A DNA stretch of 64,000 nucleotides from Natronomonas pharaonis DSM 2160 (GCF_000026045.1 NC_007426.1:1736001-1800000); one strand, 5' to 3'; counted from the stretch's first letter, positions 1 through 64,000 are shown. Translations and numbers: made by a program. Notes: generated by a model not told the origin, from the letters alone.

Positions 1-20
1 CCCCATCCTGAAGTGAATCG

Positions 21-41
21 CCTCGGGGTCAAGCCCCGAGG
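21..41. repeat. Right-end hairpin of TnpB element copy 1
   Basis: CCTCGGGG, spacer TCAAG, CCCCGAGG: a perfect 8-bp stem directly beyond the 3' end of tnpB. In IS200/IS605 elements such subterminal hairpins are bound as single strands, and the right-end region forms the 3' part of the TnpB guide RNA. Copy 2 has the same loop with different stem bases. Confidence 0.8.
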
Positions 42-1270
42 CTTCCCGTTTCCACGACGTGACTTGCAGACACACACTGAAATTCAGGTGTGTCCGTAGC
101 GGTCACAGTCTCCACGGGCGTGTCTTCGGGCCATCCCAGCCCTAGTTCAGAAAAGCCTCTCTGCAACACGTTCATCGCCGCATTCGCGTCTCTGTCCGTT
201 TCGAACCCACACGACGGGCAGGAGTGTTTTCTGACCCAGATGGGTTTCGCCGTCTCCACACCACACGACGCACACTCTTTCGTCGTGCCTCTGGCTTCGA
301 CTTGAACGACGTGGCACCCGTACAGGTCGGCCTTGTATTCGAGGAGGGTGATGAACTGTCGCCACGCCGCGTCCTGCTTGTTGCGGGCGTTGTGCGACTG
401 TTCAAGCATCCCCTTCACGTTCAACTCCTCGACGAATACGGCGGCGTACTCTTTGACGAGCCACGTCGTGATTTTGTGCTGGTAGTCCAGCACCTTCCGC
501 TTGATGTGACGCTTGACCTTGGCGACCTTCAGACGTTGCTTCTCGTAGTTACTCGACCCCCTCTCTTTCCGCGACAACTTGCGCTGTTCACGGCGAAGAC
601 GCTCGTACTCGTCTTCGAGGTCGAGCCAGTCCACGGTCTTGCCATCGCTGGTGTGGATGTAGTTGAGAATGCCAAGGTCGATTCCAACGCTGTTGCTCGC
701 GTCGAGCGAGTCCACCGGGGGTTTCTCGGGCAGGTCAGCGTCGTCAGTTTCGAGTCCGAAGGAGACGAACCACTCCCCAGTCGTCTCCTTCTTGAACGTG
801 ACTTCTTTGATGGTGGCGTGGTCTGGAATCGGTCGGTGGTAACGGATTTTCACCCAACCGATTTTGCTGAAGCGAACGTGAGCATACCTGTCGTGGCCCC
901 TCTTTTCATCGAGGTCGAAACCGGACTGGTTGTACGTCACGCTCCGGTAGTCGGTGGGTGCTTGCCGTTTGAGCCGACCAACGTTGTACCCTTTCTCTTT
1001 CTTTTTGCGAAGGTTCGAGAGGTTCCGGTGGAAGCGTGCAACGGTGGCTTGGGCGGCCTTCGAGTGCAGTTCGCTGAAGACGGGCCACTTGCGTTTCCAC
1101 CCGGGGAGTTTGTTGTTTTGGTCGTACTCACTCGGTTTGTCGTCTTCGGGGGCTTGTTCGTAGTCCCACCGGATGTGGTTGTAGAGCTGGCGATGAACGT
1201 CGAGATGGCGTTCCAGCCGCTCCGCTACCTCTTGTGTCGGGTAGGCGTGGTAGCGGTGACTGTGTTCCAT
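29..1270 (-). CDS. tnpB: TnpB-family RNA-guided nuclease / IS1341-type transposase
   Basis: 413 aa, full length for the OrfB/TnpB family. The RuvC-like catalytic acids are all present: D198 in GIDLG, E281 in VFVEEL and D361 in TDRDAN. The zinc ribbon is intact, with C333/C336 and C351/C354. TnpB proteins are guide-RNA-directed DNA nucleases, and the RNA comes from the 3' end of the gene plus the right end of the element. No frameshift is visible, so the protein may be active. There is no adjacent tnpA, so transposition would need a transposase in trans. The ATG at 1270 gives a normal family N-terminus. Confidence 0.93.
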   Translation of the reverse strand: MEHSHRYHAYPTQEVAERLERHLDVHRQLYNHIRWDYEQAPEDDKPSEYDQNNKLPGWKRKWPVFSELHSKAAQATVARFHRNLSNLRKKKEKGYNVGRLKRQAPTDYRSVTYNQSGFDLDEKRGHDRYAHVRFSKIGWVKIRYHRPIPDHATIKEVTFKKETTGEWFVSFGLETDDADLPEKPPVDSLDASNSVGIDLGILNYIHTSDGKTVDWLDLEDEYERLRREQRKLSRKERGSSNYEKQRLKVAKVKRHIKRKVLDYQHKITTWLVKEYAAVFVEELNVKGMLEQSHNARNKQDAAWRQFITLLEYKADLYGCHVVQVEARGTTKECASCGVETAKPIWVRKHSCPSCGFETDRDANAAMNVLQRGFSELGLGWPEDTPVETVTATDTPEFQCVSASHVVETGSLGA

Positions 1271-1332
1271 CGCTATCTCTTGATTATGGATGTGTTAACT
1301 TAATGGTTTGTATCACGAGTTGTCGGCTTCAT

Positions 1333-1353
1333 CCCCGAGGTCAAGCCTCGGGG
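1333..1353. repeat. Left-end hairpin of TnpB element copy 1
   Basis: CCCCGAGG, spacer TCAAG, CCTCGGGG: a perfect 8-bp stem with the same loop as the right end but the stem arms in the opposite order. It lies about 60 bp upstream of the tnpB start on the minus strand. Confidence 0.8.
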
Positions 1354-1370
1354 TATTCGCCTTGTCCGCT

Positions 1371-2312
1371 GATAAAGCGACAAACGTACGGGAACGGCTG
1401 GTCCGAGAGGAACAGCCCGTCGTTACTGACCCAGTCTGCAAAATGCGAATGAACAGGGAAAACGCCATCACCACCGACTACAAGCAAGAGACCGTTCACT
1501 TTTGCTCCGAACAGTGTCGGTCGCTCTTTGAGCAGAATCCGGACGCACACACAACCTCGTGGAAAGAAAAGATCACGTCGTGGAACGGCTGGGTGGAAGC
1601 GGCAAACCAGACACGGCGCGATGCCAAAATGCTCGGCAAGCCGCTTCTCGCCGGGTTCGTTATCGCCGGCTTCGCCGCCGCAGTAATTCCGGACTGGGCG
1701 TGGGAGGTTTTCTTCGGGGCCGGCGGCGAAGGCTTTACCGCGGTACTGTACAGCAGCGCAGTCGGGCCGCTCGTGTCGCTTGTGGCGTTCGTCGGGTCGA
1801 TGGGGAACATCCCGCTGGCGGCGGTCCTGTGGGGCTCGGGGTTCCTGTTTGCGGGCGTTATCGCGTACATCTACGCGGACCTCATCGTTCCCCAACTCAT
1901 TCTCCTCTACCGCCAGATCTTCGGGACGACGATCGGGAACCGGCTGACGATTATTCTCTATCTTTCGATGGCAACAGCCGGATTCATCGTCTACTACCTG
2001 TTTGCCGCTCTGGGTTTGATCCCGGACGCCGCCGTAGCCGACCCCGGAGCGGGGCTTGCTGTGGCCGGAGTCGACGTGGTCGTAGTTATGAACGCGCTCT
2101 TTCTGCTCATTGCAGTTGGGTTCGTCTGGCTAGTTGTGCGGGGACGCAGGGACGCCCCCGGCGACCGGACTGTCAACGACCCTGTCACTGGTGGAGAGTT
2201 GACTGTAAAGAACGCTGACTACTGTACGGTCTACGATGAGTCAATCTACTACTTCGAGAGTGACGAATCGCGCGAACGGTTCAAGCAATCGCCGGAGTCG
2301 TATCTGAAGTAG
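1371..2312 (+). pseudogene. YHS-domain heavy-metal permease, C-terminal part, interrupted by the TnpB element
   Basis: The reading frame is open from the element boundary and, after in silico excision, continues left through bases 1-12 (PHPE). It encodes a YHS domain starting DPVCKM with a later FCSEQC, about five membrane segments of the permease type (ArsP/DUF318-like C-terminal half, with motifs such as VAFVGSMGNIPLAAVLW), and a second degenerate YHS segment at the C-terminus (NDPVTGGE, YYFES). The first YHS motif begins too close to the element for any native start to lie between them, so the N-terminal membrane half should lie left of the window. An open frame from a GTG at 1308 exists only because the element end is read through. 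Related permeases are linked to metal or metalloid export; the substrate is unknown. Confidence 0.65.
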
Positions 2313-2457
2313 GAGCGCCTGCTTCGCGACAGCTTACACTCGGGGAATCTTCGCTCGTCGGGCCTTCCAATCAGTTTCAAAAGCCAGGGGGGAACTATCG
2401 ACGGATCGGGCCTGGTGTCGGTGCCGTCGACCTGTCGGCGTGGATACGCTGGGTTTC

Positions 2458-2856
2458 TCAGATATGCTCAAGAAGCTCGATTCGTACGCCTGCAGGGTCG
2501 GTAACGAACGCGATTTTCAGGTCGCCGAAGACTGACGGCTCCATGATGAACTCAACGCCCGAGGCCGCAAGGTCCGCACAGGCCGCTTCAACATCGTCAA
2601 CGACATAGCCGAAGTGGAGAAATCCGGTCGGACGTTCGTCAACGAGGCCAGCCGCTTCATACGGCGCCCGGTCGAAAAGATACACCCGCTTGTCGGCGAC
2701 CGCCACTGCGACGTGGTTGACTGCTGTCGCTCCGTCCCCATCGTCTGCATGGCCCCGTTCGATGAGTTCTGCATCGAAATGCTGACGGTAGAATGCAAGC
2801 CCCTCATCGACATCGTCTACTTTGAGCGCGATATGAAAGAACGATTCCGGTGTCAT
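2458..2856 (-). CDS. VOC (glyoxalase/bleomycin-resistance fold) family protein
   Basis: About 132 aa, the usual length of a single-chain vicinal-oxygen-chelate protein made of two beta-alpha-beta-beta-beta modules. Candidate metal ligands are the His in FHIALKVDD near the N-terminus, the His in VNHVAVAV or GFLHFG in the middle, and the Glu in IELLEHI at the C-terminus. Members include lactoylglutathione lyases, ring-cleaving dioxygenases and resistance proteins, and nothing here fixes the substrate. I prefer the start at 2856 (MTPESF); a start at 2865 adds three residues. The gene is transcribed alone. Confidence 0.85.
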   Translation of the reverse strand: MTPESFFHIALKVDDVDEGLAFYRQHFDAELIERGHADDGDGATAVNHVAVAVADKRVYLFDRAPYEAAGLVDERPTGFLHFGYVVDDVEAACADLAASGVEFIMEPSVFGDLKIAFVTDPAGVRIELLEHI

Positions 2857-3058
2857 AGACCACATATCGGGCGGTGGACCGTTATATCCTCGGCAGACTC
2901 AGCTGGATTGTGCAGGTTCCTACGGCTCAGTGTGGTCTCATTTGCCGCGTGTTTCGGAGCGAACGGTTTATGACTCGTCGAAAGGAGTTCCATAACGTCA
3001 GACGAACAGGTCTGCCGGCACCGTGTCGTGGTGACGACGATATACATTCGCCCCAATA

Positions 3059-3463
3059 ATGACGAATGACCCCGATGATATCTTCGAGGTTCTTTCGAGC
3101 GATGTAAGCCGAGAGATTTTGGCAGCGGCGAGTGTAGGGCCGGTATCCGCCCAGGAACTGGAGAACGTATGTGATGCATCTCTCCCGACAATCTATCGCC
3201 GCCTTGAGATGCTCCAGCGCTACGACTTCATCTCGGAAGAGCAAGCCGTGGACCCGGACGGCGGCCAGTACAAGCAGTACTCGACCGATCTGAAAGAGAT
3301 CACCATAGTCATCGAGGATGGAGGATACGATGTGGACATTCGAGTTCGAAAAGACACCGTGGATAAGTTCGGAGAACTGTTTCGTGACCTCAGAGAGGGA
3401 CACCGTGAGTCGGATGCGTCCGGCCCATCCGAATCCGGTTCATCGACGGAGGACACAGAATGA
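3059..3463 (+). CDS. Winged-helix (ArsR-like) transcriptional regulator
   Basis: 134 aa. The N-terminal 75 residues form an ArsR-like winged helix: DIFEVLSSDVSREILAAA, a recognition region ASLPTIYRRLEMLQRYDF, then a wing. The C-terminus is acidic and low-complexity (SDASGPSESGSSTEDTE). The stop overlaps the start of the next gene by four bases (ATGA), so the two are probably co-translated. Pairing of such a regulator with a small three-helix membrane protein recurs in haloarchaea, which suggests that the membrane partner modulates it or is its target. The effector is not evident. Confidence 0.85.
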   Translation: MTNDPDDIFEVLSSDVSREILAAASVGPVSAQELENVCDASLPTIYRRLEMLQRYDFISEEQAVDPDGGQYKQYSTDLKEITIVIEDGGYDVDIRVRKDTVDKFGELFRDLREGHRESDASGPSESGSSTEDTE

Positions 3464-3762
3464 TTGACGTCGAGGTCTGGATGTTCGTCGCCAGCAACCT
3501 ACTCGTGTTCGCTGTCGGTGGCACGCTGACCGTTCTCAGCTACAGAGCACAGCGACGTTTTGAGCAGACGAGCCTCCGATACACCACCCTCGGATTCGCA
3601 CTCATCACCGTGAGTACGGTTGTCGAGGCCTTTTATGCGCCGGGAATGATTAATACAGGACCACTGACTGATAGTCAACTGCTCGTTCTCTACACCGTCG
3701 AATCCGGATTAATCGGGCTTGGGCTAGCTAGTGTTGCGTACTCGGTCCTGCAGTACGAGTGA
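3460..3762 (+). CDS. Small membrane protein paired with the winged-helix regulator (DUF7521-like)
   Basis: 100 aa with three hydrophobic segments, roughly residues 5-25, 43-63 and 75-96. A basic stretch (YRAQRRFEQ) sits between the first two, so the N-terminus is probably outside. The family is haloarchaeal and uncharacterised; DUF7521 is my recollection of the family name. Translational overlap with the upstream regulator (ATGA at 3460) indicates a shared role, possibly a membrane sensor or a regulated target. Confidence 0.8.
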   Translation: MIDVEVWMFVASNLLVFAVGGTLTVLSYRAQRRFEQTSLRYTTLGFALITVSTVVEAFYAPGMINTGPLTDSQLLVLYTVESGLIGLGLASVAYSVLQYE

Positions 3763-3770
3763 TAGAAGAT

Positions 3771-3784
3771 TGCTTATATATAGG
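3771..3784 (+). promoter_or_regulatory. TATA-like element upstream of the UspA/antiporter cluster
   Basis: TGCTTATATATAGG is a strong archaeal TATA-box match in the 189-bp gap before the uspA-like gene. Transcription would begin about 25 bp downstream, near 3810, giving a leader of roughly 140 nt. That is long for a haloarchaeal mRNA. No clear structure was found in the leader. Confidence 0.5.
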
Positions 3785-3951
3785 CCCGAAATATTCTCTC
3801 AAATCGCTTTTTCTCAGCGCCTGAAAACGCCACTTGACTACTAAAACGTCTAAACCGCTCGATTTCACCGGGTTCCGAGTCCTGTTATACGCCCCGTGAA
3901 GCTCGATGGAAGACTGACGTGTCGTCTCCTCGTAGGATGACTGTACCTGTG

Positions 3952-4407
3952 ATGGAACGCGTGTTGCTACCGACGGACGGGAGCGACTGTGCGGAAACAG
4001 CTGCTGGACTCGCGAGTAGAATCGCAAGCGACTACGACGCAACGCTACACGTCTTGCATATCAGTGAAACGGTCCCCGGGAAGGTCGATGGGCCACCTAT
4101 ACTCGACGCTGACCTCGAAGCGACCGACTGTGAAGCAATACAGCGGATTCACCAGCAGGCACGCGGGTACGGCGCCGAGGATATCGAGGCGGCGATTTCG
4201 TCCGGCTATCCCTTCAGGGAGATTGTTCGGTATGTTGAGCTGCGGGACATCGACATCGTTGTGATGGGGAGCCACGACCGCACGGGGCTCGGGAGAGTGC
4301 TAAACCGAAGCACGACCAAGAACGTCATTCGCCGTTCCCCCGCTCCTGTACTGACAGTTCCGCAGTCCACCGAGGAGTCAGCGATGCTCCCGATTCCGGA
4401 ACAGTAG
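3952..4407 (+). CDS. Universal stress protein (UspA family)
   Basis: The start ATG at 3952 gives MERVLLPTDGSDCAETA, the classic Usp N-terminus; an in-frame ATG 33 bases upstream would add an unusual extension. The protein is about 151 aa with one Usp alpha/beta domain. The ATP-binding signature is present near the C-terminus: GSHDRTGLGRVLNRSTT, fitting G-x2-G-x9-G-S/T loosely. It is ten bases upstream of a CPA2 antiporter, and a second antiporter follows. Usp domains commonly bind ATP or cyclic nucleotides and are often linked to ion transporters, so a role in controlling these antiporters is a reasonable inference. Confidence 0.92.
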   Translation: MERVLLPTDGSDCAETAAGLASRIASDYDATLHVLHISETVPGKVDGPPILDADLEATDCEAIQRIHQQARGYGAEDIEAAISSGYPFREIVRYVELRDIDIVVMGSHDRTGLGRVLNRSTTKNVIRRSPAPVLTVPQSTEESAMLPIPEQ

Positions 4408-4416
4408 CGTCTCCGA

Positions 4417-6219
4417 ATGCCCGAACAACAGCTTGCCGACCTCTCTCAAGAGGTCGCCGCCTCAGGCGACAGTATCGCCTTCGCGGCTGACTTCGCTGTT
4501 ATCGTCGTCGTCGCCACGGTCATCGGGTTGCTCGCGCGGCAGCTCGGCCAGCCCACTATCGTCGCCTACATTCTTACTGGCGTCGTTCTCGGTCCTGTCG
4601 CGTTAGATGTCGTCACCCAGGAGGGGTTGGTTGACGTGATGGCGGAGTTGGGGCTCGGATTTCTCCTGTTCCTTCTGGGCCTCAAGATGCGGTTCGACGA
4701 TATCCGCGAAATACTGGCGCCGATTACGAACGTGGCTATCGGGCAGACGGTGCTTCAGACTGCGCTGGCGTTTCTTGTCGCGCTGCTGCTTGGGTTTGCC
4801 ACCGACGAGATTCTGGTTATCGCGTTGGCGACTGTCTTCGGTGCAACGCCGGTCATCGTCAAGGTGCTCACTGATAAGGACGAGATTACGACACTGCCGG
4901 GCAAAATCGATGTCGGCGTCCTCATCGTGCAGGACATCTATCTCGTCGTCGTCCTCGCGCTGTTCGGTGCCGAACAACTCGGTGACGCCGGAGAGATTGC
5001 GACGACGCTCGGCGTCATCTTCGTGATGATGAGCTTCATCGGGCTGTTCTCGCTCGCGTCGTCCCGGTACCTTCTGCCCCACCTGTTCGAACGGATCGCC
5101 AACAACAAAGACGTCTTTCTCATCGTCGCAATCGCGTGGGCGTTCCTCTTTATCGCAATCGCCGAGGGGTTCGACCTTTCAGTTGAGGTCGGAGCGTTCC
5201 TTGCCGGCCTCAGCCTCGCTCAGCTTCCGTATAGTAAGGAGCTTCAGGACCGCATCACGCCGATCACCGATTTCTTCATTCTCGTCTTCTTCGCCTCGAT
5301 TGGGCTTCAAATCGAAAGCGTTGGCAGCCTGCTCACACACTGGCAAGAGGCGCTCATCGCGTCGGTCGTGCTGATGGTCGGGAACTTCTGGATTATGTTC
5401 TACCTCATCGACCGGGAAGGATTCGGTCCCGAGACATCCTTCCTCGGCTCGATTAACATGGTACAAGTCAGCGAATTCTCGCTCGTCGTCGGCGCACTCG
5501 CGTTCCAGCAGGGGTATATCGGCGCTGACGTACTTGGATACCTGACCCTGATGGCGCTGCTGACGATGACTGCCTCCACGTATATCATCCTCTACAACCA
5601 CGCTATCTACGAACGCGTTGCGCCGTGGATTCGGCGCATCTCGTCTGGCGACGGTATCGACGAGGGGCTCCCCGAGTACGAGAACCACGCGGTCGCAATC
5701 GGGTACGACGAGGTAACCGAGAAAGCACTCCCGGTGCTCGACGAGGCATTCGAGGAGGTCGTCATCATCGACAGGAACACAGAACACATCGCGGAAATAC
5801 GTGAAGCCGGCGAGTACGAGTCGATATTCGGCGACTTCCGACACAAGGAAGTCAGGAAAGCATCGAATCTCAAGGAGGCAGAGTTCGTGTTGAGTTCGAG
5901 CGTCCAGCGTGAAATCAACGAAGCGCTGCTGCAGGAGACGGCAGACGACACCCCCGTTTTCGTCGAAGCCGAGCGCATTGCGGACGCACATCGCCTCTAC
6001 GAGGCGGGAGCGTCGTACGTGGTGATGCCGCCTCATCTGGCAGCCGAAAAGCTGGGCGAGTATCTCGAACTGTATCTCACCGACCAAAGCGTGTTCCACA
6101 CACGAATACAGGACGACATCGAACAGATTCGACGGCGCGCGAGTCAGGCAACCACCCGGAGGCGGATGGCATCAGACACGGGGGTCGACCTGCGAACGTC
6201 GGGAGGTGACGATGACTGA
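4417..6219 (+). CDS. CPA2 family K+/H+ or Na+/H+ antiporter with TrkA-N-type domain (first of tandem pair)
   Basis: 600 aa. Residues about 25-395 form a Kef-type exchanger domain with 11-13 membrane segments; GATPVIVKVL and SVEVGAFLAGLSLAQLPY match the conserved helix-4/5 and helix-9 regions. Residues about 425-545 resemble an RCK/TrkA-N domain. Its dinucleotide loop is degenerate (IGYDEVTEK in place of G-x-G-x-x-G), so NAD(H) binding is doubtful. The C-terminal 40 residues are polar. The gene overlaps the second antiporter. Such exchangers extrude K+ or Na+ for protons; the transported ion cannot be read from the sequence. Confidence 0.9.
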   Translation: MPEQQLADLSQEVAASGDSIAFAADFAVIVVVATVIGLLARQLGQPTIVAYILTGVVLGPVALDVVTQEGLVDVMAELGLGFLLFLLGLKMRFDDIREILAPITNVAIGQTVLQTALAFLVALLLGFATDEILVIALATVFGATPVIVKVLTDKDEITTLPGKIDVGVLIVQDIYLVVVLALFGAEQLGDAGEIATTLGVIFVMMSFIGLFSLASSRYLLPHLFERIANNKDVFLIVAIAWAFLFIAIAEGFDLSVEVGAFLAGLSLAQLPYSKELQDRITPITDFFILVFFASIGLQIESVGSLLTHWQEALIASVVLMVGNFWIMFYLIDREGFGPETSFLGSINMVQVSEFSLVVGALAFQQGYIGADVLGYLTLMALLTMTASTYIILYNHAIYERVAPWIRRISSGDGIDEGLPEYENHAVAIGYDEVTEKALPVLDEAFEEVVIIDRNTEHIAEIREAGEYESIFGDFRHKEVRKASNLKEAEFVLSSSVQREINEALLQETADDTPVFVEAERIADAHRLYEAGASYVVMPPHLAAEKLGEYLELYLTDQSVFHTRIQDDIEQIRRRASQATTRRRMASDTGVDLRTSGGDDD

Positions 6220-7942
6220 CGCTGTCCTCACGCTGGCGGCTGTCTTTATCGCCGCGGGTGCGCTGTCGCTGTTGGCAAATCACTTCGAATACCCGGTCGT
6301 CCCCGCGTACATCGTCGCCGGACTCCTTGCAGGGACGTTCATCGCTCCGTCCGATGTTTTTGAACTCGCTCAGTGGGGAATCGCCTTCCTCGTGTTCGTG
6401 TTCGGAATCCGCGTCGACCTGAGCGATATCCGCTCGGTACTTCGGGACGCTGAGGTCGCCGCCCTTACGCAGTTGTTGGTTGTCGGCGTCGTCGCGACCG
6501 GCGTCGGGTACGGATTGAGCCTGTCGTTCGGCTTCGACCACCCGATTCGGAACGCCATCTATTTCGCGGCGGCAGCGACGTTTAGCTCGACAGTCGTTGG
6601 TTCGGGAGTGCTTGCAGCGGGGACGCAAAACAACCTCGTATACGGGCGGCTGGCGTCGTCGATTCACTTTTTCGACGACATCGTTGCCATCGGCCTTGTG
6701 TTGGTACTCTCGGCGGATGCGCTGACCGACCCCCAGGCAGTCACCTCGAATATCGGGTACGGTGTGGTGCTTTTGGTCGCCGGGCTGGTGTTCTACCGCT
6801 ACGGCTTCCCACGGCTCGTCCGTGCCGCAGACGGCTCCGACGAACTCGTGTTGATGGGGAGTATCTCGATTCTCATCGCGTTTATCGCCGCAGCGGAGCT
6901 GGCTGGCATCTCGATAGTCGTTGGAGCGTTCGCGGCGGGGCTGGCGATTCAAGACGAAGGCGGTGAGGCCCTCGACGTTCGCAATGGAATCGACTCGATC
7001 AAGGATTTCTTCGCGGCCATCTTCTTCGTCACTATCGGTGCGCTTGTGCAGTTTCCGACAATTGAAATCGTCGTGTTGACAGCTGTGCTGGTTGCCCTTG
7101 TACTGCTCGTCAACCCAGCTGTGCATACGGCCGCATTCCTCTATGAGGGCTACGACGCGAGGACGTCGTTTTTCGCCAGTTCGACGTTGGCACAGACGAG
7201 CGAGTTCGCGTTGATTATCGCCATACACGCGTGGTTGCTCGGGACGATCGCCCCGAGTCTATTCGATGCGATTATTCTGACGGCAGCGATAACGATGGTT
7301 GTCGCAACCGTCGTCCGTCGCTTTCAGGGCCAGCTCTATACGAGCATCGTCGCCCGTCTGGTTGAGGGACAGCAGACCCGACAGGTCGACAAACATAGCT
7401 CTGTCGACGACGGACTCGAAGACCACGTTGTAATCGTCGGCCATGGTCGCCAAGGGCGGCGGGTCGTAGAGCAGCTTGAAACACTCGGTGAGGACTACGT
7501 GGTCGTCGAAAACGACCCCGCCAAACGAAGGGGTCTCAAGACGGACTGTAAAAACCACGTGTTCGGGGACGCGATGGCGACGTATCCGATGGCGAAGGCC
7601 CGCCTCCCGGAAGCAAAGCTGCTCGTCTCGACGGTCGATTACGAGCCGCTTTCGAGGTCGCTGCTTTTGCGCTCCACGGAGGCGGACATCATCGTTCGAT
7701 CCGAGTCGGCAGTCGAAGCGCGAACACTGTTAGATGCCGGAGCGATGTTTGTCACCCACTCGAATATACTGGCCGCAGACCGGCTGGTCGAAAGCATCGA
7801 GCAAGTCATCCAGGGAGGCCAAGGCAGCGACACGCCGCGAACAGAACACCGCAGCCGCTTGCCGTCCCGACAGACGGCCAGAGGTGGCCGCCGGACGCCT
7901 ACTGAGGGATGGGGCCATCAAGAGACTCGTGAACGGCAATGA
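6212..7942 (+). CDS. CPA2 family cation/proton antiporter with TrkA-N domain (second of tandem pair)
   Basis: I place the start at ATG 6212 because GGAGGT lies at 6203-6208; GTG 6206 is the alternative. The membrane exchanger domain covers about residues 5-375, with FSSTVVGSGVLAAG in the conserved helix-5 region. It is followed by a well-formed TrkA-N domain with HGRQGRR, a good Rossmann loop, at about residue 414. Unlike its upstream partner the nucleotide loop is intact. The two antiporters overlap by eight bases, so a heteromeric complex or a shared regulatory unit is likely. The C-terminal 45 residues are basic and low-complexity. Confidence 0.9.
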   Translation: MTDAVLTLAAVFIAAGALSLLANHFEYPVVPAYIVAGLLAGTFIAPSDVFELAQWGIAFLVFVFGIRVDLSDIRSVLRDAEVAALTQLLVVGVVATGVGYGLSLSFGFDHPIRNAIYFAAAATFSSTVVGSGVLAAGTQNNLVYGRLASSIHFFDDIVAIGLVLVLSADALTDPQAVTSNIGYGVVLLVAGLVFYRYGFPRLVRAADGSDELVLMGSISILIAFIAAAELAGISIVVGAFAAGLAIQDEGGEALDVRNGIDSIKDFFAAIFFVTIGALVQFPTIEIVVLTAVLVALVLLVNPAVHTAAFLYEGYDARTSFFASSTLAQTSEFALIIAIHAWLLGTIAPSLFDAIILTAAITMVVATVVRRFQGQLYTSIVARLVEGQQTRQVDKHSSVDDGLEDHVVIVGHGRQGRRVVEQLETLGEDYVVVENDPAKRRGLKTDCKNHVFGDAMATYPMAKARLPEAKLLVSTVDYEPLSRSLLLRSTEADIIVRSESAVEARTLLDAGAMFVTHSNILAADRLVESIEQVIQGGQGSDTPRTEHRSRLPSRQTARGGRRTPTEGWGHQETRERQ

Positions 7943-8096
7943 CCAGCACTAGGCCGAGTACAAACAGGACAGCAGCGGCTGACGACTGAACGGCCATTGC
8001 ATCGGCGAGTCCTAATGCGCCGGCGACGGCTATCGCGACGCCGACGAGGTAAATGCAGAGATTACGAACCGTTTTGATAGCATTCGCTGAGGACAT
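7899..8096 (-). CDS. Small two-helix membrane protein
   Basis: 65 aa from the ATG at 8096 (MSSANAIKTV). Two hydrophobic helices, about residues 10-30 and 36-55, are followed by a short polar tail. Longer upstream extensions give a sequence of poor haloarchaeal character, so I reject them. The 3' end overlaps the convergent antiporter gene by 44 bp. Function is unknown. Confidence 0.65.
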   Translation of the reverse strand: MSSANAIKTVRNLCIYLVGVAIAVAGALGLADAMAVQSSAAAVLFVLGLVLVIAVHESLDGPIPQ

Positions 8097-8305
8097 ATCC
8101 GTGTGTCTCGTACCTGAGACGCCCCACAGTAAAGGCGTTTGGCTCACCGAGGCGTGCCTTGCAGTACGTCCGCTGTCTGCGACGAGAGAGTGTTTGTGGG
8201 AGAGCCGACCCGCTCCGATTGCCGATACCGTCTTCTGTCTCTCCATCCCTGCAGGCGGACACGGGTGTCGCCAGAGGGAAGTCGCTGTCAAGCGTGGGTG
8301 TATGT

Positions 8306-9739
8306 ATGCCGGGTGCCGGCGATGACGTAGTTGACGTTCTCGGCCGTGTGCTCGACCGGCTGGGAATTATCGACGCAGAGCGGCTGCGACCCACAATCGA
8401 ACTCGCGTGGCCGCGAATCGTCACGGGCTTTGCGATTATGTCCAAGCAGACGGCCGACCTCGCGATGGTCGGAATTGCCGTTGGCACTGCCGGGACGGCG
8501 GGCCTCGCGTTCGCACTCGGCTACTGGAGCATCGTGGTCCTTTTCGGCCTCGGACTGGCTGGCGGAACCGTGAGCCTCGTCTCACAGAACTACGGCGGCG
8601 GCCGGGACGACCGTGCGTCGCTCGTCGTCAAACAGAGCGCTCTCCTTGCGGCGCTGTTTGCGGCGCCAGTTATGGCCATTTTCTCTCTATTCGGCAGTGA
8701 ACTAATATCCATTCTGGGTGCCACCCCTGAAGAAGTCCGACATGGGACGGCCTATCTGTTGCTCATCGCGCCGGCCGTGCTCTTTGAGCTGCTGAACCTC
8801 ATCGCCAGCCGGACCTACACCGGCGTCGGGGACACTTTCACCGAGATGGTTATCCGGAGCGTTGGGGCGGTGCTCAACCTCGTCTTCAGTGCCCTGTTCG
8901 TCTTCGGGCTCGGGATGGGCGTCGCCGGGGTCGCGCTGGGGACGACGCTTTCGACTGGGATTGCGATGGTGGTTCTCGGGTGGGGGATGTTCGGTCACAC
9001 CTATGGCGGGCTCGGCATGAAGCCGAGTCCGGTCCCGGTTTCGCTGTCCGGGCCGTTTGCTGACCTGACGGTCGCCCGCCAGCTGCTTGAAGTCGCGGCT
9101 CCCGAAATCGCGCGCCGGGTTGCACAGGGGCTGACTATCTTTCCGCTGTTGTGGATTGCCGCTTCGTTCGGTCCGGTGGTTGTGACTGCTCTAGAAGTCG
9201 CACGGCGTGTTCGTGCCCTGATAGACAGCGTCAACTGGGGGATGTCGCTGGCATCGAGTTCGCTGGTAGGCCAACGGCTCGGCGCTGGCGAGGAGACGGC
9301 AGCGGACGCCTATGGGGCAGGCATTATTCGACTCACGATGGTTGTGTATCTGGTTGTCGCAGCCATTGTGGTCGCGCTTGCGACCCCGATTGCCGGGCTG
9401 TTCGTCTCCGGCTCGGAGGCGGTTGCTGTGACCGCCGCTTTCGTCGCTGTCGCCGCCGTTAGCGCCATCGGGCTCGGGCTTGACGGGACGGCGTCGGGCG
9501 TTCTTGTCGGAGCCGGTGACACCCGTCGGCCGTTTGTCGCCTCGCTCATCGGTCGGTACCTCTTTGCGCTTCCGGCCGCGTTTCTGGGACTTGTTACCCC
9601 ACTCGGGGTGGGCGGACTCTACTTGGCGCTCGTTTTGGAGTCGTTTGTTCCGGGAGGGATCAACTACGGCCTGTATCGGTCCGGCCGCTGGAAGGTCATT
9701 AGCCGTCGTTACCGCCCGGGAACAGATATCGACAAGTGA
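8306..9739 (+). CDS. MATE family multidrug/Na+ efflux protein
   Basis: The start at 8306 (MPGAGDDVVDVL) gives 477 aa, the normal MATE length; the upstream in-frame extension is unconvincing. About twelve membrane segments form two homologous halves, with motifs such as LAMVGIAVGTAGTAGLAFAL, a GGTVSLVSQNYGG loop and GADTR-like VLVGAGDTRRPF in the second half. MATE transporters export cationic compounds using Na+ or H+ gradients. The gene is monocistronic with a 209-bp divergent spacer on its left. Confidence 0.9.
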   Translation: MPGAGDDVVDVLGRVLDRLGIIDAERLRPTIELAWPRIVTGFAIMSKQTADLAMVGIAVGTAGTAGLAFALGYWSIVVLFGLGLAGGTVSLVSQNYGGGRDDRASLVVKQSALLAALFAAPVMAIFSLFGSELISILGATPEEVRHGTAYLLLIAPAVLFELLNLIASRTYTGVGDTFTEMVIRSVGAVLNLVFSALFVFGLGMGVAGVALGTTLSTGIAMVVLGWGMFGHTYGGLGMKPSPVPVSLSGPFADLTVARQLLEVAAPEIARRVAQGLTIFPLLWIAASFGPVVVTALEVARRVRALIDSVNWGMSLASSSLVGQRLGAGEETAADAYGAGIIRLTMVVYLVVAAIVVALATPIAGLFVSGSEAVAVTAAFVAVAAVSAIGLGLDGTASGVLVGAGDTRRPFVASLIGRYLFALPAAFLGLVTPLGVGGLYLALVLESFVPGGINYGLYRSGRWKVISRRYRPGTDIDK

Positions 9740-10007
9740 GACAAAGCGGATTCTCCCTCGGTGAATTGTATTTTTAGCGTAATAAACAGTACATAACAGC
9801 AGAATGGTTTTTACCTATATTGACCTATTACCGGTGGGTGCGCCTGTCGCTCGTGTGTTTCCCCCACCTCCCACAACACACCTCGCACCCACCTTTGTGG
9901 CGGCCGTATTCGCTTGCTGTACCCGACAGGACGGCAACGTAGCTTGCGGCCCCCGCTGCGGCGGTAGGCCTATGCGCCGTTCGTGAGCCAAAGCCGCAGC
10001 CGGCGAT
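9740..10007. other. Gene-free AT-rich spacer between convergent genes
   Basis: The first 80 bases after the MATE gene are AT-rich (TTTTTAGCGTAATAAACAG) and then GC rises. An open frame at 9804-9986 has proline- and cysteine-rich composition unlike real proteins here and is not called. The stretch probably holds the two transcription ends. Confidence 0.4.
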
Positions 10008-10760
10008 TCATTCGGTGAGATTCAACTCAATAACGTTGCCGGTCTGTTCGACCAGTTGCCGGGCTTCGGACTCGGTTTCGTCGGCGGTAATCCGGCTGAC
10101 GGGACCGGTGATGCTGATTGCCGCCGGCCGGGGACCGGGCGTGGATAGCGGCCGAGCGATGCAGGCCATCCCGGGGACGCACTCCTCGCGGTCGTAGGCG
10201 ACTCCCGCTGACCGGATTGCCGCCAGTTCCTCGAACAGCGCCTCCTCGTCAGTAATCGTATGCGGTGTCACCTCCGGAAGCCCGTGTCGGTCGATAATGG
10301 TCCGCACGCGTTCGTCGTCGAGCGTCGCCAGAATCGCCTTCCCAAGTCCCGTCGCGTGGAGATGCACGCGTCGCCCGGTCTGGGTATCGAGGTCGACCGC
10401 ATCGTCGCCTCTGGCCGTGTGGACGTACACACCCCGGCCGCCTTCCTCGAACATGAGATTTGCCAACTCCCCGGACTTGCGGGCCATGGACTCGATTTCG
10501 GGGCGGGCCGTTTCGTAGATGCCGTCGTGGCGCTGTGCGTACCCTCCAAACTCCAAGGTCTTGAGCCCGATGCGATACCGGTCACCCCGCTGTACGACTA
10601 CTCCGGTCGTCTGGAGTGTGTTGAGATGCTTGTAGACCGTGCTCTTGGCGAGCGAGAGGTGCGTCGAAAGCTCTGTCACTCCGGCCTCACCGTCGAGTTC
10701 GACGATCCCCTCCAGTATCCGCACCGACGTTGCCGTCGCCTGAACCCGGTCGTCCGACAT
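10008..10760 (-). CDS. IclR family transcriptional regulator
   Basis: 250 aa from ATG 10760 (MSDDRVQATATSVRILEGI). An N-terminal winged helix, about residues 10-70, contains GVTELSTHLSLAKSTVYKHL, followed by the IclR effector-binding domain with GKAILATLDDERV and YDREECVPGMACIARPL. IclR proteins regulate catabolic operons in response to small acids. It is divergent from an MFS transporter gene 507 bp away, which may be a target. The ligand is not deducible. Confidence 0.92.
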   Translation of the reverse strand: MSDDRVQATATSVRILEGIVELDGEAGVTELSTHLSLAKSTVYKHLNTLQTTGVVVQRGDRYRIGLKTLEFGGYAQRHDGIYETARPEIESMARKSGELANLMFEEGGRGVYVHTARGDDAVDLDTQTGRRVHLHATGLGKAILATLDDERVRTIIDRHGLPEVTPHTITDEEALFEELAAIRSAGVAYDREECVPGMACIARPLSTPGPRPAAISITGPVSRITADETESEARQLVEQTGNVIELNLTE

Positions 10761-11267
10761 ACTGATGTGTACCCGCTGTCGGGTCATAAGTGCCCCGTCG
10801 CCGTAGAGCGCCCACACTTTTCTACCGGCGCGTTCACCCTTGGGAAACGCGCTGTTCATCTCTAGAGAACGGTCTGTCCACGCATAGTGAACGGCGAACA
10901 GAATCACATGTCAGCGCGCCATCCTGTTCATGTCCCCGGTACGCTTCGGAGAGCCGCCAGTACTACTGAGCGGCCCGCTACATCAGGAATAACGCCAAAC
11001 CGCGTTTCAGTGCTCTATAGTGCCGTTCCGCTGTAAGAAACATAATATTTCCAATATATTTATTCGTCCGGAACGCCACACCGCAACCAATGCGAGAAGC
11101 AATCGCCAGCCAGTCGTCACGGCAACGCAAGCAGTGCCGTACCCTCTGGAAGGTACGGTCATTGATAGCCGACTCGTTCAGCCGACGTTTGCGGCTCTGG
11201 CACACGCCTGGGCTGCTGCCGGACGACAGCTATCGCTCGTTGGTTGCATCCGCGTCGCTTACACGAG
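10761..11267. other. 507-bp divergent spacer, iclR-type gene to MFS gene
   Basis: No convincing gene was found; short open frames here have arginine-rich, non-acidic composition. An AT-rich block at about 11040-11065 (AATATTTCCAATATATTTATTC) may hold the core promoter of the MFS gene. No clear IclR operator palindrome was identified. The length leaves room for regulator sites or a decayed gene. Confidence 0.4.
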
Positions 11268-12539
11268 ATGGAACTTGCGTCTAACGACCGGTCGATTGCG
11301 GCGTTTACGATGTTGGGCCACGGAGTCGTCCACTGGTTTGAGCTGGCGATTCCGATTCTCCTTGTTGTCTGGCTAGACGCCTTCGACGTATCTGTCGCCG
11401 TGATCGGCCTCGTCGTCGCGCTCGGGTATGCCCCATTCGGGCTCGGGGCGCTCCCTGCAGGGGTGCTCGTCGACCGGTTCGGGCCGAAACAGCCCATACT
11501 CTGGTGTCTTACCGGGATGAGCCTCTCGTTTGCAGCTCTCGCAGTCGCACCCTCGATATACGCAGTTGCCCTCTGTCTGCTCGCGTGGGGAATTGCAGCA
11601 AGCGTCTATCACCCCGCGGGGTTGGCGCTCATCAGCACCGGCGTCGAGGACCGAGGGACGGTCTTCGCCTGGCACGGCATCGCCGGCAACCTCGGCATCG
11701 CGCTCGGGCCGTTTGCTACCGCTACGCTCCTCTTGTTCTTCGAGTGGCAGCTTGTCGCTCTCGCGCTGGCTGTACCCGGCGTCGTAGCGACCGCATACGG
11801 GCTCAGCGCCGACTTCGACTCAACGGCGGCCGTCGACGACACGCCTGACGATGCCGGCGGGAGCGGTCGCTCCTCGCTCGTTTCGGACTCAAAAAGCCTG
11901 TTCGCCAGTTCGTTTCTGCTCGTCTTCTCGATTGTCACCATTGTCGGCCTCTACTACCGGGGCGTGCTCACCTACCTGCCGGAGATCCTACAGGGGCTTC
12001 CGGCTATGGCTGGGGTGGCACTTCCGGCGGGCATCGAAGAGCTCTCGCTGGGCGATTACTTCTACGTCGGGTTGTTGGTCGCCGGGATGGCCGGTCAGTA
12101 CGTCGCAGGAAAGCTCACAAGACGGATGCCCGTCGCCCGCGGGCTGGTCGTCGTCTTCGGAGCGCTCGCCGTACTCGCGGTCGTCTTCATCCCTGTCTCG
12201 GGGCTAGGGCTGGTCGCCGTGCTCGTCTACTGTGCAGTGCTGGGATTCACGCTCTTTGCAATCGAGCCGTTCTATCAAGAAGCCGTTGCGGTCTACACCC
12301 CCGCCGACTCGCGGGGGCTCTCGTATGGGTATACGTATCTCGGCATGTTCGGCCTCGGCGCGCTGAATATCTCTTTCGGCGGGTTCCTGCTTGAGTATCT
12401 CTCGCTCACTGCGTTTTTCCTGTCGCTGTCGGTGATTGCCGTTGCCGGTACGGCCGTCGCCTGGCGGCTGATTACCGCTCCCGTCGGACAAGCAGCGCCA
12501 GCCGCAGAGGCTGACGCCGCTTCTTCCGACGACGACTGA
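11268..12539 (+). CDS. Major facilitator superfamily transporter
   Basis: 423 aa from ATG 11268 (MELASNDRSIAAF); a TTG at 11244 is possible but less likely. Twelve membrane segments. The MFS loop-2/3 signature appears as GALPAGVLVDRFGPKQP, and VFAWHGIAGNLGIALGP corresponds to helix 5. A long central acidic loop (SADFDSTAAVDDTPDDAG) separates the halves, and the tail is acidic. The substrate is unknown. Divergent position relative to an IclR-type regulator suggests import or export of an organic acid under its control. Confidence 0.9.
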   Translation: MELASNDRSIAAFTMLGHGVVHWFELAIPILLVVWLDAFDVSVAVIGLVVALGYAPFGLGALPAGVLVDRFGPKQPILWCLTGMSLSFAALAVAPSIYAVALCLLAWGIAASVYHPAGLALISTGVEDRGTVFAWHGIAGNLGIALGPFATATLLLFFEWQLVALALAVPGVVATAYGLSADFDSTAAVDDTPDDAGGSGRSSLVSDSKSLFASSFLLVFSIVTIVGLYYRGVLTYLPEILQGLPAMAGVALPAGIEELSLGDYFYVGLLVAGMAGQYVAGKLTRRMPVARGLVVVFGALAVLAVVFIPVSGLGLVAVLVYCAVLGFTLFAIEPFYQEAVAVYTPADSRGLSYGYTYLGMFGLGALNISFGGFLLEYLSLTAFFLSLSVIAVAGTAVAWRLITAPVGQAAPAAEADAASSDDD

Positions 12540-12563
12540 CCGACAGCCGCCCGCTCGTGGCGT

Positions 12564-12848
12564 TCACTCGGTCAGTTCGACGACCTCCGCAGCGAGCCGC
12601 TTTGCTTCCGCGAGATGCTGGTCCGCCGTATCATCGCCTGTTTCGTCGACGTTCGCGAGCAAATCCACCACATGGCTAACCCGCCGATAAACGAGGTCGC
12701 TGTCGCTGTCGACTCCGACGAGGTCGCCCGCGACCGCCTCTGCCTCTCCTATCCAGCGGCTGGCCGTCCGTTCGACGGGGAGTTCCTGTGTCGCCGCTAA
12801 CTCTTCGTGTAGCTGCTCGACCCTTGCGGCCGGCGGCTCCTTGTCCAT
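12564..12848 (-). CDS. Haloarchaeal helical protein of unknown function (DUF8152-like)
   Basis: 94 aa, acidic and almost entirely helical, with heptad-like repeats in two stretches (RVEQLHEELAATQELPVE and HLAEAKRLAAEVVEL). No membrane segment and no recognisable motif. I recall similar short proteins with ERTASRWIGEAEAVAGD as a conserved core in other haloarchaea, which supports a real gene. Convergent with the MFS gene, 24 bp away. Confidence 0.75.
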   Translation of the reverse strand: MDKEPPAARVEQLHEELAATQELPVERTASRWIGEAEAVAGDLVGVDSDSDLVYRRVSHVVDLLANVDETGDDTADQHLAEAKRLAAEVVELTE

Positions 12849-13024
12849 GGCTGTCTAACGGCCGCGGCAGGCAAAAATGCTCGAACGGAAAGGAGTCCGA
12901 CAGTATTGAGCGACCATATCTTAACCGAGGCTATCGAGATGTCTGACTCCGTTACGTAGCACACTCCGAGCAGACGGTGTCTTCGTGGAAAACCCCTTAC
13001 TGTGGCTACCCAAAGAGGACAGCA

Positions 13025-13426
13025 ATGGACGAGGAGGATACGGAGCCGCTTGTCACCCACGAGATGCTCGGCTACATGCTGGGTTTCGGCCTCGATTTCA
13101 TTTTGCTCGCCGGGCTGCTCTGGGTCGTTGGCGTTGTCCCCGGGGTGGTGTTTGCCGGTGTAACCGGCTTCTTCGCTGTGGTGTATACGCTCTGGATTGC
13201 GTGGCGCTGGCACTCGCGTCGGCGGGACGACTCGGCTGACCGAGAGCCGGTTGACGCTCTCAAAGAGCGATACGTCGCCGGCGAGCTGTCTGAAGCGGAG
13301 TTCGAAGCGGAGCTGAGTCGACTCATGGATGCCGGGCCTGACGCGGACGGCCGCGAGCAAAAAACGTCTGACCGGACTGCGGCTGAAACGGCTTCCGACC
13401 GGCAGGAAGCGGCTGAATCAGAATGA
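13025..13426 (+). CDS. Membrane protein with SHOCT-like C-terminal domain
   Basis: 133 aa from ATG 13025 (MDEEDTEPLV). Two hydrophobic helices, about residues 18-38 and 42-62, are followed by a basic anchor (WRWHSRRRDD) and then LKERYVAGELSEAEFEAEL, a good match to the SHOCT motif. The tail is polar. SHOCT domains occur in many small membrane proteins and are thought to mediate oligomerisation or protease/stress interactions; no specific role is evident. Confidence 0.85.
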   Translation: MDEEDTEPLVTHEMLGYMLGFGLDFILLAGLLWVVGVVPGVVFAGVTGFFAVVYTLWIAWRWHSRRRDDSADREPVDALKERYVAGELSEAEFEAELSRLMDAGPDADGREQKTSDRTAAETASDRQEAAESE

Positions 13427-13543
13427 TACGACCTGCGTGCTGCGTAGGGAGCACGAGAGATACAGGGGCCGTCAATTCAACGTTCTGCGGTAGCGATCAG
13501 CCAGGTGAGCAAGCAGTACACACGCATGTCCGGGCGAAGGAAC

Positions 13544-13786
13544 CTACGACTCGCTAGTTTTGAATGCTTCACGGGGAATGTACTCCCCGAATACGAGCCT
13601 GAATATCAAAAGCGCCCAAGCAGCGTAGAATACTCCAACTTGAACGACTCGCCCGGGGGTTTGCGGGCTGAAGTCGCTAAACGGAAGGACAAGGATTGCC
13701 AGAGCAGTCATGACGATTGCCCCAACTAACGCCAACGTGATTTTGGCCATTATCAGGAGCATCTCTTTTGGGTCCCGTAAGCGCAT
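13544..13786 (-). CDS. Small membrane protein of unknown function
   Basis: 80 aa, start MRLRDPKEMLLIMAKITLAL. Two strong hydrophobic helices, about residues 12-33 and 48-66, are joined by a short loop SDFSPQTPGR. Composition fits a membrane protein and differs from shadow frames in the region, but there is no family I recognise. Flanked by gene-poor DNA with lower GC. Confidence 0.55.
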   Translation of the reverse strand: MRLRDPKEMLLIMAKITLALVGAIVMTALAILVLPFSDFSPQTPGRVVQVGVFYAAWALLIFRLVFGEYIPREAFKTSES

Positions 13787-13887
13787 AGCAGTTGTTGGTA
13801 TTACTATTTCGTTATTCAGTAACGCCGCTGAGATATTCTCGTGCGATTCGACCTATTTTCAATGTTGTATTGGTGGCCTATTAGTCG

Positions 13888-14229
13888 TTACTTATACGAT
13901 TCTTGATACTTGTCGCGGTTCTCGGCCCACCGCCACGGGACCGTCTGGCCGTTGGCGTCTGGATACTCCGCCTTCAATACGGACGACGTCACCAACTCGG
14001 TGAGGTACGTCTCCGCGCCTTCGAACCGTAAATAGTCCAGTTCATCCACGTTCACTATCTGCGTGCCCTTCAGCTGGACCTCGCCGTAGTCGTAGTTGCG
14101 CTTGCCGCCGAACTGAAGGCCCTCCAGCACGCCCTCGCCGAGCGGGAGAACCGCCGGGTCATCGGCGTGGAGGTCGGCGTGGACGTACCACTTCGTCGTC
14201 TGCTGTTGCTTCCGCTGGTCGTGCCGCAA
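13888..14229 (-). pseudogene. Truncated haloarchaeal accessory protein remnant with glycine-rich loop
   Basis: About 113 codons from TTG 14229; there is no ATG start and the frame stays open further upstream without one. The core KWYVHADLHADDPAVLPLGE followed by LQFGGKRNYDYGEVQL looks like part of a larger protein I recall from haloarchaeal accessory DNA, with more sequence expected after WRWAENRDKYQ; here it ends at once (ESYK, stop). The FGGKRNYDYGEV segment resembles glycine-rich loops of RAMP-type RNA-binding proteins, but this is weak. Probably decayed. Confidence 0.45.
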
Positions 14230-14419
14230 CGTGCGTCCCGACGCCGCTCGAAAGCTCGACTCCGACCGCGCTTTGCACGGTAGGGCCGACCTGTCGCTAG
14301 ATCCGAACGGCTGACAGCACGTTCGCTCGTTTCCGAACCACGTGGCTGAAGCAGTTGTCTTCCAGTACGCTCCTCGAGGGAACAGCTACTAACCGCAGTT
14401 CCGTCTATATCAGCCCAGC

Positions 14420-15010
14420 ATGGACCGTTTTCAGAACACGCGGCAGCCGGACTGGGACTGGTGGGGAAAGCTGTGGCCGACGCCCGGTGCGACACTCCGA
14501 AAGTGTGGCCTTTCGTCCGGCCACACGCTCGCGGAAGTCGGGAGCGGAAACGGCTACTTCGCGCTGCCCGCCGCCCGAATCGTCGATCCGGCACCCGTGT
14601 ACGCTGTCGACGTAGATCCGTCGCTTCTCGAAGCGCTTGCCCACCTCGCAGACCAGCAGAACATCAAAAACATCGAGACAGTTGCGGGCGACGCACGGTC
14701 GCTTACCGACCACCTGCCCGAGCCCGTGGATGTCTGCTTGGTGGCAAACGCGTTCCACGGAATCGAGGCTTCCGAGACGTTCGTCACGGAAGCCGTCTCG
14801 GCTCTCGCTGCGGACGGTCGTCTCGTCGTCATCAACTGGCAGGACCGACCGCGGGAGGAAACAACGATAGCCGGCAAGCCGAGAGGGCCGCCGGCTGACC
14901 TGCGGCTGGCTCCGTCTACATGCCGGGAGCGAATCGAGAGCGCAGCCGACATAACGCTCGCCGAGCAGTTTGTACTGCCGCCGTATCATTACGCGCTCGT
15001 CTTCGAGTAG
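14420..15010 (+). CDS. Class I SAM-dependent methyltransferase
   Basis: 196 aa. Motif I is LAEVGSGNGYFALPAA, motif II YAVDVDP, then VAGDARSL and VDVCLVANAFHG. This is a compact Rossmann methyltransferase of the UbiE/MenG or arsenite-methyltransferase-like type, with no additional domain. The N-terminus RQPDWDWWGKLWPTPGATLR recurs in uncharacterised archaeal members. The acceptor is unknown. A 57-bp gap separates it from the enolase-superfamily gene. Confidence 0.88.
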   Translation: MDRFQNTRQPDWDWWGKLWPTPGATLRKCGLSSGHTLAEVGSGNGYFALPAARIVDPAPVYAVDVDPSLLEALAHLADQQNIKNIETVAGDARSLTDHLPEPVDVCLVANAFHGIEASETFVTEAVSALAADGRLVVINWQDRPREETTIAGKPRGPPADLRLAPSTCRERIESAADITLAEQFVLPPYHYALVFE

Positions 15011-15067
15011 CGCTTCGAACGCGGTGGCTCTCCAGCGTCGTACGTTTAAGTCCCCTCGCGGCCACAC

Positions 15068-16129
15068 ATGGTACAGATGCTTTATGATGCTGTCGCCGGG
15101 CTTGACCTGAACGTCGACGAATACAGTCTCGAACGGCGCGAGCGCGATACGTCAAGCGGATTTACACGGATGACAACCATCGTCTCGCTTCGGGGAGACG
15201 GCTGCGTCGGGCGGGGCGAAGATGTCACCTACGATACCGATGCCCACCTCTCGCTTCGGGACAGTGGTACGGCGTTCGATATCACGGGGGAGTATACGCT
15301 CGATTCGTTCTCCGAGGCGCTGTCCGGAATCGACGTTTTCCACGGCGAAACGCCCGGACAGACAGTCTTTCGGAACTACCGCCGCTGGGCCTTCGAGAGC
15401 GCTGCGCTTGACCTCGCGCTGAAACAGGCCGATACGAACCTCGCCGACCGGCTCGACCGCTCATACGACCCGGTCCGGTTCGTCGTGAGCACGCGACTCG
15501 AGGAGCCACCGACCGGCGACCGGGTGCTCGAATGGCTCGACCGCGATTCTGACCTCGAGTTCAAACTCGACCCCACCTCCGAGTGGCCGGCGGAGGCCAT
15601 AGAGCGGCTCGCGGCGACCGATGCGGTCCGGATTCTCGACCTCAAGGGACAGTACCACGGCACGACGGTCGACCAGCCCGCTGACCCCGAACTCTACGAG
15701 CGGGTCATCGAGTCCTTCCCCGAGGCACTCATCGAGGACCCGGAACTGAACGAGGAGACGGAGCCGCTGTTCGAGGGCCACGAACCGCGAGTGACGTGGG
15801 ACTACCCGATTCGGGGCGTCGATACGGTGAAAGAACTCCCCTGGGAGCCCGAGTGGCTCAACATCAAGCCGTCCCGGTTCGGCTCGGTGCGGTCGCTCTT
15901 CGATACGCTCGACTACTGTCGTGAACACGGGATACAGATGTTCGGGGGCGGCCAGTTTGAACTCGATGTCGGCCGCGAGCATCTCCACGCTATTGCGTCG
16001 CTGTTCTATCCGGACGCCCCGAACGACGTCGCGCCGAAAGCGTACAACGACCCCAACCCGAGCGGCGGCCTCCCGTCGAGTCCGCTTACACCGCCCACAG
16101 CCCCCAGTGGACTCTCATGGGACCGATAA
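15068..16129 (+). CDS. Enolase-superfamily (mandelate racemase/muconate lactonizing enzyme-like) protein
   Basis: 353 aa. The N-terminal capping domain is about residues 1-125 and a TIM barrel follows. Candidate barrel acid/base and metal positions run in the expected order: K in LEFKLDP, D in ILDLKGQY, E/D in ALIEDPELNE and K in WLNIKPSRFG. The C-terminal stretch PNPSGGLPSSPLTPPT is unusual. Superfamily members abstract a proton alpha to a carboxylate (racemases, dehydratases, OSB synthase, dipeptide epimerases). Which reaction occurs here cannot be told from sequence; it is not the glycolytic enolase. Confidence 0.8.
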   Translation: MVQMLYDAVAGLDLNVDEYSLERRERDTSSGFTRMTTIVSLRGDGCVGRGEDVTYDTDAHLSLRDSGTAFDITGEYTLDSFSEALSGIDVFHGETPGQTVFRNYRRWAFESAALDLALKQADTNLADRLDRSYDPVRFVVSTRLEEPPTGDRVLEWLDRDSDLEFKLDPTSEWPAEAIERLAATDAVRILDLKGQYHGTTVDQPADPELYERVIESFPEALIEDPELNEETEPLFEGHEPRVTWDYPIRGVDTVKELPWEPEWLNIKPSRFGSVRSLFDTLDYCREHGIQMFGGGQFELDVGREHLHAIASLFYPDAPNDVAPKAYNDPNPSGGLPSSPLTPPTAPSGLSWDR

Positions 16130-16204
16130 GGCAGGGCTGGAAAATAGGCAGGCCAGCGGCAGGCTAGCAGTCTTCGGGCGACCGGGGCCTCCGTCCGCGG
16201 TGTG

Positions 16205-16801
16205 TCAGTCCCGGTCCGGATACGGCGGCGCATGCCCGCTTTCGTCTGCAACCCGGAGCGGCTCGTCGAGCAACTCCAGCAAGCGCTGCTTGCCAGCGTC
16301 CGGGTCGTAGCCATCCCGTCGGAGGTGTGCAAGTGGCGCGACGTTCGGGTTGCGCTCCCAGTGACACCAGACTGCTGTGCCGCCGGCGGCCGAGAAGAGT
16401 CTCACGTGGAGCTGCCAGCCACCAAGCAGACCGTTCGGACGGTACGCACAGCTCGCCTGTTCGTACCGTATTGTTCCGTGCCGCTCGTATGCGTGAAGGT
16501 ACGCACGAACCTGCTGGCGGAATCCGTACCGGGTTTCGAGCCGGCTGCGTGCCTCGTCCGGTGGGACCTCCCACACCCCGAGATACTCGCTATCGGGAGG
16601 TGGCAACACGCGGAGATGTGTCGGCAGCCAGCGGTCGGGGAGTCGGACAAGCCGGACGGCCCACCACCGCCGAATCCGCCATAGCGGAAGAAGACGGACT
16701 GCCAGCCAAACGACAGGGAGGAACCCAAGGGAGTACACCGCCCACCGACGGGCCGAACAGGCATCCCTGAACCGACGTAGTAGTGTATCTGCCTTACGCA
16801 T
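16205..16801 (-). CDS. Hypothetical protein with N-terminal membrane segment
   Basis: 198 aa from ATG 16801 (MRKADTLLRRFRDACS); a start at 16858 would add 19 basic, proline-rich residues. One hydrophobic helix, about residues 18-40 (WAVYSLGFLPVVWLAVRLL), is followed by a basic region and a soluble domain with LGVWEVPPDEARSRLETRYGF and LGGWQLHVRLF. The protein is arginine- and tryptophan-rich, atypical for the acidic proteome here. I do not recognise a family. Confidence 0.65.
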   Translation of the reverse strand: MRKADTLLRRFRDACSARRWAVYSLGFLPVVWLAVRLLPLWRIRRWWAVRLVRLPDRWLPTHLRVLPPPDSEYLGVWEVPPDEARSRLETRYGFRQQVRAYLHAYERHGTIRYEQASCAYRPNGLLGGWQLHVRLFSAAGGTAVWCHWERNPNVAPLAHLRRDGYDPDAGKQRLLELLDEPLRVADESGHAPPYPDRD

Positions 16802-17084
16802 CCGTCTCGTTGGACGCCTGTTTGGCGGGTGTGAGGGGGGTTTCTGAACCGTCGTCAACTCCGATGCCGGTTGCGGGCGCTGTCACTATCGTAGCTGCAC
16901 TGCGGCCCCGTCTGTGACGCATCGAAGGTGATGAGACAGCTGACATTATGCTTGGTAGTACACCGTACGATTGGGTGCGCAAAAGTGCTATCGGGAATCT
17001 TTCCGTTCGTCAGGTCAGTATCCGGCGGCACAACACGCGTGCCGGGACAGCAAAAACGATGTGTGAACGGCGAGAGTGGCACGT

Positions 17085-18602
17085 ATGAGCGAGCAGCGCA
17101 AGTCCCGGCGTGCGTCGCTCGCCACTATTGTCCGCGGTGGCTCGCTGTACACCGTCGGCAAGGTCGTCTCCGATGTCGGCGAGTTCCTGTTGCATCTCCT
17201 TGTTTCGCGATGGCTTGGCGCTGGGCTGTACGGGCTGTTCGCCTACGGAAAGACGCTCGTCTTCACTGCGCTGCTGCTTACCAACCTCGGTAGCGACAAG
17301 TCCATAGTCCGCTATCTTCCGAAATACGAGTCGAATCCGGAAAAGCGCCGGTTCGTCCTCGCGCTCGCATGGGTTACTTCCCTCGGTGGTGGATTCGCCG
17401 TCGCGAGCGGACTGTTCGTCTTCGCACCGACGGTGGCAGGGGTGACACTCGACCAGCCTGGGTTCGTGCCTGTTCTCCGACTGTTTGCGGTGGTTCTCTT
17501 CGTCGATACTGCTGCAAACCTGCTGTATGCGACGTTTCGGGCGCTTGAGGTGATCGAGTACGAGGTACTCAGCAAGCGGCTGCTTAAGCCGGTGTTGCGC
17601 GTACTGGCAGTTGGGTCGGCAGTACTCATCGGCGGAACCATCTACAGCGTTGTCGTCGCAATGGTTGTCGCCAGCGTAGCGACACTTGCAGTCGCAGGGT
17701 ATCTGTTTGTGACACGGTTGGAGATACGGCCGCGGCTCCGTTCGCCCGCGGGAACGCGTGAGACGGTCAGAGACTACTACAACTACTCGCTACCGTTGAC
17801 GGCCAAAGACGCGGGCACAGTCATGCAAAGCCGTGTCGACGTGCTGATGGTCGGCGTCTTCCTCTCCTCGACGGCGGTCGGCGTCTACAACGTCTCGGTG
17901 TTGCTTGCCAGCGTCCTGTACGTTCCGCTATTGGCGGCTAATCAGCTGTTTGCACCCGTCATTTCACGGCTCCAATCGCAGGGACGAACCGCCGACATGC
18001 AGGCGATTTACCGGGCCGTAACGAGGTGGATATTCACTGCAAGCCTGTTTTTCGCGGCCGTGCTCGTGGTCTTTCGCGTCGAGTTGCTGGGGCTGTTCGG
18101 CCCGGAGTTTACCGCCGGCACGACCGTCTTGGTCCTCTTTGTTGGTGCCCAACTCTGTAATGCGGCCGTCGGCCCCAGCGGCGACCTGCTGATGATGACC
18201 GACCACCAATACGCTGTGATGCTCAACGAGTGGGTCTTCGGCGTCGCCAACGTCGTGCTTACCGTCGTTTTTATCCAGTTCTTTGGCTTCGTCGGCGCGG
18301 CGCTGGCCTCCGCAGGCGTGCTCCTCGCGCGGAACCTGACGAAACTCACAGAAGTCTGGTATCTCGAACGGATGCAGCCGTACGGGCGGGCCTTCGGCAA
18401 GCCACTTGCCGCTGGCGGCGTCGCCGCTGCGGGAATGGTCGGTACGCACGCCGCCACAGCGGCAGCCGGTTTCGGGGCGTGGACGGGCGTGGCTGTCGGT
18501 GTCGCTGTCGGCATCGGCCTCTACGCCGGTGGGCTCTGGATGGCTGGGTTCGAGGAGGTAGACTACGAGCTCTACGCCCAGCTAGTCGGGTCGGGGCAGT
18601 AG
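17085..18602 (+). CDS. Polysaccharide-biosynthesis flippase (Wzx/MOP family)
   Basis: 505 aa from ATG 17085 (MSEQRKSRRASLATIVRGGS). Fourteen or so membrane segments of the MOP superfamily, with SRWLGAGLYGLFAYGKT near the N-terminus and PLTAKDAGTVMQSRVDVLMVG before helix 7. Wzx-type proteins flip lipid-linked oligosaccharides, and archaeal relatives act in surface glycan or N-glycan assembly. An FkbM-type methyltransferase follows within 100 bp, consistent with surface glycan modification. Confidence 0.88.
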   Translation: MSEQRKSRRASLATIVRGGSLYTVGKVVSDVGEFLLHLLVSRWLGAGLYGLFAYGKTLVFTALLLTNLGSDKSIVRYLPKYESNPEKRRFVLALAWVTSLGGGFAVASGLFVFAPTVAGVTLDQPGFVPVLRLFAVVLFVDTAANLLYATFRALEVIEYEVLSKRLLKPVLRVLAVGSAVLIGGTIYSVVVAMVVASVATLAVAGYLFVTRLEIRPRLRSPAGTRETVRDYYNYSLPLTAKDAGTVMQSRVDVLMVGVFLSSTAVGVYNVSVLLASVLYVPLLAANQLFAPVISRLQSQGRTADMQAIYRAVTRWIFTASLFFAAVLVVFRVELLGLFGPEFTAGTTVLVLFVGAQLCNAAVGPSGDLLMMTDHQYAVMLNEWVFGVANVVLTVVFIQFFGFVGAALASAGVLLARNLTKLTEVWYLERMQPYGRAFGKPLAAGGVAAAGMVGTHAATAAAGFGAWTGVAVGVAVGIGLYAGGLWMAGFEEVDYELYAQLVGSGQ

Positions 18603-18700
18603 ACACATCGTCGATGCTGTCTGGCCACCTATTGGTTCGTCAGCGGCCGTTCGACGCCCCGCGGAGCTAACTGGCTGGAGGGCCTATCGACGACACGAGC

Positions 18701-19492
18701 ATGGGTTTCGACGGCCGACTCTACACTGCGTATCTCGAACCGGGGCTTGACCGGCTCGGTGTCCGAACACACCTCTCTTCGCTGTATTGGGCGCTCGGCG
18801 TTCCAGGAATGCTGTTCCGCCTTTCGTCGCAGGAGACCGCAACGCATGCGGTTAACGGCGTGACCGTCGAGTTCCCCATCGAAACGCGCTGGCAGTACGA
18901 ACGGTTCCGATGGATGCATCCCGAGATACGGCTCTTCGAGGAGCTTGTCGACGAACTCGGGCCGGGAGACGTGTTCTACGACGTTGGGGCACACCTCGGG
19001 TGGCACTCGGTCGTCGCCGCGAACGCTGCCGACGATGTGACCGTCGAGGCCTTCGAACCCCACCCGCAGGTTGCCGACCGGCTCCGGACGGTCGTCGACG
19101 CAACCGGCCACTCGATAGCGGTTCGGGAGTGTGCGCTCGCCGACCGCGACGGAACGGCCGAGTTCGAAGCCGAGCCGACTCCAGCGGCAGCACTCTCCGG
19201 AGCACAGGACGACCCACCTGCTTCGACTGTCGAGGTTGCACTCGCAGCGGGAGACAGCCTCGTCGCCGAAGGTGCTGTCGAGCCGCCCGATATTCTCAAA
19301 ATAGATGCTGAAGGTGCCGACGCAGCAGTACTCAGCGGGCTTCAGGAGACAATCGCTGCCCACCGGCCACGGCGTATCTATTGTGAGGTCCACGTCGATG
19401 GCGACGAGATACGGGAACTGCTGTCGTCGTTCGGCTACAGCTTCGAGCCGATTGCATCAACGCGCCCCGTCCTGCGGGCCGTACCGAAGTAG
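18701..19492 (+). CDS. FkbM family methyltransferase
   Basis: 263 aa. Motif I VFYDVGAHLGWHSVVAAN, motif II VEAFEPHPQ, then LADRDGTAEF and ILKIDAEGADAAVLSGL, which is the FkbM signature. FkbM enzymes methylate hydroxyl groups on sugars or polyketides. Next to a flippase, an O-methylation of a surface glycan is the natural inference. Convergent with the mscS gene; only one base separates the two. Confidence 0.9.
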   Translation: MGFDGRLYTAYLEPGLDRLGVRTHLSSLYWALGVPGMLFRLSSQETATHAVNGVTVEFPIETRWQYERFRWMHPEIRLFEELVDELGPGDVFYDVGAHLGWHSVVAANAADDVTVEAFEPHPQVADRLRTVVDATGHSIAVRECALADRDGTAEFEAEPTPAAALSGAQDDPPASTVEVALAAGDSLVAEGAVEPPDILKIDAEGADAAVLSGLQETIAAHRPRRIYCEVHVDGDEIRELLSSFGYSFEPIASTRPVLRAVPK

Positions 19493-19493
19493 C

Positions 19494-20348
19494 TCATCCG
19501 TCTTCGGTGGCTTCACCGTGGAGGTCGCGGTCAAGCCCGCGCGGCTTGGGAATCCCCTCCGCCTGAAACTGTTCGAACACCCGTTCGGTGATATCCGATA
19601 TCAGCGCCCGCTCGTAGCGGTGGTCGTTGACGTAGGCGCGGACCCGGATGAGATAATAGTACGGGCGGTCACGCATCGAGACGGTGTATGGACAGTCGTC
19701 GGTGATATACACATAGCGGGAGGTGACAACGGCTTCCTCAACAATCGCTTGGGCGCGGTCGATATCAGCCTCGGGAGAAATCATAAACTCGGTGACGACC
19801 ATCATCTCTTGGTTGCCGGCGTTTGCGTTCGCCACCGCATCGGTGAAAAACACGTAGTTCGGCACGGAGACAAGGTCGTCATCGGGTGTCTCGATTCGGG
19901 TCGCCCGCAGCCCGATATCGGTGATTTCGCCGTAGTGGTCCTTGATTTCGACTTCGTCGCCGACCCGGTAGGGACGCTCTAGGATAATCACTAGCCCACC
20001 GACCATCCCGGCAAACAGGTCCCGCAGGCCGAAGCCCAGCGCGGCCCCCAATACGCCCGAAAAGGCAAGCACCTGCGTGGTGGTAAGCTCAAGCAGCGAA
20101 TCAAGGATGATAAACACCGCTACGATGTAGATTCCGAACTTGATGATGGGGGTCGCCATCCGAATGCCGATACGCCTCGTCGGGAAGCGGTCGGAGAGTT
20201 TGGTCAGGATGAACACCGACGCCCGGGCGAGAGCATACGCCGCCAGCAGAATCAGGACGGCTCCCGCGACCGTTCCAACCCCAACCTCCGGCATCTCGAC
20301 GCCATCAGGTGGGGCCAACTGCAGCAGCGGAGGTTGCACTCCTACCAT
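19494..20348 (-). CDS. mscS: MscS family small-conductance mechanosensitive channel
   Basis: 284 aa. Three N-terminal membrane helices are followed by the MscS beta domain. The pore-lining helix VLAFSGVLGAALGFGLRDLFAG has the Gly/Ala pattern typical of TM3, followed by RPYRVGDEVEIKDHYGEIT and RIETPDDDLVSVPN. It opens on membrane tension to release solutes. The start overlaps by seven bases the end of a degenerate P-loop/winged-helix gene, suggesting coupled translation. Confidence 0.93.
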   Translation of the reverse strand: MVGVQPPLLQLAPPDGVEMPEVGVGTVAGAVLILLAAYALARASVFILTKLSDRFPTRRIGIRMATPIIKFGIYIVAVFIILDSLLELTTTQVLAFSGVLGAALGFGLRDLFAGMVGGLVIILERPYRVGDEVEIKDHYGEITDIGLRATRIETPDDDLVSVPNYVFFTDAVANANAGNQEMMVVTEFMISPEADIDRAQAIVEEAVVTSRYVYITDDCPYTVSMRDRPYYYLIRVRAYVNDHRYERALISDITERVFEQFQAEGIPKPRGLDRDLHGEATEDG

Positions 20349-21298
20349 AGTAGCCGCCTGTTAGTGAGATGTTCGACGACGGGCTTCAGTGCCGGCGGCG
20401 CAACGGAAATGCCGTCGCCGGTCAGTTCAACCACGCCCTGCTTTTCGAATCGCCGGAGCGTGCGGTCAAGGCTCTCATCGACGACCGCCTCTAACTCGCT
20501 TTGGGTAATCGAACCGTTCGCCAGCACTGCCAGCAATGCGTAGGCGTCGTCGTAGCTGAGCTCTGAGACCTCGGCTTCGTGTTCCGTGACCATACTCGTC
20601 CGGACTTCGCCTTCGGTCGCAGCCTCGGCTTCGATCGCGTTCCAGATGGTCTTTGCGACGCCGGGATTGCCGCCGGTGATTCGGGTGACCGAATCAAAAA
20701 CAGCCGTTTTAGGGTCGTCATCGTCGCCGTCAGCGAAACACAACAGGCGAAGCTGTTCACGAAGTGTAGTGAGTGAGTGGATTTTCTGTGGGTCGAAGCC
20801 CGACGGGCCGTCCGCAGAATCGCGGACATACGTCAGGCCGTCAGCAGCGAGGCTTTCCAGCCACGACGTGACCGTCTCGCTGTCAGGTTTGTCGAGCGTA
20901 ATGACTGAATCAAAGGAATTGCCGACGGATTTCGCCTGGTTCAGATAGGCCCACGCGTAGGCGTTCCACGTAGTGACGTGTACAGCCGATGTCTCTGCCA
21001 TACCGTCGAGGAAGGCGTCAAGTTCGGAGAAGCCGCCGATGTGTCGGAGATACAACCGATGGCAATCCTCGTACAGCCGGATTGGGGCGTCAGCGGTATC
21101 CGTTCGTTCAGTGGCCTGCTCTCGGACGCTCTCGCCGACCATGTCTTCGACAATGTCCAGTACGGCGGCCCGTCCGGCCAAGGGCGGCGCGACCACGGCC
21201 ACGTTCCGGCCGGCTGCGACAGCCTCGATGGCGGTCTCCAGTTCGGATACAACCCCGAGCGAAAAGAGGTCCGCCGGAGAAACCCGGTGCCGCTCCAT
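20342..21298 (-). CDS. Degenerate P-loop (AAA-like) protein with C-terminal winged helix, coupled to mscS
   Basis: 318 aa. The N-terminal half resembles an ATPase fold: VVAPPLAGRAAVLDIVEDM sits at the Walker A position but lacks the GKT/S, so nucleotide binding is doubtful. Middle sections AVHVTTWNAYAW and SFDSVITLDKP would be the Walker B and sensor strands. The C-terminal 75 residues form a winged helix with YDDAYALLAVLANGSITQ and RTLRRFEKQGVVELTGDG. Overlap with mscS by seven bases links the two. A regulator of the channel, or of its expression, is an inference only. Confidence 0.7.
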   Translation of the reverse strand: MERHRVSPADLFSLGVVSELETAIEAVAAGRNVAVVAPPLAGRAAVLDIVEDMVGESVREQATERTDTADAPIRLYEDCHRLYLRHIGGFSELDAFLDGMAETSAVHVTTWNAYAWAYLNQAKSVGNSFDSVITLDKPDSETVTSWLESLAADGLTYVRDSADGPSGFDPQKIHSLTTLREQLRLLCFADGDDDDPKTAVFDSVTRITGGNPGVAKTIWNAIEAEAATEGEVRTSMVTEHEAEVSELSYDDAYALLAVLANGSITQSELEAVVDESLDRTLRRFEKQGVVELTGDGISVAPPALKPVVEHLTNRRLLW

Positions 21299-21689
21299 AG
21301 CCGGACGTGACTATCCACGACCCTAAAGATACCGCCAAAGGCACAACAGGAACGCTTACGGATGCCTGCTGGATTCGCAGGCCGAGTCACGGGGCCACAG
21401 TGGATAGTCGGGACAGCGTCTCTGAGAATGGAGCGTCAGCGGCGTTCAGTACACAATATTGCAGATACGCTTCCGCCAACCTGATGATGGCGGCCGATAG
21501 GACGGTAGCTCGCTTATCCGCGTGTGGGCAATCGTATCGTATCAAGGGGAAACGGTTCGTATCAAGGGGAGACGATTTCTCCGCCCGGGCGTGACTGGTA
21601 GGTCTCACGAGCCGGCACCGAGATGAACGCCCCGCGGCGATAATCGTAGGCGGTCAGCGCACAGGGTGTGCCGCTAACTGAACAGGGTG
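21299..21689. other. 391-bp gene-poor region with a tandem repeat
   Basis: No gene was recognised. The stretch contains two adjacent copies of a 20-bp unit (see the repeat at 21538) and ends next to an arcC fragment. Low coding quality here suggests decayed DNA. Confidence 0.4.
21538..21577. repeat. Tandem 20-bp direct repeat (two units)
   Basis: CGTATCAAGGGGAAACGGTT is followed immediately by CGTATCAAGGGGAGACGATT, an 18/20 match. It could be an operator pair, a slippage product or relic DNA. No similar unit was found elsewhere in the window by eye. Confidence 0.7.
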
Positions 21690-21929
21690 AGGTCGTTCGT
21701 CTACGTGGACTACGGAGGCCCGGACGAGCAGCCGCTGGGTCGGATTCGGGCCGAAGAGCTCCGCGAATATCTTGCGGCCGGCGAGTTCGGGCGTGGAAAC
21801 ATGCGTCCGAAGGTAGAGGCGTGTCTCGCGTTCGTAGAAGACGGCAGCGGTCGGGCAGCCATCACTACGCCCGACCGTCTCAAAGGGGCCTTGGCCGGCA
21901 CAGAGGGAACGCAGGTCATACCGGACTGA
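21690..21929 (+). pseudogene. arcC: Carbamate kinase C-terminal fragment
   Basis: About 79 codons match only the last quarter of carbamate kinase. LGRIRAEELREYLAAGEFG followed by GNMRPKVEACLAFVEDGSGR and AAITTPDRLKGALAG is the standard C-terminal end, with the conserved GxMxPKVEA motif. The preceding VYVDYGGPDEQP corresponds to the region just before it. The ATP- and carbamoyl-phosphate-binding N-terminal 230 residues are missing, and no other frame nearby supplies them. Carbamate kinase makes ATP from carbamoyl phosphate in arginine fermentation; this copy cannot. Confidence 0.75.
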
Positions 21930-22071
21930 TACGGGTATGTCCCTGCACTGTAGCTTGGAGTGCCATTTGAGAAGCATTGCAGCAAGAGATACGCTTGTCT
22001 CCCGAGGCGATGACACATCAACTCAAGCAGACCGTCACGAACAAAAAGTACCGTAGAGAGTCGGCCGCCGT

Positions 22072-22341
22072 TCAGTTGGACGCCTGACAGCGCGTCCAGC
22101 CGGGGTCGTCTCCAGTACGACTGATGAGGTCGGAGCGACACGCCGGACAGTAGTCGGGGGTGACCGATTCGCTTCGGGGAACGTACACCGCGCCGCCACA
22201 CTCCACGCATGCATCCGCAACGATGGTTACGCAGTCCGCACAGACGCTGAAGTCGTCAGCCGTGAGTTCGCGCAGCGGTTCGAGTTGTTTATCCAAGATG
22301 TACTCGTCGATGACCGTCTGGCAGTTCTGACACGGTTTCAT
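22072..22341 (-). CDS. Small zinc-ribbon protein (DUF7571-like)
   Basis: About 89 aa from ATG 22341 (MKPCQNCQTVIDEYILDKQ); an alternative start at 22356 adds five residues. Cysteine pairs occur at CQNC, CADC, CVEC and CPAC, enough for two zinc sites. Conserved in haloarchaea, with function unknown. The upstream region is shared with the divergent cspA-type gene. Confidence 0.8.
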   Translation of the reverse strand: MKPCQNCQTVIDEYILDKQLEPLRELTADDFSVCADCVTIVADACVECGGAVYVPRSESVTPDYCPACRSDLISRTGDDPGWTRCQASN

Positions 22342-22510
22342 GGCGGTGCGTGTCATACATTGTGGGCGGACGGTAAATACCTGCCTCCGAAGTCGAGTCA
22401 GCTATCGAACTCGAATAGGCGTGGCCTGACGGCCGCCGATATAAAACGGGAGTCATGGTACCGCGACACTCGGAAGCCTTATCACCCATCCGACTAAATG
22501 ATTGTTTGTA

Positions 22511-22717
22511 ATGGCAAACGGTAAGGTTGACTTCTTCAACGACACTGGCGGTTACGGTTTCATTTCGACTGACGACGGCGACCTCGACGATGACGAAGAC
22601 GTCTTCTTCCACATGGAAGATGTCGGCGGCGAGGATCTGACGGAAGGTACCGAGGTTGAGTTCGACATCGAGTCCTCACCCAAGGGCCCCCGCGCAGCGA
22701 ACGTCGTTCGACTGTAA
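22511..22717 (+). CDS. cspA: Cold-shock domain protein (CspA family)
   Basis: 68 aa from ATG 22511 (MANGKVDFFNDTGGYGFIST); an in-frame start nine bases upstream is possible. RNP1-like GYGFIST and RNP2-like DVFFHMED motifs are present, so it should bind single-stranded RNA or DNA. Halophilic adaptation is seen as an inserted acidic run (DDGDLDDDED). A TATA-like CTTATC lies about 30 bp upstream, implying a nearly leaderless transcript. Confidence 0.95.
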   Translation: MANGKVDFFNDTGGYGFISTDDGDLDDDEDVFFHMEDVGGEDLTEGTEVEFDIESSPKGPRAANVVRL

Positions 22718-22990
22718 TACGGAGACCTCTTCGTCGCTTGTAGCGACGTCACAGTTCTCTCGATTTTTCTGACAATCTCGCACGTAGCCACAGCCATCCG
22801 ATAACGGCTGCAGGGCTGCCGGCTTCGGTGCGGTCTGTGCTGTCGAGACACAACCAAGAATATCTCTAACGGTGCCCTATCTGCATAGACCACCGTCTGA
22901 GCGGGCCGAGCACCGATAAAAATACATCCGGTAGTATCAGTATCCGTTATCGAGCCGCGATTTAACGGCTTTGGGACGAAGCTATGTAGC

Positions 22991-24847
22991 ATGACAGATA
23001 CCGAATCGGCACTCGAGCGCTTCCGGAGCGGGATTCCAGATGGAACCCGAATCGACGACGGTCAGTTTCGGCTCCGCCACCGATTCATCGTTGGGTCGCT
23101 CGTTCTGCAGGCGCCTTTGTTGTTTGTGCTCAGCCGGGCTTCGGGGACGGGAGGGATTACCGGCGTTCCGTATCCGGAGATTCCGCTGGCTCACGGCCTC
23201 GCTGGGAGCGGAATAATCCTCGTGCTCGCAGGGTTGAGTTTGCTGCCAATGCTCTCCCAGCGGATGCAGTCAATCACGGCGTCGTTCGGCTTCATGACCT
23301 GTGCGGCCGTGCTCGCGTACTTTTGGGGTGGCTTCGTCGAAGCACATTTCCTGTACTTCGTCGGCATCGGCGTTGTCGCGATGTACGAAGACTGGCTTCC
23401 GTTGGGGCTCGGCGTCGCATACGTTGCTGTCCAACACTCGCTTTTCGGTCACACCTACGGAGAGATGGTCTACAACCACGAGCCGGCGATGTCGAATCCG
23501 ATGGTCTGGGGGCTCATCCACGCGGGGTTCGTCCTCCTACTCGTGGGTGCGGTCCTCTTTCAGTGGCGGTCGATTGAAACCACCCGCGACTCGCTTGACG
23601 ACCGCGTCGACGACGTTGAGACGCTCGAACAACAGCGGGCCGAAATCGAGACTGCCCGGTCAGAAGCCGAAGCCCAGCGCGGACAGCTCAACGAGCTCAA
23701 CGAGACGCTGCAGGCCGAGGCCGGCGCTGTCGCCGCGGCGCTGACCGCAGTCGCAAACCGCGATTTGACCGCGACGCCACCCGAAGACTCCGATATCGAA
23801 GCCGTCCAAGATATCTCAGGTGCGTACCGGGAAATGACCGGTGACCTCAGTTCAGTTCTCAGCGACCTGCGTTCCTTCGCCGACACCGTTGACCAAACGA
23901 CAGGGGCGATTCGCGAGCGGGCTGCCGATCTCGAATCCAAGCAGCGTGAGCAAGCGGACGATGTCCGGGAACTCGCCGCGGAACTCGAAACCCAGACCGA
24001 ACAGCTCGAATCCGCCCGCACTGAGATGGACGACCTCTCTGCGGTCATCGAGGAAATCGCCGCAAGCACACAGGAGGTTTCCGGGGAGACGGGGGACGTC
24101 GCCGAGCTCGCAGCCGAGGGGAGCAACGAGGCCGCCGCGGCAGCCGAGGCTGTCAACGAGGTCACAGAACAGGTCGCTACGGTCGCCGAGCTGACAGAGA
24201 CCCTCAACCAACGGATGAGCGATGTCGAGGAGACGACGGCGCTCATCGATGACATCGCCGAGCAGACAAACATCCTCGCGCTGAACGCCAACATCGAGGC
24301 CGCCCGTGCCGATGGCGCAAGCAATGACGGCTTCGGCGTCGTCGCCGACGAGGTCAAAGAGCTCGCCGCGGAGACGCAGAAACACTCCACGACGATTCAG
24401 GGGACGGTCGCGGAGACGCTCGGTGACGTCGCCGACGTCCACGAAGACGTCGAACGGCTCGATACAGTCGCCGCTTCGGGGGCAGATAGCGTCGAGGCGG
24501 TGGCAGCGCTGTTCGAGCAGGTCGATTCTGCCGCTGAGGGCCTCCAAACGTCGGCTGACGAGGTCGCCCGTGCCACCGATGACGGCGCTGCAAGCACAGA
24601 AGAAGTCACCTCAGTAATCGATGGAGTCGCCGATAAAGCACGGGAACTCGCCGACATCGGAACCGCTGCGGCCGACGCCAGTGAGTCGACAGCCGATGCG
24701 GTCGCCGAAATCAGAGCAGAGCTCGCAGACCTCGGTGAAGAGACGGCGACGCTACAGGCGGAACTCGACAGGTTCACCCTCCAAAACAACGGCGAGGCTG
24801 GTCCGACAGGCGATACGGACAGCGGGCCGACAGCCGCAGACGACTGA
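22991..24847 (+). CDS. Methyl-accepting-type transducer with multi-helix membrane sensor domain
   Basis: 618 aa. The N-terminal 195 residues hold about five or six hydrophobic helices with conserved-looking histidines (EAHFLYFVGIGVVAMYEDW, QHSLFGH, YNHEP). A long coiled-coil region then leads to the MCP signalling domain, whose hairpin tip is IDDIAEQTNILALNANIEAA near residues 416-435. A weak HAMP-like stretch precedes it. Many Glu/Gln/Ala sites suit adaptation methylation. It should signal through CheA/CheW, which are not in this window. The membrane part resembles histidine-rich sensor modules of some bacterial chemoreceptors and kinases. Ligand unknown. Confidence 0.88.
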   Translation: MTDTESALERFRSGIPDGTRIDDGQFRLRHRFIVGSLVLQAPLLFVLSRASGTGGITGVPYPEIPLAHGLAGSGIILVLAGLSLLPMLSQRMQSITASFGFMTCAAVLAYFWGGFVEAHFLYFVGIGVVAMYEDWLPLGLGVAYVAVQHSLFGHTYGEMVYNHEPAMSNPMVWGLIHAGFVLLLVGAVLFQWRSIETTRDSLDDRVDDVETLEQQRAEIETARSEAEAQRGQLNELNETLQAEAGAVAAALTAVANRDLTATPPEDSDIEAVQDISGAYREMTGDLSSVLSDLRSFADTVDQTTGAIRERAADLESKQREQADDVRELAAELETQTEQLESARTEMDDLSAVIEEIAASTQEVSGETGDVAELAAEGSNEAAAAAEAVNEVTEQVATVAELTETLNQRMSDVEETTALIDDIAEQTNILALNANIEAARADGASNDGFGVVADEVKELAAETQKHSTTIQGTVAETLGDVADVHEDVERLDTVAASGADSVEAVAALFEQVDSAAEGLQTSADEVARATDDGAASTEEVTSVIDGVADKARELADIGTAAADASESTADAVAEIRAELADLGEETATLQAELDRFTLQNNGEAGPTGDTDSGPTAADD

Positions 24848-25001
24848 GTACACGCTTGTGGGTCGAGGGCTGTTTTCAGGGTCGTCCGGGAACCAAAGCT
24901 GATGGTCGGACCCGAGTATTAGATATAGCATTATTTGGTTTATAGACTTCGTTTGCGACATCGGTCCTTCTTTATACCGCAAATTTTTGTCTGAAATGTT
25001 C

Positions 25002-26045
25002 CTACGGCAGCAGCTGATAAATGTTCGCCTCGTAGACGGTCCGCACCCGGTCGCCCCAGTTGTGGGTGTAGGTGTCAATGACATCAGAGGCGACATCACC
25101 ACGCAGGTACTTGACGACGCCTCTGTCGCCAGTTCTGTCGCGGAGATGCGTCGTGAAAAAATGCCGGAAGTAGTGTGGCGTGACGTTTTCCGCAGAATCG
25201 CCGCCCTGACGATACCAGCCACGCTCGCGTGCCTGCTCTGCGACCATGGACCGCACCATCGACGGGGTCGCACGGTCGCCCCACTCGCTCGTCGAGCAGA
25301 AAAGCGGCTCGGCGGCTGATGTCGTGTCCGGCCGAACGGCAAGCCAAGCCTTCAGCAGCCGCTTGAGCTCTGAATCGACCGGGACGACAGTGTCGCGCTT
25401 GCGCTTGTTGGAGGCGTTCCGTTCCTCGCCGTTGTAGACCTCACCACGAGCCGGCTCGCTCGAAACGTATACCGAGTCCGGACGCCCCTCGAGACGCCCT
25501 CGGTGGGGAACGTCGAACGCAGCCTGTACCTCGTCGTCATCGAGATGCAGGTCGCGTACATCGAGGTTGCAACACTCACCGACACGCATTCCCGTCTTTA
25601 GGAGGGTTCCGACGAGCGCCCGTTCAAGCGGGTGGGAAAGCGACGTCACGAATGCCCGCATCTCGGGAACGGAAACGTCACGTCTGGCAGGGTCGGTGTC
25701 TATCGACTCGTCCATCTCCTCGGTGACAAGCGCCATCGGGTTCGACTCCAGTTCGCCGACTTGCGTCATGTATGCGTAAAATCGGTGGACGTAGGAGGCA
25801 TAGGAGGCAACCGTACTCGGCGCGTGTTCGTCCCGAAGTGAATGGACCCACGCCATACACGCCCGGCGGTCAGCAGCGTCGAGTGTTGTTCCTCGGCGGG
25901 TCTCGATGAACTGCTCGAAGTCTCTGAGCACCCGTTCGTAGGCGTCCCGGGTCCGTTCGGTCCGTCCGTGGAACGTCATGTCCTGCAAAAAATACGCCAC
26001 GGGGTCTACAGCGGCTGATTCGTCGGTCCGGTTGTCACTACTCAT
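25002..26045 (-). CDS. Tyrosine recombinase / XerC-D-like integrase
   Basis: 347 aa from ATG 26045 (MSSDNRTDESAAVDPVAYFL). The N-terminal SAM-like core-binding domain is about residues 15-105 and the catalytic domain 120-345. Catalytic residues are visible: R154 in TGMRVGEC, H291/R294 in HYFRHF and Y326 in VIDTYTH; the third-position residue after the box-II Arg is atypical (KYLRGD). The start overlaps the preceding RHH/winged-helix gene by eight bases. It could resolve chromosome dimers or act in site-specific integration. No tRNA or attachment site was found next to it. Confidence 0.9.
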   Translation of the reverse strand: MSSDNRTDESAAVDPVAYFLQDMTFHGRTERTRDAYERVLRDFEQFIETRRGTTLDAADRRACMAWVHSLRDEHAPSTVASYASYVHRFYAYMTQVGELESNPMALVTEEMDESIDTDPARRDVSVPEMRAFVTSLSHPLERALVGTLLKTGMRVGECCNLDVRDLHLDDDEVQAAFDVPHRGRLEGRPDSVYVSSEPARGEVYNGEERNASNKRKRDTVVPVDSELKRLLKAWLAVRPDTTSAAEPLFCSTSEWGDRATPSMVRSMVAEQARERGWYRQGGDSAENVTPHYFRHFFTTHLRDRTGDRGVVKYLRGDVASDVIDTYTHNWGDRVRTVYEANIYQLLP

Positions 26046-26451
26046 CGTCAACCACCGTGTAGCCGCCTCGCCGACCACTGTATCGGACCCGGTTGTCCGC
26101 CTGTAGCCGCTCCAACGTCGTATCAAGCCGCGACTCGATGTCGTCCGTGACGCCAGCGACAAGCGTTTCCCAGTCGGCAACCCCCTCGTTTTCGAGAACG
26201 TCGAGGATGCGGTCTTCGAGCCCATCTACCCCCGGGGTAGCATCGGAAACTTGGGCATCGCCGGCATTGCCCGAGTCGCCGTTTGTATCCGTTCCTGTCT
26301 CACTCAGCTCGAAGCTCCGACGCCCGGCCTGTACCATCGTTCGGACGTACTCCGCTCGGCTCATATCGCGCTGTTTTGCTTCCCGTTCCCAGATGTCCCG
26401 CTGGGCTTCGGTGACGTAGGTCTGAACCGGAACGCGTTCGCCGTTCGCCAT
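26038..26451 (-). CDS. RHH-type N-terminal plus winged-helix C-terminal protein (DUF5805-like)
   Basis: 137 aa. The N-terminus (VPVQTYVTEAQRDIWEREA followed by MSRAEYVRTMVQAGRR) has ribbon-helix-helix character. An acidic low-complexity linker follows, and the C-terminal 60 residues (GLEDRILDVLENEGVADWE, DTTLERLQADNRVRYSGRRG) look like a winged helix. It overlaps the recombinase gene by eight bases, and this pairing recurs in haloarchaea. It probably regulates the recombinase or serves as its accessory DNA-binding factor. Confidence 0.8.
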   Translation of the reverse strand: MANGERVPVQTYVTEAQRDIWEREAKQRDMSRAEYVRTMVQAGRRSFELSETGTDTNGDSGNAGDAQVSDATPGVDGLEDRILDVLENEGVADWETLVAGVTDDIESRLDTTLERLQADNRVRYSGRRGGYTVVDDE

Positions 26452-28006
26452 ATCCGAGAATCGTCGCCCGGGTACATCAAAGTATGTCAGACAGAGCGAT
26501 AAGGGCTTTTATCGTTGAGTGTAATTCCAAAATCGTCACGCTGAGAGCTGGTTATCGTCGTGTCTAATTCCTAAATTGCGGTTGAGAAACTACATTCAGC
26601 GATATACATATGTGCGACAGCACACCACAAAGTCTGAAGCACTCGGCTCCCCCTCCTGCTCTCTAAGCTGCCGATGGAGTGTTACACCGGCTGGTGCCAA
26701 GAGGGACCCCATGGAGGCCGCATCGTTTCTCACTACCCGGACCGCTCAGGAGCAGCTGCCAACGTTTGCCGAAAACAAGCAACGCTGTCTGCCGGAAGAG
26801 ATACTCCACGCCACAAGGGCATCAGACATGCTATCGGAGCCTGTCAGTGGGATACGTGCTATTCTGAGCAGTCCATCAATGCTATCAGCGTTGATGCGGG
26901 GCTTGCGGTGAACACAGCACGACCGGGGCTGGTCAGCGGAGCGAAGCACCAGCAAGCAAGTGGCCCCCAGCGCCATGAGTGAGAGTATGCAGCGACGCCG
27001 AGTTCTCCAGCGTGGCTGTCATTTTGTTTGGCCCGGCTGGCTGCAGGTGGCAATCGTCCCGGCCTGTATAGTAGAAATGCTGTTATCAACCGCAAAGCCA
27101 CAACAGTCGGGCTGGCTTCACTCTGTGCTTGATTCAACAAGGAACTCTAGCGACGGGTAGCCAGCGGAGAGGTGGCACGATGGTAGACAAAAGCACCACC
27201 TCGTCCCGCTGTACGAGGCGGCTGGGGGGCGGGAGCGTTGATACTTGCATGCCAGCGGACTCAAAACGGGATATCGTCTTCCAGATGCGGCCATAGCTGT
27301 CGCTGACGTGATAACGCTGGGTTCTCACAAGTAGCGTCGGGGACCAAGGCTGGAAAACGATGGCATCATAAAGCACACAACGCTGTACGACGAGGTACAA
27401 CGCGGCTTTCGTCAAGCCCCAGTCAAGAGGTTCAAAACGATGCGTGGCCGGGGCGAGACGGGGGCTTCGAACCGTGGCGAGCCTGCCCCTAGGTGGGCAC
27501 AGAAGCCATCTTCCCGAAGTGGCTGACAGTAAATCTAGACAGGCCGCTACGGCGGAGCGCCGGCGGATGCTACCTCAGCGTTCTCAGGGTGCGTGGGCGA
27601 CAGTTGGCTGAGACCAGTCCGAAAACGGTGACTGGGAATCGCCCAGTAGCACACGGTTGGCCTCGGGACTCACGTCTTCCGGACCTCCGCATCTACGGCT
27701 CAAGAGACACACTACGGAGACTGTCTCGGCTGTCGTGGGAGTAATCGACCAGCGTACCCAGCCGACACGGGGGCGTGGTACTGCTTGATGGCCGTTGTAC
27801 CTCGTCAGCGGTGGGTGGTTGCCTTGCTGTTCCGCTCTCGGAGTGTTTTCTGCACAACTCATAAACCATATGCCGCTATATCAATTCCGCAGGCGCATTT
27901 CCTTCAACGAGGGCAAGAGACGACCGAACCCATGACAACCGCAGGCCGTTTGCAGCCGTATCCGGCGGACGAAACGGATAAACTGACGCCGTGGTGACGG
28001 TGCCGT
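26452..28006. other. 1.55-kb gene-free region with inverted repeat
   Basis: No frame in this stretch has acidic, haloarchaeal-type composition; candidates such as 26576-26911 and 27134-27415 are arginine/proline/cysteine-rich. A perfect 14-bp inverted repeat lies at 27389-27402 and 27793-27806. I looked for RNase P RNA and SRP RNA core motifs on both strands and found none. It may be decayed mobile DNA, a MITE, or contain an undescribed RNA. Confidence 0.45.
27389..27806. repeat. 418-nt segment bounded by perfect 14-bp inverted repeat
   Basis: GACGAGGTACAACG at 27389-27402 is the exact reverse complement of CGTTGTACCTCGTC at 27793-27806. The interior is GC-rich, has no plausible gene, and contains further short complementary segments. 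Either the ends are terminal repeats of a small non-autonomous transposon or they form the closing helix of an RNA. Flanking bases show no clear target duplication. Confidence 0.6.
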
Positions 28007-28690
28007 ATGGCAGTCTCCTTCGAGCGCGACGGTATCGTTGCCGGCTTTCGGACCGGGCTTCCCGTCGCCATCGGCGTCGGCGCGTACGGAATCGCCTTCG
28101 GCGTTCTGGCCCGACAGTCAGGGCTCTCTGTCGCCGAGGCGACCCTGATGAGCGCCACCGTCGTCGCCGGTGCGTCCCAGCTTGTCGCCGTCGAGCTCTG
28201 GGGGACGCCGCTGCCCGTCGTGACGATTCTCGTGACGACGCTTGTCATCAACCTCCGGTATGTGCTAATGGGGGCGTCGTTGCGGCCGTGGTTCAAGTCG
28301 CTGACGCCCGCACAGGCCTACGGAAGCTCGTTTTTCATCACCGACGAAACGTGGGCGCTGTCTATCGCCGACCTTCGGTCGGAAACCGGACGCGGAGCGT
28401 TTCTACTCGGAGCGGGGCTGGCGTTGTGGTCGCTGTGGGTCCTGACGACCGCCATCGGCGCCGCAGCCGGAAGCGCTGTAACAGACCCCGAGCGGTTCGG
28501 GCTCGACTTCGTCCTTACAGCGATTTTCGTCATCCTCGCGGTCGGCCTCTGGCGCGGCCGCAACGACACAGCCCCGTGGGCGGCGGCAGCGGCGGTCGCC
28601 GTCGCTGCTGAGGCCGCTGCGCCCGGCCAGTGGTACATCCTCTTCGGTGGGCTGGCCGGGAGCCTCGTGGCGGTGGTCCAGCGTGCTTGA
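28007..28690 (+). CDS. azlC: AzlC family membrane protein (branched-chain amino acid exporter large subunit)
   Basis: 227 aa. Typical AzlC features: an N-terminal GFRTGLPVAIGVGAYGIAFG helix, ATLMSATVVAGASQLVAVEL and LVINLRYVLMGASLRPW, with five or six further helices. AzlC with AzlD exports branched-chain amino acids and analogues. The stop overlaps the GTG start of azlD, and the pair forms a two-gene operon after the long gene-free region. No regulator is nearby. Confidence 0.93.
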   Translation: MAVSFERDGIVAGFRTGLPVAIGVGAYGIAFGVLARQSGLSVAEATLMSATVVAGASQLVAVELWGTPLPVVTILVTTLVINLRYVLMGASLRPWFKSLTPAQAYGSSFFITDETWALSIADLRSETGRGAFLLGAGLALWSLWVLTTAIGAAAGSAVTDPERFGLDFVLTAIFVILAVGLWRGRNDTAPWAAAAAVAVAAEAAAPGQWYILFGGLAGSLVAVVQRA

Positions 28691-28985
28691 ACTGGGGACA
28701 CTCACTGTCGGTGTCATCCTCGGAATGGCGGTGCTTACCTACATCACAAAGGCCGGCGGCCTGTGGCTTCTCGGCCACGTCGATATCGGAGACCGGACCG
28801 AGGCGGCGCTTGAGGCGCTTCCGGGCGCGATAATCATCGCCATCGTCGCACCGGAACTCGCATCCGGCGGCCCTGCCGAGTGGGCTGCTGCAGCCGTCGC
28901 TGCCGGAGTCGCAATAAAGACCGATAACCTCCTGATTTCGCTCGCGGCCGCGATGGGAGCGCTCGTCGTTTTCAGAGGGCTTTGA
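28683..28985 (+). CDS. azlD: AzlD family membrane protein (exporter small subunit)
   Basis: 100 aa from GTG 28683 (VLELGTLTVGVILGMAVLTY), overlapping azlC by eight bases. Four hydrophobic helices, with GALPGAIIIAIVAPELA-like LEALPGAIIIAIVAPEL in the centre, characteristic of AzlD. A longer start in frame at 28647 would run through the azlC coding region and is unlikely. It functions only with AzlC. Confidence 0.88.
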   Translation: MLELGTLTVGVILGMAVLTYITKAGGLWLLGHVDIGDRTEAALEALPGAIIIAIVAPELASGGPAEWAAAAVAAGVAIKTDNLLISLAAAMGALVVFRGL

Positions 28986-28991
28986 CAGCGG

Positions 28992-30146
28992 TTATGCCGT
29001 ACTGTCCGGGCCGCCGTCTGCCATTTTCCGCTCGCCACGGGGGAACCAGGCGAGTTCGTGGTCGGCGTCGATAGAGACAAAAACAGGGTCGTCAAGCGAG
29101 ACTTCGTCGGCGTGGTTATGCATGCAGCCGACGACATCGCCGGATTCGATTTCGACGCGATACAGCACCGTGGGGCCGAGATACCGCCGATGGACGACTT
29201 CGCCGTTTGCCTCCTCGGGGGATGCAGGGCGGGCACAGACATCGTCAGGCCGGACCATCAGGTCGATTTCGGAGCCGTCGTAGACGTCGGTCAGACCGTT
29301 TACCTGCTCGAGCGGAACGCAGCCGACACCCGTTTCGACGCAGCCGTCCTCGACATAGCCGCTGACGAAAGAGGCGTGGCCGAGGAACCCAGCGACAAAG
29401 CGGGACTTCGGCTGCTGGAAAACCCCTTCAGGCGTTCCGACCTGTTCGATGCGACCGTTGTTCATCACCGCGACGCGGTCCGAAATCGACATCGCCTCCT
29501 CTTGGTCGTGGGTCACGGAAATGGCCGTAACACCCGCTTCTTTGAGGATATCTCTGACCTCTTCGCGCATCTCGACACGGAGGTCGACATCGAGATTCGA
29601 GAACGGCTCGTCAAGCAGAAGCAGTTTCGGCTCGGGGGCCAGCGAGCGAGCGAGCGCGACACGCTGTTGTTGGCCGCCGGACAGTTCCTCCGGGGACTTG
29701 TCGCCGTGGTCGACCAGGCCGACGAGTTCGAGCAGTTCGTCGACCCGCTCTTGCTGTTCGGCTTCGGACCACTCCTGGATACCGAAGGCGATATTTTCAC
29801 GAGCCGAGAGGTGGGGAAACAGCGCGAACTCCTGGAAGACAACACCGACATCGCGCTGTTCTGGCGGCACAAACTCCGACCCGGAGACGGGCGTTGAGCC
29901 GAGTCGGACAGTCCCGTTATCCGGTCGTTCGAGCCCTGCGATAAGCCGGAGCGTCGTCGTCTTCCCGCACCCGGACGGTCCCAGAAGTGTCAGCAGCTCT
30001 CCGTCCCGGACATCCAACGAGAGGTCGCGGATGACATCCATCCCATCGTAGGATTTCTGCACGTCATCCAGCTCGAGTACGGTCTGACCCGCGGCGGCCG
30101 CTGCGGGGCCGGCAGACTGGTCGGTTCGCTTGAGTTCGCTAGACAC
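28992..30146 (-). CDS. ABC transporter ATP-binding protein (FbpC/PotA/CysA type) with TOBE domain
   Basis: 384 aa from GTG 30146, seven bases after GGAGGT; a GTG nine bases further upstream is the alternative. Walker A GPSGCGKTTT, Q-loop VVFQEFALFPHL, signature LSGGQQQRVALARSLAP, Walker B LLLLDEPFSNLD and H-loop SVTHDQEEA are all intact. The C-terminal 110 residues form a TOBE domain (DLMVRPDDVCARPASPEEAN, RRYLGPTVLYRV). Substrate could be Fe3+, polyamine or sulfate/thiosulfate. No permease or binding-protein gene is adjacent. A TTTTGG-N4-CC palindrome lies upstream. Confidence 0.9.
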   Translation of the reverse strand: MSSELKRTDQSAGPAAAAAGQTVLELDDVQKSYDGMDVIRDLSLDVRDGELLTLLGPSGCGKTTTLRLIAGLERPDNGTVRLGSTPVSGSEFVPPEQRDVGVVFQEFALFPHLSARENIAFGIQEWSEAEQQERVDELLELVGLVDHGDKSPEELSGGQQQRVALARSLAPEPKLLLLDEPFSNLDVDLRVEMREEVRDILKEAGVTAISVTHDQEEAMSISDRVAVMNNGRIEQVGTPEGVFQQPKSRFVAGFLGHASFVSGYVEDGCVETGVGCVPLEQVNGLTDVYDGSEIDLMVRPDDVCARPASPEEANGEVVHRRYLGPTVLYRVEIESGDVVGCMHNHADEVSLDDPVFVSIDADHELAWFPRGERKMADGGPDSTA

Positions 30147-30203
30147 GGCACCCACCTCCGAGTGTTCGGAACGGGCCGTCGGTTCTCATTGTTCGCCCCT
30201 TTG

Positions 30204-30219
30204 TTTAGGTAGGCCAAAA
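30204..30219. promoter_or_regulatory. Candidate operator TTTAGGTAGGCCAAAA (site A)
   Basis: An imperfect palindrome about 58 bp upstream of the ABC ATPase start (minus strand reads TTTTGGCCTACCTAAA). It matches the pattern TTTTGG-N4-CC-W-AAA shared with sites at 32696 and 33515. The pattern is reminiscent of DtxR-family metal-dependent operators, but which protein binds is unknown. Confidence 0.4.
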
Positions 30220-30425
30220 ACCCTTCCGTTCGTCCCACGGCTTGGATAGGTACCAACCACCACAGCTAATTGAGAAGCTGTGGACAACCGAGACGGTGCT
30301 CTGTCGGGGGCACAGCAACCACCCGATATCAACCGTTGTGGTCGTTCCGCCATCCAGTGTTTCGTGACTTTCGGGATGGGGAGGATGTCCGACAGTATTA
30401 GGGGCTCACCGGGAGAGGCCCACGT

Positions 30426-31580
30426 ATGCCAGACGTAGCCGTCATCGGAGCCTCGATGACGAACTTCGGGACGCGAGAGAAGTGGATACGCGAGTTGCTC
30501 GCCGAGGCGGGGAAAGACTGTCTCGACGATGCCGGAGTCACTCCGGGAGAGGTAGACCACCTCTACGTATCGAACATGGCAAGCGGCGAGTTTGAGGGGC
30601 AAACTGGCATTCAGAACGCGCTCGCACACGACCTATCGGTGGTGCCGGCCTACGCACAGCGTGTCGGACAGACGTCTTCGTCAGGAGCGGCCGGTATTTA
30701 CGCTGCCTGGCAGTCCATTGCCAGCGGCGCGTCCGAAATGACGCTGCTGGTCGGCGGAGAAAAGATGACCCATCGAACGACCGGCGAATCCAGCGACATC
30801 ATCGCCTCGATAACGCATCCGGTCGAGTACAAACACGGCGTGACGCTGCCGTCCTTCGCCGGGCTGGCGGCGCGGCTGTACTTAGACGAGTACGACGCTC
30901 CCCGGGAGAGCCTCGCAGAAGTCGCGGTGAAGAACCATCATAACGGCGTCAAAAACCCTGACGCACAGTTCAAGAAAAAAATAGACGTCGAGACAGCGCT
31001 GGAGTCGCCGCTGGTCGCCGACCCGCTCCGGCTCTACGACTACTGCCCCGTAACGGACGGTTCAGCAGCGTTGCTGTTCTGTCCCGTCGACCAGGCCCGC
31101 GAGTACGCCGACGAGTTCGCCGTCGTCTCAGGTGTCGGCGGCGCGACTGACACCCACGTCGTCCACGAGCGACCCGACCCGACATCAATGAGCGCCGTCG
31201 TCGAGTCGGGACGGCAGGCCTACGAGATGGCCGGCGTCGAGCCCGAGGACATCGACGTTGCGGAACTTCACGATATGGTCACTATCCTTGAGCTGCTCCA
31301 GATGGAGGCGTTTGGCTTCTCCGAGGAAGGGGCGGCTTGGAAAGACGTCAAGGCAGGCCGAACCGAGCTCGACGGTGAGCTTCCGATAAATCCCTCCGGA
31401 GGACTGAAGGCCCGTGGCCATCCCCTCGGGGGGACAGGTGTCGCACAGGCCTACGAACTCTACACACAGCTTGTCGGCGACGCCGGCGACCGGCAGGTCG
31501 ATGCCGACATCGGGCTCGCCTGCAACATCGGCGGCTTCGGAAACTGCGTCAACACGACCATCATGGAGGCAAGCCAATGA
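30426..31580 (+). CDS. Thiolase-fold (SCP-x/acetyl-CoA acetyltransferase-like) protein lacking the nucleophilic Cys
   Basis: 384 aa, archaeal thiolase family. At the usual nucleophile position (bacterial ENACASG) this protein reads GQTSSSGAAG, about residues 82-91, so the acylated Cys is Ser. The later GHPLGGTG His motif and the C-terminal GLACNIGGFGNC Cys are kept. Similar haloarchaeal sequences I recall share QTSSSG, so this looks like a family trait and not an error. It overlaps by four bases (ATGA) a DUF35-like gene. Archaeal thiolase/DUF35 pairs act in acetoacetyl-CoA and mevalonate synthesis; the reaction here is uncertain. Confidence 0.85.
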   Translation: MPDVAVIGASMTNFGTREKWIRELLAEAGKDCLDDAGVTPGEVDHLYVSNMASGEFEGQTGIQNALAHDLSVVPAYAQRVGQTSSSGAAGIYAAWQSIASGASEMTLLVGGEKMTHRTTGESSDIIASITHPVEYKHGVTLPSFAGLAARLYLDEYDAPRESLAEVAVKNHHNGVKNPDAQFKKKIDVETALESPLVADPLRLYDYCPVTDGSAALLFCPVDQAREYADEFAVVSGVGGATDTHVVHERPDPTSMSAVVESGRQAYEMAGVEPEDIDVAELHDMVTILELLQMEAFGFSEEGAAWKDVKAGRTELDGELPINPSGGLKARGHPLGGTGVAQAYELYTQLVGDAGDRQVDADIGLACNIGGFGNCVNTTIMEASQ

Positions 31581-31939
31581 CGATGGAAGCGTATCGCTAC
31601 CCTGACGGCTCGATTACGTATCCGGGGCACCCGGTCGGCCCAAACGGCGACGAGCCAGTCGGAACGGTCGACCTGAGCGACCACACTGCCGAAGTGCTCA
31701 CGTGGACGACTTCGCACGCGACGCCGGTCGGGGTCCGGGAGCCAAACCACCTCGCGATAGTCGAGTTCCGTGTCGACGGGCAAGCGGTCCGAGCGCTTGG
31801 ACAACTGACCACTGGCGATGTTGCTATCGGCGATGAGGTCCGTCCAGTCTACCACGAGGAGCTTCGGGACCCTGAGGCCGGCATCCGGGACCCGGAGAGT
31901 CAATCATGGGACGGCTATCGGTTCGAGCCGGTCGAATAG
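31577..31939 (+). CDS. DUF35-like OB-fold partner of the thiolase (no zinc ribbon)
   Basis: 120 aa with an OB-fold-like pattern (HTAEVLTWTTSHATPVGVRE, LAIVEFRVDGQAVRALGQ, DEVRPVYHEEL). DUF35 proteins normally carry an N-terminal CxxC/CxxC rubredoxin-like zinc ribbon; this protein contains no cysteine at all. It starts inside the stop of the thiolase gene (ATGA), so the two should form a complex. The typical role is to bridge acyl-CoA substrates between thiolase and HMG-CoA synthase; no synthase is nearby. Confidence 0.8.
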   Translation: MTMEAYRYPDGSITYPGHPVGPNGDEPVGTVDLSDHTAEVLTWTTSHATPVGVREPNHLAIVEFRVDGQAVRALGQLTTGDVAIGDEVRPVYHEELRDPEAGIRDPESQSWDGYRFEPVE

Positions 31940-31962
31940 CGGCCCACGGGAAGCGCTGCCCG

Positions 31963-32646
31963 TTACTCGTTGTTGTCGGTGGCATCAGCGTCCGCATCGC
32001 TGTCGCCGCCGTCGACGGTCCGTTTTATCGAGGCTAGTTCCTCATCGACATCGATGCCAACTTCAGAGCTGGACACATCGGTACCGGCGTCGTCGTCGCT
32101 GGTGTCCGTTCCCGCGTCGGTGGTGCCGCCCTTGGAGTCGGGAGATGATATGTCGGAGGCATCTGTCGCCGCCGCAAGCTGGTCGCTGACCTCGGCACGA
32201 AGCGAGCGCGCCTCCGAGAGCAGCTCACGGATTTCCTCGTCACCGGGGTCGCCGCCAGCGGCGGCCGCCTGCAGCTCTGCGAGCGCGTCGTCCAGTTTCC
32301 GGAGCGTTGTGTGACTCGCGGCGGCGAGGCGGTCGCCACCCTCGCGGCCGGCAGCCTCGAACGCGGCCACCACGCGGTCCCGGTCGTCGTCGGTCGAGAC
32401 CGGACGACCATCAACAAGCCTGATGCCGGCAGCAAGCAGCTCCAGTGTGCGGATACTAGCCTCAAAAAGCGAGATGAGCGCCGGGATCGTATACTGTTCA
32501 GTAAACCGCAGTAGCTCGGCCGGCCGCGGCGGCTGCGGGATACCGAGCGGCCCGCGACGCGGTTCGGTAAGCTCTTCGCGCAGCGCTTCCAGCGTCTCCG
32601 CGAGTTCATCGGCCGCTTCGGCGAGGTCACGCTCCCGGTCGTCCAT
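31963..32646 (-). CDS. Acidic helical protein of unknown function (DUF7547-like)
   Basis: 227 aa. The N-terminal 120 residues are helical, with ELAETLEALREEL and IPALISLFEASIRTLELLAA; the second half is acidic, serine/threonine/aspartate-rich and probably disordered (DSKGGTTDAGTDTSDDDAG). The PLGIPQPPRPAELLRFTEQY segment appears conserved in haloarchaeal homologues as I recall them. No catalytic motif. The start (32646) faces a divergent 46-aa gene across a 100-bp gap that carries candidate operator B. Confidence 0.75.
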   Translation of the reverse strand: MDDRERDLAEAADELAETLEALREELTEPRRGPLGIPQPPRPAELLRFTEQYTIPALISLFEASIRTLELLAAGIRLVDGRPVSTDDDRDRVVAAFEAAGREGGDRLAAASHTTLRKLDDALAELQAAAAGGDPGDEEIRELLSEARSLRAEVSDQLAAATDASDISSPDSKGGTTDAGTDTSDDDAGTDVSSSEVGIDVDEELASIKRTVDGGDSDADADATDNNE

Positions 32647-32695
32647 ATTCTACGTGGGGATTCGACACCCAAAACAGTAGTGTCCATCCCCGTTC

Positions 32696-32712
32696 TTTTA
32701 GGCCGACCAAAA
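32696..32712. promoter_or_regulatory. Candidate operator TTTTAGGCCGACCAAAA (site B)
   Basis: Lies between divergent starts at 32646 and 32747. The reverse complement TTTTGGTCGGCCTAAAA fits the same TTTTGG-N4-CC-W-AAA pattern as sites A and C. A TATA-like AATCATATAC lies between it and the rightward gene. Confidence 0.4.
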
Positions 32713-32746
32713 CACTTTAGCTGACAGACCAATCATATACGGGGTA

Positions 32747-32887
32747 ATGACAGCGGCTTCAGACCGGGAGTCGGCCCCGATAGAGCTACGGGCACACTCG
32801 ACATCGCCGGAAAAAACAGTCTTCACCGAGCCCGGAAACAGCGACGGGTGGATAGCGACCGACTACACCGTCGACGTCAGACGGTAA
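32747..32887 (+). CDS. 46-aa haloarchaeal small protein (DUF7331-like)
   Basis: ATG at 32747, TAA at 32885-32887, 46 codons. The C-terminal part KTVFTEPGNSDGWIATDYTV resembles a short family of haloarchaeal proteins whose shared core is VFTE-x-GN-x-DGWIA-x-D. It is preceded by a TATA-like element at about 32730 and candidate operator B, giving a near-leaderless transcript. No function known. The stop is nine bases from the convergent dpsA stop. Confidence 0.75.
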   Translation: MTAASDRESAPIELRAHSTSPEKTVFTEPGNSDGWIATDYTVDVRR

Positions 32888-32896
32888 GCGGCAGCG

Positions 32897-33442
32897 TTAT
32901 TTCGTCGCCGAATCGAGGACGAGCGTGTCGTCTTCGAGGTAGTGTTCGAGGTGGTGGGCGTGTTCTTCGACGCCCGCAAGCACATCACGGAGTAGTTCTT
33001 CCGTCGTGTAGTCGCCGAGGTCGTTGGCGAGTTCGATGTGGTCCCGCAGGGAATCGATGATAACGCCGAAGGCCTCGATGTCGTTTTCCAGCGAGGTACG
33101 GATGTCGTAGACATCGTCTCCTTCGGGGTCGATGGGGGCATGCTCTTCGAACGTCGCTCCGCCAGCGAGTGGAACGCCGCCGATAGCCTGTGCACGCTCG
33201 GCGAGTTCGTCGGCGTCGGCCTCAAGGTCCGCGGCGACCTCGCCGAGATACTCGTGGACGTCGAGGAACTCAGCACCCTCTACGTTCCAGTGGTGCTTCT
33301 TGATCTGGTGGTAGAGGACGTACGTCGCGGCGAGGTCGGTGTTTAGCGCGTCGACGAGCTGTTCTGCTTTTTCGGGGTCGATGTTGAGAGCGGTCTCTTC
33401 GACGCTGCCGGCTTGACGGCGGACGGTCTCTTGGGTACTCAT
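32897..33442 (-). CDS. dpsA: Dps-family DNA-protecting ferritin-like protein
   Basis: 181 aa, four-helix-bundle Dps. Ferroxidase-type ligands are visible in YHQIKKHHWNVEGAEFLDVH and HEYLGEVAADLEADADE. The haloarchaeal DpsA stores iron and consumes peroxide to protect DNA. N-terminal extension MSTQETVRRQAGSVEETA is polar. The gene stands alone, and its upstream region includes the palindrome TTTTGGATGGCCAAAA, which suggests iron- or redox-responsive control. Confidence 0.95.
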   Translation of the reverse strand: MSTQETVRRQAGSVEETALNIDPEKAEQLVDALNTDLAATYVLYHQIKKHHWNVEGAEFLDVHEYLGEVAADLEADADELAERAQAIGGVPLAGGATFEEHAPIDPEGDDVYDIRTSLENDIEAFGVIIDSLRDHIELANDLGDYTTEELLRDVLAGVEEHAHHLEHYLEDDTLVLDSATK

Positions 33443-33660
33443 ACAGACGCTATTTCGTCCGCATCCGCCTTAAGCGTTTCCACCAAATGAAATTCAGTTC
33501 TTTTGTTAGAAAGTATCTTTTTGGATGGCCAAAATATTCGGCGACAAGCTGGTCCATGAGAGTACGCCGCACATCGATGCTTCCCGCCGTCTGCGGTGGA
33601 GTCGCACGCCGAGCGGCGTTCATAAGCGCTTTTATGCAGGGGTGCAGTACGGTGGTGTAC
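33443..33660. other. Divergent spacer between dpsA and rpl7ae
   Basis: Holds the dpsA promoter region with candidate operator C, then a TATA-like TTTATG at 33631-33636 that could drive rpl7ae. Open frames in this stretch are basic and not protein-like. Confidence 0.45.
33515..33530. promoter_or_regulatory. Candidate operator TTTTGGATGGCCAAAA upstream of dpsA (site C)
   Basis: Near-perfect palindrome about 75 bp upstream of the dpsA start. It matches sites A and B (TTTTGG-N4-CC-W-AAA). Being next to an iron-storage gene makes a metal-dependent DtxR/SirR-type repressor plausible. Confidence 0.5.
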
Positions 33661-33792
33661 AGCCTACGCGGGGTTGTGATGCTCCTAGCCGGAAGGGAAT
33701 CGACACGTCCGGTTCGGGCGTGAGAACCAGGTCACAGGCGGCCCGGTTCGACGGCGGGGGAGCGCGAGCCCGCGCGTAGGAGGAGTTCAACA
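33661..33792 (+). promoter_or_regulatory. Structured leader of rpl7ae with candidate kink-turn
   Basis: A TATA-like TTTATG at 33631 predicts transcription from about 33660, giving a leader of roughly 130 nt. CCTACGCG (33663-33670) pairs perfectly with CGCGTAGG (33773-33780), extended by GGG/CCC across one bulged G, and the 3' arm abuts the GGAGG Shine-Dalgarno. Inside, GGTT (33672-33675) can pair with AACC (33725-33728), flanking GTGATG on one strand and GTGA on the other, a layout like a C/D-box kink-turn. L7Ae is itself the kink-turn protein, so autoregulation is an obvious hypothesis. Confidence 0.5.
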
Positions 33793-34155
33793 ATGTCAGT
33801 ATATGTAGACTTCGACGTGCCGGCCGACCTCGAAGACGACGCCCTTGAGGCGCTCGAGGTCGCCCGGGACACCGGCTCAGTAAAGAAAGGCACAAACGAG
33901 ACGACGAAAGCCGTAGAGCGCGGCAACGCGGAACTGGTCTTCGTCGCCGAGGACGTCAGCCCCGAGGAGGTCGTCATGCACCTTCCGGAGATCGCCACCG
34001 AAAAGGAGATTCCGTACGTCTTCGTCGGTACACAGGACGACATCGGCCACGCCGCTGGCCTGCAGGTCGGCAGCGCTGCCGCGGCCATCGTCGATGCCGG
34101 CGAGGCGAACGGCGAGGTCGAGGATATCGCCGAGAAAGTTGAGGAACTTCAGTAG
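33793..34155 (+). CDS. rpl7ae: Ribosomal protein L7Ae (eL8), kink-turn RNA-binding protein
   Basis: 120 aa, full length. [25 protein letters not shown] is the L7Ae/L30e RNA-binding core (cited positions about 36-60), with [15 protein letters not shown] near residue 80. Besides the ribosome it binds C/D and H/ACA guide RNAs and RNase P RNA. A GGAGG lies nine bases upstream. First gene of the conserved archaeal operon rpl7ae-rps28e-rpl24e-ndk; the next start is 10 bp downstream. Confidence 0.98.
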
Positions 34156-34165
34156 GTGACCAACG

Positions 34166-34393
34166 ATGAGTGCTGAAGAACAAGAAGAAGGCGGCGCGAC
34201 CCCTGCCGAAGTAATCGAGGTCGTCGGCGAGACCGGCATGCACGGTGAAGCCATGCAGGTCAAATGCCGGATCCAAGAGGGCGAAAACCAGGGCCGTATC
34301 ATTGCCCGGAACGTCCTCGGCCCGGTCCGTGTCGGCGACGTGATTCAGCTTCGCGAGACCGCTCGTGAGGCCGACTCCATCGGAGGACAATAA
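34166..34393 (+). CDS. rps28e: Ribosomal protein S28e (eS28)
   Basis: 75 aa. [19 protein letters not shown] and [19 protein letters not shown] are the diagnostic eS28 segments, forming an OB-fold; [13 protein letters not shown] near the C-terminus is conserved. A short acidic N-terminal extension ([10 protein letters not shown]) is a halophilic feature. The stop overlaps the next start by one base (TAATG). Confidence 0.97.
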
Positions 34394-34716
34394 TGGTTCA
34401 GAAACGTACCTGCGATTACAGCGGACAGGAAATCGAGCCGGGAACCGGCACGATGTACGTCAAAAACGACGGTACCGTGCTCTGGTTCGCTGACTCGAAG
34501 TGCGAGAAGAACTACTTCATGGGCCGCGAAGCCCGTGACCTCGAATGGACTGGTGGCGAGGAAGCAGCCGAAGACGAAGCGGCCGACGAGGAAGACGAGG
34601 CTGCTGAGGCTGCCGACGAGGAAGCAGCCGACGAAGCGGCCGAGGAGACGCCCGATCTTGAGGCCGCCGAGGAAGAGGCTGCCGACGAGGAAGACGAAGA
34701 AGAGGTGCAAGCGTAG
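34393..34716 (+). CDS. rpl24e: Ribosomal protein L24e (eL24) with long acidic C-terminal extension
   Basis: 107 aa. Residues 1-55 are the eL24 core with a zinc-binding pattern: [13 protein letters not shown], then [19 protein letters not shown]. One of the usual four cysteines is replaced, since CDYSG carries a single Cys, so zinc binding is uncertain. Residues 56-107 are an Ala/Glu/Asp repeat tail absent from non-halophiles. It ends directly at the ndk start with no gap (TAG/ATG). Confidence 0.95.
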
Positions 34717-35178
34717 ATGGCCGACACCGAGCGCACCTTCGTGATGGTAAAGCCTGACGGGGTCCAGCGCGGCCTCATCGGCGACATCGTCTCCCGATTC
34801 GAGGACCGCGGCCTCAAGCTCGTCGCCGGCAAGTTCATGCAAATCGACGACGAGCTCGCCCGCGAGCACTACGCCGAGCACGTCGACAAGCCGTTCTTCG
34901 ACGAGCTCAAGGAGTTCATCACCTCCGGGCCGGTCTTTGCCATGGTTTGGGAAGGACAGGACGCCGTCGCGCAGGTCCGGACCATGATGGGCGAGACCGA
35001 CCCCGCCGAGTCCGCGCCCGGCACCATCCGCGGTGACTTCGGGCTTGACCTCGGCCGCAACGTTATCCACGGCTCCGACACCGAGCCCGGCTCCGCCGAG
35101 CGCGAAATCGGGCTGTTCTTCGACGACGACGAACTGCAGGATTACGAGCGCATCGACGAGCCCTGGCTCTACGAATAA
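34717..35178 (+). CDS. ndk: Nucleoside diphosphate kinase
   Basis: 153 aa, standard length. The phosphorylated His is H118 in [17 protein letters not shown], and KPDGVQRGL near the N-terminus is the nucleotide-binding loop. It transfers gamma phosphate from ATP to other NDPs. Translation is probably coupled to rpl24e, whose stop touches the ATG. Last member of the ribosomal-protein operon. Confidence 0.98.
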
Positions 35179-35241
35179 CGGCTGCTGACCGCGGCCGACG
35201 CGCTCCCCGATTTTATATCCTCCCCGCTCGTAGCCATCGGT

Positions 35242-35505
35242 ATGTTCTGGAAAACACTCGCGGTCGCATACGGCGTCTTCGCCGCCGTCTTCCCGGAAAA
35301 GAAACTCGAGTACCTGACGCGGATGGTGCTTGTCGGCTACGAAAACCCCGAAGACCTCGAACCGAGCGACTGGTACGTCTCGGCGGTCCGTACCGAGGGC
35401 GTACTCGTTGCGCTGGCCGGCGTCGGGAGCATCGTTCTGTCGCTGGTCGCAGCCTCCAGCGACACCGAGGATGCGGCCGCAACCGGTGACGAGACAGACG
35501 AATAA
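35242..35505 (+). CDS. Haloarchaeal small membrane protein
   Basis: 87 aa. A hydrophobic start (FWKTLAVAYGVFAAVFP) is followed by a polar central segment EDLEPSDWYVSAVRTEGV, a second helix VLVALAGVGSIVLSLVAA and an acidic tail. A TATA-like TTTTATATCC at 35212 is about 30 bp upstream, consistent with a leaderless transcript. Function unknown. Confidence 0.75.
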   Translation: MFWKTLAVAYGVFAAVFPEKKLEYLTRMVLVGYENPEDLEPSDWYVSAVRTEGVLVALAGVGSIVLSLVAASSDTEDAAATGDETDE

Positions 35506-35523
35506 AAAAAAGACGAAAACCGC

Positions 35524-36594
35524 TTACTGGCCGGCGTAGCCGACGGTTATCTCGCCGGCGTCGAGCTCTTTTTCGACCTGTCGGGCCGCTTCAACCATGT
35601 TCTCCATCTTCTGATAGGCGACCTCACGGGGCAGCAGCTTCACGCCGCAGTCGGGCGAGACGGTGAGCCGCTCCGGCGGGACGATCTCGAAGCCTTTGAT
35701 GATGTTCTCCTTGATTTCCTCGACGGTCTCGACGTCCGTCGTGTGAACGTCGACGACACCCAGTGCGAGGTCTTTCTCGAAGGTCGGCTCTTTGAACACG
35801 TCGAGCTGTTCGTAGTCGCCATTGGCGAGTTCGAGGTCGTACTCATGGACCGGCATGTCCAGAATCTCCGGGTAGATGCGCGAGTAGTCGCCGTAACAGA
35901 CGTGTAGCCCGAGACGGACGTCCTCGGGGATACCGTCGGCGATGTGTTCGAGACACTCGCCGACGATGGCGTGGTCGTCCGGCGTCGTCGCCAGCGCCGG
36001 CTCGTCTATCTGGATGTATCGGCAGCCGGCCTCGACAAGCCGGTTTATTTCCTCGTTGACGAGGTCGGCCAACTCGTAGGCCAGTTCCGCCTCGCCCTCG
36101 TAGTGTTCGTTGAACGACCACGACGCGAGCGTGTAGGGGCCGGTAATCGGGACTTTTACCGGTCGCTCGGTGACACCGGTGGTGAACTCGAATTCGTCGA
36201 CCAGCCACGGCTCGTCGTATGCGACCTCGTCGGCGACGGAGGGTTTGTCGAAGTAGTTGTGCCCCCAGACCTTGACTGGGCCGTTGAACTCGTAGCCGTC
36301 GATGCGGTCGGCGAAGTACTCGACCATCTCGTTGCGGCGCATCTCGCCGTCGACGACGGCGTCTAGCCCGGCGCGGGTGTGTTCTTCGGTGATGAGTCGA
36401 GCAGCGTCGTCAAGGGCCTCTTCGAGGTCGTCGTCGTCGAAGTCCCGGTCGTCGTCCTCGGCGAGTTCCTTCGCCCGGTTGAGCCACTTCGGCTTGGGGT
36501 AGGAGCCGACGACGGTTGTCAGGAGGAAATGCTCGGTCGGATGGTCCTTCGGGCGGAACTGTGCTCTCGTTTCGGGAAGGGAACGGTTGCTCAT
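35524..36594 (-). CDS. metE: Cobalamin-independent methionine synthase, zinc-containing MetE-type subunit
   Basis: 356 aa from ATG 36594 (MSNRSLPETRAQFRPKDH). Corresponds to the catalytic C-terminal barrel of MetE. TTVVGSYPKPKWL, QIDEPALATTPDD, LHVCYGDYS and VSPDCGVKLL are present, so the His-Cys...Cys zinc site that activates homocysteine is intact. Its start overlaps the stop of the second MetE-like gene by four bases. The two half-size proteins likely work together to methylate homocysteine; the methyl donor in haloarchaea is not established. Confidence 0.92.
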   Translation of the reverse strand: MSNRSLPETRAQFRPKDHPTEHFLLTTVVGSYPKPKWLNRAKELAEDDDRDFDDDDLEEALDDAARLITEEHTRAGLDAVVDGEMRRNEMVEYFADRIDGYEFNGPVKVWGHNYFDKPSVADEVAYDEPWLVDEFEFTTGVTERPVKVPITGPYTLASWSFNEHYEGEAELAYELADLVNEEINRLVEAGCRYIQIDEPALATTPDDHAIVGECLEHIADGIPEDVRLGLHVCYGDYSRIYPEILDMPVHEYDLELANGDYEQLDVFKEPTFEKDLALGVVDVHTTDVETVEEIKENIIKGFEIVPPERLTVSPDCGVKLLPREVAYQKMENMVEAARQVEKELDAGEITVGYAGQ

Positions 36595-37574
36595 CGGGGC
36601 ACCTCCTCGGCTGCGGCGGTCGCAAGTGCGTTCAGCTTCGCTTCGGCCTTGTTTGTCGGCAGGTAGAACAGCTCGGTGTTCGATGTCACATAGAGCTGTT
36701 CGAACTCGGAGACAGGGACCTGCTCTTCGACCCACTCGACGCGTTCGGCGATTTCCTCGGGCGTCTCAACGAGCGTGTTCTGCCCGTCGACGACGCCGAG
36801 TGCGATGCTGTCCTTCGTGCCGTATTCCTGAATGTTGTAGACGCTTCCTTCGTGGTCGGTGACAAAGTCGAAGCCGATGGCATCGATGTCGGCGTCCATC
36901 AGGTGGGCGTAGGGCTTCTCCGGAATCGAACCCCAGTACGTGTGGACGACGACCTCGGCGTCGACGGCGTCGGCAACGGCGTCGATGGCCTCGCTGGCAC
37001 GCTCGTCGGCCCCGTCGTCCGGGGCGTCGGTGACGAGAGACGGTTCCAACAGGAACAGCGTCTCGACATCGGGGAGCGCCCCCGCCTCCGCGGCGAGGAA
37101 GTCGGCGACAGCGTCAAGGAACGCGGCGTCGTCGCCGTAATGTTCGTCGGTCGCGAGCTCGGAAAGCGAGTAGGGGCCGGGGAGGACGGCCTGATTCACG
37201 CCGTCGGCGGCGGCAATCTCGTCGGCAACGTCGCCGTCAGGAGTCAGCGCGTCTTGGACGACCGGCTCCCGATAGAAGTTGTTGTTGTCGTAGTAGCGAA
37301 CGATACCGCGGGTCTCGACGCTGTCGTGGACACAGAGCGGGTGGGCGAGCATGTCGTCCCACCGGAGCTGGCCTTCGACGACGCGGTCGATTCCGGCGTC
37401 GGTCTGCCATTCGAGCACGTCAGCGCGAGCGCGTTCGTAGGCGTCGACGATGGCGTCGGACTCGTCGCCGGAAATCAGGTCGTCCTTTTGATGGCCTTTG
37501 AGGTCCGACAGCTCGTCTTTCGCCCAGTCGGGCAGCGGATACAGCCCGGGTGTCGTAGCGAGTACCTCCGTCAT
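36591..37574 (-). CDS. MetE-like protein, partner of the zinc-containing subunit
   Basis: 327 aa. MetE-like barrel with LATTPGLYPLPDWAKDEL, VEGQLRWDD, VLPGPYSLSELA and VTSNTELFYLPTNKAEAK. At the zinc positions it has VVVHTYWGS and SNTEL, so both Cys ligands are missing (Tyr and Asn instead). It cannot bind the catalytic zinc in the usual way. It probably corresponds to the folate/methyl-donor side of MetE or is a non-catalytic partner. It overlaps the downstream metE by four bases. First gene of a two-gene operon. Confidence 0.88.
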   Translation of the reverse strand: MTEVLATTPGLYPLPDWAKDELSDLKGHQKDDLISGDESDAIVDAYERARADVLEWQTDAGIDRVVEGQLRWDDMLAHPLCVHDSVETRGIVRYYDNNNFYREPVVQDALTPDGDVADEIAAADGVNQAVLPGPYSLSELATDEHYGDDAAFLDAVADFLAAEAGALPDVETLFLLEPSLVTDAPDDGADERASEAIDAVADAVDAEVVVHTYWGSIPEKPYAHLMDADIDAIGFDFVTDHEGSVYNIQEYGTKDSIALGVVDGQNTLVETPEEIAERVEWVEEQVPVSEFEQLYVTSNTELFYLPTNKAEAKLNALATAAAEEVPR

Positions 37575-37614
37575 TGCAGCCGGCTACGAGATGACGGCGT
37601 TTAATATTTCCTAC

Positions 37615-38190
37615 TCAGCTATTCGCATGGGTTATTTCAAGGACGACGAGCCGCTCGAACGGGAACGACTCCTCGGCCACTTCACGGCTCTCGAAGCCGG
37701 CGTCGGCTGCCAGTTTGACGACAGCATCGATGTCGGTCAGCGACGAGACGAGCAGGAGACAGCGGCCGGCCGGCCGCAGCACTCGGCCGAGGTCGTCAAG
37801 AAACGGCCGAATCACGCGGCGGCCGTCTTCGCCGCCGGAGAGAGCATGTTCCAGTGGGTCATCCCACTCTTCTTCGGGAGGCGTTGGGAGGTAGGGCGGG
37901 TTGAACAGCACAACATCGAAGCTGTCGGCCGCGAAGGGGTCGGTCAGGTTCGACCGCACTGTTTCGATACCGGCTTCCCGGGCGCGCACACACGCCTCGG
38001 GGTTGATATCACAGCCGACGACGCGGGTCTCGGTTGCGCTGGCGACCTGCGCGGCGACGTAGCCGAAGCCGACGCCGACCTCAAGCGCGACACCGCCATC
38101 GACTCGTTCGACTGCAGTATCGGCCAGTAGTCGTGAGTCCTCCGCAGGCTCGTAGACAGTCGGCATCTCACGGCGGTCTTCGAGCGTCAC
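37615..38190 (-). CDS. HemK/Mtq2-type protein N5-glutamine methyltransferase
   Basis: 191 aa; an internal ATG at 38166 would start MPTVYEPAEDSRLLADT, which matches many homologues, so the first eight residues may be untranslated. Motif I is ALEVGVGFGYVAAQVA and the catalytic VVLFNPPYLPT carries the NPPY signature. The archaeal enzyme methylates the GGQ glutamine of release factor aRF1. It overlaps the MscS gene by four bases and is separated from the MetE-like gene by about 40 bp. Confidence 0.92.
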   Translation of the reverse strand: MTLEDRREMPTVYEPAEDSRLLADTAVERVDGGVALEVGVGFGYVAAQVASATETRVVGCDINPEACVRAREAGIETVRSNLTDPFAADSFDVVLFNPPYLPTPPEEEWDDPLEHALSGGEDGRRVIRPFLDDLGRVLRPAGRCLLLVSSLTDIDAVVKLAADAGFESREVAEESFPFERLVVLEITHANS

Positions 38191-39467
38191 CGTCTCGCCT
38201 CCTCGTCTGCGGGCGGGTCCGTGACTGACTCCTCGAAATCGGCAGCCGGGTGTTTCTCCTCGTCGTCCGAGTCAGCGAGGTCGTCCTCGACTGGTTCCGA
38301 AATGTCGCCGCCTGCGCCCGGCCGACGACGGACCGCTTTCCGGCTGTCGTCGTTGTCAGTCGGAGTATTTGTAATATGGAATCCACCGGTTTCCGCTCGT
38401 CCGGTGAGTTCACGCTGTGGGAACGGGATTTTGATGCCTTCGTCCTCGAAGGCCTGCTTGACGGACTCGATGACCGCGTTTTGTGCACGCCACTTCTCTT
38501 GGACCGTCGGGGTCGTTATCCAGTAGCGTAGCCGCAGTATAACCGCCGAGTCGGCGAACTCCAGTCGGATGACATCCGGTGACGGCTGGGGGGCAACCGC
38601 TTCGACCCGCTCCATCGCTTCGGCCGCAACAGCGGCCGCAGTCCCGATGTCCGTCTCGTAATCGACGCCGACATCGGTCTCGATTCGGAGCCGGTCTGTC
38701 TTCGAGTAGTTGATAATCTCGTTTTCCGTCACTGTATCGTTCGGCACCAGCACGTGCTCTTCGTTGAACGTCCGTATCTGTGTGTTGTAGACGGTGATGT
38801 CGGTCACAATGCCTTCCCGCTCGCCGACGCGTATCCAGTCGCCGACTTCAAACGGCCGGGCAAAGAGGATGACAAACCCCGAAAGGATGCCCGAGAGTGT
38901 CTTTCTGGCCGCAAAGCCGAGCACGATACCGAGCACACCGGCCCCAAGGAAGATGTTGCTGACCGGAATGCCCCAGAGAGCAATAATAAACGCCAACACC
39001 GGCACGAGCACCACAATCTGAACGAGATGGTGGGCCAGCTCACGCTGGTGTGGGGTTATCGTCACGCGGCCACTTCCGTATTTTATCGACCGCTTTGTCA
39101 GCCGCGTAACGGCGTACCCGACGGCGACGACGATAACCGTCACAAGCGCTTTGACGCCGGATTCGGGAGTCACCGAAAGAAAGCCGAGCGCCTCGATCAC
39201 CTCACTAGAGGTACGCCACACCGCAACCAGAAAGGCGCTCACGAGGATGGCAGTTACGGCGATGGCAATCGACTGCATCGCCTCTACCGCGTCCGGGTCG
39301 CGACGCGCTTTGAGTCGTCGGCCGCCATAGTAGACGGTAAGCGAGACGGCTACGAAGGTCACTACTGCCCCGATTGTCGCAGCGTACTGTGCGGTCGGCG
39401 TATCGAACGTTACTTGGATACGCCGTATGATCCGCCAGTACCACGGTATCGAGTTCGCGGGAACCAT
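38187..39467 (-). CDS. MscS family mechanosensitive channel (second copy)
   Basis: 426 aa. Three to four N-terminal helices, then the pore helix GAGVLGIVLGFAARKTLSG, followed by ARPFEVGDWIRVGEREGIVT and FNEEHVLVPNDTVTE. A long polar C-terminal extension (about residues 345-426) is rich in Asp/Glu and Pro. It releases osmolytes under membrane tension. Inserted within the otherwise conserved ksgA-hemK cluster, sharing a four-base overlap with hemK. Longer than the copy at 19.5 kb. Confidence 0.92.
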   Translation of the reverse strand: MVPANSIPWYWRIIRRIQVTFDTPTAQYAATIGAVVTFVAVSLTVYYGGRRLKARRDPDAVEAMQSIAIAVTAILVSAFLVAVWRTSSEVIEALGFLSVTPESGVKALVTVIVVAVGYAVTRLTKRSIKYGSGRVTITPHQRELAHHLVQIVVLVPVLAFIIALWGIPVSNIFLGAGVLGIVLGFAARKTLSGILSGFVILFARPFEVGDWIRVGEREGIVTDITVYNTQIRTFNEEHVLVPNDTVTENEIINYSKTDRLRIETDVGVDYETDIGTAAAVAAEAMERVEAVAPQPSPDVIRLEFADSAVILRLRYWITTPTVQEKWRAQNAVIESVKQAFEDEGIKIPFPQRELTGRAETGGFHITNTPTDNDDSRKAVRRRPGAGGDISEPVEDDLADSDDEEKHPAADFEESVTDPPADEEARR

Positions 39468-39491
39468 CTCAATGGGTAGTCCGTATCGACA

Positions 39492-40316
39492 TCAGCCGTC
39501 GACCTCCGCGGCGATGGCCGCGAGGCGGGCGAACGCTTCCGGTGGGACGTTCCCGGCCCGCTTGCTCATCAGGTCCTCCCCGGCCGCCTCAACGACTGCC
39601 TCGGCGTCTTCAATGCCGGAGATGTGCGTCGTATTCCGGACGGCGTTCCGCATCGTCTTACGACGCTGGGTGAAAACAGCCCGGACGAGGCGCATAAACA
39701 GTTCGTCGTCCGGCACTTCGTAGGGCGGTTCGCGTGGTGTCGTTCGCACAACGGCGCTTTCGACCGCCGGCGGCGGCGAAAACGCTTCTTTCGGCACCGG
39801 CTCAACAACCTCGACATCCGCGTAGTGGCCGGCCGTCACCGAGAGCCGTCCGTACTCGTCTGTCCCTGGTTCCGCAGCCATCCGTTCGGCGAACTCCTGC
39901 TGGAACATCAACACCAGCGGCCGCTTTTCGGGCAGCAGCCGGAACGCAATCTCCGAGGAAACCCCGTACGGGAGATTCGACACGGATGCAGTAAAATCGG
40001 GCAGTGGGACCTCCAGTGCATCCCCCTCGATGACGGTCAACGACCCCGCCTCGATCTCGTCGGCGAACTCGTCGGTCAGAAACGTCGCCAGCCCGGGGTC
40101 TCGTTCGATAACCGTCACGCGGTCGGCGACGTCAAGCAGTCGGTCAGTGAGTGCCCCCGTCCCGCCACCGATTTCGAGGACGTGGTCAGTGTCGGCCGAG
40201 TCCGGCAGATAGCCCGGTAGGCGGTCGAGAACGCGGTCGTCGATGAGGAAATGCTGGTCGCGCTCCGGGTCGCCGCGGACGCCTGCCCGGACGAGGAGCG
40301 CGTCGGGGTCGCGCAT
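39492..40316 (-). CDS. ksgA: 16S rRNA dimethyladenosine transferase
   Basis: 274 aa. QHFLIDDRVLDRLPGYLP at the N-terminus, motif I LEIGGGTGALTDRLL and catalytic SNLPYGVSSEIAF (NLPY) define KsgA/Dim1. It dimethylates two adjacent adenosines near the 3' end of 16S rRNA late in small-subunit assembly. Part of the conserved archaeal order rpl21e-rpo4-DUF655-ksgA. The C-terminal domain contains RRKTMRNAVRN. Confidence 0.96.
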   Translation of the reverse strand: MRDPDALLVRAGVRGDPERDQHFLIDDRVLDRLPGYLPDSADTDHVLEIGGGTGALTDRLLDVADRVTVIERDPGLATFLTDEFADEIEAGSLTVIEGDALEVPLPDFTASVSNLPYGVSSEIAFRLLPEKRPLVLMFQQEFAERMAAEPGTDEYGRLSVTAGHYADVEVVEPVPKEAFSPPPAVESAVVRTTPREPPYEVPDDELFMRLVRAVFTQRRKTMRNAVRNTTHISGIEDAEAVVEAAGEDLMSKRAGNVPPEAFARLAAIAAEVDG

Positions 40317-40364
40317 ATCAGCAGTCTATGCCGCGAGTCGTATATGGTTCACCCTTCACTGCCG

Positions 40365-40940
40365 CTACTCGTCGTCACGGCGGGCGAAGATGCGGTACTT
40401 CAGGTCGTCTTCCTGTAGCTCCTCAGTGATTCGCTCGATGAGCACGCCTTTGGGGTCGTGGAGTCCTGAAACCCGCTCCTCGATGTCGTCGAAATCCTCG
40501 AAGGGCTGTCGCTTCCTGGCATCGAGGACGTTGTTCCGGAGCTTCTTCCCGATTCCCGGCAGGAGGTTCAGCACGTGGAGCCGGGTCGTAATCGGCTGGG
40601 CGTCGTTGTAGAAATCAACAAACTGCGCCTCGTCGGCATCGATTATCGACTCGATAGCGTACTCCAGTTCCGATTCGGCGGTGCTCGTGAGGTCCCTATA
40701 CTCAACGGTCCGGAGGTCTTTGACGTTGTCTCCGACCGGATCAATCTCGATTCGGTCGCCGATGTTGATACCGGCGTCGTCGGTAAGCGCCGCCTCCACG
40801 AGTTGGAAGTCCTCCTCGCCGACCGCGAAGGCGACCGGGGACTTCTCGTACTGTGGTCGGTCGTCGCTCGGGCTCCCCCGCGGCAAGAAATCCAACACGA
40901 CCGCTGTCCGTGCTGCGGTGTCGTCTCCGTCGTCGCTCAT
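40365..40940 (-). CDS. DUF655 family protein
   Basis: 191 aa. AVVLDFLPRGSPSDDRPQYE, an OB-fold-like N-terminal region, then a helix-hairpin-helix-like segment (RLHVLNLLPGIGKKLRNNVL) at about residues 140-160. DUF655 is an archaeal family found between rpo4 and ksgA in many genomes and thought to bind nucleic acid. The exact role is not known. Expression with ribosome biogenesis genes supports an RNA-related function. Confidence 0.94.
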   Translation of the reverse strand: MSDDGDDTAARTAVVLDFLPRGSPSDDRPQYEKSPVAFAVGEEDFQLVEAALTDDAGINIGDRIEIDPVGDNVKDLRTVEYRDLTSTAESELEYAIESIIDADEAQFVDFYNDAQPITTRLHVLNLLPGIGKKLRNNVLDARKRQPFEDFDDIEERVSGLHDPKGVLIERITEELQEDDLKYRIFARRDDE

Positions 40941-40982
40941 ACACCCACGTACGGGAAGCCGATATTTAAAACAGGGGTCGAT

Positions 40983-41339
40983 TCAGGCGTACTTGGCGAC
41001 GATGTCGAGAATGTCGTCGAGTTCGTCGCCCGAAAGCGAGTACCGTTCCTGTGCGAAGACGGTCCGGAGCTCGTCGCGGTCTTCCGGCAGGAGATTTGCG
41101 ACCTTGTAGGCGGTTGCCTCGTCCACCTTCTCGAGCTCCCGTAGGTCCTCGACGAGCGCTTGTGCTTCCTCGACGTCGAGGAGGGCAAAGCGGTTGACGT
41201 GCTCGATGGCACGAGCGAGTTCGTACCGCATTTCGCGGTCTTCGTCGAGCGCGCGCTCGGCCTCGATGTCAGCCAGCAGCTCCTTGGCCTCCGGTGTCGT
41301 GAGGTACTCTTCGTCGAGTACCTCCTTGAATATCGTCAT
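40983..41339 (-). CDS. rpo4: DNA-directed RNA polymerase subunit Rpo4 (RpoF)
   Basis: 118 aa. Rpb4-like: [40 protein letters not shown] and a C-terminal HRDC-like [18 protein letters not shown]. It forms the stalk of archaeal RNA polymerase with Rpo7, which is not in the window. It overlaps rpl21e by four bases, so the two are translationally coupled. Confidence 0.96.
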
Positions 41340-41629
41340 GCCTGCTGGCGGCGAAGGTGTGCAGGGGCGGCGATGACCGTCTTGGTCACGTTGCCGTCTT
41401 CGATTTCGACCTTGAAGGCGTCGCCCTGCTCGCCGACGACCGTTCCGGTGCGGCCGTTGAATCGCGGGTGGAACTGACCGTTCGGAACCGAGGGGTCGAG
41501 CTTGAGGTGGACCTTCTCGCCGTCGTCGTACTCTTCGATGGAACGCTGCGGCGGCGACGTACCGCGTTCGCGAGCGTCGTTTTTCAGCTTGTTACGAGTT
41601 GCTTGACGTGGACCGTTCGAACTAGGCAT
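41336..41629 (-). CDS. rpl21e: Ribosomal protein L21e (eL21)
   Basis: 97 aa. [20 protein letters not shown] at the N-terminus, then [20 protein letters not shown] and [19 protein letters not shown] give the eL21 SH3-like core. First gene of the operon rpl21e-rpo4-DUF655-ksgA. A TATA-like TTTTATG lies on the minus strand near 41660, about 30 bp upstream. Confidence 0.97.
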
Positions 41630-41693
41630 TCTTGACCCACCCTAAACAGGACCCACACATAAAAGGTGCGTTCCGGCGACGCTCCTTCCCCAG

Positions 41694-41714
41694 CCGCCCA
41701 CTCGCCGTGGGCGG
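41694..41714. terminator. Hairpin between aef1b and rpl21e
   Basis: CCGCCCAC (41694-41701) pairs perfectly with GTGGGCGG (41707-41714) around a five-base loop. It lies downstream of aef1b in the gap before the rpl21e promoter, so it could be an end-of-transcript structure. No strong U-tract follows. Confidence 0.35.
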
Positions 41715-41841
41715 AGTGCCGGCCGCACCGAAGTATTCGAGGTATTATGCATCAAAGTAACGGTCTCGGAACGCGGGGTCGAGACCCTGACACCGGCGGC
41801 TATCAAGGTGTGCTCGCTTTGGAAAACGGAGAGATGGTGGT

Positions 41842-42108
41842 TTATATCCGGCCGACTTCGTCGACATCGACGCTTTCGACACCGTCGACGCCGCTGAAGG
41901 CGTCCTCGACGGTGTCGGTCCCGCCGGCTTCGTCAGGGATGATAACCGTCGGGAACAGCGCGATGAGGCCGAAGGCGACGTCTTCGCGGTCGACGCGGCT
42001 GATCTTCGCGCCTTCTGGCAGGGAGTTCTCGAGGCGGTCCTGAAGTTCGTCCAGGTCGACCTCGGGGCTCTGCGGCATGACTTTCATCTTGGCAGCGACT
42101 TTTCCCAT
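41842..42108 (-). CDS. aef1b: Translation elongation factor aEF-1 beta
   Basis: 88 aa from ATG 42108 ([20 protein letters not shown]); a longer start at 42144 is rejected. [20 protein letters not shown] and [16 protein letters not shown] are the conserved nucleotide-exchange core. It catalyses GDP/GTP exchange on aEF-1 alpha. It follows a zinc-ribbon gene by five bases, a pairing conserved in haloarchaea. Confidence 0.95.
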
Positions 42109-42113
42109 GGTTG

Positions 42114-42296
42114 TTACGGTCCGGTGAACCCGCAGTCGGGGCACTCGTAGAGGTTACTCTGCTTGCGGCACTTCGAACAGCGGTAAATCAGCGTTCCGCA
42201 CTCCGGACAGTCGAACTTCGCCGCGTCCGTTCCGGAAATGCTGATACCGCAGGAGATACACGAGTGGTCCCTGCGTTTGTCGCTTGTGCTACTCAT
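42114..42296 (-). CDS. Zinc-ribbon protein with four CxxC knuckles
   Basis: 60 aa from ATG 42296 ([20 protein letters not shown]). CISC, CPEC, CSKC and CPDC knuckles should bind two zinc ions. It is co-transcribed with aef1b, five bases upstream of its start. Close relatives are conserved in archaea and resemble the Haloferax small zinc-finger protein HVO_2753, for which roles in stress and biofilm traits were reported. Precise target unknown. Confidence 0.92.
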
Positions 42297-42409
42297 ACCT
42301 CTCCGTCCGGTGCCGCGCCATTTAACCCTTGCCAAGCACGCCGAGGCGTCTGCTCCGTCCGGAGCCGGCGACCGACGAAGCCTTCCGCCGCGCCGACGTT
42401 GGCTCCCGC

Positions 42410-44683
42410 ATGGACACCGTCCGGGAGACGGCGCGTGGGCTCTGCTCGGAGGCGTCAGCGACGAACGAGCGCCGCCTGCTCGTGCTGGCCGGCGGTCGTG
42501 ATGCCGGCTACCGAGGGGCAGCGGCGGCCGTAGAGGCGGCAGGCATCGACAGAACGGAAGTCGCCGCTGTCAGCGAGCAGGAGCTGCCGGTTGGCGCGGG
42601 GGTTGCACCGAAGCGAACCGACGAGTTGCTCGGAACGACGCGGGCGTGTGTCGTCTTTGACTGCCACGACAGCTGCCGGCCGAACGCGCTCGGCCGCGCG
42701 GTCGGAGCCGTCGACGGCGGCGGCCTCCTCGTTGTCCTCACGCCACCGCTTTCGTCGTGGCCGGACCGCGTCGACGGCTTCGAGACGACGCTTGCTGTTC
42801 CGCCGTTCTCGGAAGCGAATGTCGGCGACCGGTTCCGTACCCGTCTCGTTGAGACCCTGCGTTCCCACCGGGGCATCGCCATTGTCGATGTCGACAGCGA
42901 CCGGCTACTGAAAGACGGCCGGACAAACCCTGCGCCACGGCTTCCGACACCGAATGAGCGACACTCGACGGGCGATGTGTTCCCCGACGCTGCCTACGAG
43001 GCCTGCCGTACCAGCGACCAACGAGACGCTCTGCAGGCTTGCGAGCGGCTCCGCAAGAAAGGGGCCGCCGTCGTGCTTGAGGCCGACCGCGGGCGGGGAA
43101 AATCGAGCGCGGCTGGGCTTGCCGCGGCGGCGCTGGCCGCAGATGGTGGCGACGTACTCATTACCGCACCCCAGTACCGGAACGCGGCAGAGGGATTCGA
43201 CCGCGCTGCCGAACTGCTCGATACACTCGGGGCGCTCGCTGACGACGCCCGCGACGGGGACCGCTCGCCGGCGCTGCTCGCCGACAGTGGGGGTCGCGTT
43301 CGGTTTCTGTCGCCGGCCGATGCCGCCGACGCATCGGCGGACGCACTCATCGTTGACGAGGCTGCTTCGCTTCCCGTCGGGACGCTCGAATCACTGCTTG
43401 GGGTTGCCCCGTCGGCCTGCTTTGCCACGACGGTCCGTGGCTACGAGGGGGCCGGCCGCGGCTTCGATGTCCGGTTCCGTGAAACGCTCACCGAGACCCA
43501 CGAGACGACGACACAGGTGCTTTCGGAGCCGATACGTTATGCGCCGGGAGACCCAGTTGAGGTGTGGCTGTTCCGGGCGCTACTGCTCGATGCCAGCCCG
43601 CCTGTCGACCCGCTGGTCGAGGATGTCAGTACAGCGGAGACGGCGTACCGTCGGCTCGATGCCGATACGCTCGCCGACGACGAACGGCTGCTCCGGGAGG
43701 CGTTCGGACTGCTCGTCTACGCACACTACCGGACGGAGCCGAACGACCTCGCACGTCTGCTCGATGCGCCGAATATCGCTGCCCGCGCGCTGGTCGCAGA
43801 CGGCCATGTCGTTTCGGTCGCCCTACTGGCCCGCGAGGGCGGCCTCAACGACGACATCGCTGTCGATGTCTACGAAGGAAGCCGCATCAGGGGTAATCTG
43901 GTGCCCGATGTGCTGGCGAGTCAGCTTCGGGACCCTGATGCCTGCGGTCCCGTCGGCGTTCGGACGCTCCGCATCGCGACCCACCACGCGGCTCGCTCAC
44001 GGGGCCTTGGCTCCCGGCTGCTCTCCGAAATCGAGGCCGAACTCAACGAGCGGCCACGGCTTTCGTCGGCGTGGCCGCCCGGCGTCGACTATCTCAGCGT
44101 CAGCTACGGTGTGACGCCGCCGCTCTTGGACTTTTGGTCGGCAAACGACTATCGCCCCGTCCACCTATCGACGACACAAAACGACACGAGCGGCGAGCGT
44201 TCGGTGCTGATGGTCCGGCCGCTCTCCGAAACTGGGGCGCAGTTGACCGACCGTCACGAACGGCAGTTTTACGCCCGGTTGCCGCCTGCGCTTACTGACC
44301 CGTTGTCGACGGCAACTCCCGACATTGTCCGCGGTGTCCTCTCGGCAATCGATGGTTCGGTCGCCGACCCCGTCTCGCTTACAGCTTCGGAGTGGCGTCA
44401 CGTCGCCAGCGCTGCCTCCGGGCCGGGGCTCTACGATGTCTCACCGGGGCCGTTCCGTCGGCTCGCGGTGCGGGCGCTCGTTGACGGCGCTGTTGACAAC
44501 ACAGCAGCCGAGCGGCTCCTTGTCAGCAAGGTGTTGCAGGCCCACTCGTGGGACGGGGTTGCCGACCGTCTCGGCTACGTCTCGACCAGAGAGTGTATGC
44601 GTGCCCTCGGCGACGCCTACGAGCCGCTGGTCGAGCAGTACGGAACGGATGCCGCAACGGAAGAACTCGAACGGTACCGCTAG
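42410..44683 (+). CDS. tmcA: tRNA(Met) cytidine acetyltransferase
   Basis: 757 aa from ATG 42410 ([20 protein letters not shown]); a TTG at 42329 is possible but starts in the promoter region. Domains in order: N-terminal DUF1726, a helicase-like ATPase with [14 protein letters not shown] (Walker A) and [11 protein letters not shown] (Walker B), and a GNAT acetyltransferase with [20 protein letters not shown]. It makes N4-acetylcytidine in tRNA and, in archaea, rRNA. Its 3' end overlaps the convergent ferredoxin gene by four bases. Confidence 0.95.
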
Positions 44684-45009
44684 ATACGGTTCTCGCGGCC
44701 GGGGTCGACGTCGATAGCGTCGACCGGGCAGACGTCGACACAGAGCATACAGTCGATACACTGGTCTTCGTCGGCCGGTGTCACCTTTTGCTCGCTTTCG
44801 GGGTGGTCAGGCGTGTCTATCCACTCGAAGACATCGACCGGACAGTCTTCGAGACACGCGCCGTCGCCCACACAGATATCGAGGTCGACAGCGACGTGAG
44901 TGCCGTGGATGCCGAGTTGCTCCGGCGGGTCGGTCGGTCCCCAGACGTCAACGCCGCGTTCCTGACCCTCTCGTTCCCGCGTCTCTTCGAAGTTCGGGTC
45001 GATGGCCAT
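44680..45009 (-). CDS. Ferredoxin with two Fe-S clusters (archaeal 7Fe/8Fe type)
   Basis: 109 aa. The first motif is CVGDGACLEDCP, with longer Cys spacing suggesting a 3Fe-4S or atypical 4Fe-4S site; the second is CIDCMLCVDVCP, a classical 4Fe-4S site. An N-terminal extension (ETREREGQERGVDVWGP) resembles the zinc-ferredoxin-type extension of archaeal proteins. It acts as an electron carrier. Separated by 43 bp from gltX and convergent with tmcA. Confidence 0.9.
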   Translation of the reverse strand: MAIDPNFEETREREGQERGVDVWGPTDPPEQLGIHGTHVAVDLDICVGDGACLEDCPVDVFEWIDTPDHPESEQKVTPADEDQCIDCMLCVDVCPVDAIDVDPGRENRI

Positions 45010-45052
45010 CGTTACTGTAGGAGAGGGCCGGGCCCTTAAGGATTCGTCGATG

Positions 45053-46768
45053 CTACGGGTGCGCGAAGTAGGCGACCGATTCCTCGTCGTCGTGGCGGTC
45101 GATTCGTGCGAAGCCGATGCGCTCGAACTGGACGATGTCGTCGGCGTCGTAGGTTTCGATGCCGGGTTCTGCGTGACCGGCCTCGTCGCCGTCTACGGTC
45201 CGCAGCCGAAGCGGGACGCTCTCTTGGGCGGGGACCCAGTGAACGACGTCAACGGCGCCGTCTCTGACGACCTCGATGTCGTCGTCGGTTGCGACGAACG
45301 CCCCGTCCTCGTGGCGGACCGGCCCAAGGCCCTTCAGCCAGACCCGCTCGCCGTCAGCCGGCACGTCGTCGGGTTCGACGTAGACGGCGTCGCCAACCGG
45401 GATTTCCCGCCGACCGCGGTCCTCGTCGTTGGGGTGGAGCGGCGGCGACGCCGACTCGGGGCCGCCAGCGAGGGGTTTCTCGACGCCATCCCGAACGAAG
45501 AAGCGACGGTCAGCCTCGTCGTCAACGAACTCTCGGTTTTCGGCGTAAACCGACGACATCGCAAGGTCCACATTGGATGTCGAGGTGCCGAGTTCAACCA
45601 TCGCGTTGACGATGGCTTGCCCACGGATGCCGCGTCGCTTGAGGCTCGCAACCGTCGGTGCGCGCGGGTCATCCCAGTCATCAAGCTCGCCGTCGTCGAT
45701 GAGTTGCTTAATCGTTGATGTCGACATCTCGATGTCGTAGGCGTCTATCTGGACGTGCCCCCAGTGGATAACCTCGGGATACTCCCAGTCGAAATACTCA
45801 TAGACGAACTGCTGTCGTTTCGCCGAATCCTGCAGGTCGATGCCGCGGATGATGTGTGAGATGCCGAACTCGTGGTCGTCGATGCCGGATTGGAAATCGA
45901 GCATTGGCCAACATCGGTAGTCGGCGGCTTCCTCGCGGGGATGGGGGGTATCCACCATCCGGAAGGCGACCCAATCGCGCAGCGCCGGGTTCTTGTGCTC
46001 GATGTCGGTTCGGACTCGTAGGACCATCTCACCGGCGCTGTACTCGCCGTCAATCATCGCTTCAAATTCCGACAGCGTCGTCTCGATGTCCTTGTCACGG
46101 TGCGGGCAGGCTTCGGCGTTGTTTTTCAGCTCGGAGAAGGACTCGGCGTCACACGAGCACGTGTAGGCACCGCCGGCTTTGATGAGCTTCCGGCCGTACT
46201 CGTAGTACGTCTCGACGCGGTCGGAGGCCTTGACGACCTCGTCCGGCTCGAACCCGAGGTAGTCGATGGCGTCGAGAATCTCGCCGTACGCGTCGAGGTC
46301 CGGCCGCTTCGTTTCGGGGTCGGTATCGTCAAAGCGGACACAGAACCAGCCATCGTAGCGGTCCTTGTACGTCCCGATGACAGCGGGCATCCGGGCGTGG
46401 CCGACGTGCCACGGGCCGTTGGGGTTGGGCGCGAGCCGCATCCGTACGTCATCGTAGGCGTCAGCGTTCGGGAGCTCTGGCAGCGGTCGGTCGTCGCCTT
46501 CGTCTTCGGCCGCAAGCGCCTCGACTTTCTCGGGAGCCAGCTCTTCGAGCCGTTCGCGCTTTTCCTCGTCGGAGAGTCCGTTGACTCGTTCGATGACCGG
46601 CGAGATAATCCCTGGAATCTCGTCGCCGTGTGGGCGGAAGTCGGGATTTTCGCCCATCATCGGACCCAGTATCGCGCCGACCTGTGCGTCGCTTTCGTGC
46701 TTGAGCGCGTTGAACAGCGCTGCCGTCTCGGCCTCGCGCTCGATGCGCTCGCGGAGGTCTTCGTCCAT
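45053..46768 (-). CDS. gltX: Glutamyl-tRNA synthetase (archaeal type)
   Basis: 571 aa. HIGH-type motif NGPWHVGHAR with H121/H124, and KMSKS-equivalent EMSTSTIKQ. Anticodon-binding beta-barrel domains follow, as in the archaeal/eukaryotic GlnRS-like form. It is non-discriminating in archaea, also charging tRNA-Gln with Glu for GatDE. A possible long, structured leader precedes the start. Confidence 0.97.
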   Translation of the reverse strand: MDEDLRERIEREAETAALFNALKHESDAQVGAILGPMMGENPDFRPHGDEIPGIISPVIERVNGLSDEEKRERLEELAPEKVEALAAEDEGDDRPLPELPNADAYDDVRMRLAPNPNGPWHVGHARMPAVIGTYKDRYDGWFCVRFDDTDPETKRPDLDAYGEILDAIDYLGFEPDEVVKASDRVETYYEYGRKLIKAGGAYTCSCDAESFSELKNNAEACPHRDKDIETTLSEFEAMIDGEYSAGEMVLRVRTDIEHKNPALRDWVAFRMVDTPHPREEAADYRCWPMLDFQSGIDDHEFGISHIIRGIDLQDSAKRQQFVYEYFDWEYPEVIHWGHVQIDAYDIEMSTSTIKQLIDDGELDDWDDPRAPTVASLKRRGIRGQAIVNAMVELGTSTSNVDLAMSSVYAENREFVDDEADRRFFVRDGVEKPLAGGPESASPPLHPNDEDRGRREIPVGDAVYVEPDDVPADGERVWLKGLGPVRHEDGAFVATDDDIEVVRDGAVDVVHWVPAQESVPLRLRTVDGDEAGHAEPGIETYDADDIVQFERIGFARIDRHDDEESVAYFAHP

Positions 46769-46950
46769 TGACGGCGGCTACTCTTGGGACCACCAAAACC
46801 CGTTGGGTTCGCAGCCGACGTGAGAGGGTGTAGCGAACAGGCGGAACGAAACCGCAGGCTCCGGAGCCCGTGTTCCGCACACCGGCCTCGGCGGGGCTCC
46901 GGCGATGCTCAGCGCACAGGCTGTCTGGTTCCGTTCCGATATATAAATCA
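46769..46950 (-). promoter_or_regulatory. Long structured leader upstream of gltX
   Basis: A TATA-like TTTATATATC on the minus strand at 46939-46948 would start transcription near 46915, leaving about 145 nt before gltX. GCGGAAC (46841-46847) pairs with GTTCCGC (46872-46878), and GGAGCCC (46863-46869) with GGGCTCC (46894-46900). The two stems cross, so they are either a pseudoknot or mutually exclusive conformations. Confidence 0.4.
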
Positions 46951-46972
46951 GCGGACGCCAACGGCCCCGTCG

Positions 46973-47998
46973 CTAGTAGCTGCGTTCGACGAGGAAGTCG
47001 GCGATGTCTTCGAGTAGCTGTCTGGCTTCGTTCTCCGGTAGCACGTCGAGCCGTTCTTTGCCGCTCGTCACGAGGTCGAGCGCCATCTCGCGGGCGAAGT
47101 CAATGCTGCCGGCGTCTTCAAGTGTTTGCACGGCAGCCTCGATTTCCGCGTCGCTTGGGTCATCGGAGACAAGCCCTTCGACATCGATGCCCTGGTCACG
47201 GGCGTGTAGCGTGATGACGGTCCGCTTGTTTTCGACGAGGTCCGAGCCGCGCTGCTTGCCGAGTTCGTCGCTCGGCGCTGTCAGGTCAAGCAGGTCGTCT
47301 TGAATCTGGAAGGCCCGGCCGATGTCGAGGCCGTAGCCGTGTAGCGCCTCGACGGTCTCGTCGTCGCTTCCCAGCAGGATAGCTGGAATCGATGCGGCAG
47401 CGGCGTACAGCACCGCTGTCTTGAATTCGACCATCTCCAGATACTCCTCGGTCGTCACGTCCGACCGGTTCTCGAAGTCGACGTCAAGGGCTTGGCCCTC
47501 ACAGATTTCGGTGCAGGTCGTCGCCAGTTCGTCGAGCGCCTCGACGCTTCGTTCCGCGGGCGCTCCCGTATCGAGCATATACTCGAAAGCCTTCGAGTAG
47601 AGCGTATCACCCGCCAGAATGGCAGTTTCAAGGTCATACTCCCGGTGAACTGCCGGAACGCCCCGCCGGAGGTCGTCGTCGTCCATGATGTCGTCGTGGA
47701 TAAGCGTGAACGACTGGATGACCTCAATGGAAACAGCCGCCGAGAGAACATCGACTTCGTCGCCGGGCAGCGACGGGAACTGTCGGTAGTCAGCCGACAG
47801 CGGCTCGACATCGGCAAGCGATTCGGCGGCCAAAAGCAGTATCGTCGGCCGCAGTCGCTTGCCGCCGGCATCAAGCAGATACCGCGACGCCGAATAGAGC
47901 CGCTCGGGTTTCTGTACCGGCAGCTGCTCGGAGACCGCCTCGTTGACAATCTCGCGGCGCTCGGCGATGGCCGATTCGACGTGGTCTGCGCTCGTCAT
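46973..47998 (-). CDS. idsA: Polyprenyl (geranylgeranyl) diphosphate synthase
   Basis: 341 aa. First Asp-rich motif [13 protein letters not shown] (D102-D103 and D106-D109); second motif QIQDDLLDL (D234, D235, D238). [11 protein letters not shown] binds the diphosphate. It condenses IPP with allylic diphosphates to C15/C20 chains for archaeol ether lipids. It overlaps rnj by four bases, so translation is coupled, an arrangement common in haloarchaea. Confidence 0.95.
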
Positions 47999-49335
47999 TC
48001 GGTCAGCTGTATCGTGTTGCCGTTCTTCGTGACGTGGAGGTCACGCCCGAGTTCGTAGCCCTCGTTGCTCGCCAGTTCGACGTACGGCGAAAAGCCCTTC
48101 ATGTCTTGGTGGGCCGGGATGACGTTGGTCGGGTTCAGCGCCTGCAGCATCTGGTAGTGCCCCTCCGAGTTCAGGTGGCCGGAAACGTGGATGTCGTCGT
48201 AAATACGGGCTCCCTGCATGCCGAGGAGCTTCTCGGCCTGATAGCGCTGTCCCTCGTTTGTCGGCTCGGGGATGACGCGGGCGCTGAAGATGACCTTGTC
48301 GCCCTCGTCGAGTTCGTAGGGCGTCTCGCCGCGGGCCATCCGGGTGAGCATCGCTCTTGGCTCTCCTTGGTGGCCGGTCACGACCGGGAGGTAGTCCTCC
48401 TTGCCCTCGTCCATAATTCGCTTGAATGTCCGGTCGACGGACTTCCGGTGGCCGTACATCCCGAGGTCGCTCGGGAAGTCGACGAAGTCGAGCCGCTCGG
48501 CGGTGCCGGAGTATTTCTCCATCGAGCGACCGAGCAACACCGGCTGTCGGCCGATGTCCTCGGCGAACTCGACGAGGCTCTTGACACGGGCGATGTGGCT
48601 GGAGAACGTGGTTGCGACGATGCCGCCGTCGTAGTCCTCCAGCGAGTACATGACATCTTTCAGCTGCGAGCGGGCAACCGACTCGGAGGGCGTCTTGCCC
48701 TTCTTGCCGGCGTTCGTACAGTCCTCGATGTAACAGAGGACGCCCTCGCGGCCGATCTCTCGGAACCGGTCCATGTCGATGGGGTCGCCGAGAACCGGGT
48801 TGTGGTCCATGCGCTTGTCGAGCCCGTAGACAACAGCGCCTTCAGGGGTGTGCAGGACCGGGTTGATGGCGTCGATGATGGAGTGTGTGACGTTGACGAA
48901 TTCGAGTTCGCACTTCTCGCCGATGGGCATCGTGCCGCCGGCATCCATCTTGACGAGGTCGTTCTGCACGCCGAACTTCTCTTCGCCCTCGATCTGCTGT
49001 TTGACCAGTTCGATGGTAAACGGCGTTGCGACGATGGGGGCGTCGTAGCGGTGGGCCAGTTTCGAGATGGCACCGATGTGGTCGAGGTGGCCGTGGGTCG
49101 GGACGATGGCCTGTACGTCACCCTCGATGTCGGACATGACGCGGTCGTCCGGGATAGCGCCCATGTCGATGAGGTCGAGGCTGTGCATCCGCTCTGTTTC
49201 GACGTTGTCGTGAATCAGTACCTTCGAGAGGTTCAGTCCCATGTCGAAGATAACCACGTTATCGCCCGCGCGAACCGCGGTCATCTGTCGACCGACTTCC
49301 TCGTAGCCGCCAATGGTTGCGATTTCGACTTCCAT
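47995..49335 (-). CDS. rnj: Archaeal ribonuclease J (metallo-beta-lactamase/beta-CASP)
   Basis: 446 aa from ATG 49335 ([20 protein letters not shown]); an in-frame extension to 49524 lies within the leader. The HGHLDHIG zinc motif, GLNLSK and the beta-CASP segments ([35 protein letters not shown]) are complete. It is a 5'-to-3' exoribonuclease in mRNA turnover. Preceded by a long predicted leader with strong hairpins. Confidence 0.95.
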
Positions 49336-49560
49336 AGTTTCCTCCGAGAGACCGCTCGCCGGACTCGGCGGTGGGCGACCGGCTACGTACACGACCGTCT
49401 GTGACGGACGCCACACCGACGGTGTCGGTGGGCTAGCGGTCGAGGTCTGCCAAGGCCCGTGAAGGCGACGAACGCCCACAGCGAGCCCGGGCAGCCGAAC
49501 CGCCAGCGACTGCCGGTCGCCCACCCGAGACCGGGGCGACCGTTGCTCGGTTACTCCCGG
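49336..49560 (-). promoter_or_regulatory. Long, hairpin-rich leader upstream of rnj
   Basis: A TATA-like TTTTTAAGC on the minus strand (about 49575-49583) predicts transcription from about 49550 and a leader near 215 nt. Perfect stems: GGTCGCCC/GGGCGACC (49515-49522 with 49534-49541), CACCGAC/GTCGGTG (49414-49420 with 49424-49430) and CCGTC/GACGG (49395-49399 with 49403-49407). Autoregulation of an RNase through its own leader is a possible reason. Confidence 0.45.
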
Positions 49561-49598
49561 CTTTGTCCCCCTCGCTTAAAAAGCCGTGGGTCGACGCC

Positions 49599-50381
49599 TC
49601 AGAACAGAGACGCCACGAAGAACGTCGCTCCGAGGGCCACAGTTATAGCTCCCGCGAGGAGCCGCGTCTCGGCGTCACGGCGGGAGGCGATGACATCTGC
49701 CTCGTCGCCATCGGCGACAATGAACAGTTCGGCGTCACGGTGGCCGTCGTCCGCCGTCTCCCGTATCTCGTGGGCGACATCGCCGAACGACCGGCTGTCG
49801 GTTCTGGTCGCAGTCCCGTGGACGTAGACCTCCTCACCCGGGCGAAGGAGCCGCTGGTGATAGCGCCGGTCGCCCGCTTCGTTGCCCCATCCAAACGACG
49901 GTAGCAACGACCCGGTCGCCTCTCCCGGCGTCGAATCGCGTTCGAGAAATTGTTTCACCGTCGCGGGCGGCTCGTCGTCGATTTCGACCGTCTCAGTCCG
50001 CCACGGGTCGGTTAGCTCGATAGATGCGCCTTCGGGGGCAACACGAACGGTCCCGGTTCCGTCGTCGACAGCAAACGGAACCGCGACCGTTCCGGTATCG
50101 AGCGTCTGCCACGAGGAGTTATCTCCCGAGGTGTCCCACTCCTCAATCTGCCATTCGGCGAGCAAACACGACGCGTCGGTAAACGGTGCGGTGAGCGTCC
50201 GGTCGTCATCGGTAACCGCTGTGCCGGATACCTCTGTCGGACCGGGCGTCACCGACAGCGCATCGGTCGTCTCCCGGGCGGCGATTGTCTGCCGCTCCTG
50301 ACGGCGTTGCCAGCCGCTCCATCCCAGCCAGACGCCGCCACCGGCAAACAGCAAACCGAGTACCATGCCAACAGCGCTCAT
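49599..50381 (-). CDS. GIDE-domain-like membrane protein
   Basis: 260 aa. N-terminal helix VGMVLGLLFAGGGVWLGWSG, then a soluble domain with ETTDALSVTPGPTEVSGTA, LLAEWQIEEW and GEEVYVHGTATRTDSRSF, ending in hydrophobic VALGATFFVASLF. The middle fits the GIDE (MUL1-like) domain, but no RING is present. In eukaryotes GIDE proteins are mitochondrial outer-membrane E3 ligases; the archaeal version has no known role. Monocistronic. Confidence 0.75.
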   Translation of the reverse strand: MSAVGMVLGLLFAGGGVWLGWSGWQRRQERQTIAARETTDALSVTPGPTEVSGTAVTDDDRTLTAPFTDASCLLAEWQIEEWDTSGDNSSWQTLDTGTVAVPFAVDDGTGTVRVAPEGASIELTDPWRTETVEIDDEPPATVKQFLERDSTPGEATGSLLPSFGWGNEAGDRRYHQRLLRPGEEVYVHGTATRTDSRSFGDVAHEIRETADDGHRDAELFIVADGDEADVIASRRDAETRLLAGAITVALGATFFVASLF

Positions 50382-50537
50382 TGCTGGCCTCCAGTCGAGG
50401 GGGGCAACCTGACGGGGTGACAGAGCGATGCGTTCGAGGACCGTTCGAATCGGGGACCCATCGACCGCTGGGTCAGCGGCCGGGCAGAAACGGTTTGTGG
50501 TCGAGTAGTTGTCATGGCATTCCTGAAGCCGTTTGTC

Positions 50538-51347
50538 TCAGTACGGCGACGAAAACAGCAGTTGTCCCCCGTCGACCGGATAGTAGCCGCCGGTGACATA
50601 CGCCGCTGCGGGTGAAGCAAGAAACAGCGCCAGCGACACACAGTCGGCCGGCGTCCCGAAGCGGTCTGCGGGGATGTCCTCAAGCAGTTCCGGCGGGAGT
50701 GCTCCGCCCGCCGCCTCGGTGACGCCTTCGGTTTCGATGATGCCCGGGGCTATCGTGTTCGCGCGCACGCCGTGGTCGGCCCATTCGCTGGCGACCGTCT
50801 GCATCAGGTTGTGCACCCCGGCCTTTCCGGCTCCGGAGTGGGCATGGAACGGCGCACCGTGGACGGAGTTTGTCGCCCCCATCGACAGCACCACGCCGCC
50901 ACCGCGCTCGATGAGATGCTCACCGACAGTCATCGTGCAGTAGGCGGTTCCGTCCAAAATCGTGCCGACGACCGCCCGCCAGCCGTTCGGCGACAGCTCC
51001 TCGAACGGCGTCACGAAGTTCGCGCCGGCGTTGTTGACGAGTATCGAGATGTCTCCGAGCTCGTCGAGGACGGTGGCTGTCATTTCCTCGACGGCCTCCG
51101 GCTTGCGGATATCGACCGTCGTCGCGAAGGCGTCTGCCCCGGCGTCCTCGGCAGCCTCGACGACCGGCCGGAGATGGTCCATGTCGCGCGAGGCGACGGC
51201 TACGTCTGCTCCGTGCTCGGCGAACGCAACTGCCATCGCCTTTCCGATGCCGGTCCCGCCACCGGTGATGAGCGCTGTTTCGCCGGCAAGAAGGTCGTCA
51301 GCGAAAAGCTCCGTCGTCGGCGGCGTCTGGGGCCACTCGTCGGTCAT
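50538..51347 (-). CDS. SDR family oxidoreductase (2,4-dienoyl-CoA reductase-like)
   Basis: 269 aa. Cofactor loop ALITGGGTGIGKAM, NNAGANFVTPFEEL, then AHSGAGKAGVHNLMQ. The catalytic Tyr of YxxxK is not present; the Lys is kept and His/Ser precede it, as in dienoyl-CoA reductases, which lack the Tyr. C-terminal GGYYPVDGGQLL is normal. It could reduce enoyl or dienoyl-CoA in fatty-acid oxidation. Starts at ATG 51347; divergent/adjacent to the thioredoxin gene by about 80 bp. Confidence 0.88.
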   Translation of the reverse strand: MTDEWPQTPPTTELFADDLLAGETALITGGGTGIGKAMAVAFAEHGADVAVASRDMDHLRPVVEAAEDAGADAFATTVDIRKPEAVEEMTATVLDELGDISILVNNAGANFVTPFEELSPNGWRAVVGTILDGTAYCTMTVGEHLIERGGGVVLSMGATNSVHGAPFHAHSGAGKAGVHNLMQTVASEWADHGVRANTIAPGIIETEGVTEAAGGALPPELLEDIPADRFGTPADCVSLALFLASPAAAYVTGGYYPVDGGQLLFSSPY

Positions 51348-51427
51348 AGCTGTTCCGTGTTACCGACACACAAAATCGGTTGCGGTGACCAGACCCCGGC
51401 AACGTGCAGGGCGTTTGTGCCGCGGGG

Positions 51428-51814
51428 CTACTGCACTGCGGCGATTTTTTGCTTCAGCGTCGCTTCGTCCTGCATGCCGACCATTCGGTCTTCGACATCG
51501 CCGTTGTGGAACAGGTACAGTGTCGGCACGCCCTGGACCTGATACTCGCTTGCGAGGGCTTGGTTGGCGTCGATGTCGACTTTCAGCACCGCCGCATCGG
51601 TCTCGGCGGCGACAGCCGATAGCTTCGGGGCGAGCATCTTGCAGGGACCACACCAGTCCGCATAGAAGTCGACCAGTACTGTTTCGTGTTCGTCGAGACG
51701 TTCCTCCAGGTGGCCCGGCCCCTCGACGGAAACGGGCTCGTCGGGTGTCGCGGCCCGCGACATGAGCGCTTCGCGTTTCTGTTCCCGTATCGCTTCGAGG
51801 TCATCGTCGCTCAT
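51428..51814 (-). CDS. Thioredoxin
   Basis: 128 aa from ATG 51814 (MSDDDLEAIREQKREALMSR). Active site WCGPCKMLAPKL, with DFYADWCGPCK and cis-Pro in GVPTLYLFHNG. An N-terminal acidic extension of about 25 residues is common in haloarchaeal thioredoxins. It reduces disulfides, normally served by a thioredoxin reductase located elsewhere. Monocistronic. Confidence 0.95.
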   Translation of the reverse strand: MSDDDLEAIREQKREALMSRAATPDEPVSVEGPGHLEERLDEHETVLVDFYADWCGPCKMLAPKLSAVAAETDAAVLKVDIDANQALASEYQVQGVPTLYLFHNGDVEDRMVGMQDEATLKQKIAAVQ

Positions 51815-52001
51815 GGTCGCCTCTCTGTGGGCGGTTCCGTTAACTCCTTCGGGGGTGTGTCTCCAACGTATCACCTCGTTGCACGTGCAGTATCGCCCGG
51901 CCGATAATCAGTGGGCCGACGACCCGATAACCCGACGGCGGGCGTGGTTGCGCTGCCGGGACAGCGAAAACAGTTAAGGGAGCCCCACTCCACCGGCCGC
52001 T

Positions 52002-52292
52002 ATGGAGACGGAGTCCGCCCCACAGGAAATCACGTCACTTGTCGGCCGGGAAGTCTACTCGAACAACGGCGTCTTCGTCGGCGAGGTCGAAGACCTACAA
52101 CTCAACTTGGACCGGGAGTCGGTGACCGGGCTCGCGCTCGGCGAACTCAACCGGGAGCTCTTCGCCGGCCACGTTCCGAGTTCGGACGGCGTTATCGTCC
52201 CCTACCGCTGGGTGCGCGCCGTCGGCGACATCATTCTGGTCAACGACGCCGTCGAGAAGATTCAGGAGCCAGAGGAACCGGACGCCGTCTAG
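52002..52292 (+). CDS. PRC-barrel domain protein
   Basis: 96 aa. EITSLVGREVYSNNGVFVGE, VTGLALGELNREL and VPYRWVRAVGDIILV are the beta-barrel PRC pattern. Archaeal PRC-barrel proteins such as CdpB1/B2 link to cell division (FtsZ/SepF ring assembly); this one is short and similar in length. Its 3' end overlaps the convergent TrkA-N/DHH gene by four bases. Confidence 0.88.
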   Translation: METESAPQEITSLVGREVYSNNGVFVGEVEDLQLNLDRESVTGLALGELNRELFAGHVPSSDGVIVPYRWVRAVGDIILVNDAVEKIQEPEEPDAV

Positions 52293-53728
52293 CTGCTGTT
52301 CGAGCTGTCTCCGCTGCTTCCTTCGACGCCCATCGCCTCGAAGAGCCGCGTCCTGACTGCCTGCTCTGTCAGCTCCAACAGTGTATCGCGGTTGTCGCCG
52401 GTGATTTCGAGCCCGGTGAAGATGCCGAGCGGGATTTCGGCCGAAGCGTCGGTTGAGTGACCGCGCACGTCGCCGATTTCGCCAAACGCGTCCTGGAGCA
52501 CGTTGCCGATGTTGATTCGGATGTCCTTCGAGCGGGCGGCGAGATAGATGGTATCGTCGGCGATGGCGAACACCGCCGAGGTCGTGATGCCTTCGAGGTT
52601 CAGCAGGTGTTGAGAGGCCTGCGAGAGCGCATCGCGGTCGCGGATGACGCCGGCGTTCGAGATGAGGTGGGAGCCTTTGACCTCACGGTTGCGAATCGCC
52701 TCGGCGAGAACGTCCAGCGTTTCGGGGCTCATCGACGGCGACTCGACCTGTTCGAGGGTATCGTGGTTGGCGAAGGGGTATAGATACGCCGCGGCTGTCA
52801 GGTCCGCCGGCGTCGTATCCCGCTTGAAATCCAGCGTCTCGGCGCGAATCCCGTACAGCAGCGCCGTCGCGACTTCCTCGGAGAGGCTGAGGTCGAACTC
52901 CTGGATGTATTTTGTCAGAATCGTCGATGTCGAGGAGACGTTCGGCCGGATATCGTTGAACTCGGCCTCGTAGTCGACCTCCGGCTCGAAGTGGTCGATG
53001 AGGATATCGACCTCGCCGTCGACGACGGGCTCGGTCGCTTTCGCACAGTCGACGAGCGCGAGCGTGTCGTACTCTTCGAGGTCGGTCTCTCCCAGCGAAA
53101 CCAGCTCGATGCCGAGCAGGTTGACGAACGCACGGTTCTCCTGATGACCGATTTCGCCCTCGTAGAGGATATCCGCCTCGACATCACGGGCCTCGGCGAT
53201 AGCCTGTAGCGCGACCGCTGACGCGATAGAGTCCGGCCCCGGCGACCGATGGGCAAGGACCGCCAGCGTCTCTCCGTCGTCGATGATATCCGCAAGCTGT
53301 GCGGCCTTGTGCTCAAGTTCCCCCTGTTCAAGCGCCCGCAGCGCCGAGTCGGCGATGACCGCCGAGGGGTTGATGACGACATCCGCGCCGGCTTCCTTGA
53401 GTTCATCGGCGGTGACAGGGTCCGACGCCCGGACGATGATGAACTTATCCTCGGCGTGTTCCCGGAGATTTTCGACTGCCACCCGGTTTGCTTCAACATC
53501 TGGCGAGAGAATCAAGACGACATCGCGGTCGGCGATGGCCTCGGCGGCCGTCGGGTCCTCGATGTCAGCGGTCCGCGCATCGAGGTCCTGGTCGCGGAGC
53601 GCCTCAACGCGGCCCTCGTCGCGGTCGAGAATGAGGACGTCTTTGCCCTCCTCGACCAGCTCCTCGGCGACGGCATGACCGACGCTCCCGCAGCCGAGAA
53701 TCGCATACGACGACATCGAGGCCATCGA
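52289..53728 (-). CDS. TrkA-N domain plus DHH-type phosphoesterase fusion
   Basis: About 479 aa; start either 53743 or 53728. TrkA-N (RCK) domain at the N-terminus with AILGCGSVGHAVAEELVEEG, then a DHH/DHHA1-like phosphoesterase domain with AHRSPGPDSIASAVALQ and LALVDCAKA. The signature DHH is present as IDHFEPEV, with the second His replaced. Such proteins are thought to degrade short nucleic acids or cyclic dinucleotides, with nucleotide control by the RCK domain. Overlaps the convergent PRC-barrel gene by four bases. Confidence 0.88.
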   Translation of the reverse strand, partial: SMASMSSYAILGCGSVGHAVAEELVEEGKDVLILDRDEGRVEALRDQDLDARTADIEDPTAAEAIADRDVVLILSPDVEANRVAVENLREHAEDKFIIVRASDPVTADELKEAGADVVINPSAVIADSALRALEQGELEHKAAQLADIIDDGETLAVLAHRSPGPDSIASAVALQAIAEARDVEADILYEGEIGHQENRAFVNLLGIELVSLGETDLEEYDTLALVDCAKATEPVVDGEVDILIDHFEPEVDYEAEFNDIRPNVSSTSTILTKYIQEFDLSLSEEVATALLYGIRAETLDFKRDTTPADLTAAAYLYPFANHDTLEQVESPSMSPETLDVLAEAIRNREVKGSHLISNAGVIRDRDALSQASQHLLNLEGITTSAVFAIADDTIYLAARSKDIRINIGNVLQDAFGEIGDVRGHSTDASAEIPLGIFTGLEITGDNRDTLLELTEQAVRTRLFEAMGVEGSSGDSSNSS

Positions 53729-53863
53729 GATGGCACTGCTCATTGTAGCCGGGCTGACGGGCGGCGGCTACTTAAGACGCCCGTCCGTTCATCCGTGGGA
53801 GTCATTCCCCTGCCGTCGGCGGAACGCAACCTATTTGGGGCAACCGCAGCAACGTGATATCGA

Positions 53864-53937
53864 GGGCCGATAGCTCAGCCCGGCAGAGCGTCTGGCTCTT
53901 AACCAGACGGTCGGGGGTTCAAATCCCCCTCGGCCCG
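53864..53937 (+). tRNA. tRNA-Lys (CTT)
   Basis: 74 nt without encoded CCA. Acceptor GGGCCGA pairs with TCGGCCC; D-loop starts AGCTCAG; anticodon arm TCTGG-CTCTTAA-CCAGA gives anticodon CTT; T arm GGGGGTTCAAATCCCCC. Reads Lys AAG codons. No intron. Located between the TrkA-N/DHH gene and the formate-dehydrogenase-like gene. Confidence 0.97.
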
Positions 53938-54144
53938 CTCTCAGTTTTCGGCGTCGGTTTACGTTGGTTTGGAATGCGAGCCACGGCTCCGGTCAAGAGC
54001 ACCATCCCGATACTCGGGGCTCATCGCCGGTTGCGCGTTCCGATACACGGCTGTGTGAGAACGGTCGGGAGTACTATGGTCCGTGGTTTCTAATGTCATG
54101 ATAACAGGTGACGTAAATGAGTAAGACATCGCCACCACAGGCCA

Positions 54145-55464
54145 ATGTCCAGTGACCCATCCGAGCCGACCGAAACGATCTGTCCGTACTGCGGCGTCGG
54201 CTGTGGCATCAAAATAACACAGGACACGGACGACCCTGGCGACGTGCAGTTCATGCCGTGGGGAGAAGCGCCCGTCAACGAGGGCCGCGTCTGCATCAAA
54301 GGGGGTGCAGCGACAGAAGTCATCGACCACGAGGACCGTCTCACTGAGCCGCTGATCAAGGACGGCGAAGAATTCCGTGAAGCCTCTTGGGAAGAGTGCT
54401 ACGAGTATATCGTTGCTGAACTCGAACGGATTCGCGACGAGTACGGTCCCGACGCGATGGGCTTTTTCGGCTCCTCGAAGACGATGAACGAGGGGAACTA
54501 CCTCTTCCAGAAGCTGGCGCGGCGGTACGGGACGAACAACGTCGACAACTGCACCCGGATGTGCCATGCGTCGACAGTGTGGGCGCTCCGGACGAGTCTC
54601 GGGATGGGTGCGATGACAAACAGCATGGAGGATATTCGGGAGTCGGCCGACCTGCTTTGGATTCAGGGCGCGAACCCGGGCGAACAGCACCCGATCGCGA
54701 CCAGTCAGTATCTCCGACAGGCCGCCCTCGACGGGGCGACCGTCATTCAGGTCGACCCTCACGCGAACGGAACGACCGAGTCCCTCGAAGTCGAGGCGAC
54801 CGACCGCCACCAGCATCTTCAGTTGAATCCGGGCACCGACATTCCGTTGCTGAACGTCGTCCTCAAGACCATCCTCGACCACCATGCAGAACATCCAGAG
54901 GACGGCTGGGTCGATGCGTCGTTCGTCGAGAGCCGCACCGAAGGCTTCGAAGACCTGCAAGCGACACTCGACGGCTTCGACGCGCAGGCGGCGGCCGAGG
55001 AGTGTGGCGTCCCGCTTGAAGACATCCAACGGGCGGCAAAAAAGTACGCTACGGCGGACAACGCGGCCATCTTCACCGGGATGGGGATGAGTCAGCACGC
55101 CTGCGGCGTCGACAACGTCCAAAACGAAATCAACCTCGCACTGATTACGGGCAACGTCGGCCGGCCCGGAACGGGCATCAACCCCCTGCGTGGTCAGAAC
55201 AACGTCCAGGGGACCTGTGACGTGGGCGTGATGCCGAACGTCCTCCCGGGCTACCAGCTCGTTGACGACGATGCGGCTCGCAGCGCCGTTGAAGAAATCT
55301 GGGGCTTCGAGATTCCGGACGCCCCCGGGCTGACAAACGTCGAACTCTCCCACGAGTTCGGCGACTCTGTGCATGGCCTCTACGTCATGGGCGAAAACCC
55401 CGTGATGAGCGAACCCGACGCCAACCGCGTCGCCGAACGCATCAAGGACCTCGAATTCATGGTC
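54145..55464 (+). pseudogene. fdhA: Molybdopterin formate-dehydrogenase alpha-like gene, 5' part, interrupted by TnpB element copy 2
   Basis: 440 codons before the element. 4Fe-4S site C13, C16, C20, C50 (CPYCGVGC... CIKG). C140 in NCTRMCH occupies the position of the catalytic selenocysteine 140 in E. coli FdhF, followed by a conserved His. Molybdopterin-binding features follow. Excising 55465-56940 joins this part in frame to the downstream half for 714 aa, close to the 715 aa of FdhF. Unless the element is excised, the C-terminal molybdopterin-binding domain is lost and the protein would end after element-derived residues at 55548. Confidence 0.85.
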
Positions 55465-55473
55465 GTGAACTCA

Positions 55474-55496
55474 CCCCGGGGGGTCAAGCCCCGGGG
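55474..55496. repeat. Right-end hairpin of TnpB element copy 2
   Basis: CCCCGGGG, then GG, TCAAG and CCCCGGGG. The same architecture as copy 1, but the stem is CCCCGGGG instead of CCTCGGGG/CCCCGAGG, so paired positions have changed together. Positioned just beyond the 3' end of tnpB as expected for the guide-RNA scaffold end. Confidence 0.75.
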
Positions 55497-56722
55497 CTTC
55501 CTGCTTCAACGACGCGCTTTGCACTCACAGCCTCCCGGTGAGGCGTGAGCGTAGGGAGCGCAGTCTGCACAGGCGTTGATTCGGAGCGTCCCGCCCCTAA
55601 CTGCTTGAGTCCGCGATAGAGAATATTCTTCGCCGCGTTGAGGTCGCGGGCTTCCGTATGGCCGCACGCTGGACAAGAGTGTTCGCGTACCCAGATTGGC
55701 TTGGCTGTTTCGACACCACACACAGCGCACTCTTTGGTTGTTCCTCCCGGCTTCACCGTTTCGACGTGTGTGCCGTGTAGGTCAGCCTTGTACTCCAGCA
55801 GTTCGATAAACTGCGACCACGCGGCATCCTGCTTGTTCTTGGCGTTCTGACTGGCTTCCAGCATCGGTTTCACATCCAAGTCTTCGACAGCTACAACATC
55901 GTGCTCTGTGACGAGCCACGTCGTCAACTTGTGCTGGTAGTCTCGCACCTTCCGTTTGATTTTTCGTTTCGCTTGGGCAACCTTCTGACGCTGTTTCTCC
56001 CAGTTGGCGGAGCCGTGTTCTTTCCGGTCAAGTTTCCGCTGTTCGCGTGCGTAGCGGTCGTACTCATCGGACAGGTCGAGTGTATCAACGGACAGGTTCT
56101 CCGAAGTGTGGATGTAGCTGGTGATGCCAAGGTCAACGCCCACGCAGTCCTCGGCTTCAATCTCACTGAGTGGCGGTTTCTCGGGTGTGTCTTCGACAGT
56201 GGTGACGAGTGAGACGTACCATTCGCCAGTCGTCTCTTTTTTGAGGATAACCTCGTCAATGTCCTCTTCTGGTGGCACGTCGCGGTCTGCTCGGATTTTG
56301 AACCAGCCAATCTTTTCGAGTCGGAGTCGCACGAATCGGTCGTCGCCCGTGTTGTAATCCACGTTGAAGCGACTTGCCTGATTGTACGACACTGACCGAA
56401 ATTCGCCTGCTCCTTGCCACTGCAACCGCCCAACATCGTAGCCTTCGTTTCGGCGTTCTTGCAGCGTCTCTATGTCGCTGTGAATTTGGCTGATAGCCTG
56501 TTGTGCGGCGTGTTGTGACGGGTCGGCAAAGGTCGGCCACTGGTCTGTCCAGTCTTTGAGTTTGCTGTGTTGGTCGTAGTCAGATGGCCTGTCGTTGTAG
56601 TCTGCGTTGTAGTAGTCTCGGACAGCGTGATTACGAATCTGCCGGAGAATGTCGATGTGCCGCCACGCTTCGCTTGCCACGTCGTCGGGCAGGTACGCGC
56701 GGAAGCGAAGCGTGTGTTTCAT
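55484..56722 (-). CDS. tnpB: TnpB-family RNA-guided nuclease / IS1341-type transposase
   Basis: 412 aa. Catalytic acids D197 (GVDLGI), E280 (VAVEDL) and D360 (ARDLNA) and zinc-ribbon C332/C335, C350/C353 are intact. It is related to copy 1 but clearly diverged across the N-terminal region. The 3' end reads into the right-end hairpin, the expected guide-RNA region; the guide would then be the host bases just below 55465, inside fdhA. Preceded by five bases from the stop of the AbrB-like gene, so likely co-transcribed. Confidence 0.94.
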   Translation of the reverse strand: MKHTLRFRAYLPDDVASEAWRHIDILRQIRNHAVRDYYNADYNDRPSDYDQHSKLKDWTDQWPTFADPSQHAAQQAISQIHSDIETLQERRNEGYDVGRLQWQGAGEFRSVSYNQASRFNVDYNTGDDRFVRLRLEKIGWFKIRADRDVPPEEDIDEVILKKETTGEWYVSLVTTVEDTPEKPPLSEIEAEDCVGVDLGITSYIHTSENLSVDTLDLSDEYDRYAREQRKLDRKEHGSANWEKQRQKVAQAKRKIKRKVRDYQHKLTTWLVTEHDVVAVEDLDVKPMLEASQNAKNKQDAAWSQFIELLEYKADLHGTHVETVKPGGTTKECAVCGVETAKPIWVREHSCPACGHTEARDLNAAKNILYRGLKQLGAGRSESTPVQTALPTLTPHREAVSAKRVVEAGSPGA

Positions 56723-56727
56723 CGGTG

Positions 56728-56856
56728 TTAGTCAAGTTTTTCCACAGTGAGTTTCAACTGGTCGCCTTCTTCCAGATTAAGCCCGTCTCGGACTTCTTCT
56801 GGGATTGTAACGACACCGCGCTGTCGCATCTTCGGGTAACATTCCATCTGACCCAT
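56728..56856 (-). CDS. AbrB/SpoVT-type DNA-binding domain protein carried by the TnpB element
   Basis: 42 aa (ATG 56854-56856, TAA 56728-56730). KMRQRGVVTIPEEVRDGLNL followed by EEGDQLKLTVE is the swapped-hairpin AbrB fold core, as in MazE/SpoVT-type antitoxins and regulators. It lies five bases upstream of tnpB, inside the element. TATA-like CTTTATACTG on the minus strand sits about 20-30 bp upstream. Might regulate tnpB. Copy 1 lacks it. Too short to be found by length-based gene calling. Confidence 0.8.
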   Translation of the reverse strand: MGQMECYPKMRQRGVVTIPEEVRDGLNLEEGDQLKLTVEKLD

Positions 56857-56900
56857 ACCGTATTATACTGTTTGAATCAGTATAAAGCTGTCGGCTTCAA

Positions 56901-56921
56901 CCCCGGGGTCAAGCCCCGGGG
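56901..56921. repeat. Left-end hairpin of TnpB element copy 2
   Basis: CCCCGGGG, TCAAG, CCCCGGGG, a perfect 8-bp stem. Same loop as all other element ends in the window. Confidence 0.75.
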
Positions 56922-56940
56922 CAGTCGCCTTGTACCGCCT

Positions 56941-57765
56941 GTACAGGATATCTTCATGACCGAGACGGCAGCATATGCCGACGTGGTACTCCCGGCAACG
57001 ACTTGGGCCGAGCGGGACGGCACGGTCACCAACACCGACCGTCGCGTCCAGCGAATGCGAGGGGTCGAGAAAGTACACGAAGCAACGAAACACGACTTCG
57101 AAATCCTCTCTGCGGTCGGGACACGGCTGTTCGGCGACGGCTTCGACTTCGACGACCCAGCCGAGATATTCGAGGAGCTCCGGGCGGTCTGTCCCATCTA
57201 TCACGGAATGGCCTACGACCTGCTGGGCGAGACCGGACTCTACTGGCCCTGTCGTGACCCCGGCGACGAAGGCGACCCGTACCTCTACGAAGACGAGTTC
57301 GAAACCGACACCGGGCGCGGGACAATCGAGGGCGTCACTCACCAGCCGCCGAAGGAAACGCCGGACGACGAGTATCCGCTCGTCCTGACGACCGCCCGAA
57401 TCGAGGAACACTACAACACCGGCACGATGAGCCGGCGGTCGCCGACGCTGAATCGGCAGGTTCCGGAGAACTTCGTCGACATACACCCGAACGATGCGGA
57501 CCGGTACGAAATCGAGGACGGCCAACAGGTCGTACTCCGCTCCCGGCGCGGCGAGATTACGCTCACGGCGCAGGTCACCGAGGACATCACGGAGGGGACG
57601 GTGTGGACGACGCCACACTTCGCGTCGGCACCCGCGAACGTGCTCACGAACGACGCACTTGACGAGCGGGCGAAGATTCCTGAATACAAGGCGGCAGCCG
57701 CCGAAGTGGAGGTGGGAATCGAACCCGCCGAGCCGGACGGCGGAACGGAACCGGCCGAGGACTGA
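56941..57765 (+). pseudogene. fdhA: Molybdopterin formate-dehydrogenase alpha-like gene, 3' part
   Basis: 274 codons plus stop. VQDIFMTETAAYADVVLPAT, then AERDGTVTNTDRRVQRMRG, is the region preceding the molybdopterin-dinucleotide binding domain; the domain itself is EYPLVLTTARIEEHYNTGTM, DIHPNDADRYEIEDGQQVVL and EGTVWTTPHFASAPANVLT. It lacks its own start here. In-frame continuity with the 5' part after element removal shows a single ancestral gene. C-terminal tail EPAEPDGGTEPAED is acidic. Confidence 0.85.
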
Positions 57766-57792
57766 ACGGGCGGCACAGCCGACGGTTCGTAC

Positions 57793-58485
57793 CTACCTCG
57801 GCTCGGCTTCGGTGAGGGCGGTCGCTATCTCCGACAGCCACGCCGACCGGTCGCTCGCGTCGACAAACGCCGACGCCGCGCCGGCAGCATCGGCTCCGCA
57901 TTCGAGGCTCGCCGCTACGTCCGCCGCCGTGGTGATACCGCCACCGAGGAGTACCCGAGTGTCGGGACGTTCCGCTTGGACCATCGAAACGAACGCCTCG
58001 ACACGTTCCGGGTCCGTCCGTGCCAGCGCACGGTCGCTCGCAATGTCCGCCGGGTTCTCAAACAACAGACAGTCGGGGTCGAAGGCAACTGCGGCCCGCC
58101 CGAGTTCGACGCTGTCGACGCAGACAATCGATTCGAGACCGTGCTCCGCACAGCCGGCGACGATGTCGCCGACATCGCCGAATGCATCTTGGCTCTCAGG
58201 ATGGTTTATCAGCGCGCCCGATGCTCCCGCCTCGGCAACTGACGCGAGCGATATGTTGCCGTTTCCGCGCCCGGCCGCTGTCGAATCGACTGACTGGGCG
58301 ACGACCGGTAGGTCAGTCGCTTCGGCTATCCGGTAGATATCCGGTGTTTGTGGGGCGACGGCAAACGACGCGCCAGTCTGTTGTCGGACGGCGTCGATGG
58401 TCGTTGCCAATTCGAGGCCGTCTGTTCCTGCCGTTCCCTCGTAGGTCTTGTAATTAACCAGAAAGCACGGATAGGTGAGCGACAT
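57793..58485 (-). CDS. tpiA: Triosephosphate isomerase-family protein
   Basis: 230 aa from ATG 58485 (MSLTYPCFLVNYKTYEGTAG). N-terminal NYK substrate motif, His and Glu in LINHPES, catalytic-Glu candidate in LLFENPADIA, and LLGGGITTAADVAASLECGA for phosphate binding. Length matches short archaeal TIMs. NHPES departs from the usual NHSER-type archaeal sequence, so it could be the glycolytic enzyme or a paralogue with another substrate. Downstream of fdhA, convergent. Confidence 0.75.
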   Translation of the reverse strand: MSLTYPCFLVNYKTYEGTAGTDGLELATTIDAVRQQTGASFAVAPQTPDIYRIAEATDLPVVAQSVDSTAAGRGNGNISLASVAEAGASGALINHPESQDAFGDVGDIVAGCAEHGLESIVCVDSVELGRAAVAFDPDCLLFENPADIASDRALARTDPERVEAFVSMVQAERPDTRVLLGGGITTAADVAASLECGADAAGAASAFVDASDRSAWLSEIATALTEAEPR

Positions 58486-58545
58486 TGTGTGGGTCGACAC
58501 GGGGGCGCGGTTTGAGGGTTGTGGCAACCTGAGCGGAGAATGTGT

Positions 58546-58564
58546 GGGACCGGATTTGAACCGG
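58546..58564. repeat. Duplicate of tRNA-Leu 3' segment (possible attachment-site scar)
   Basis: GGGACCGGATTTGAACCGG, identical to 58629-58647 inside the tRNA-Leu T arm. The copies are 83 bp apart and the 64 bases between are not tRNA-like. Typical of a partial tRNA duplication left by an integrated element or by repeat-mediated rearrangement. Confidence 0.65.
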
Positions 58565-58623
58565 AGGAAGACACGGACCTGCTCTTTCCTTCGTCTTCTC
58601 GCTTCGCTCGAAAACTCAGTCAG

Positions 58624-58708
58624 TGCGCGGGACCGGATTTGAACCGGCGGACCCCTACGGGACAGCGTCCTAAGCGCTGCGCCTTTGGCCTGGCTCGGCA
58701 ACCCGCGC
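58624..58708 (-). tRNA. tRNA-Leu (TAG)
   Basis: 85 nt, a long type II tRNA without encoded CCA. Acceptor GCGCGGG pairs with CCCGCGC; anticodon arm CAGCG-CTTAGGA-CGCTG gives TAG; variable arm CCCGTAGGGG; T arm CCGGTTCAAATCCGG. Reads Leu CUA codons. Minus strand, between tpiA-like and TFB-like genes. Confidence 0.95.
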
Positions 58709-58758
58709 TCGGCCCATCCTACTGGAGTCGGCTAAAAATAGCTGTCGGGTCGGAACGG

Positions 58759-58764
58759 TTTATA
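58759..58764 (+). promoter_or_regulatory. TATA box of the TFB-like gene
   Basis: TTTATA about 27 bp upstream of ATG 58789, predicting an essentially leaderless transcript, and supporting that start. Confidence 0.6.
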
Positions 58765-58788
58765 CGGCTGGAGGGCGAGCAGGCGTGT

Positions 58789-59097
58789 ATGTATCGTGCC
58801 CGCGACCACGTCGAAAACGAGCAGTGGCTGGCAGCCATCGACGACGCCGCCGAGCGGCTCGACCTCGGGAGCGAGGCGAAGTCACGGGCAACGGACCTGT
58901 TTCTGTCGACGGTACCCGAGGAGGACCGTTCAAAACAGGCCGTCGTCGCTGCCAGCCTCTATGCCGGCGCGCTCATTGCGGGCGACCAGCGCTCGCAGTC
59001 GGACGTCGCCGATGCGGTCGGCGTGTCGCGGCTAACCGTGCAGAACCGCTGGCGGGAGCTGCTGTCCGAGGCGGGGCTTGAGCCGCCGCAGTGGTAA
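58789..59097 (+). CDS. Single-cyclin-repeat TFB-like (TFIIB-family) protein
   Basis: 102 aa from ATG 58789 (MYRARDHVENEQWLAAIDDA). RATDLFLSTVPEEDRSKQAV and VAASLYAGALIAGDQRSQSD followed by VADAVGVSRLTVQNRWREL form one cyclin-like repeat of the TFIIB core, including the helix-turn-helix used for BRE contact. There is no N-terminal zinc ribbon and no first repeat. It may be a regulator that mimics TFB rather than a full initiation factor. Confidence 0.85.
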   Translation: MYRARDHVENEQWLAAIDDAAERLDLGSEAKSRATDLFLSTVPEEDRSKQAVVAASLYAGALIAGDQRSQSDVADAVGVSRLTVQNRWRELLSEAGLEPPQW

Positions 59098-59187
59098 CCG
59101 GCGGGTAGTGGTGGCGGCCAGTTGTTTCGGCGCTCGTCCGAACCTAATGGAAAAGGCTTATGCGCGTTTTGACAGTGGGTCTGACCA

Positions 59188-62061
59188 ATGAGTCAGCGGT
59201 TAGATGAGTTCGAAGAGCGGCTCGAAGCCTACGAGTCGCAAATCGACACCGTATACCGACTGTATCACATCCCCGTTCTCGCTGTCCTCATGGCGTTCAT
59301 GCTGTGGGTTCGGATTCGAGACTACGGGCGACACATCGCGGCGGATGGGACCGTCCTCTACCGCGGGAACGACCCCTACTACCACTACCGGACGACAAAC
59401 TACGTCCTGGAAAACTACCCGTTCAATATGCCGTTCGACCCGTGGACGAGCTTCGATACCGGCACCCGGGTCGGCCAGTTTGGGACCATTCTCGACCAGC
59501 TTGTTGCCACGGCGGCGCTCATCGTCGGCCTCGGCTCGCCGTCCGAGGAGACGGTTATTCTGACGACGCTGTTTTCGGGGCCGGTGCTGGCAGCGCTGTG
59601 TGCAATTCCGCTGTACTTCATCGGGAAGCGTCTCGGTGGCCGCTTCGGCGGTATCATCGCTGTCGTCGTTTTGGCGCTGACAGCTGGACAGTTCCTTACC
59701 CGGAGTGTGGCCGGCTACTACGGCCACCACGTTACTGAAGTGCTGTTTACGCTCATTGCGCTGCTCGTTGGGATGAAGATGGTCGCCGTCGCCCAGCGCG
59801 AAAAGCCGATTTACGAGTTCGTCCGCACCCGCGAGTTCGACCTGCTCCGTGAACCGGTGCTGTGGGGTGCAGCCTTCGGTGTGACGCTGGTCGTGGCGAT
59901 ACTAAACTGGCCGCCAGCGGTCTTCCTCTTCGGCGTCTTCGCGGCCTTCCTGTTCGTCCAGCTCTCGCTGGAGTTCATCCGGGGCCACAGTCCGGACCAC
60001 ATCGCCATCCCCTCGGTCGTCGCGATGGTCGCCACGGCGGTGCTGTTGCTGCCATTTATCCAGACGACGGAACTGACAGTCACCGACTACTCGGTGTTCC
60101 ACTTGGCGTTCGCGCTCGGCGTCGCGGCCGGCGCTGTTGTGATGGCCGGGGTCGCGCGTCTCTGGGAGCGCCGCGATATCGCCCGTGCGGCGTATCCGGC
60201 CGGCGTCGTTGGCGTCGGACTCATCGGCGTCGCTGTCATCGCTGTTGCCCTCCCCAGCGTGTTCGACTTCCTCATCTCACAGGTTGAGCGGGTCGCGGGC
60301 TTCGGTGCGACAGACACCCGAGCGACGATTGGTGAGGCGCAGGCCCCCGATAGCCCGGTCAGCTTCTTCTTTGCGAACTACGGGCTCGGCATCTACACGG
60401 CGCTTGCTGGCTTTGGGCTGCTGCTCTACCGTGTGTTCTCCACGAAGCGTCCGCAGGCTGAGTACCTCCTCATCGCCGTCTTCTCGGCGTTCATGCTCGC
60501 CTTCACGCTCACACAGGTACGGTTCGACTACTACTTCGTTATCGCGGTCGGTGCCGGCAACGCCTATCTCGTCGGTTGGGTCTACCAGTACGTCGACCTC
60601 GATAACGTCCGTCAGGACTTTACGAACATTCAGCCCTACCAGATTCTCATCGTTATCGCCATCCTGTTCGTCATCGCCGGCGTGCCGCTGGTGACTGGCG
60701 CAACACTCGCGACGGCGGATGACGCGTCGCAGCCGGGCGAAATGGAACAGTGGACCGATAGCCTCGATTGGCTCTCCGAGGAAACGCCCGAACCCGGGGC
60801 GTACGGAACGGGTGATGACCCGCGGCTTGACTACTACGGCACCTACGAGCCGACCGACGACTTCGAGTACGAGGCCGGCGAGTACGGCGTCCTGTCGTGG
60901 TGGGACTACGGCCACTATATCACTACCCGCGGCGAACGGATTCCGGTCGCTAACCCGTTCCAGCACCACGCGACCGAGTCCGCCGACTTCCTGCTTGCCG
61001 ACGACGAGGACGAGGCACTCGACCTCCTCGATGAAAACCACGGCGATGGTGAGGGCGTCCAGTACGTGATGGTCGACTACCAGCTCGGCTACGCCGGCAC
61101 GCAGAAATACGGCGCACCGACGGCCTTCGAGTCCGAACACGACATCAGCGACGGCGATGTCGGCATACAGGTTATCAACCCCGAGACCGGCGAATTCGTC
61201 TACGGGGCACACACACAGCGCGGCTACGACAGTATGCGGGTCCAGCTCTACCAGCACCACGGGAGTGCACAGGAGCCAGCAAGCTTCACGCTCCAACTCG
61301 GTGAATACGACGAAGCAAGTGGTATTGCGACGATTCCGGAAGGTGCACAGCCCGATGACCTCATACAGGAGCACGCAAGCCCTGAAGAGGCCCGTGAAGC
61401 CGCCCAAGCGCCGAACGTCATCCACGGCGGCGTTCTCGGGCAGCCGGGCGAGCGGACGGAAGCACTTGAACACTTCCGACTCGTCCACGCTGGCGGTCCG
61501 GTTCAGCCGTCGATGTTCGAGCTGCTCATGACACAGCAGGTCGGGGCCGGCGACCAGTGGGTCAAGACGTTCGAGCGCGTTGACGGCGCGACCATCGAAG
61601 GCACCGGCCCTGCGGAAAGCGAAATCCAAGCGGCCGTTGAGATAGATGATGGTACTGGCGAAGCGTTCACCTACACCCAGTTCGCCGAAACCGACGCTGA
61701 CGGGAACTTCGAGATGACGGTCCCGTACGCGACAACCGGCTACGATGAGTACGGCGTCGAAGAGGGGTACACCAACACTGACGTCCGCGCAAACACCACC
61801 TACCAGTTCATCGAGATGGAGGAAGGAATGATCGCTGAAGCCGATGTCTCCGAGGCGCAGGTCATCGGCGAGGACGACTCGCCGGTCGCAGTCGAGATGG
61901 AGCCATTCGAAGAGTCCGACCTCACTGACCCTGCTCCGGACGGCGATGTTACCGCACCCCCTGAAGAGGACGCAGCCGATGAGGAGATGGTCGCCGGTTC
62001 GGTAGACGGTGATGAGACGGCTGACGGAGAAACGGGCGACGACGAGACGGCCGAAGAGTAG
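59188..62061 (+). CDS. aglB: Archaeal oligosaccharyltransferase AglB (STT3 family)
   Basis: 957 aa. About 13 membrane segments in residues 25-510, with DPYYHYRTTNYVLENYP (catalytic DxD-like EL1 region) near the N-terminus, then the soluble domain. WWDYG at residues 571-575 is the signature, in LSWWDYGHYITTRGER. The C-terminal 60 residues are acidic (EEDAADEEMVAGSVDGDETA). It transfers lipid-linked glycans from dolichyl phosphate to Asn in N-x-S/T of S-layer and other exported proteins. Followed after five bases by a DUF368 gene. Confidence 0.96.
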   Translation: MSQRLDEFEERLEAYESQIDTVYRLYHIPVLAVLMAFMLWVRIRDYGRHIAADGTVLYRGNDPYYHYRTTNYVLENYPFNMPFDPWTSFDTGTRVGQFGTILDQLVATAALIVGLGSPSEETVILTTLFSGPVLAALCAIPLYFIGKRLGGRFGGIIAVVVLALTAGQFLTRSVAGYYGHHVTEVLFTLIALLVGMKMVAVAQREKPIYEFVRTREFDLLREPVLWGAAFGVTLVVAILNWPPAVFLFGVFAAFLFVQLSLEFIRGHSPDHIAIPSVVAMVATAVLLLPFIQTTELTVTDYSVFHLAFALGVAAGAVVMAGVARLWERRDIARAAYPAGVVGVGLIGVAVIAVALPSVFDFLISQVERVAGFGATDTRATIGEAQAPDSPVSFFFANYGLGIYTALAGFGLLLYRVFSTKRPQAEYLLIAVFSAFMLAFTLTQVRFDYYFVIAVGAGNAYLVGWVYQYVDLDNVRQDFTNIQPYQILIVIAILFVIAGVPLVTGATLATADDASQPGEMEQWTDSLDWLSEETPEPGAYGTGDDPRLDYYGTYEPTDDFEYEAGEYGVLSWWDYGHYITTRGERIPVANPFQHHATESADFLLADDEDEALDLLDENHGDGEGVQYVMVDYQLGYAGTQKYGAPTAFESEHDISDGDVGIQVINPETGEFVYGAHTQRGYDSMRVQLYQHHGSAQEPASFTLQLGEYDEASGIATIPEGAQPDDLIQEHASPEEAREAAQAPNVIHGGVLGQPGERTEALEHFRLVHAGGPVQPSMFELLMTQQVGAGDQWVKTFERVDGATIEGTGPAESEIQAAVEIDDGTGEAFTYTQFAETDADGNFEMTVPYATTGYDEYGVEEGYTNTDVRANTTYQFIEMEEGMIAEADVSEAQVIGEDDSPVAVEMEPFEESDLTDPAPDGDVTAPPEEDAADEEMVAGSVDGDETADGETGDDETAEE

Positions 62062-62066
62062 AGTAA

Positions 62067-63044
62067 ATGAGCGCCACGCCCACAGGCGCCCGCGCGTGGC
62101 TTGCGGTGTATCTCAAGGGCGTCTGCATGGGCGCGGCAGACACTGTCCCCGGCGTCTCGGGCGGCACTATCGCGGTTGTACTCGGCATCTACGAGCGGCT
62201 TATCGCTGCGCTGACATCGCTTGACCCGAAAGCGGCGACGACGCTACGGGAGATACACACCGCAAACGGCCGGGCGCGGCTGGCGGCAGAACTTGTCCGT
62301 ATGGACGTCCCGTTTTTGCTCGTGCTCGGTGCCGGCGTGCTCTCAGCGGCCGCGACGGTTGCGACGGCAATGAACGTCGCCGTCACGCAGTATCCTGCGC
62401 CGACGTACGCCTTCTTCTTCGGTCTCATCGCCGCATCGGCTGTCGTGTTGTACCGATATGTCGACGCGGGGACGCCGGGACGGCTGCTCGCGGCCGGTGT
62501 CGGCTTCGTGTTCGCGTTCGTGGTTACCGACCCGTCGCTCGCTGGCGACATGCCCGCGACCGCGCCGATGCTGTTTGTCGCCGGCGCGATTGCGGTGTCG
62601 GCAATGGTACTTCCCGGCGTCTCCGGGGCGTTTCTATTGCTCGTGTTGGGTCAATACGAGTACGTCAGTGGGATTCCACGGCGGTTCGTCGAAGGATTGC
62701 TGTCCGGCGGCGGCGAGACCTTCATCGAGGCCGCGGTCGCGTTCGGGGTCTTCCTCGGAGGTGCGCTTGTCGGGCTGTTTACGGTTGCCTATGCCGTTCG
62801 TGCGGCACTCAAGCGGTATCGACAGGCGACGCTCGTCTTCCTCGTTAGCCTGATGGTGGGGGCGCTCCGTCTGCCGGTCCACGAGATGGCCGTCGGCGTT
62901 GAGACGCGGCCGTTCGATATGGCGGTGCTCGGTATCGACACGGTGCCGACACCGCGTTCGGGCGCTATCGTCGCTGTTGCTGCCGCCTTGGGGGTTGCTG
63001 CAGTCATGGTACTGGACCGGTACACCGAAGACCTACAATACTAA
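62067..63044 (+). CDS. DUF368 family polytopic membrane protein
   Basis: 325 aa, about nine membrane segments. The conserved repeat motifs are present: GAADTVPGVSGGTIAVVLGI near residue 25 and VLPGVSGAFLLLVLGQYEYV near residue 180. DUF368 proteins in bacteria (PopT) were shown to move undecaprenyl phosphate across the membrane. It begins five bases after the aglB stop, so an equivalent role in returning dolichyl phosphate after N-glycosylation is a strong hypothesis for this archaeon. Confidence 0.92.
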   Translation: MSATPTGARAWLAVYLKGVCMGAADTVPGVSGGTIAVVLGIYERLIAALTSLDPKAATTLREIHTANGRARLAAELVRMDVPFLLVLGAGVLSAAATVATAMNVAVTQYPAPTYAFFFGLIAASAVVLYRYVDAGTPGRLLAAGVGFVFAFVVTDPSLAGDMPATAPMLFVAGAIAVSAMVLPGVSGAFLLLVLGQYEYVSGIPRRFVEGLLSGGGETFIEAAVAFGVFLGGALVGLFTVAYAVRAALKRYRQATLVFLVSLMVGALRLPVHEMAVGVETRPFDMAVLGIDTVPTPRSGAIVAVAAALGVAAVMVLDRYTEDLQY

Positions 63045-63068
63045 CAGGGTGAGGACGTACGCTCCTGT

Positions 63069-63647
63069 ATGTCTTCCCGTCCGACGCTGCAGGCGCTTGC
63101 GGCCTGCGTCGTCGTGTTTCTCCTCCAGCAGGCGGGCGGTGCCGTCGGGCTCGGCGATGCGGTGTTCGCGCTGGCGCTGCCGCTTTCGTCGCAGCCGTGG
63201 ACGCTCGTCGTCAGCGTCTACGCTCACGGCGGCCTCACTCACCTGCTTGCCAACGCCGTCGCACTCGTCCTCATCGGCCCACTCGTTGCCCGCGTTACCA
63301 CGCCAGCCCGGTTCCACGCGTTCTTCATTATCACGGGCGCGCTCGCTGGCATCGCACAGGTGCTCGTACTCATGCCGTTCGGCGGCGGTGCGGTGCTCGG
63401 CGCGAGCGGGGCCATTTTCGCGCTGTTCGGCTACCTACTCGTCGGCAACCGGGGAACCGGCCGTCTGCTGTCGGTGGTCGCGCTCGGAACCCGTGGAAAA
63501 CTCGTTGTGCTCGCTGTGCTCGCTGCGCTGCTCACAGCAGCGACCGCAACGCCGGGGGCGGCGCTTGTCGCCCACTTCGTCGGGTTCGTTCTCGGGGCCG
63601 CGGCCGGCGGCTCTCGGCTGTTGCATACGTCCGGTTCGGCCGGCTGA
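63069..63647 (+). CDS. Rhomboid family intramembrane serine protease
   Basis: 192 aa, six helices. Catalytic Ser S113 in VLGASGAIFALF, catalytic His H169 in LVAHFVGFVLG, and the oxyanion-associated HLLAN (H58-N62) are all present. It cleaves transmembrane substrates in the membrane; in haloarchaea a rhomboid mutation was reported to alter S-layer glycosylation, which would fit the neighbouring aglB. It starts 24 bp after the DUF368 gene. Confidence 0.9.
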   Translation: MSSRPTLQALAACVVVFLLQQAGGAVGLGDAVFALALPLSSQPWTLVVSVYAHGGLTHLLANAVALVLIGPLVARVTTPARFHAFFIITGALAGIAQVLVLMPFGGGAVLGASGAIFALFGYLLVGNRGTGRLLSVVALGTRGKLVVLAVLAALLTAATATPGAALVAHFVGFVLGAAAGGSRLLHTSGSAG

Positions 63648-63701
63648 GCGACGGGCTGCCGAGACGCAACACCAAAGGCCGCGCCGGCCACAGCCAAAGC
63701 C

Positions 63702-64000
63702 ATGTACGAAGGCGTCCACGCACACCCCGACGGCAACGCAACCGTCGCGCGGTTCGCCGAGACGGCAGCCAGCCGCGGCTACGACGGTATTGTCGTCCGG
63801 AATCACGGGGACGCTCAGACCGACTACGACGCCGACGCTGTCGCGGCCGAGTACGGTGTCGAGGTCGTCTCCGGTATCGAAATCCGAACTGACGACACCG
63901 CACAGGCCAGTGGGCTGGTCGGCAACTACCGGTCGAAACGCGACATTGTCTGCGTCCACGGGGGGGAGTTGAACCGGTTCGCCGTAGAGGAGCCAAAAGT
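63702..64000 (+). CDS. rnp3: RNase P protein component 3 (Rpp30), truncated by window end
   Basis: 99 codons are visible, starting ATG 63702 (MYEGVHAHPDGNATVARFAE). YEGVHAHPDGNATVARF and GYDGIVVRNHGD match the N-terminal strands of the PHP-like barrel of Rpp30; the frame runs off the right end. It is part of the protein set that supports RNase P RNA in pre-tRNA 5' processing. Often follows rhomboid/aglB-region genes in haloarchaea by recollection. Confidence 0.9.
   Translation, partial: MYEGVHAHPDGNATVARFAETAASRGYDGIVVRNHGDAQTDYDADAVAAEYGVEVVSGIEIRTDDTAQASGLVGNYRSKRDIVCVHGGELNRFAVEEPK

Follow-up and report, generated by a model that had tools for sequence, protein, structure and literature searches.

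In nearly all families of haloarchaea the gene for the oligosaccharyltransferase AglB is followed, on the same strand, by a gene for a predicted membrane protein of the DUF368 family (PF04018, COG2035), to which the bacterial undecaprenyl-phosphate translocases PopT and VCA0040 also belong. Arguing by analogy with these, we consider it likely that the haloarchaeal protein is a PopT-type transporter which returns dolichyl phosphate (Dol-P), the by-product of AglB, to the inner leaflet of the membrane. The return of the lipid carrier across the membrane after archaeal N-glycosylation is a step that is not settled, and the DUF368 gene is a strong candidate for this missing recycling step. A family known from bacterial cell-wall recycling would thereby be brought into an archaeal pathway with eukaryotic parallels. 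Since the gene is coupled to aglB in so many families, encodes a member of a carrier-transporter family and, in Haloferax as a model genus, lies at the edge of the agl cluster, the recycling step becomes directly testable.

The aglB–DUF368 pair of Natronomonas pharaonis

The window, that is, the whole stretch of DNA that was analysed, comprises 64,000 nucleotides of the genome of Natronomonas pharaonis DSM 2160 (NC_007426.1:1736001-1800000). Four of its features concern us here:

59155-59164 (+): TATA-like sequence GGCTTATGCG, found by inspection about 25-33 nt ahead of the aglB start codon
59188-62061 (+): aglB, archaeal oligosaccharyltransferase (STT3/AglB), 957 aa, WWDYG at residue 571
62062-62066 (+): intergenic spacer from aglB to DUF368, 5 nt, AGTAA
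62067-63044 (+): DUF368/PF04018 gene (PopT / VCA0040-type), candidate polyprenyl-phosphate transporter, 325 aa, intact

The first protein matches the Pfam models STT3, AglB_core-like and AglB_L1, as a full-length oligosaccharyltransferase does, and by its score against NCBIfam TIGR04154 (889 bits, cut-off 450) together with its WWDxG motif it is an AglB. Its stop codon TAG occupies 62059-62061 and the DUF368 ATG begins at 62067, so that the gap between the genes is exactly 5 nt. The preliminary description of this DNA had placed DUF368 directly after aglB at a spacing of five bases and had taken this to imply co-expression. The placement is borne out, with both genes identified by profile and on the same strand, and co-expression is well supported as probable by so tight a same-strand coupling. 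A spacer of this length is too short to hold a promoter or a terminator belonging to the DUF368 gene. Judged by eye, the TATA-like sequence is compatible with a leaderless transcript that begins at aglB. In the whole 2.75 Mb genome the gene after aglB is the one PF04018 member.

On the 3' side of DUF368, and on the same strand, lie a rhomboid gene (63069-63647) and then a gene for RNase P p30 (from 63702). A larger conserved operon including these two was considered and rejected, since neither was found in the neighbourhood of aglB at the other linked loci.

The DUF368 protein and its relatives

The protein matches PF04018 at 202.5 bits (cut-off 26) over model positions 1-226 of 246, and Pfam now describes this family as undecaprenyl phosphate translocase-like. 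Against the NCBIfam PopT / VIBCH equivalogs NF052563 and NF052564 it scores 80.8 and 171.9 bits, both under the cut-off of 400; it thus belongs to the family but falls outside either named bacterial subgroup. When 87 archaeal members were aligned and compared with 66 members from a genome scan (mostly bacterial), the residues common to bacteria and archaea proved to be intact in the N. pharaonis protein: D25, P28-G32, T34, G40, Y42, G90 and G119, and further along P183-G187, Y197, G232 and L259. Two of these stretches, P28-G32 and P183-G187, are PGVSG motifs, one in each of two homologous halves, and the same twin repeats occur in PopT and VCA0040. Comparison of the profile of the N-terminal half with that of the C-terminal half (97.7% probability, E 1.6e-12, 114 columns) reveals an internal duplication.

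The AlphaFold2 model of the protein is all helical (mean pLDDT 92.1, pTM 0.87) and predicts a polytopic, all-helical membrane fold. No significantly similar structure was found in the PDB, by sequence or by fold, so the predicted fold stands without comparison to a solved family member. BacA was discarded as a structural relative; its sole showing had a meaningless score (E 1.5).

What is known of the activity of such proteins? According to Sit et al. (2022; PMC9876793), the DUF368 protein of Haloferax volcanii (HVO_RS12060) at least partially complements the delta-vca0040 mutant of Vibrio cholerae. The same study describes DUF368 as enriched in Halobacteria, connects it with halophiles and with fitness under sodium and alkaline conditions, reports its conditional redundancy with DedA in bacteria, and raises dolichol phosphate, with reference to DedA, as a possible wider substrate. 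According to a review, DUF368 and DedA bring undecaprenyl phosphate back to the inner leaflet, and their loss leaves it on the outer leaflet (PMC12826051). The lipid-carrier role that the preliminary description had assigned to DUF368 is in this way well supported, by analogy, through the family match and the Haloferax complementation, and the N. pharaonis protein too would be expected to translocate a polyprenyl phosphate.

The setting differs from that of PopT and VCA0040: the host is an archaeon with a dolichyl-phosphate carrier and without peptidoglycan, and the gene is coupled to that of an oligosaccharyltransferase. The HVO_RS12060 study, as far as its available part goes, is about peptidoglycan and alkaline fitness in bacteria and makes no mention of aglB or of N-glycosylation (PMC9876793). 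In the literature searched, which did not extend to the original PopT paper (doi 10.1038/s41586-022-05587-z), we found neither a publication linking DUF368 to aglB nor a glycosylation phenotype of a DUF368 mutant. Since a lipid-carrier activity of archaeal DUF368 had already been suggested by the complementation, what is new here is the class-wide tie to N-glycosylation.

Conservation of the pair in Halobacteria

We searched 194 haloarchaeal genomes of at least 90% completeness, from 65 genera and 10 families, with the PF04018 and TIGR04154 profiles, and called DUF368 immediately downstream when it lay on the same strand as aglB with a gap of less than 600 nt between the HMM matches. By this definition DUF368 follows aglB immediately in 125 genomes, and in 8 more it shares the strand of aglB and lies within 3 kb of it. 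A first count placed the pair apart in 57 genomes and left four with a missing entry; one of these four (G002) has its DUF368 elsewhere (C1:1205609), so that both genes occur in 191 of the 194 genomes and are apart in 58. At least one of the separated cases (G161) is probably due to a contig break, with aglB at the end of a 10.5 kb contig and DUF368 at the beginning of a different one. Wherever the two are immediate neighbours (125/191), DUF368 is downstream and on the same strand, and on these figures a chance adjacency is ruled out. The arrangement is not unique to the genome in which it was noticed, and the observation is stronger than the preliminary description could know.

Linked pairs occur in nine of the ten families and in 46 of the 65 genera, a conserved location in agl clusters. 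How specific is this position? With one AglB locus taken per genus, the gene at +1 is DUF368 in 41/65, while no other family reaches more than 3 at that position; the next commonest neighbour of aglB is a GT2 glycosyltransferase at -1 (33/65). At +2 no family exceeds 5 of the 46 linked genera. The flanks thus turn over across families while +1 stays constant, and the pair is kept as its surroundings change. On the upstream side agl-type genes are frequent, among them GT2, GT4, sulfatase-like, Wzx-like and sugar-nucleotide genes. Among 49 linked loci, in which the gaps are minimal estimates because the first possible start codon was used, the stop-to-start gap is at most 20 nt in 25, and 11 show an overlap of 1-4 nt.

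In Haloferax both genes are present in 15/15 species. Fourteen of these have the pair on one contig, and in every one of them DUF368 follows aglB on the same strand at a distance of 0.3-2.6 kb. In the species examined with a gap of about 2 kb, the intervening gene is in the opposite orientation and encodes an AglM-type UDP-glucose dehydrogenase. HVO_RS12060 comes from a genus in which the DUF368 gene adjoins either aglB itself or the aglM next to aglB. The agl cluster as described runs from aglJ to aglM (PMC5867893), which puts DUF368 at its edge in this genus. Halobellus rufus and one other genome (G030) still have the aglM-like gene beside DUF368, with aglB elsewhere or not found in the fetched region.

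Unlinked copies, loss and replacement

If the pair is so widely kept, what has become of DUF368 where it is broken? At least one DUF368 is present in 192 of the 194 genomes, and genomes without a linked copy have an unlinked one. In a tree of 107 DUF368 proteins the linked copies group broadly by family. A single clade (support 98/99) unites 31 unlinked copies belonging to families f1, f3 and f8, and to it belong the unlinked copies of the sampled f1 genomes and of most f3 genomes. The linked order in f3 is aglB-DUF368-c12-c7-c6; several unlinked f3 genomes have aglB-c12-c7-c6, with DUF368 cleanly gone. Some genomes (e.g. G005 and G025) keep both a linked and an unlinked copy, and displaced copies of the linked type are found in G029, G054 and genus g18. 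This pattern of loss and replacement fits a needed function that another locus can supply.

Two genomes are without DUF368. G021 (1.9 Mb, 98% complete) is the only one of the 194 to have AglB without DUF368, and it has two DedA genes. G186, a fragmented assembly of 180 contigs, has neither AglB nor DUF368.

The context of the unlinked f3 copies is itself often conserved. Among six such loci (L133, L146, L154, L160, L169 and L182) an amidohydrolase-like gene precedes DUF368 in most, and a GT2 glycosyltransferase gene followed by a methyltransferase gene lies on the opposite strand.

DUF368 and DedA beyond the pair

STT3/AglB is widespread in archaea. DUF368 was found in 105 of the 296 genomes of a phylum sample and was absent from the other 191, and among control archaea Methanosarcina, Sulfolobus and Methanocaldococcus have STT3 without DUF368. 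In the tree the methanogen copies are separate from the haloarchaeal ones. STT3 is present in all 41 genomes with methanogen-type DUF368, in none of them adjacent, so that the argument from linkage holds for Halobacteria. In five genomes of family f28 STT3 is 12-16 kb from DUF368 on the same strand; the surroundings of DUF368 in two of these are mostly unrelated to glycosylation, and the distance may be coincidental. An NDP-sugar epimerase-like gene occurs in 13 of 20 methanogen loci (L186-L205) within the 13 kb fetched around DUF368, often as the divergent neighbour, and is possibly a second link to glycans. In a Thermoplasmata MAG (L274:198-6855) the genes for AglB, an AMMECR1-like protein, a dihydroorotase-like protein and DUF368 are consecutive and share a strand; this is an isolated hint that aglB and DUF368 may be close to each other beyond Halobacteria as well.

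DedA (UptA, PF09335) belongs to a different Pfam family from DUF368 and is likewise implicated in polyprenyl-phosphate recycling. DedA/VTT proteins were found in every haloarchaeon checked (68/68), usually as several paralogues per genome. Redundancy with DUF368 is therefore likely, and an argument that DUF368 is required because DedA is absent fails.

A proposed return of the spent carrier

AglB regenerates Dol-P directly, since its carrier is a monophosphate. The substrates of haloarchaeal AglB being Dol-P-linked glycans, the product is Dol-P itself, the form that the DUF368 family handles in bacteria, and a phosphatase step is unneeded. On our reading, AglB would move the glycan onto Asn and leave Dol-P in the outer leaflet; DUF368, as a multi-spanning transporter of the PopT/VCA0040 family, would carry it back to the cytoplasmic leaflet for reloading by the Agl glycosyltransferases. 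We infer that Dol-P is the natural substrate, that transport is inward, and that AglB is the main source of the Dol-P so returned. In Haloferax the glycans are built on Dol-P and their translocation is poorly understood (PMC4335974, PMC3871713); neither of these papers mentions carrier recycling.

The preliminary description had gone further and proposed DUF368 as the missing lipid-carrier flippase of archaeal N-glycosylation. This stands for DUF368 as a candidate for the return of uncharged Dol-P and as, probably, a dedicated haloarchaeal route of carrier return. It does not extend to the flipping of charged glycan lipids, for which AglR/Agl15-type and UPF0104 proteins are the candidates. Nor does it extend to all archaea: with DedA in all haloarchaea checked, and with DUF368 absent from about two-thirds of the phylum sample, including many archaea that have AglB, a role as the sole or universal archaeal flippase is unlikely. 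The ubiquity of DedA, the 191 phylum genomes without DUF368, the 58 separated haloarchaeal pairs and the single genome G021 are to be counted against our reading.

Does DUF368 serve AglB in particular, or Dol-P-dependent reactions at large? A protein that returned Dol-P from all of them (AglS/Dol-P-Man, the low-salt glycan, exopolysaccharide, glycolipids) would work by the same mechanism as the one we prefer and differ in scope; linkage to aglB would then reflect N-glycosylation as the biggest consumer and not dedication. We rate its chances at somewhat under even. The low-salt glycan of H. volcanii is attached from Dol-P without AglB (PMC3871713), the unlinked clade lies away from aglB and in several f3 genera adjoins a GT2 gene, and the epimerase-like neighbours in methanogens point the same way. 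On the other hand, aglB is the closest and most conserved partner of DUF368, with overlapping codons in several genera.

A second possibility, which we think rather unlikely, is that DedA does most of the Dol-P recycling in haloarchaea and that DUF368 is a partner needed at high sodium or alkaline pH, as in V. cholerae. The conditional redundancy of the two families in bacteria (PMC9876793) would agree with this, as would the general presence of DedA in haloarchaea and the two DedA genes of G021; the near universality of DUF368 in Halobacteria and its tie to aglB would not.

Could the adjacency be inherited gene order, or an operon of convenience, with DUF368 engaged in an unrelated tolerance of salt or pH? 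The link of DUF368 with sodium, alkaline fitness and halophiles, as given by Sit et al. (PMC9876793), and the 58 separated pairs would allow it, but both flanks change across families while the pair stays, and at least one DUF368 is retained in all but two genomes, of which the 180-contig assembly also lacks AglB. We regard it as improbable.

That DUF368 might instead flip glycan-charged Dol-P outward to feed AglB is the least credible of these alternatives: DUF368 adjoins the gene of an enzyme that uses the charged lipid, and the mechanism of translocation is described as unknown (PMC4335974), but the bacterial members act on the uncharged monophosphate (PMC9876793, PMC12826051), Wzx-like genes adjoin aglB in several loci, and the Wzx-like AglR and Agl15, proposed as the charged-lipid flippases of haloarchaea (PMC4335974, PMC3871713), together with UPF0104/MprF-type proteins (PMC3871713, PMC5898192), are the N-glycosylation membrane proteins put forward for sugar-charged lipids and the outward direction, in contrast to the return of free carrier by DUF368.

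More speculatively, aglB and DUF368 may be an ancestral halobacterial module, in which AglB was co-expressed with a dedicated transporter for the return of Dol-P, perhaps in a physical complex that handed over the spent carrier, and in which some lineages replaced the linked transporter by a second DUF368 lineage. We offer this elaboration tentatively and would not expect it to hold in full.

Other features of the window

Just upstream of aglB, 58519-59097 (+) encodes a short protein, possibly a reduced TFB-like regulator, which has one TFIIB-type cyclin repeat and a weak helix-turn-helix match. A Wzx-like polysaccharide flippase gene at 17067-18599 (+; 118 bits), some 40 kb from aglB, suggests another glycan locus in the window. 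A gene for a molybdopterin oxidoreductase (formate dehydrogenase alpha-like) is present in two parts, 54145-55548 (+) and 56584-57765 (+). Judged from translations only, it is apparently split by a TnpB/IS605-type reading frame on the opposite strand (55484-56722, -), and a similar GVKPRG stretch is found at both edges of the split.
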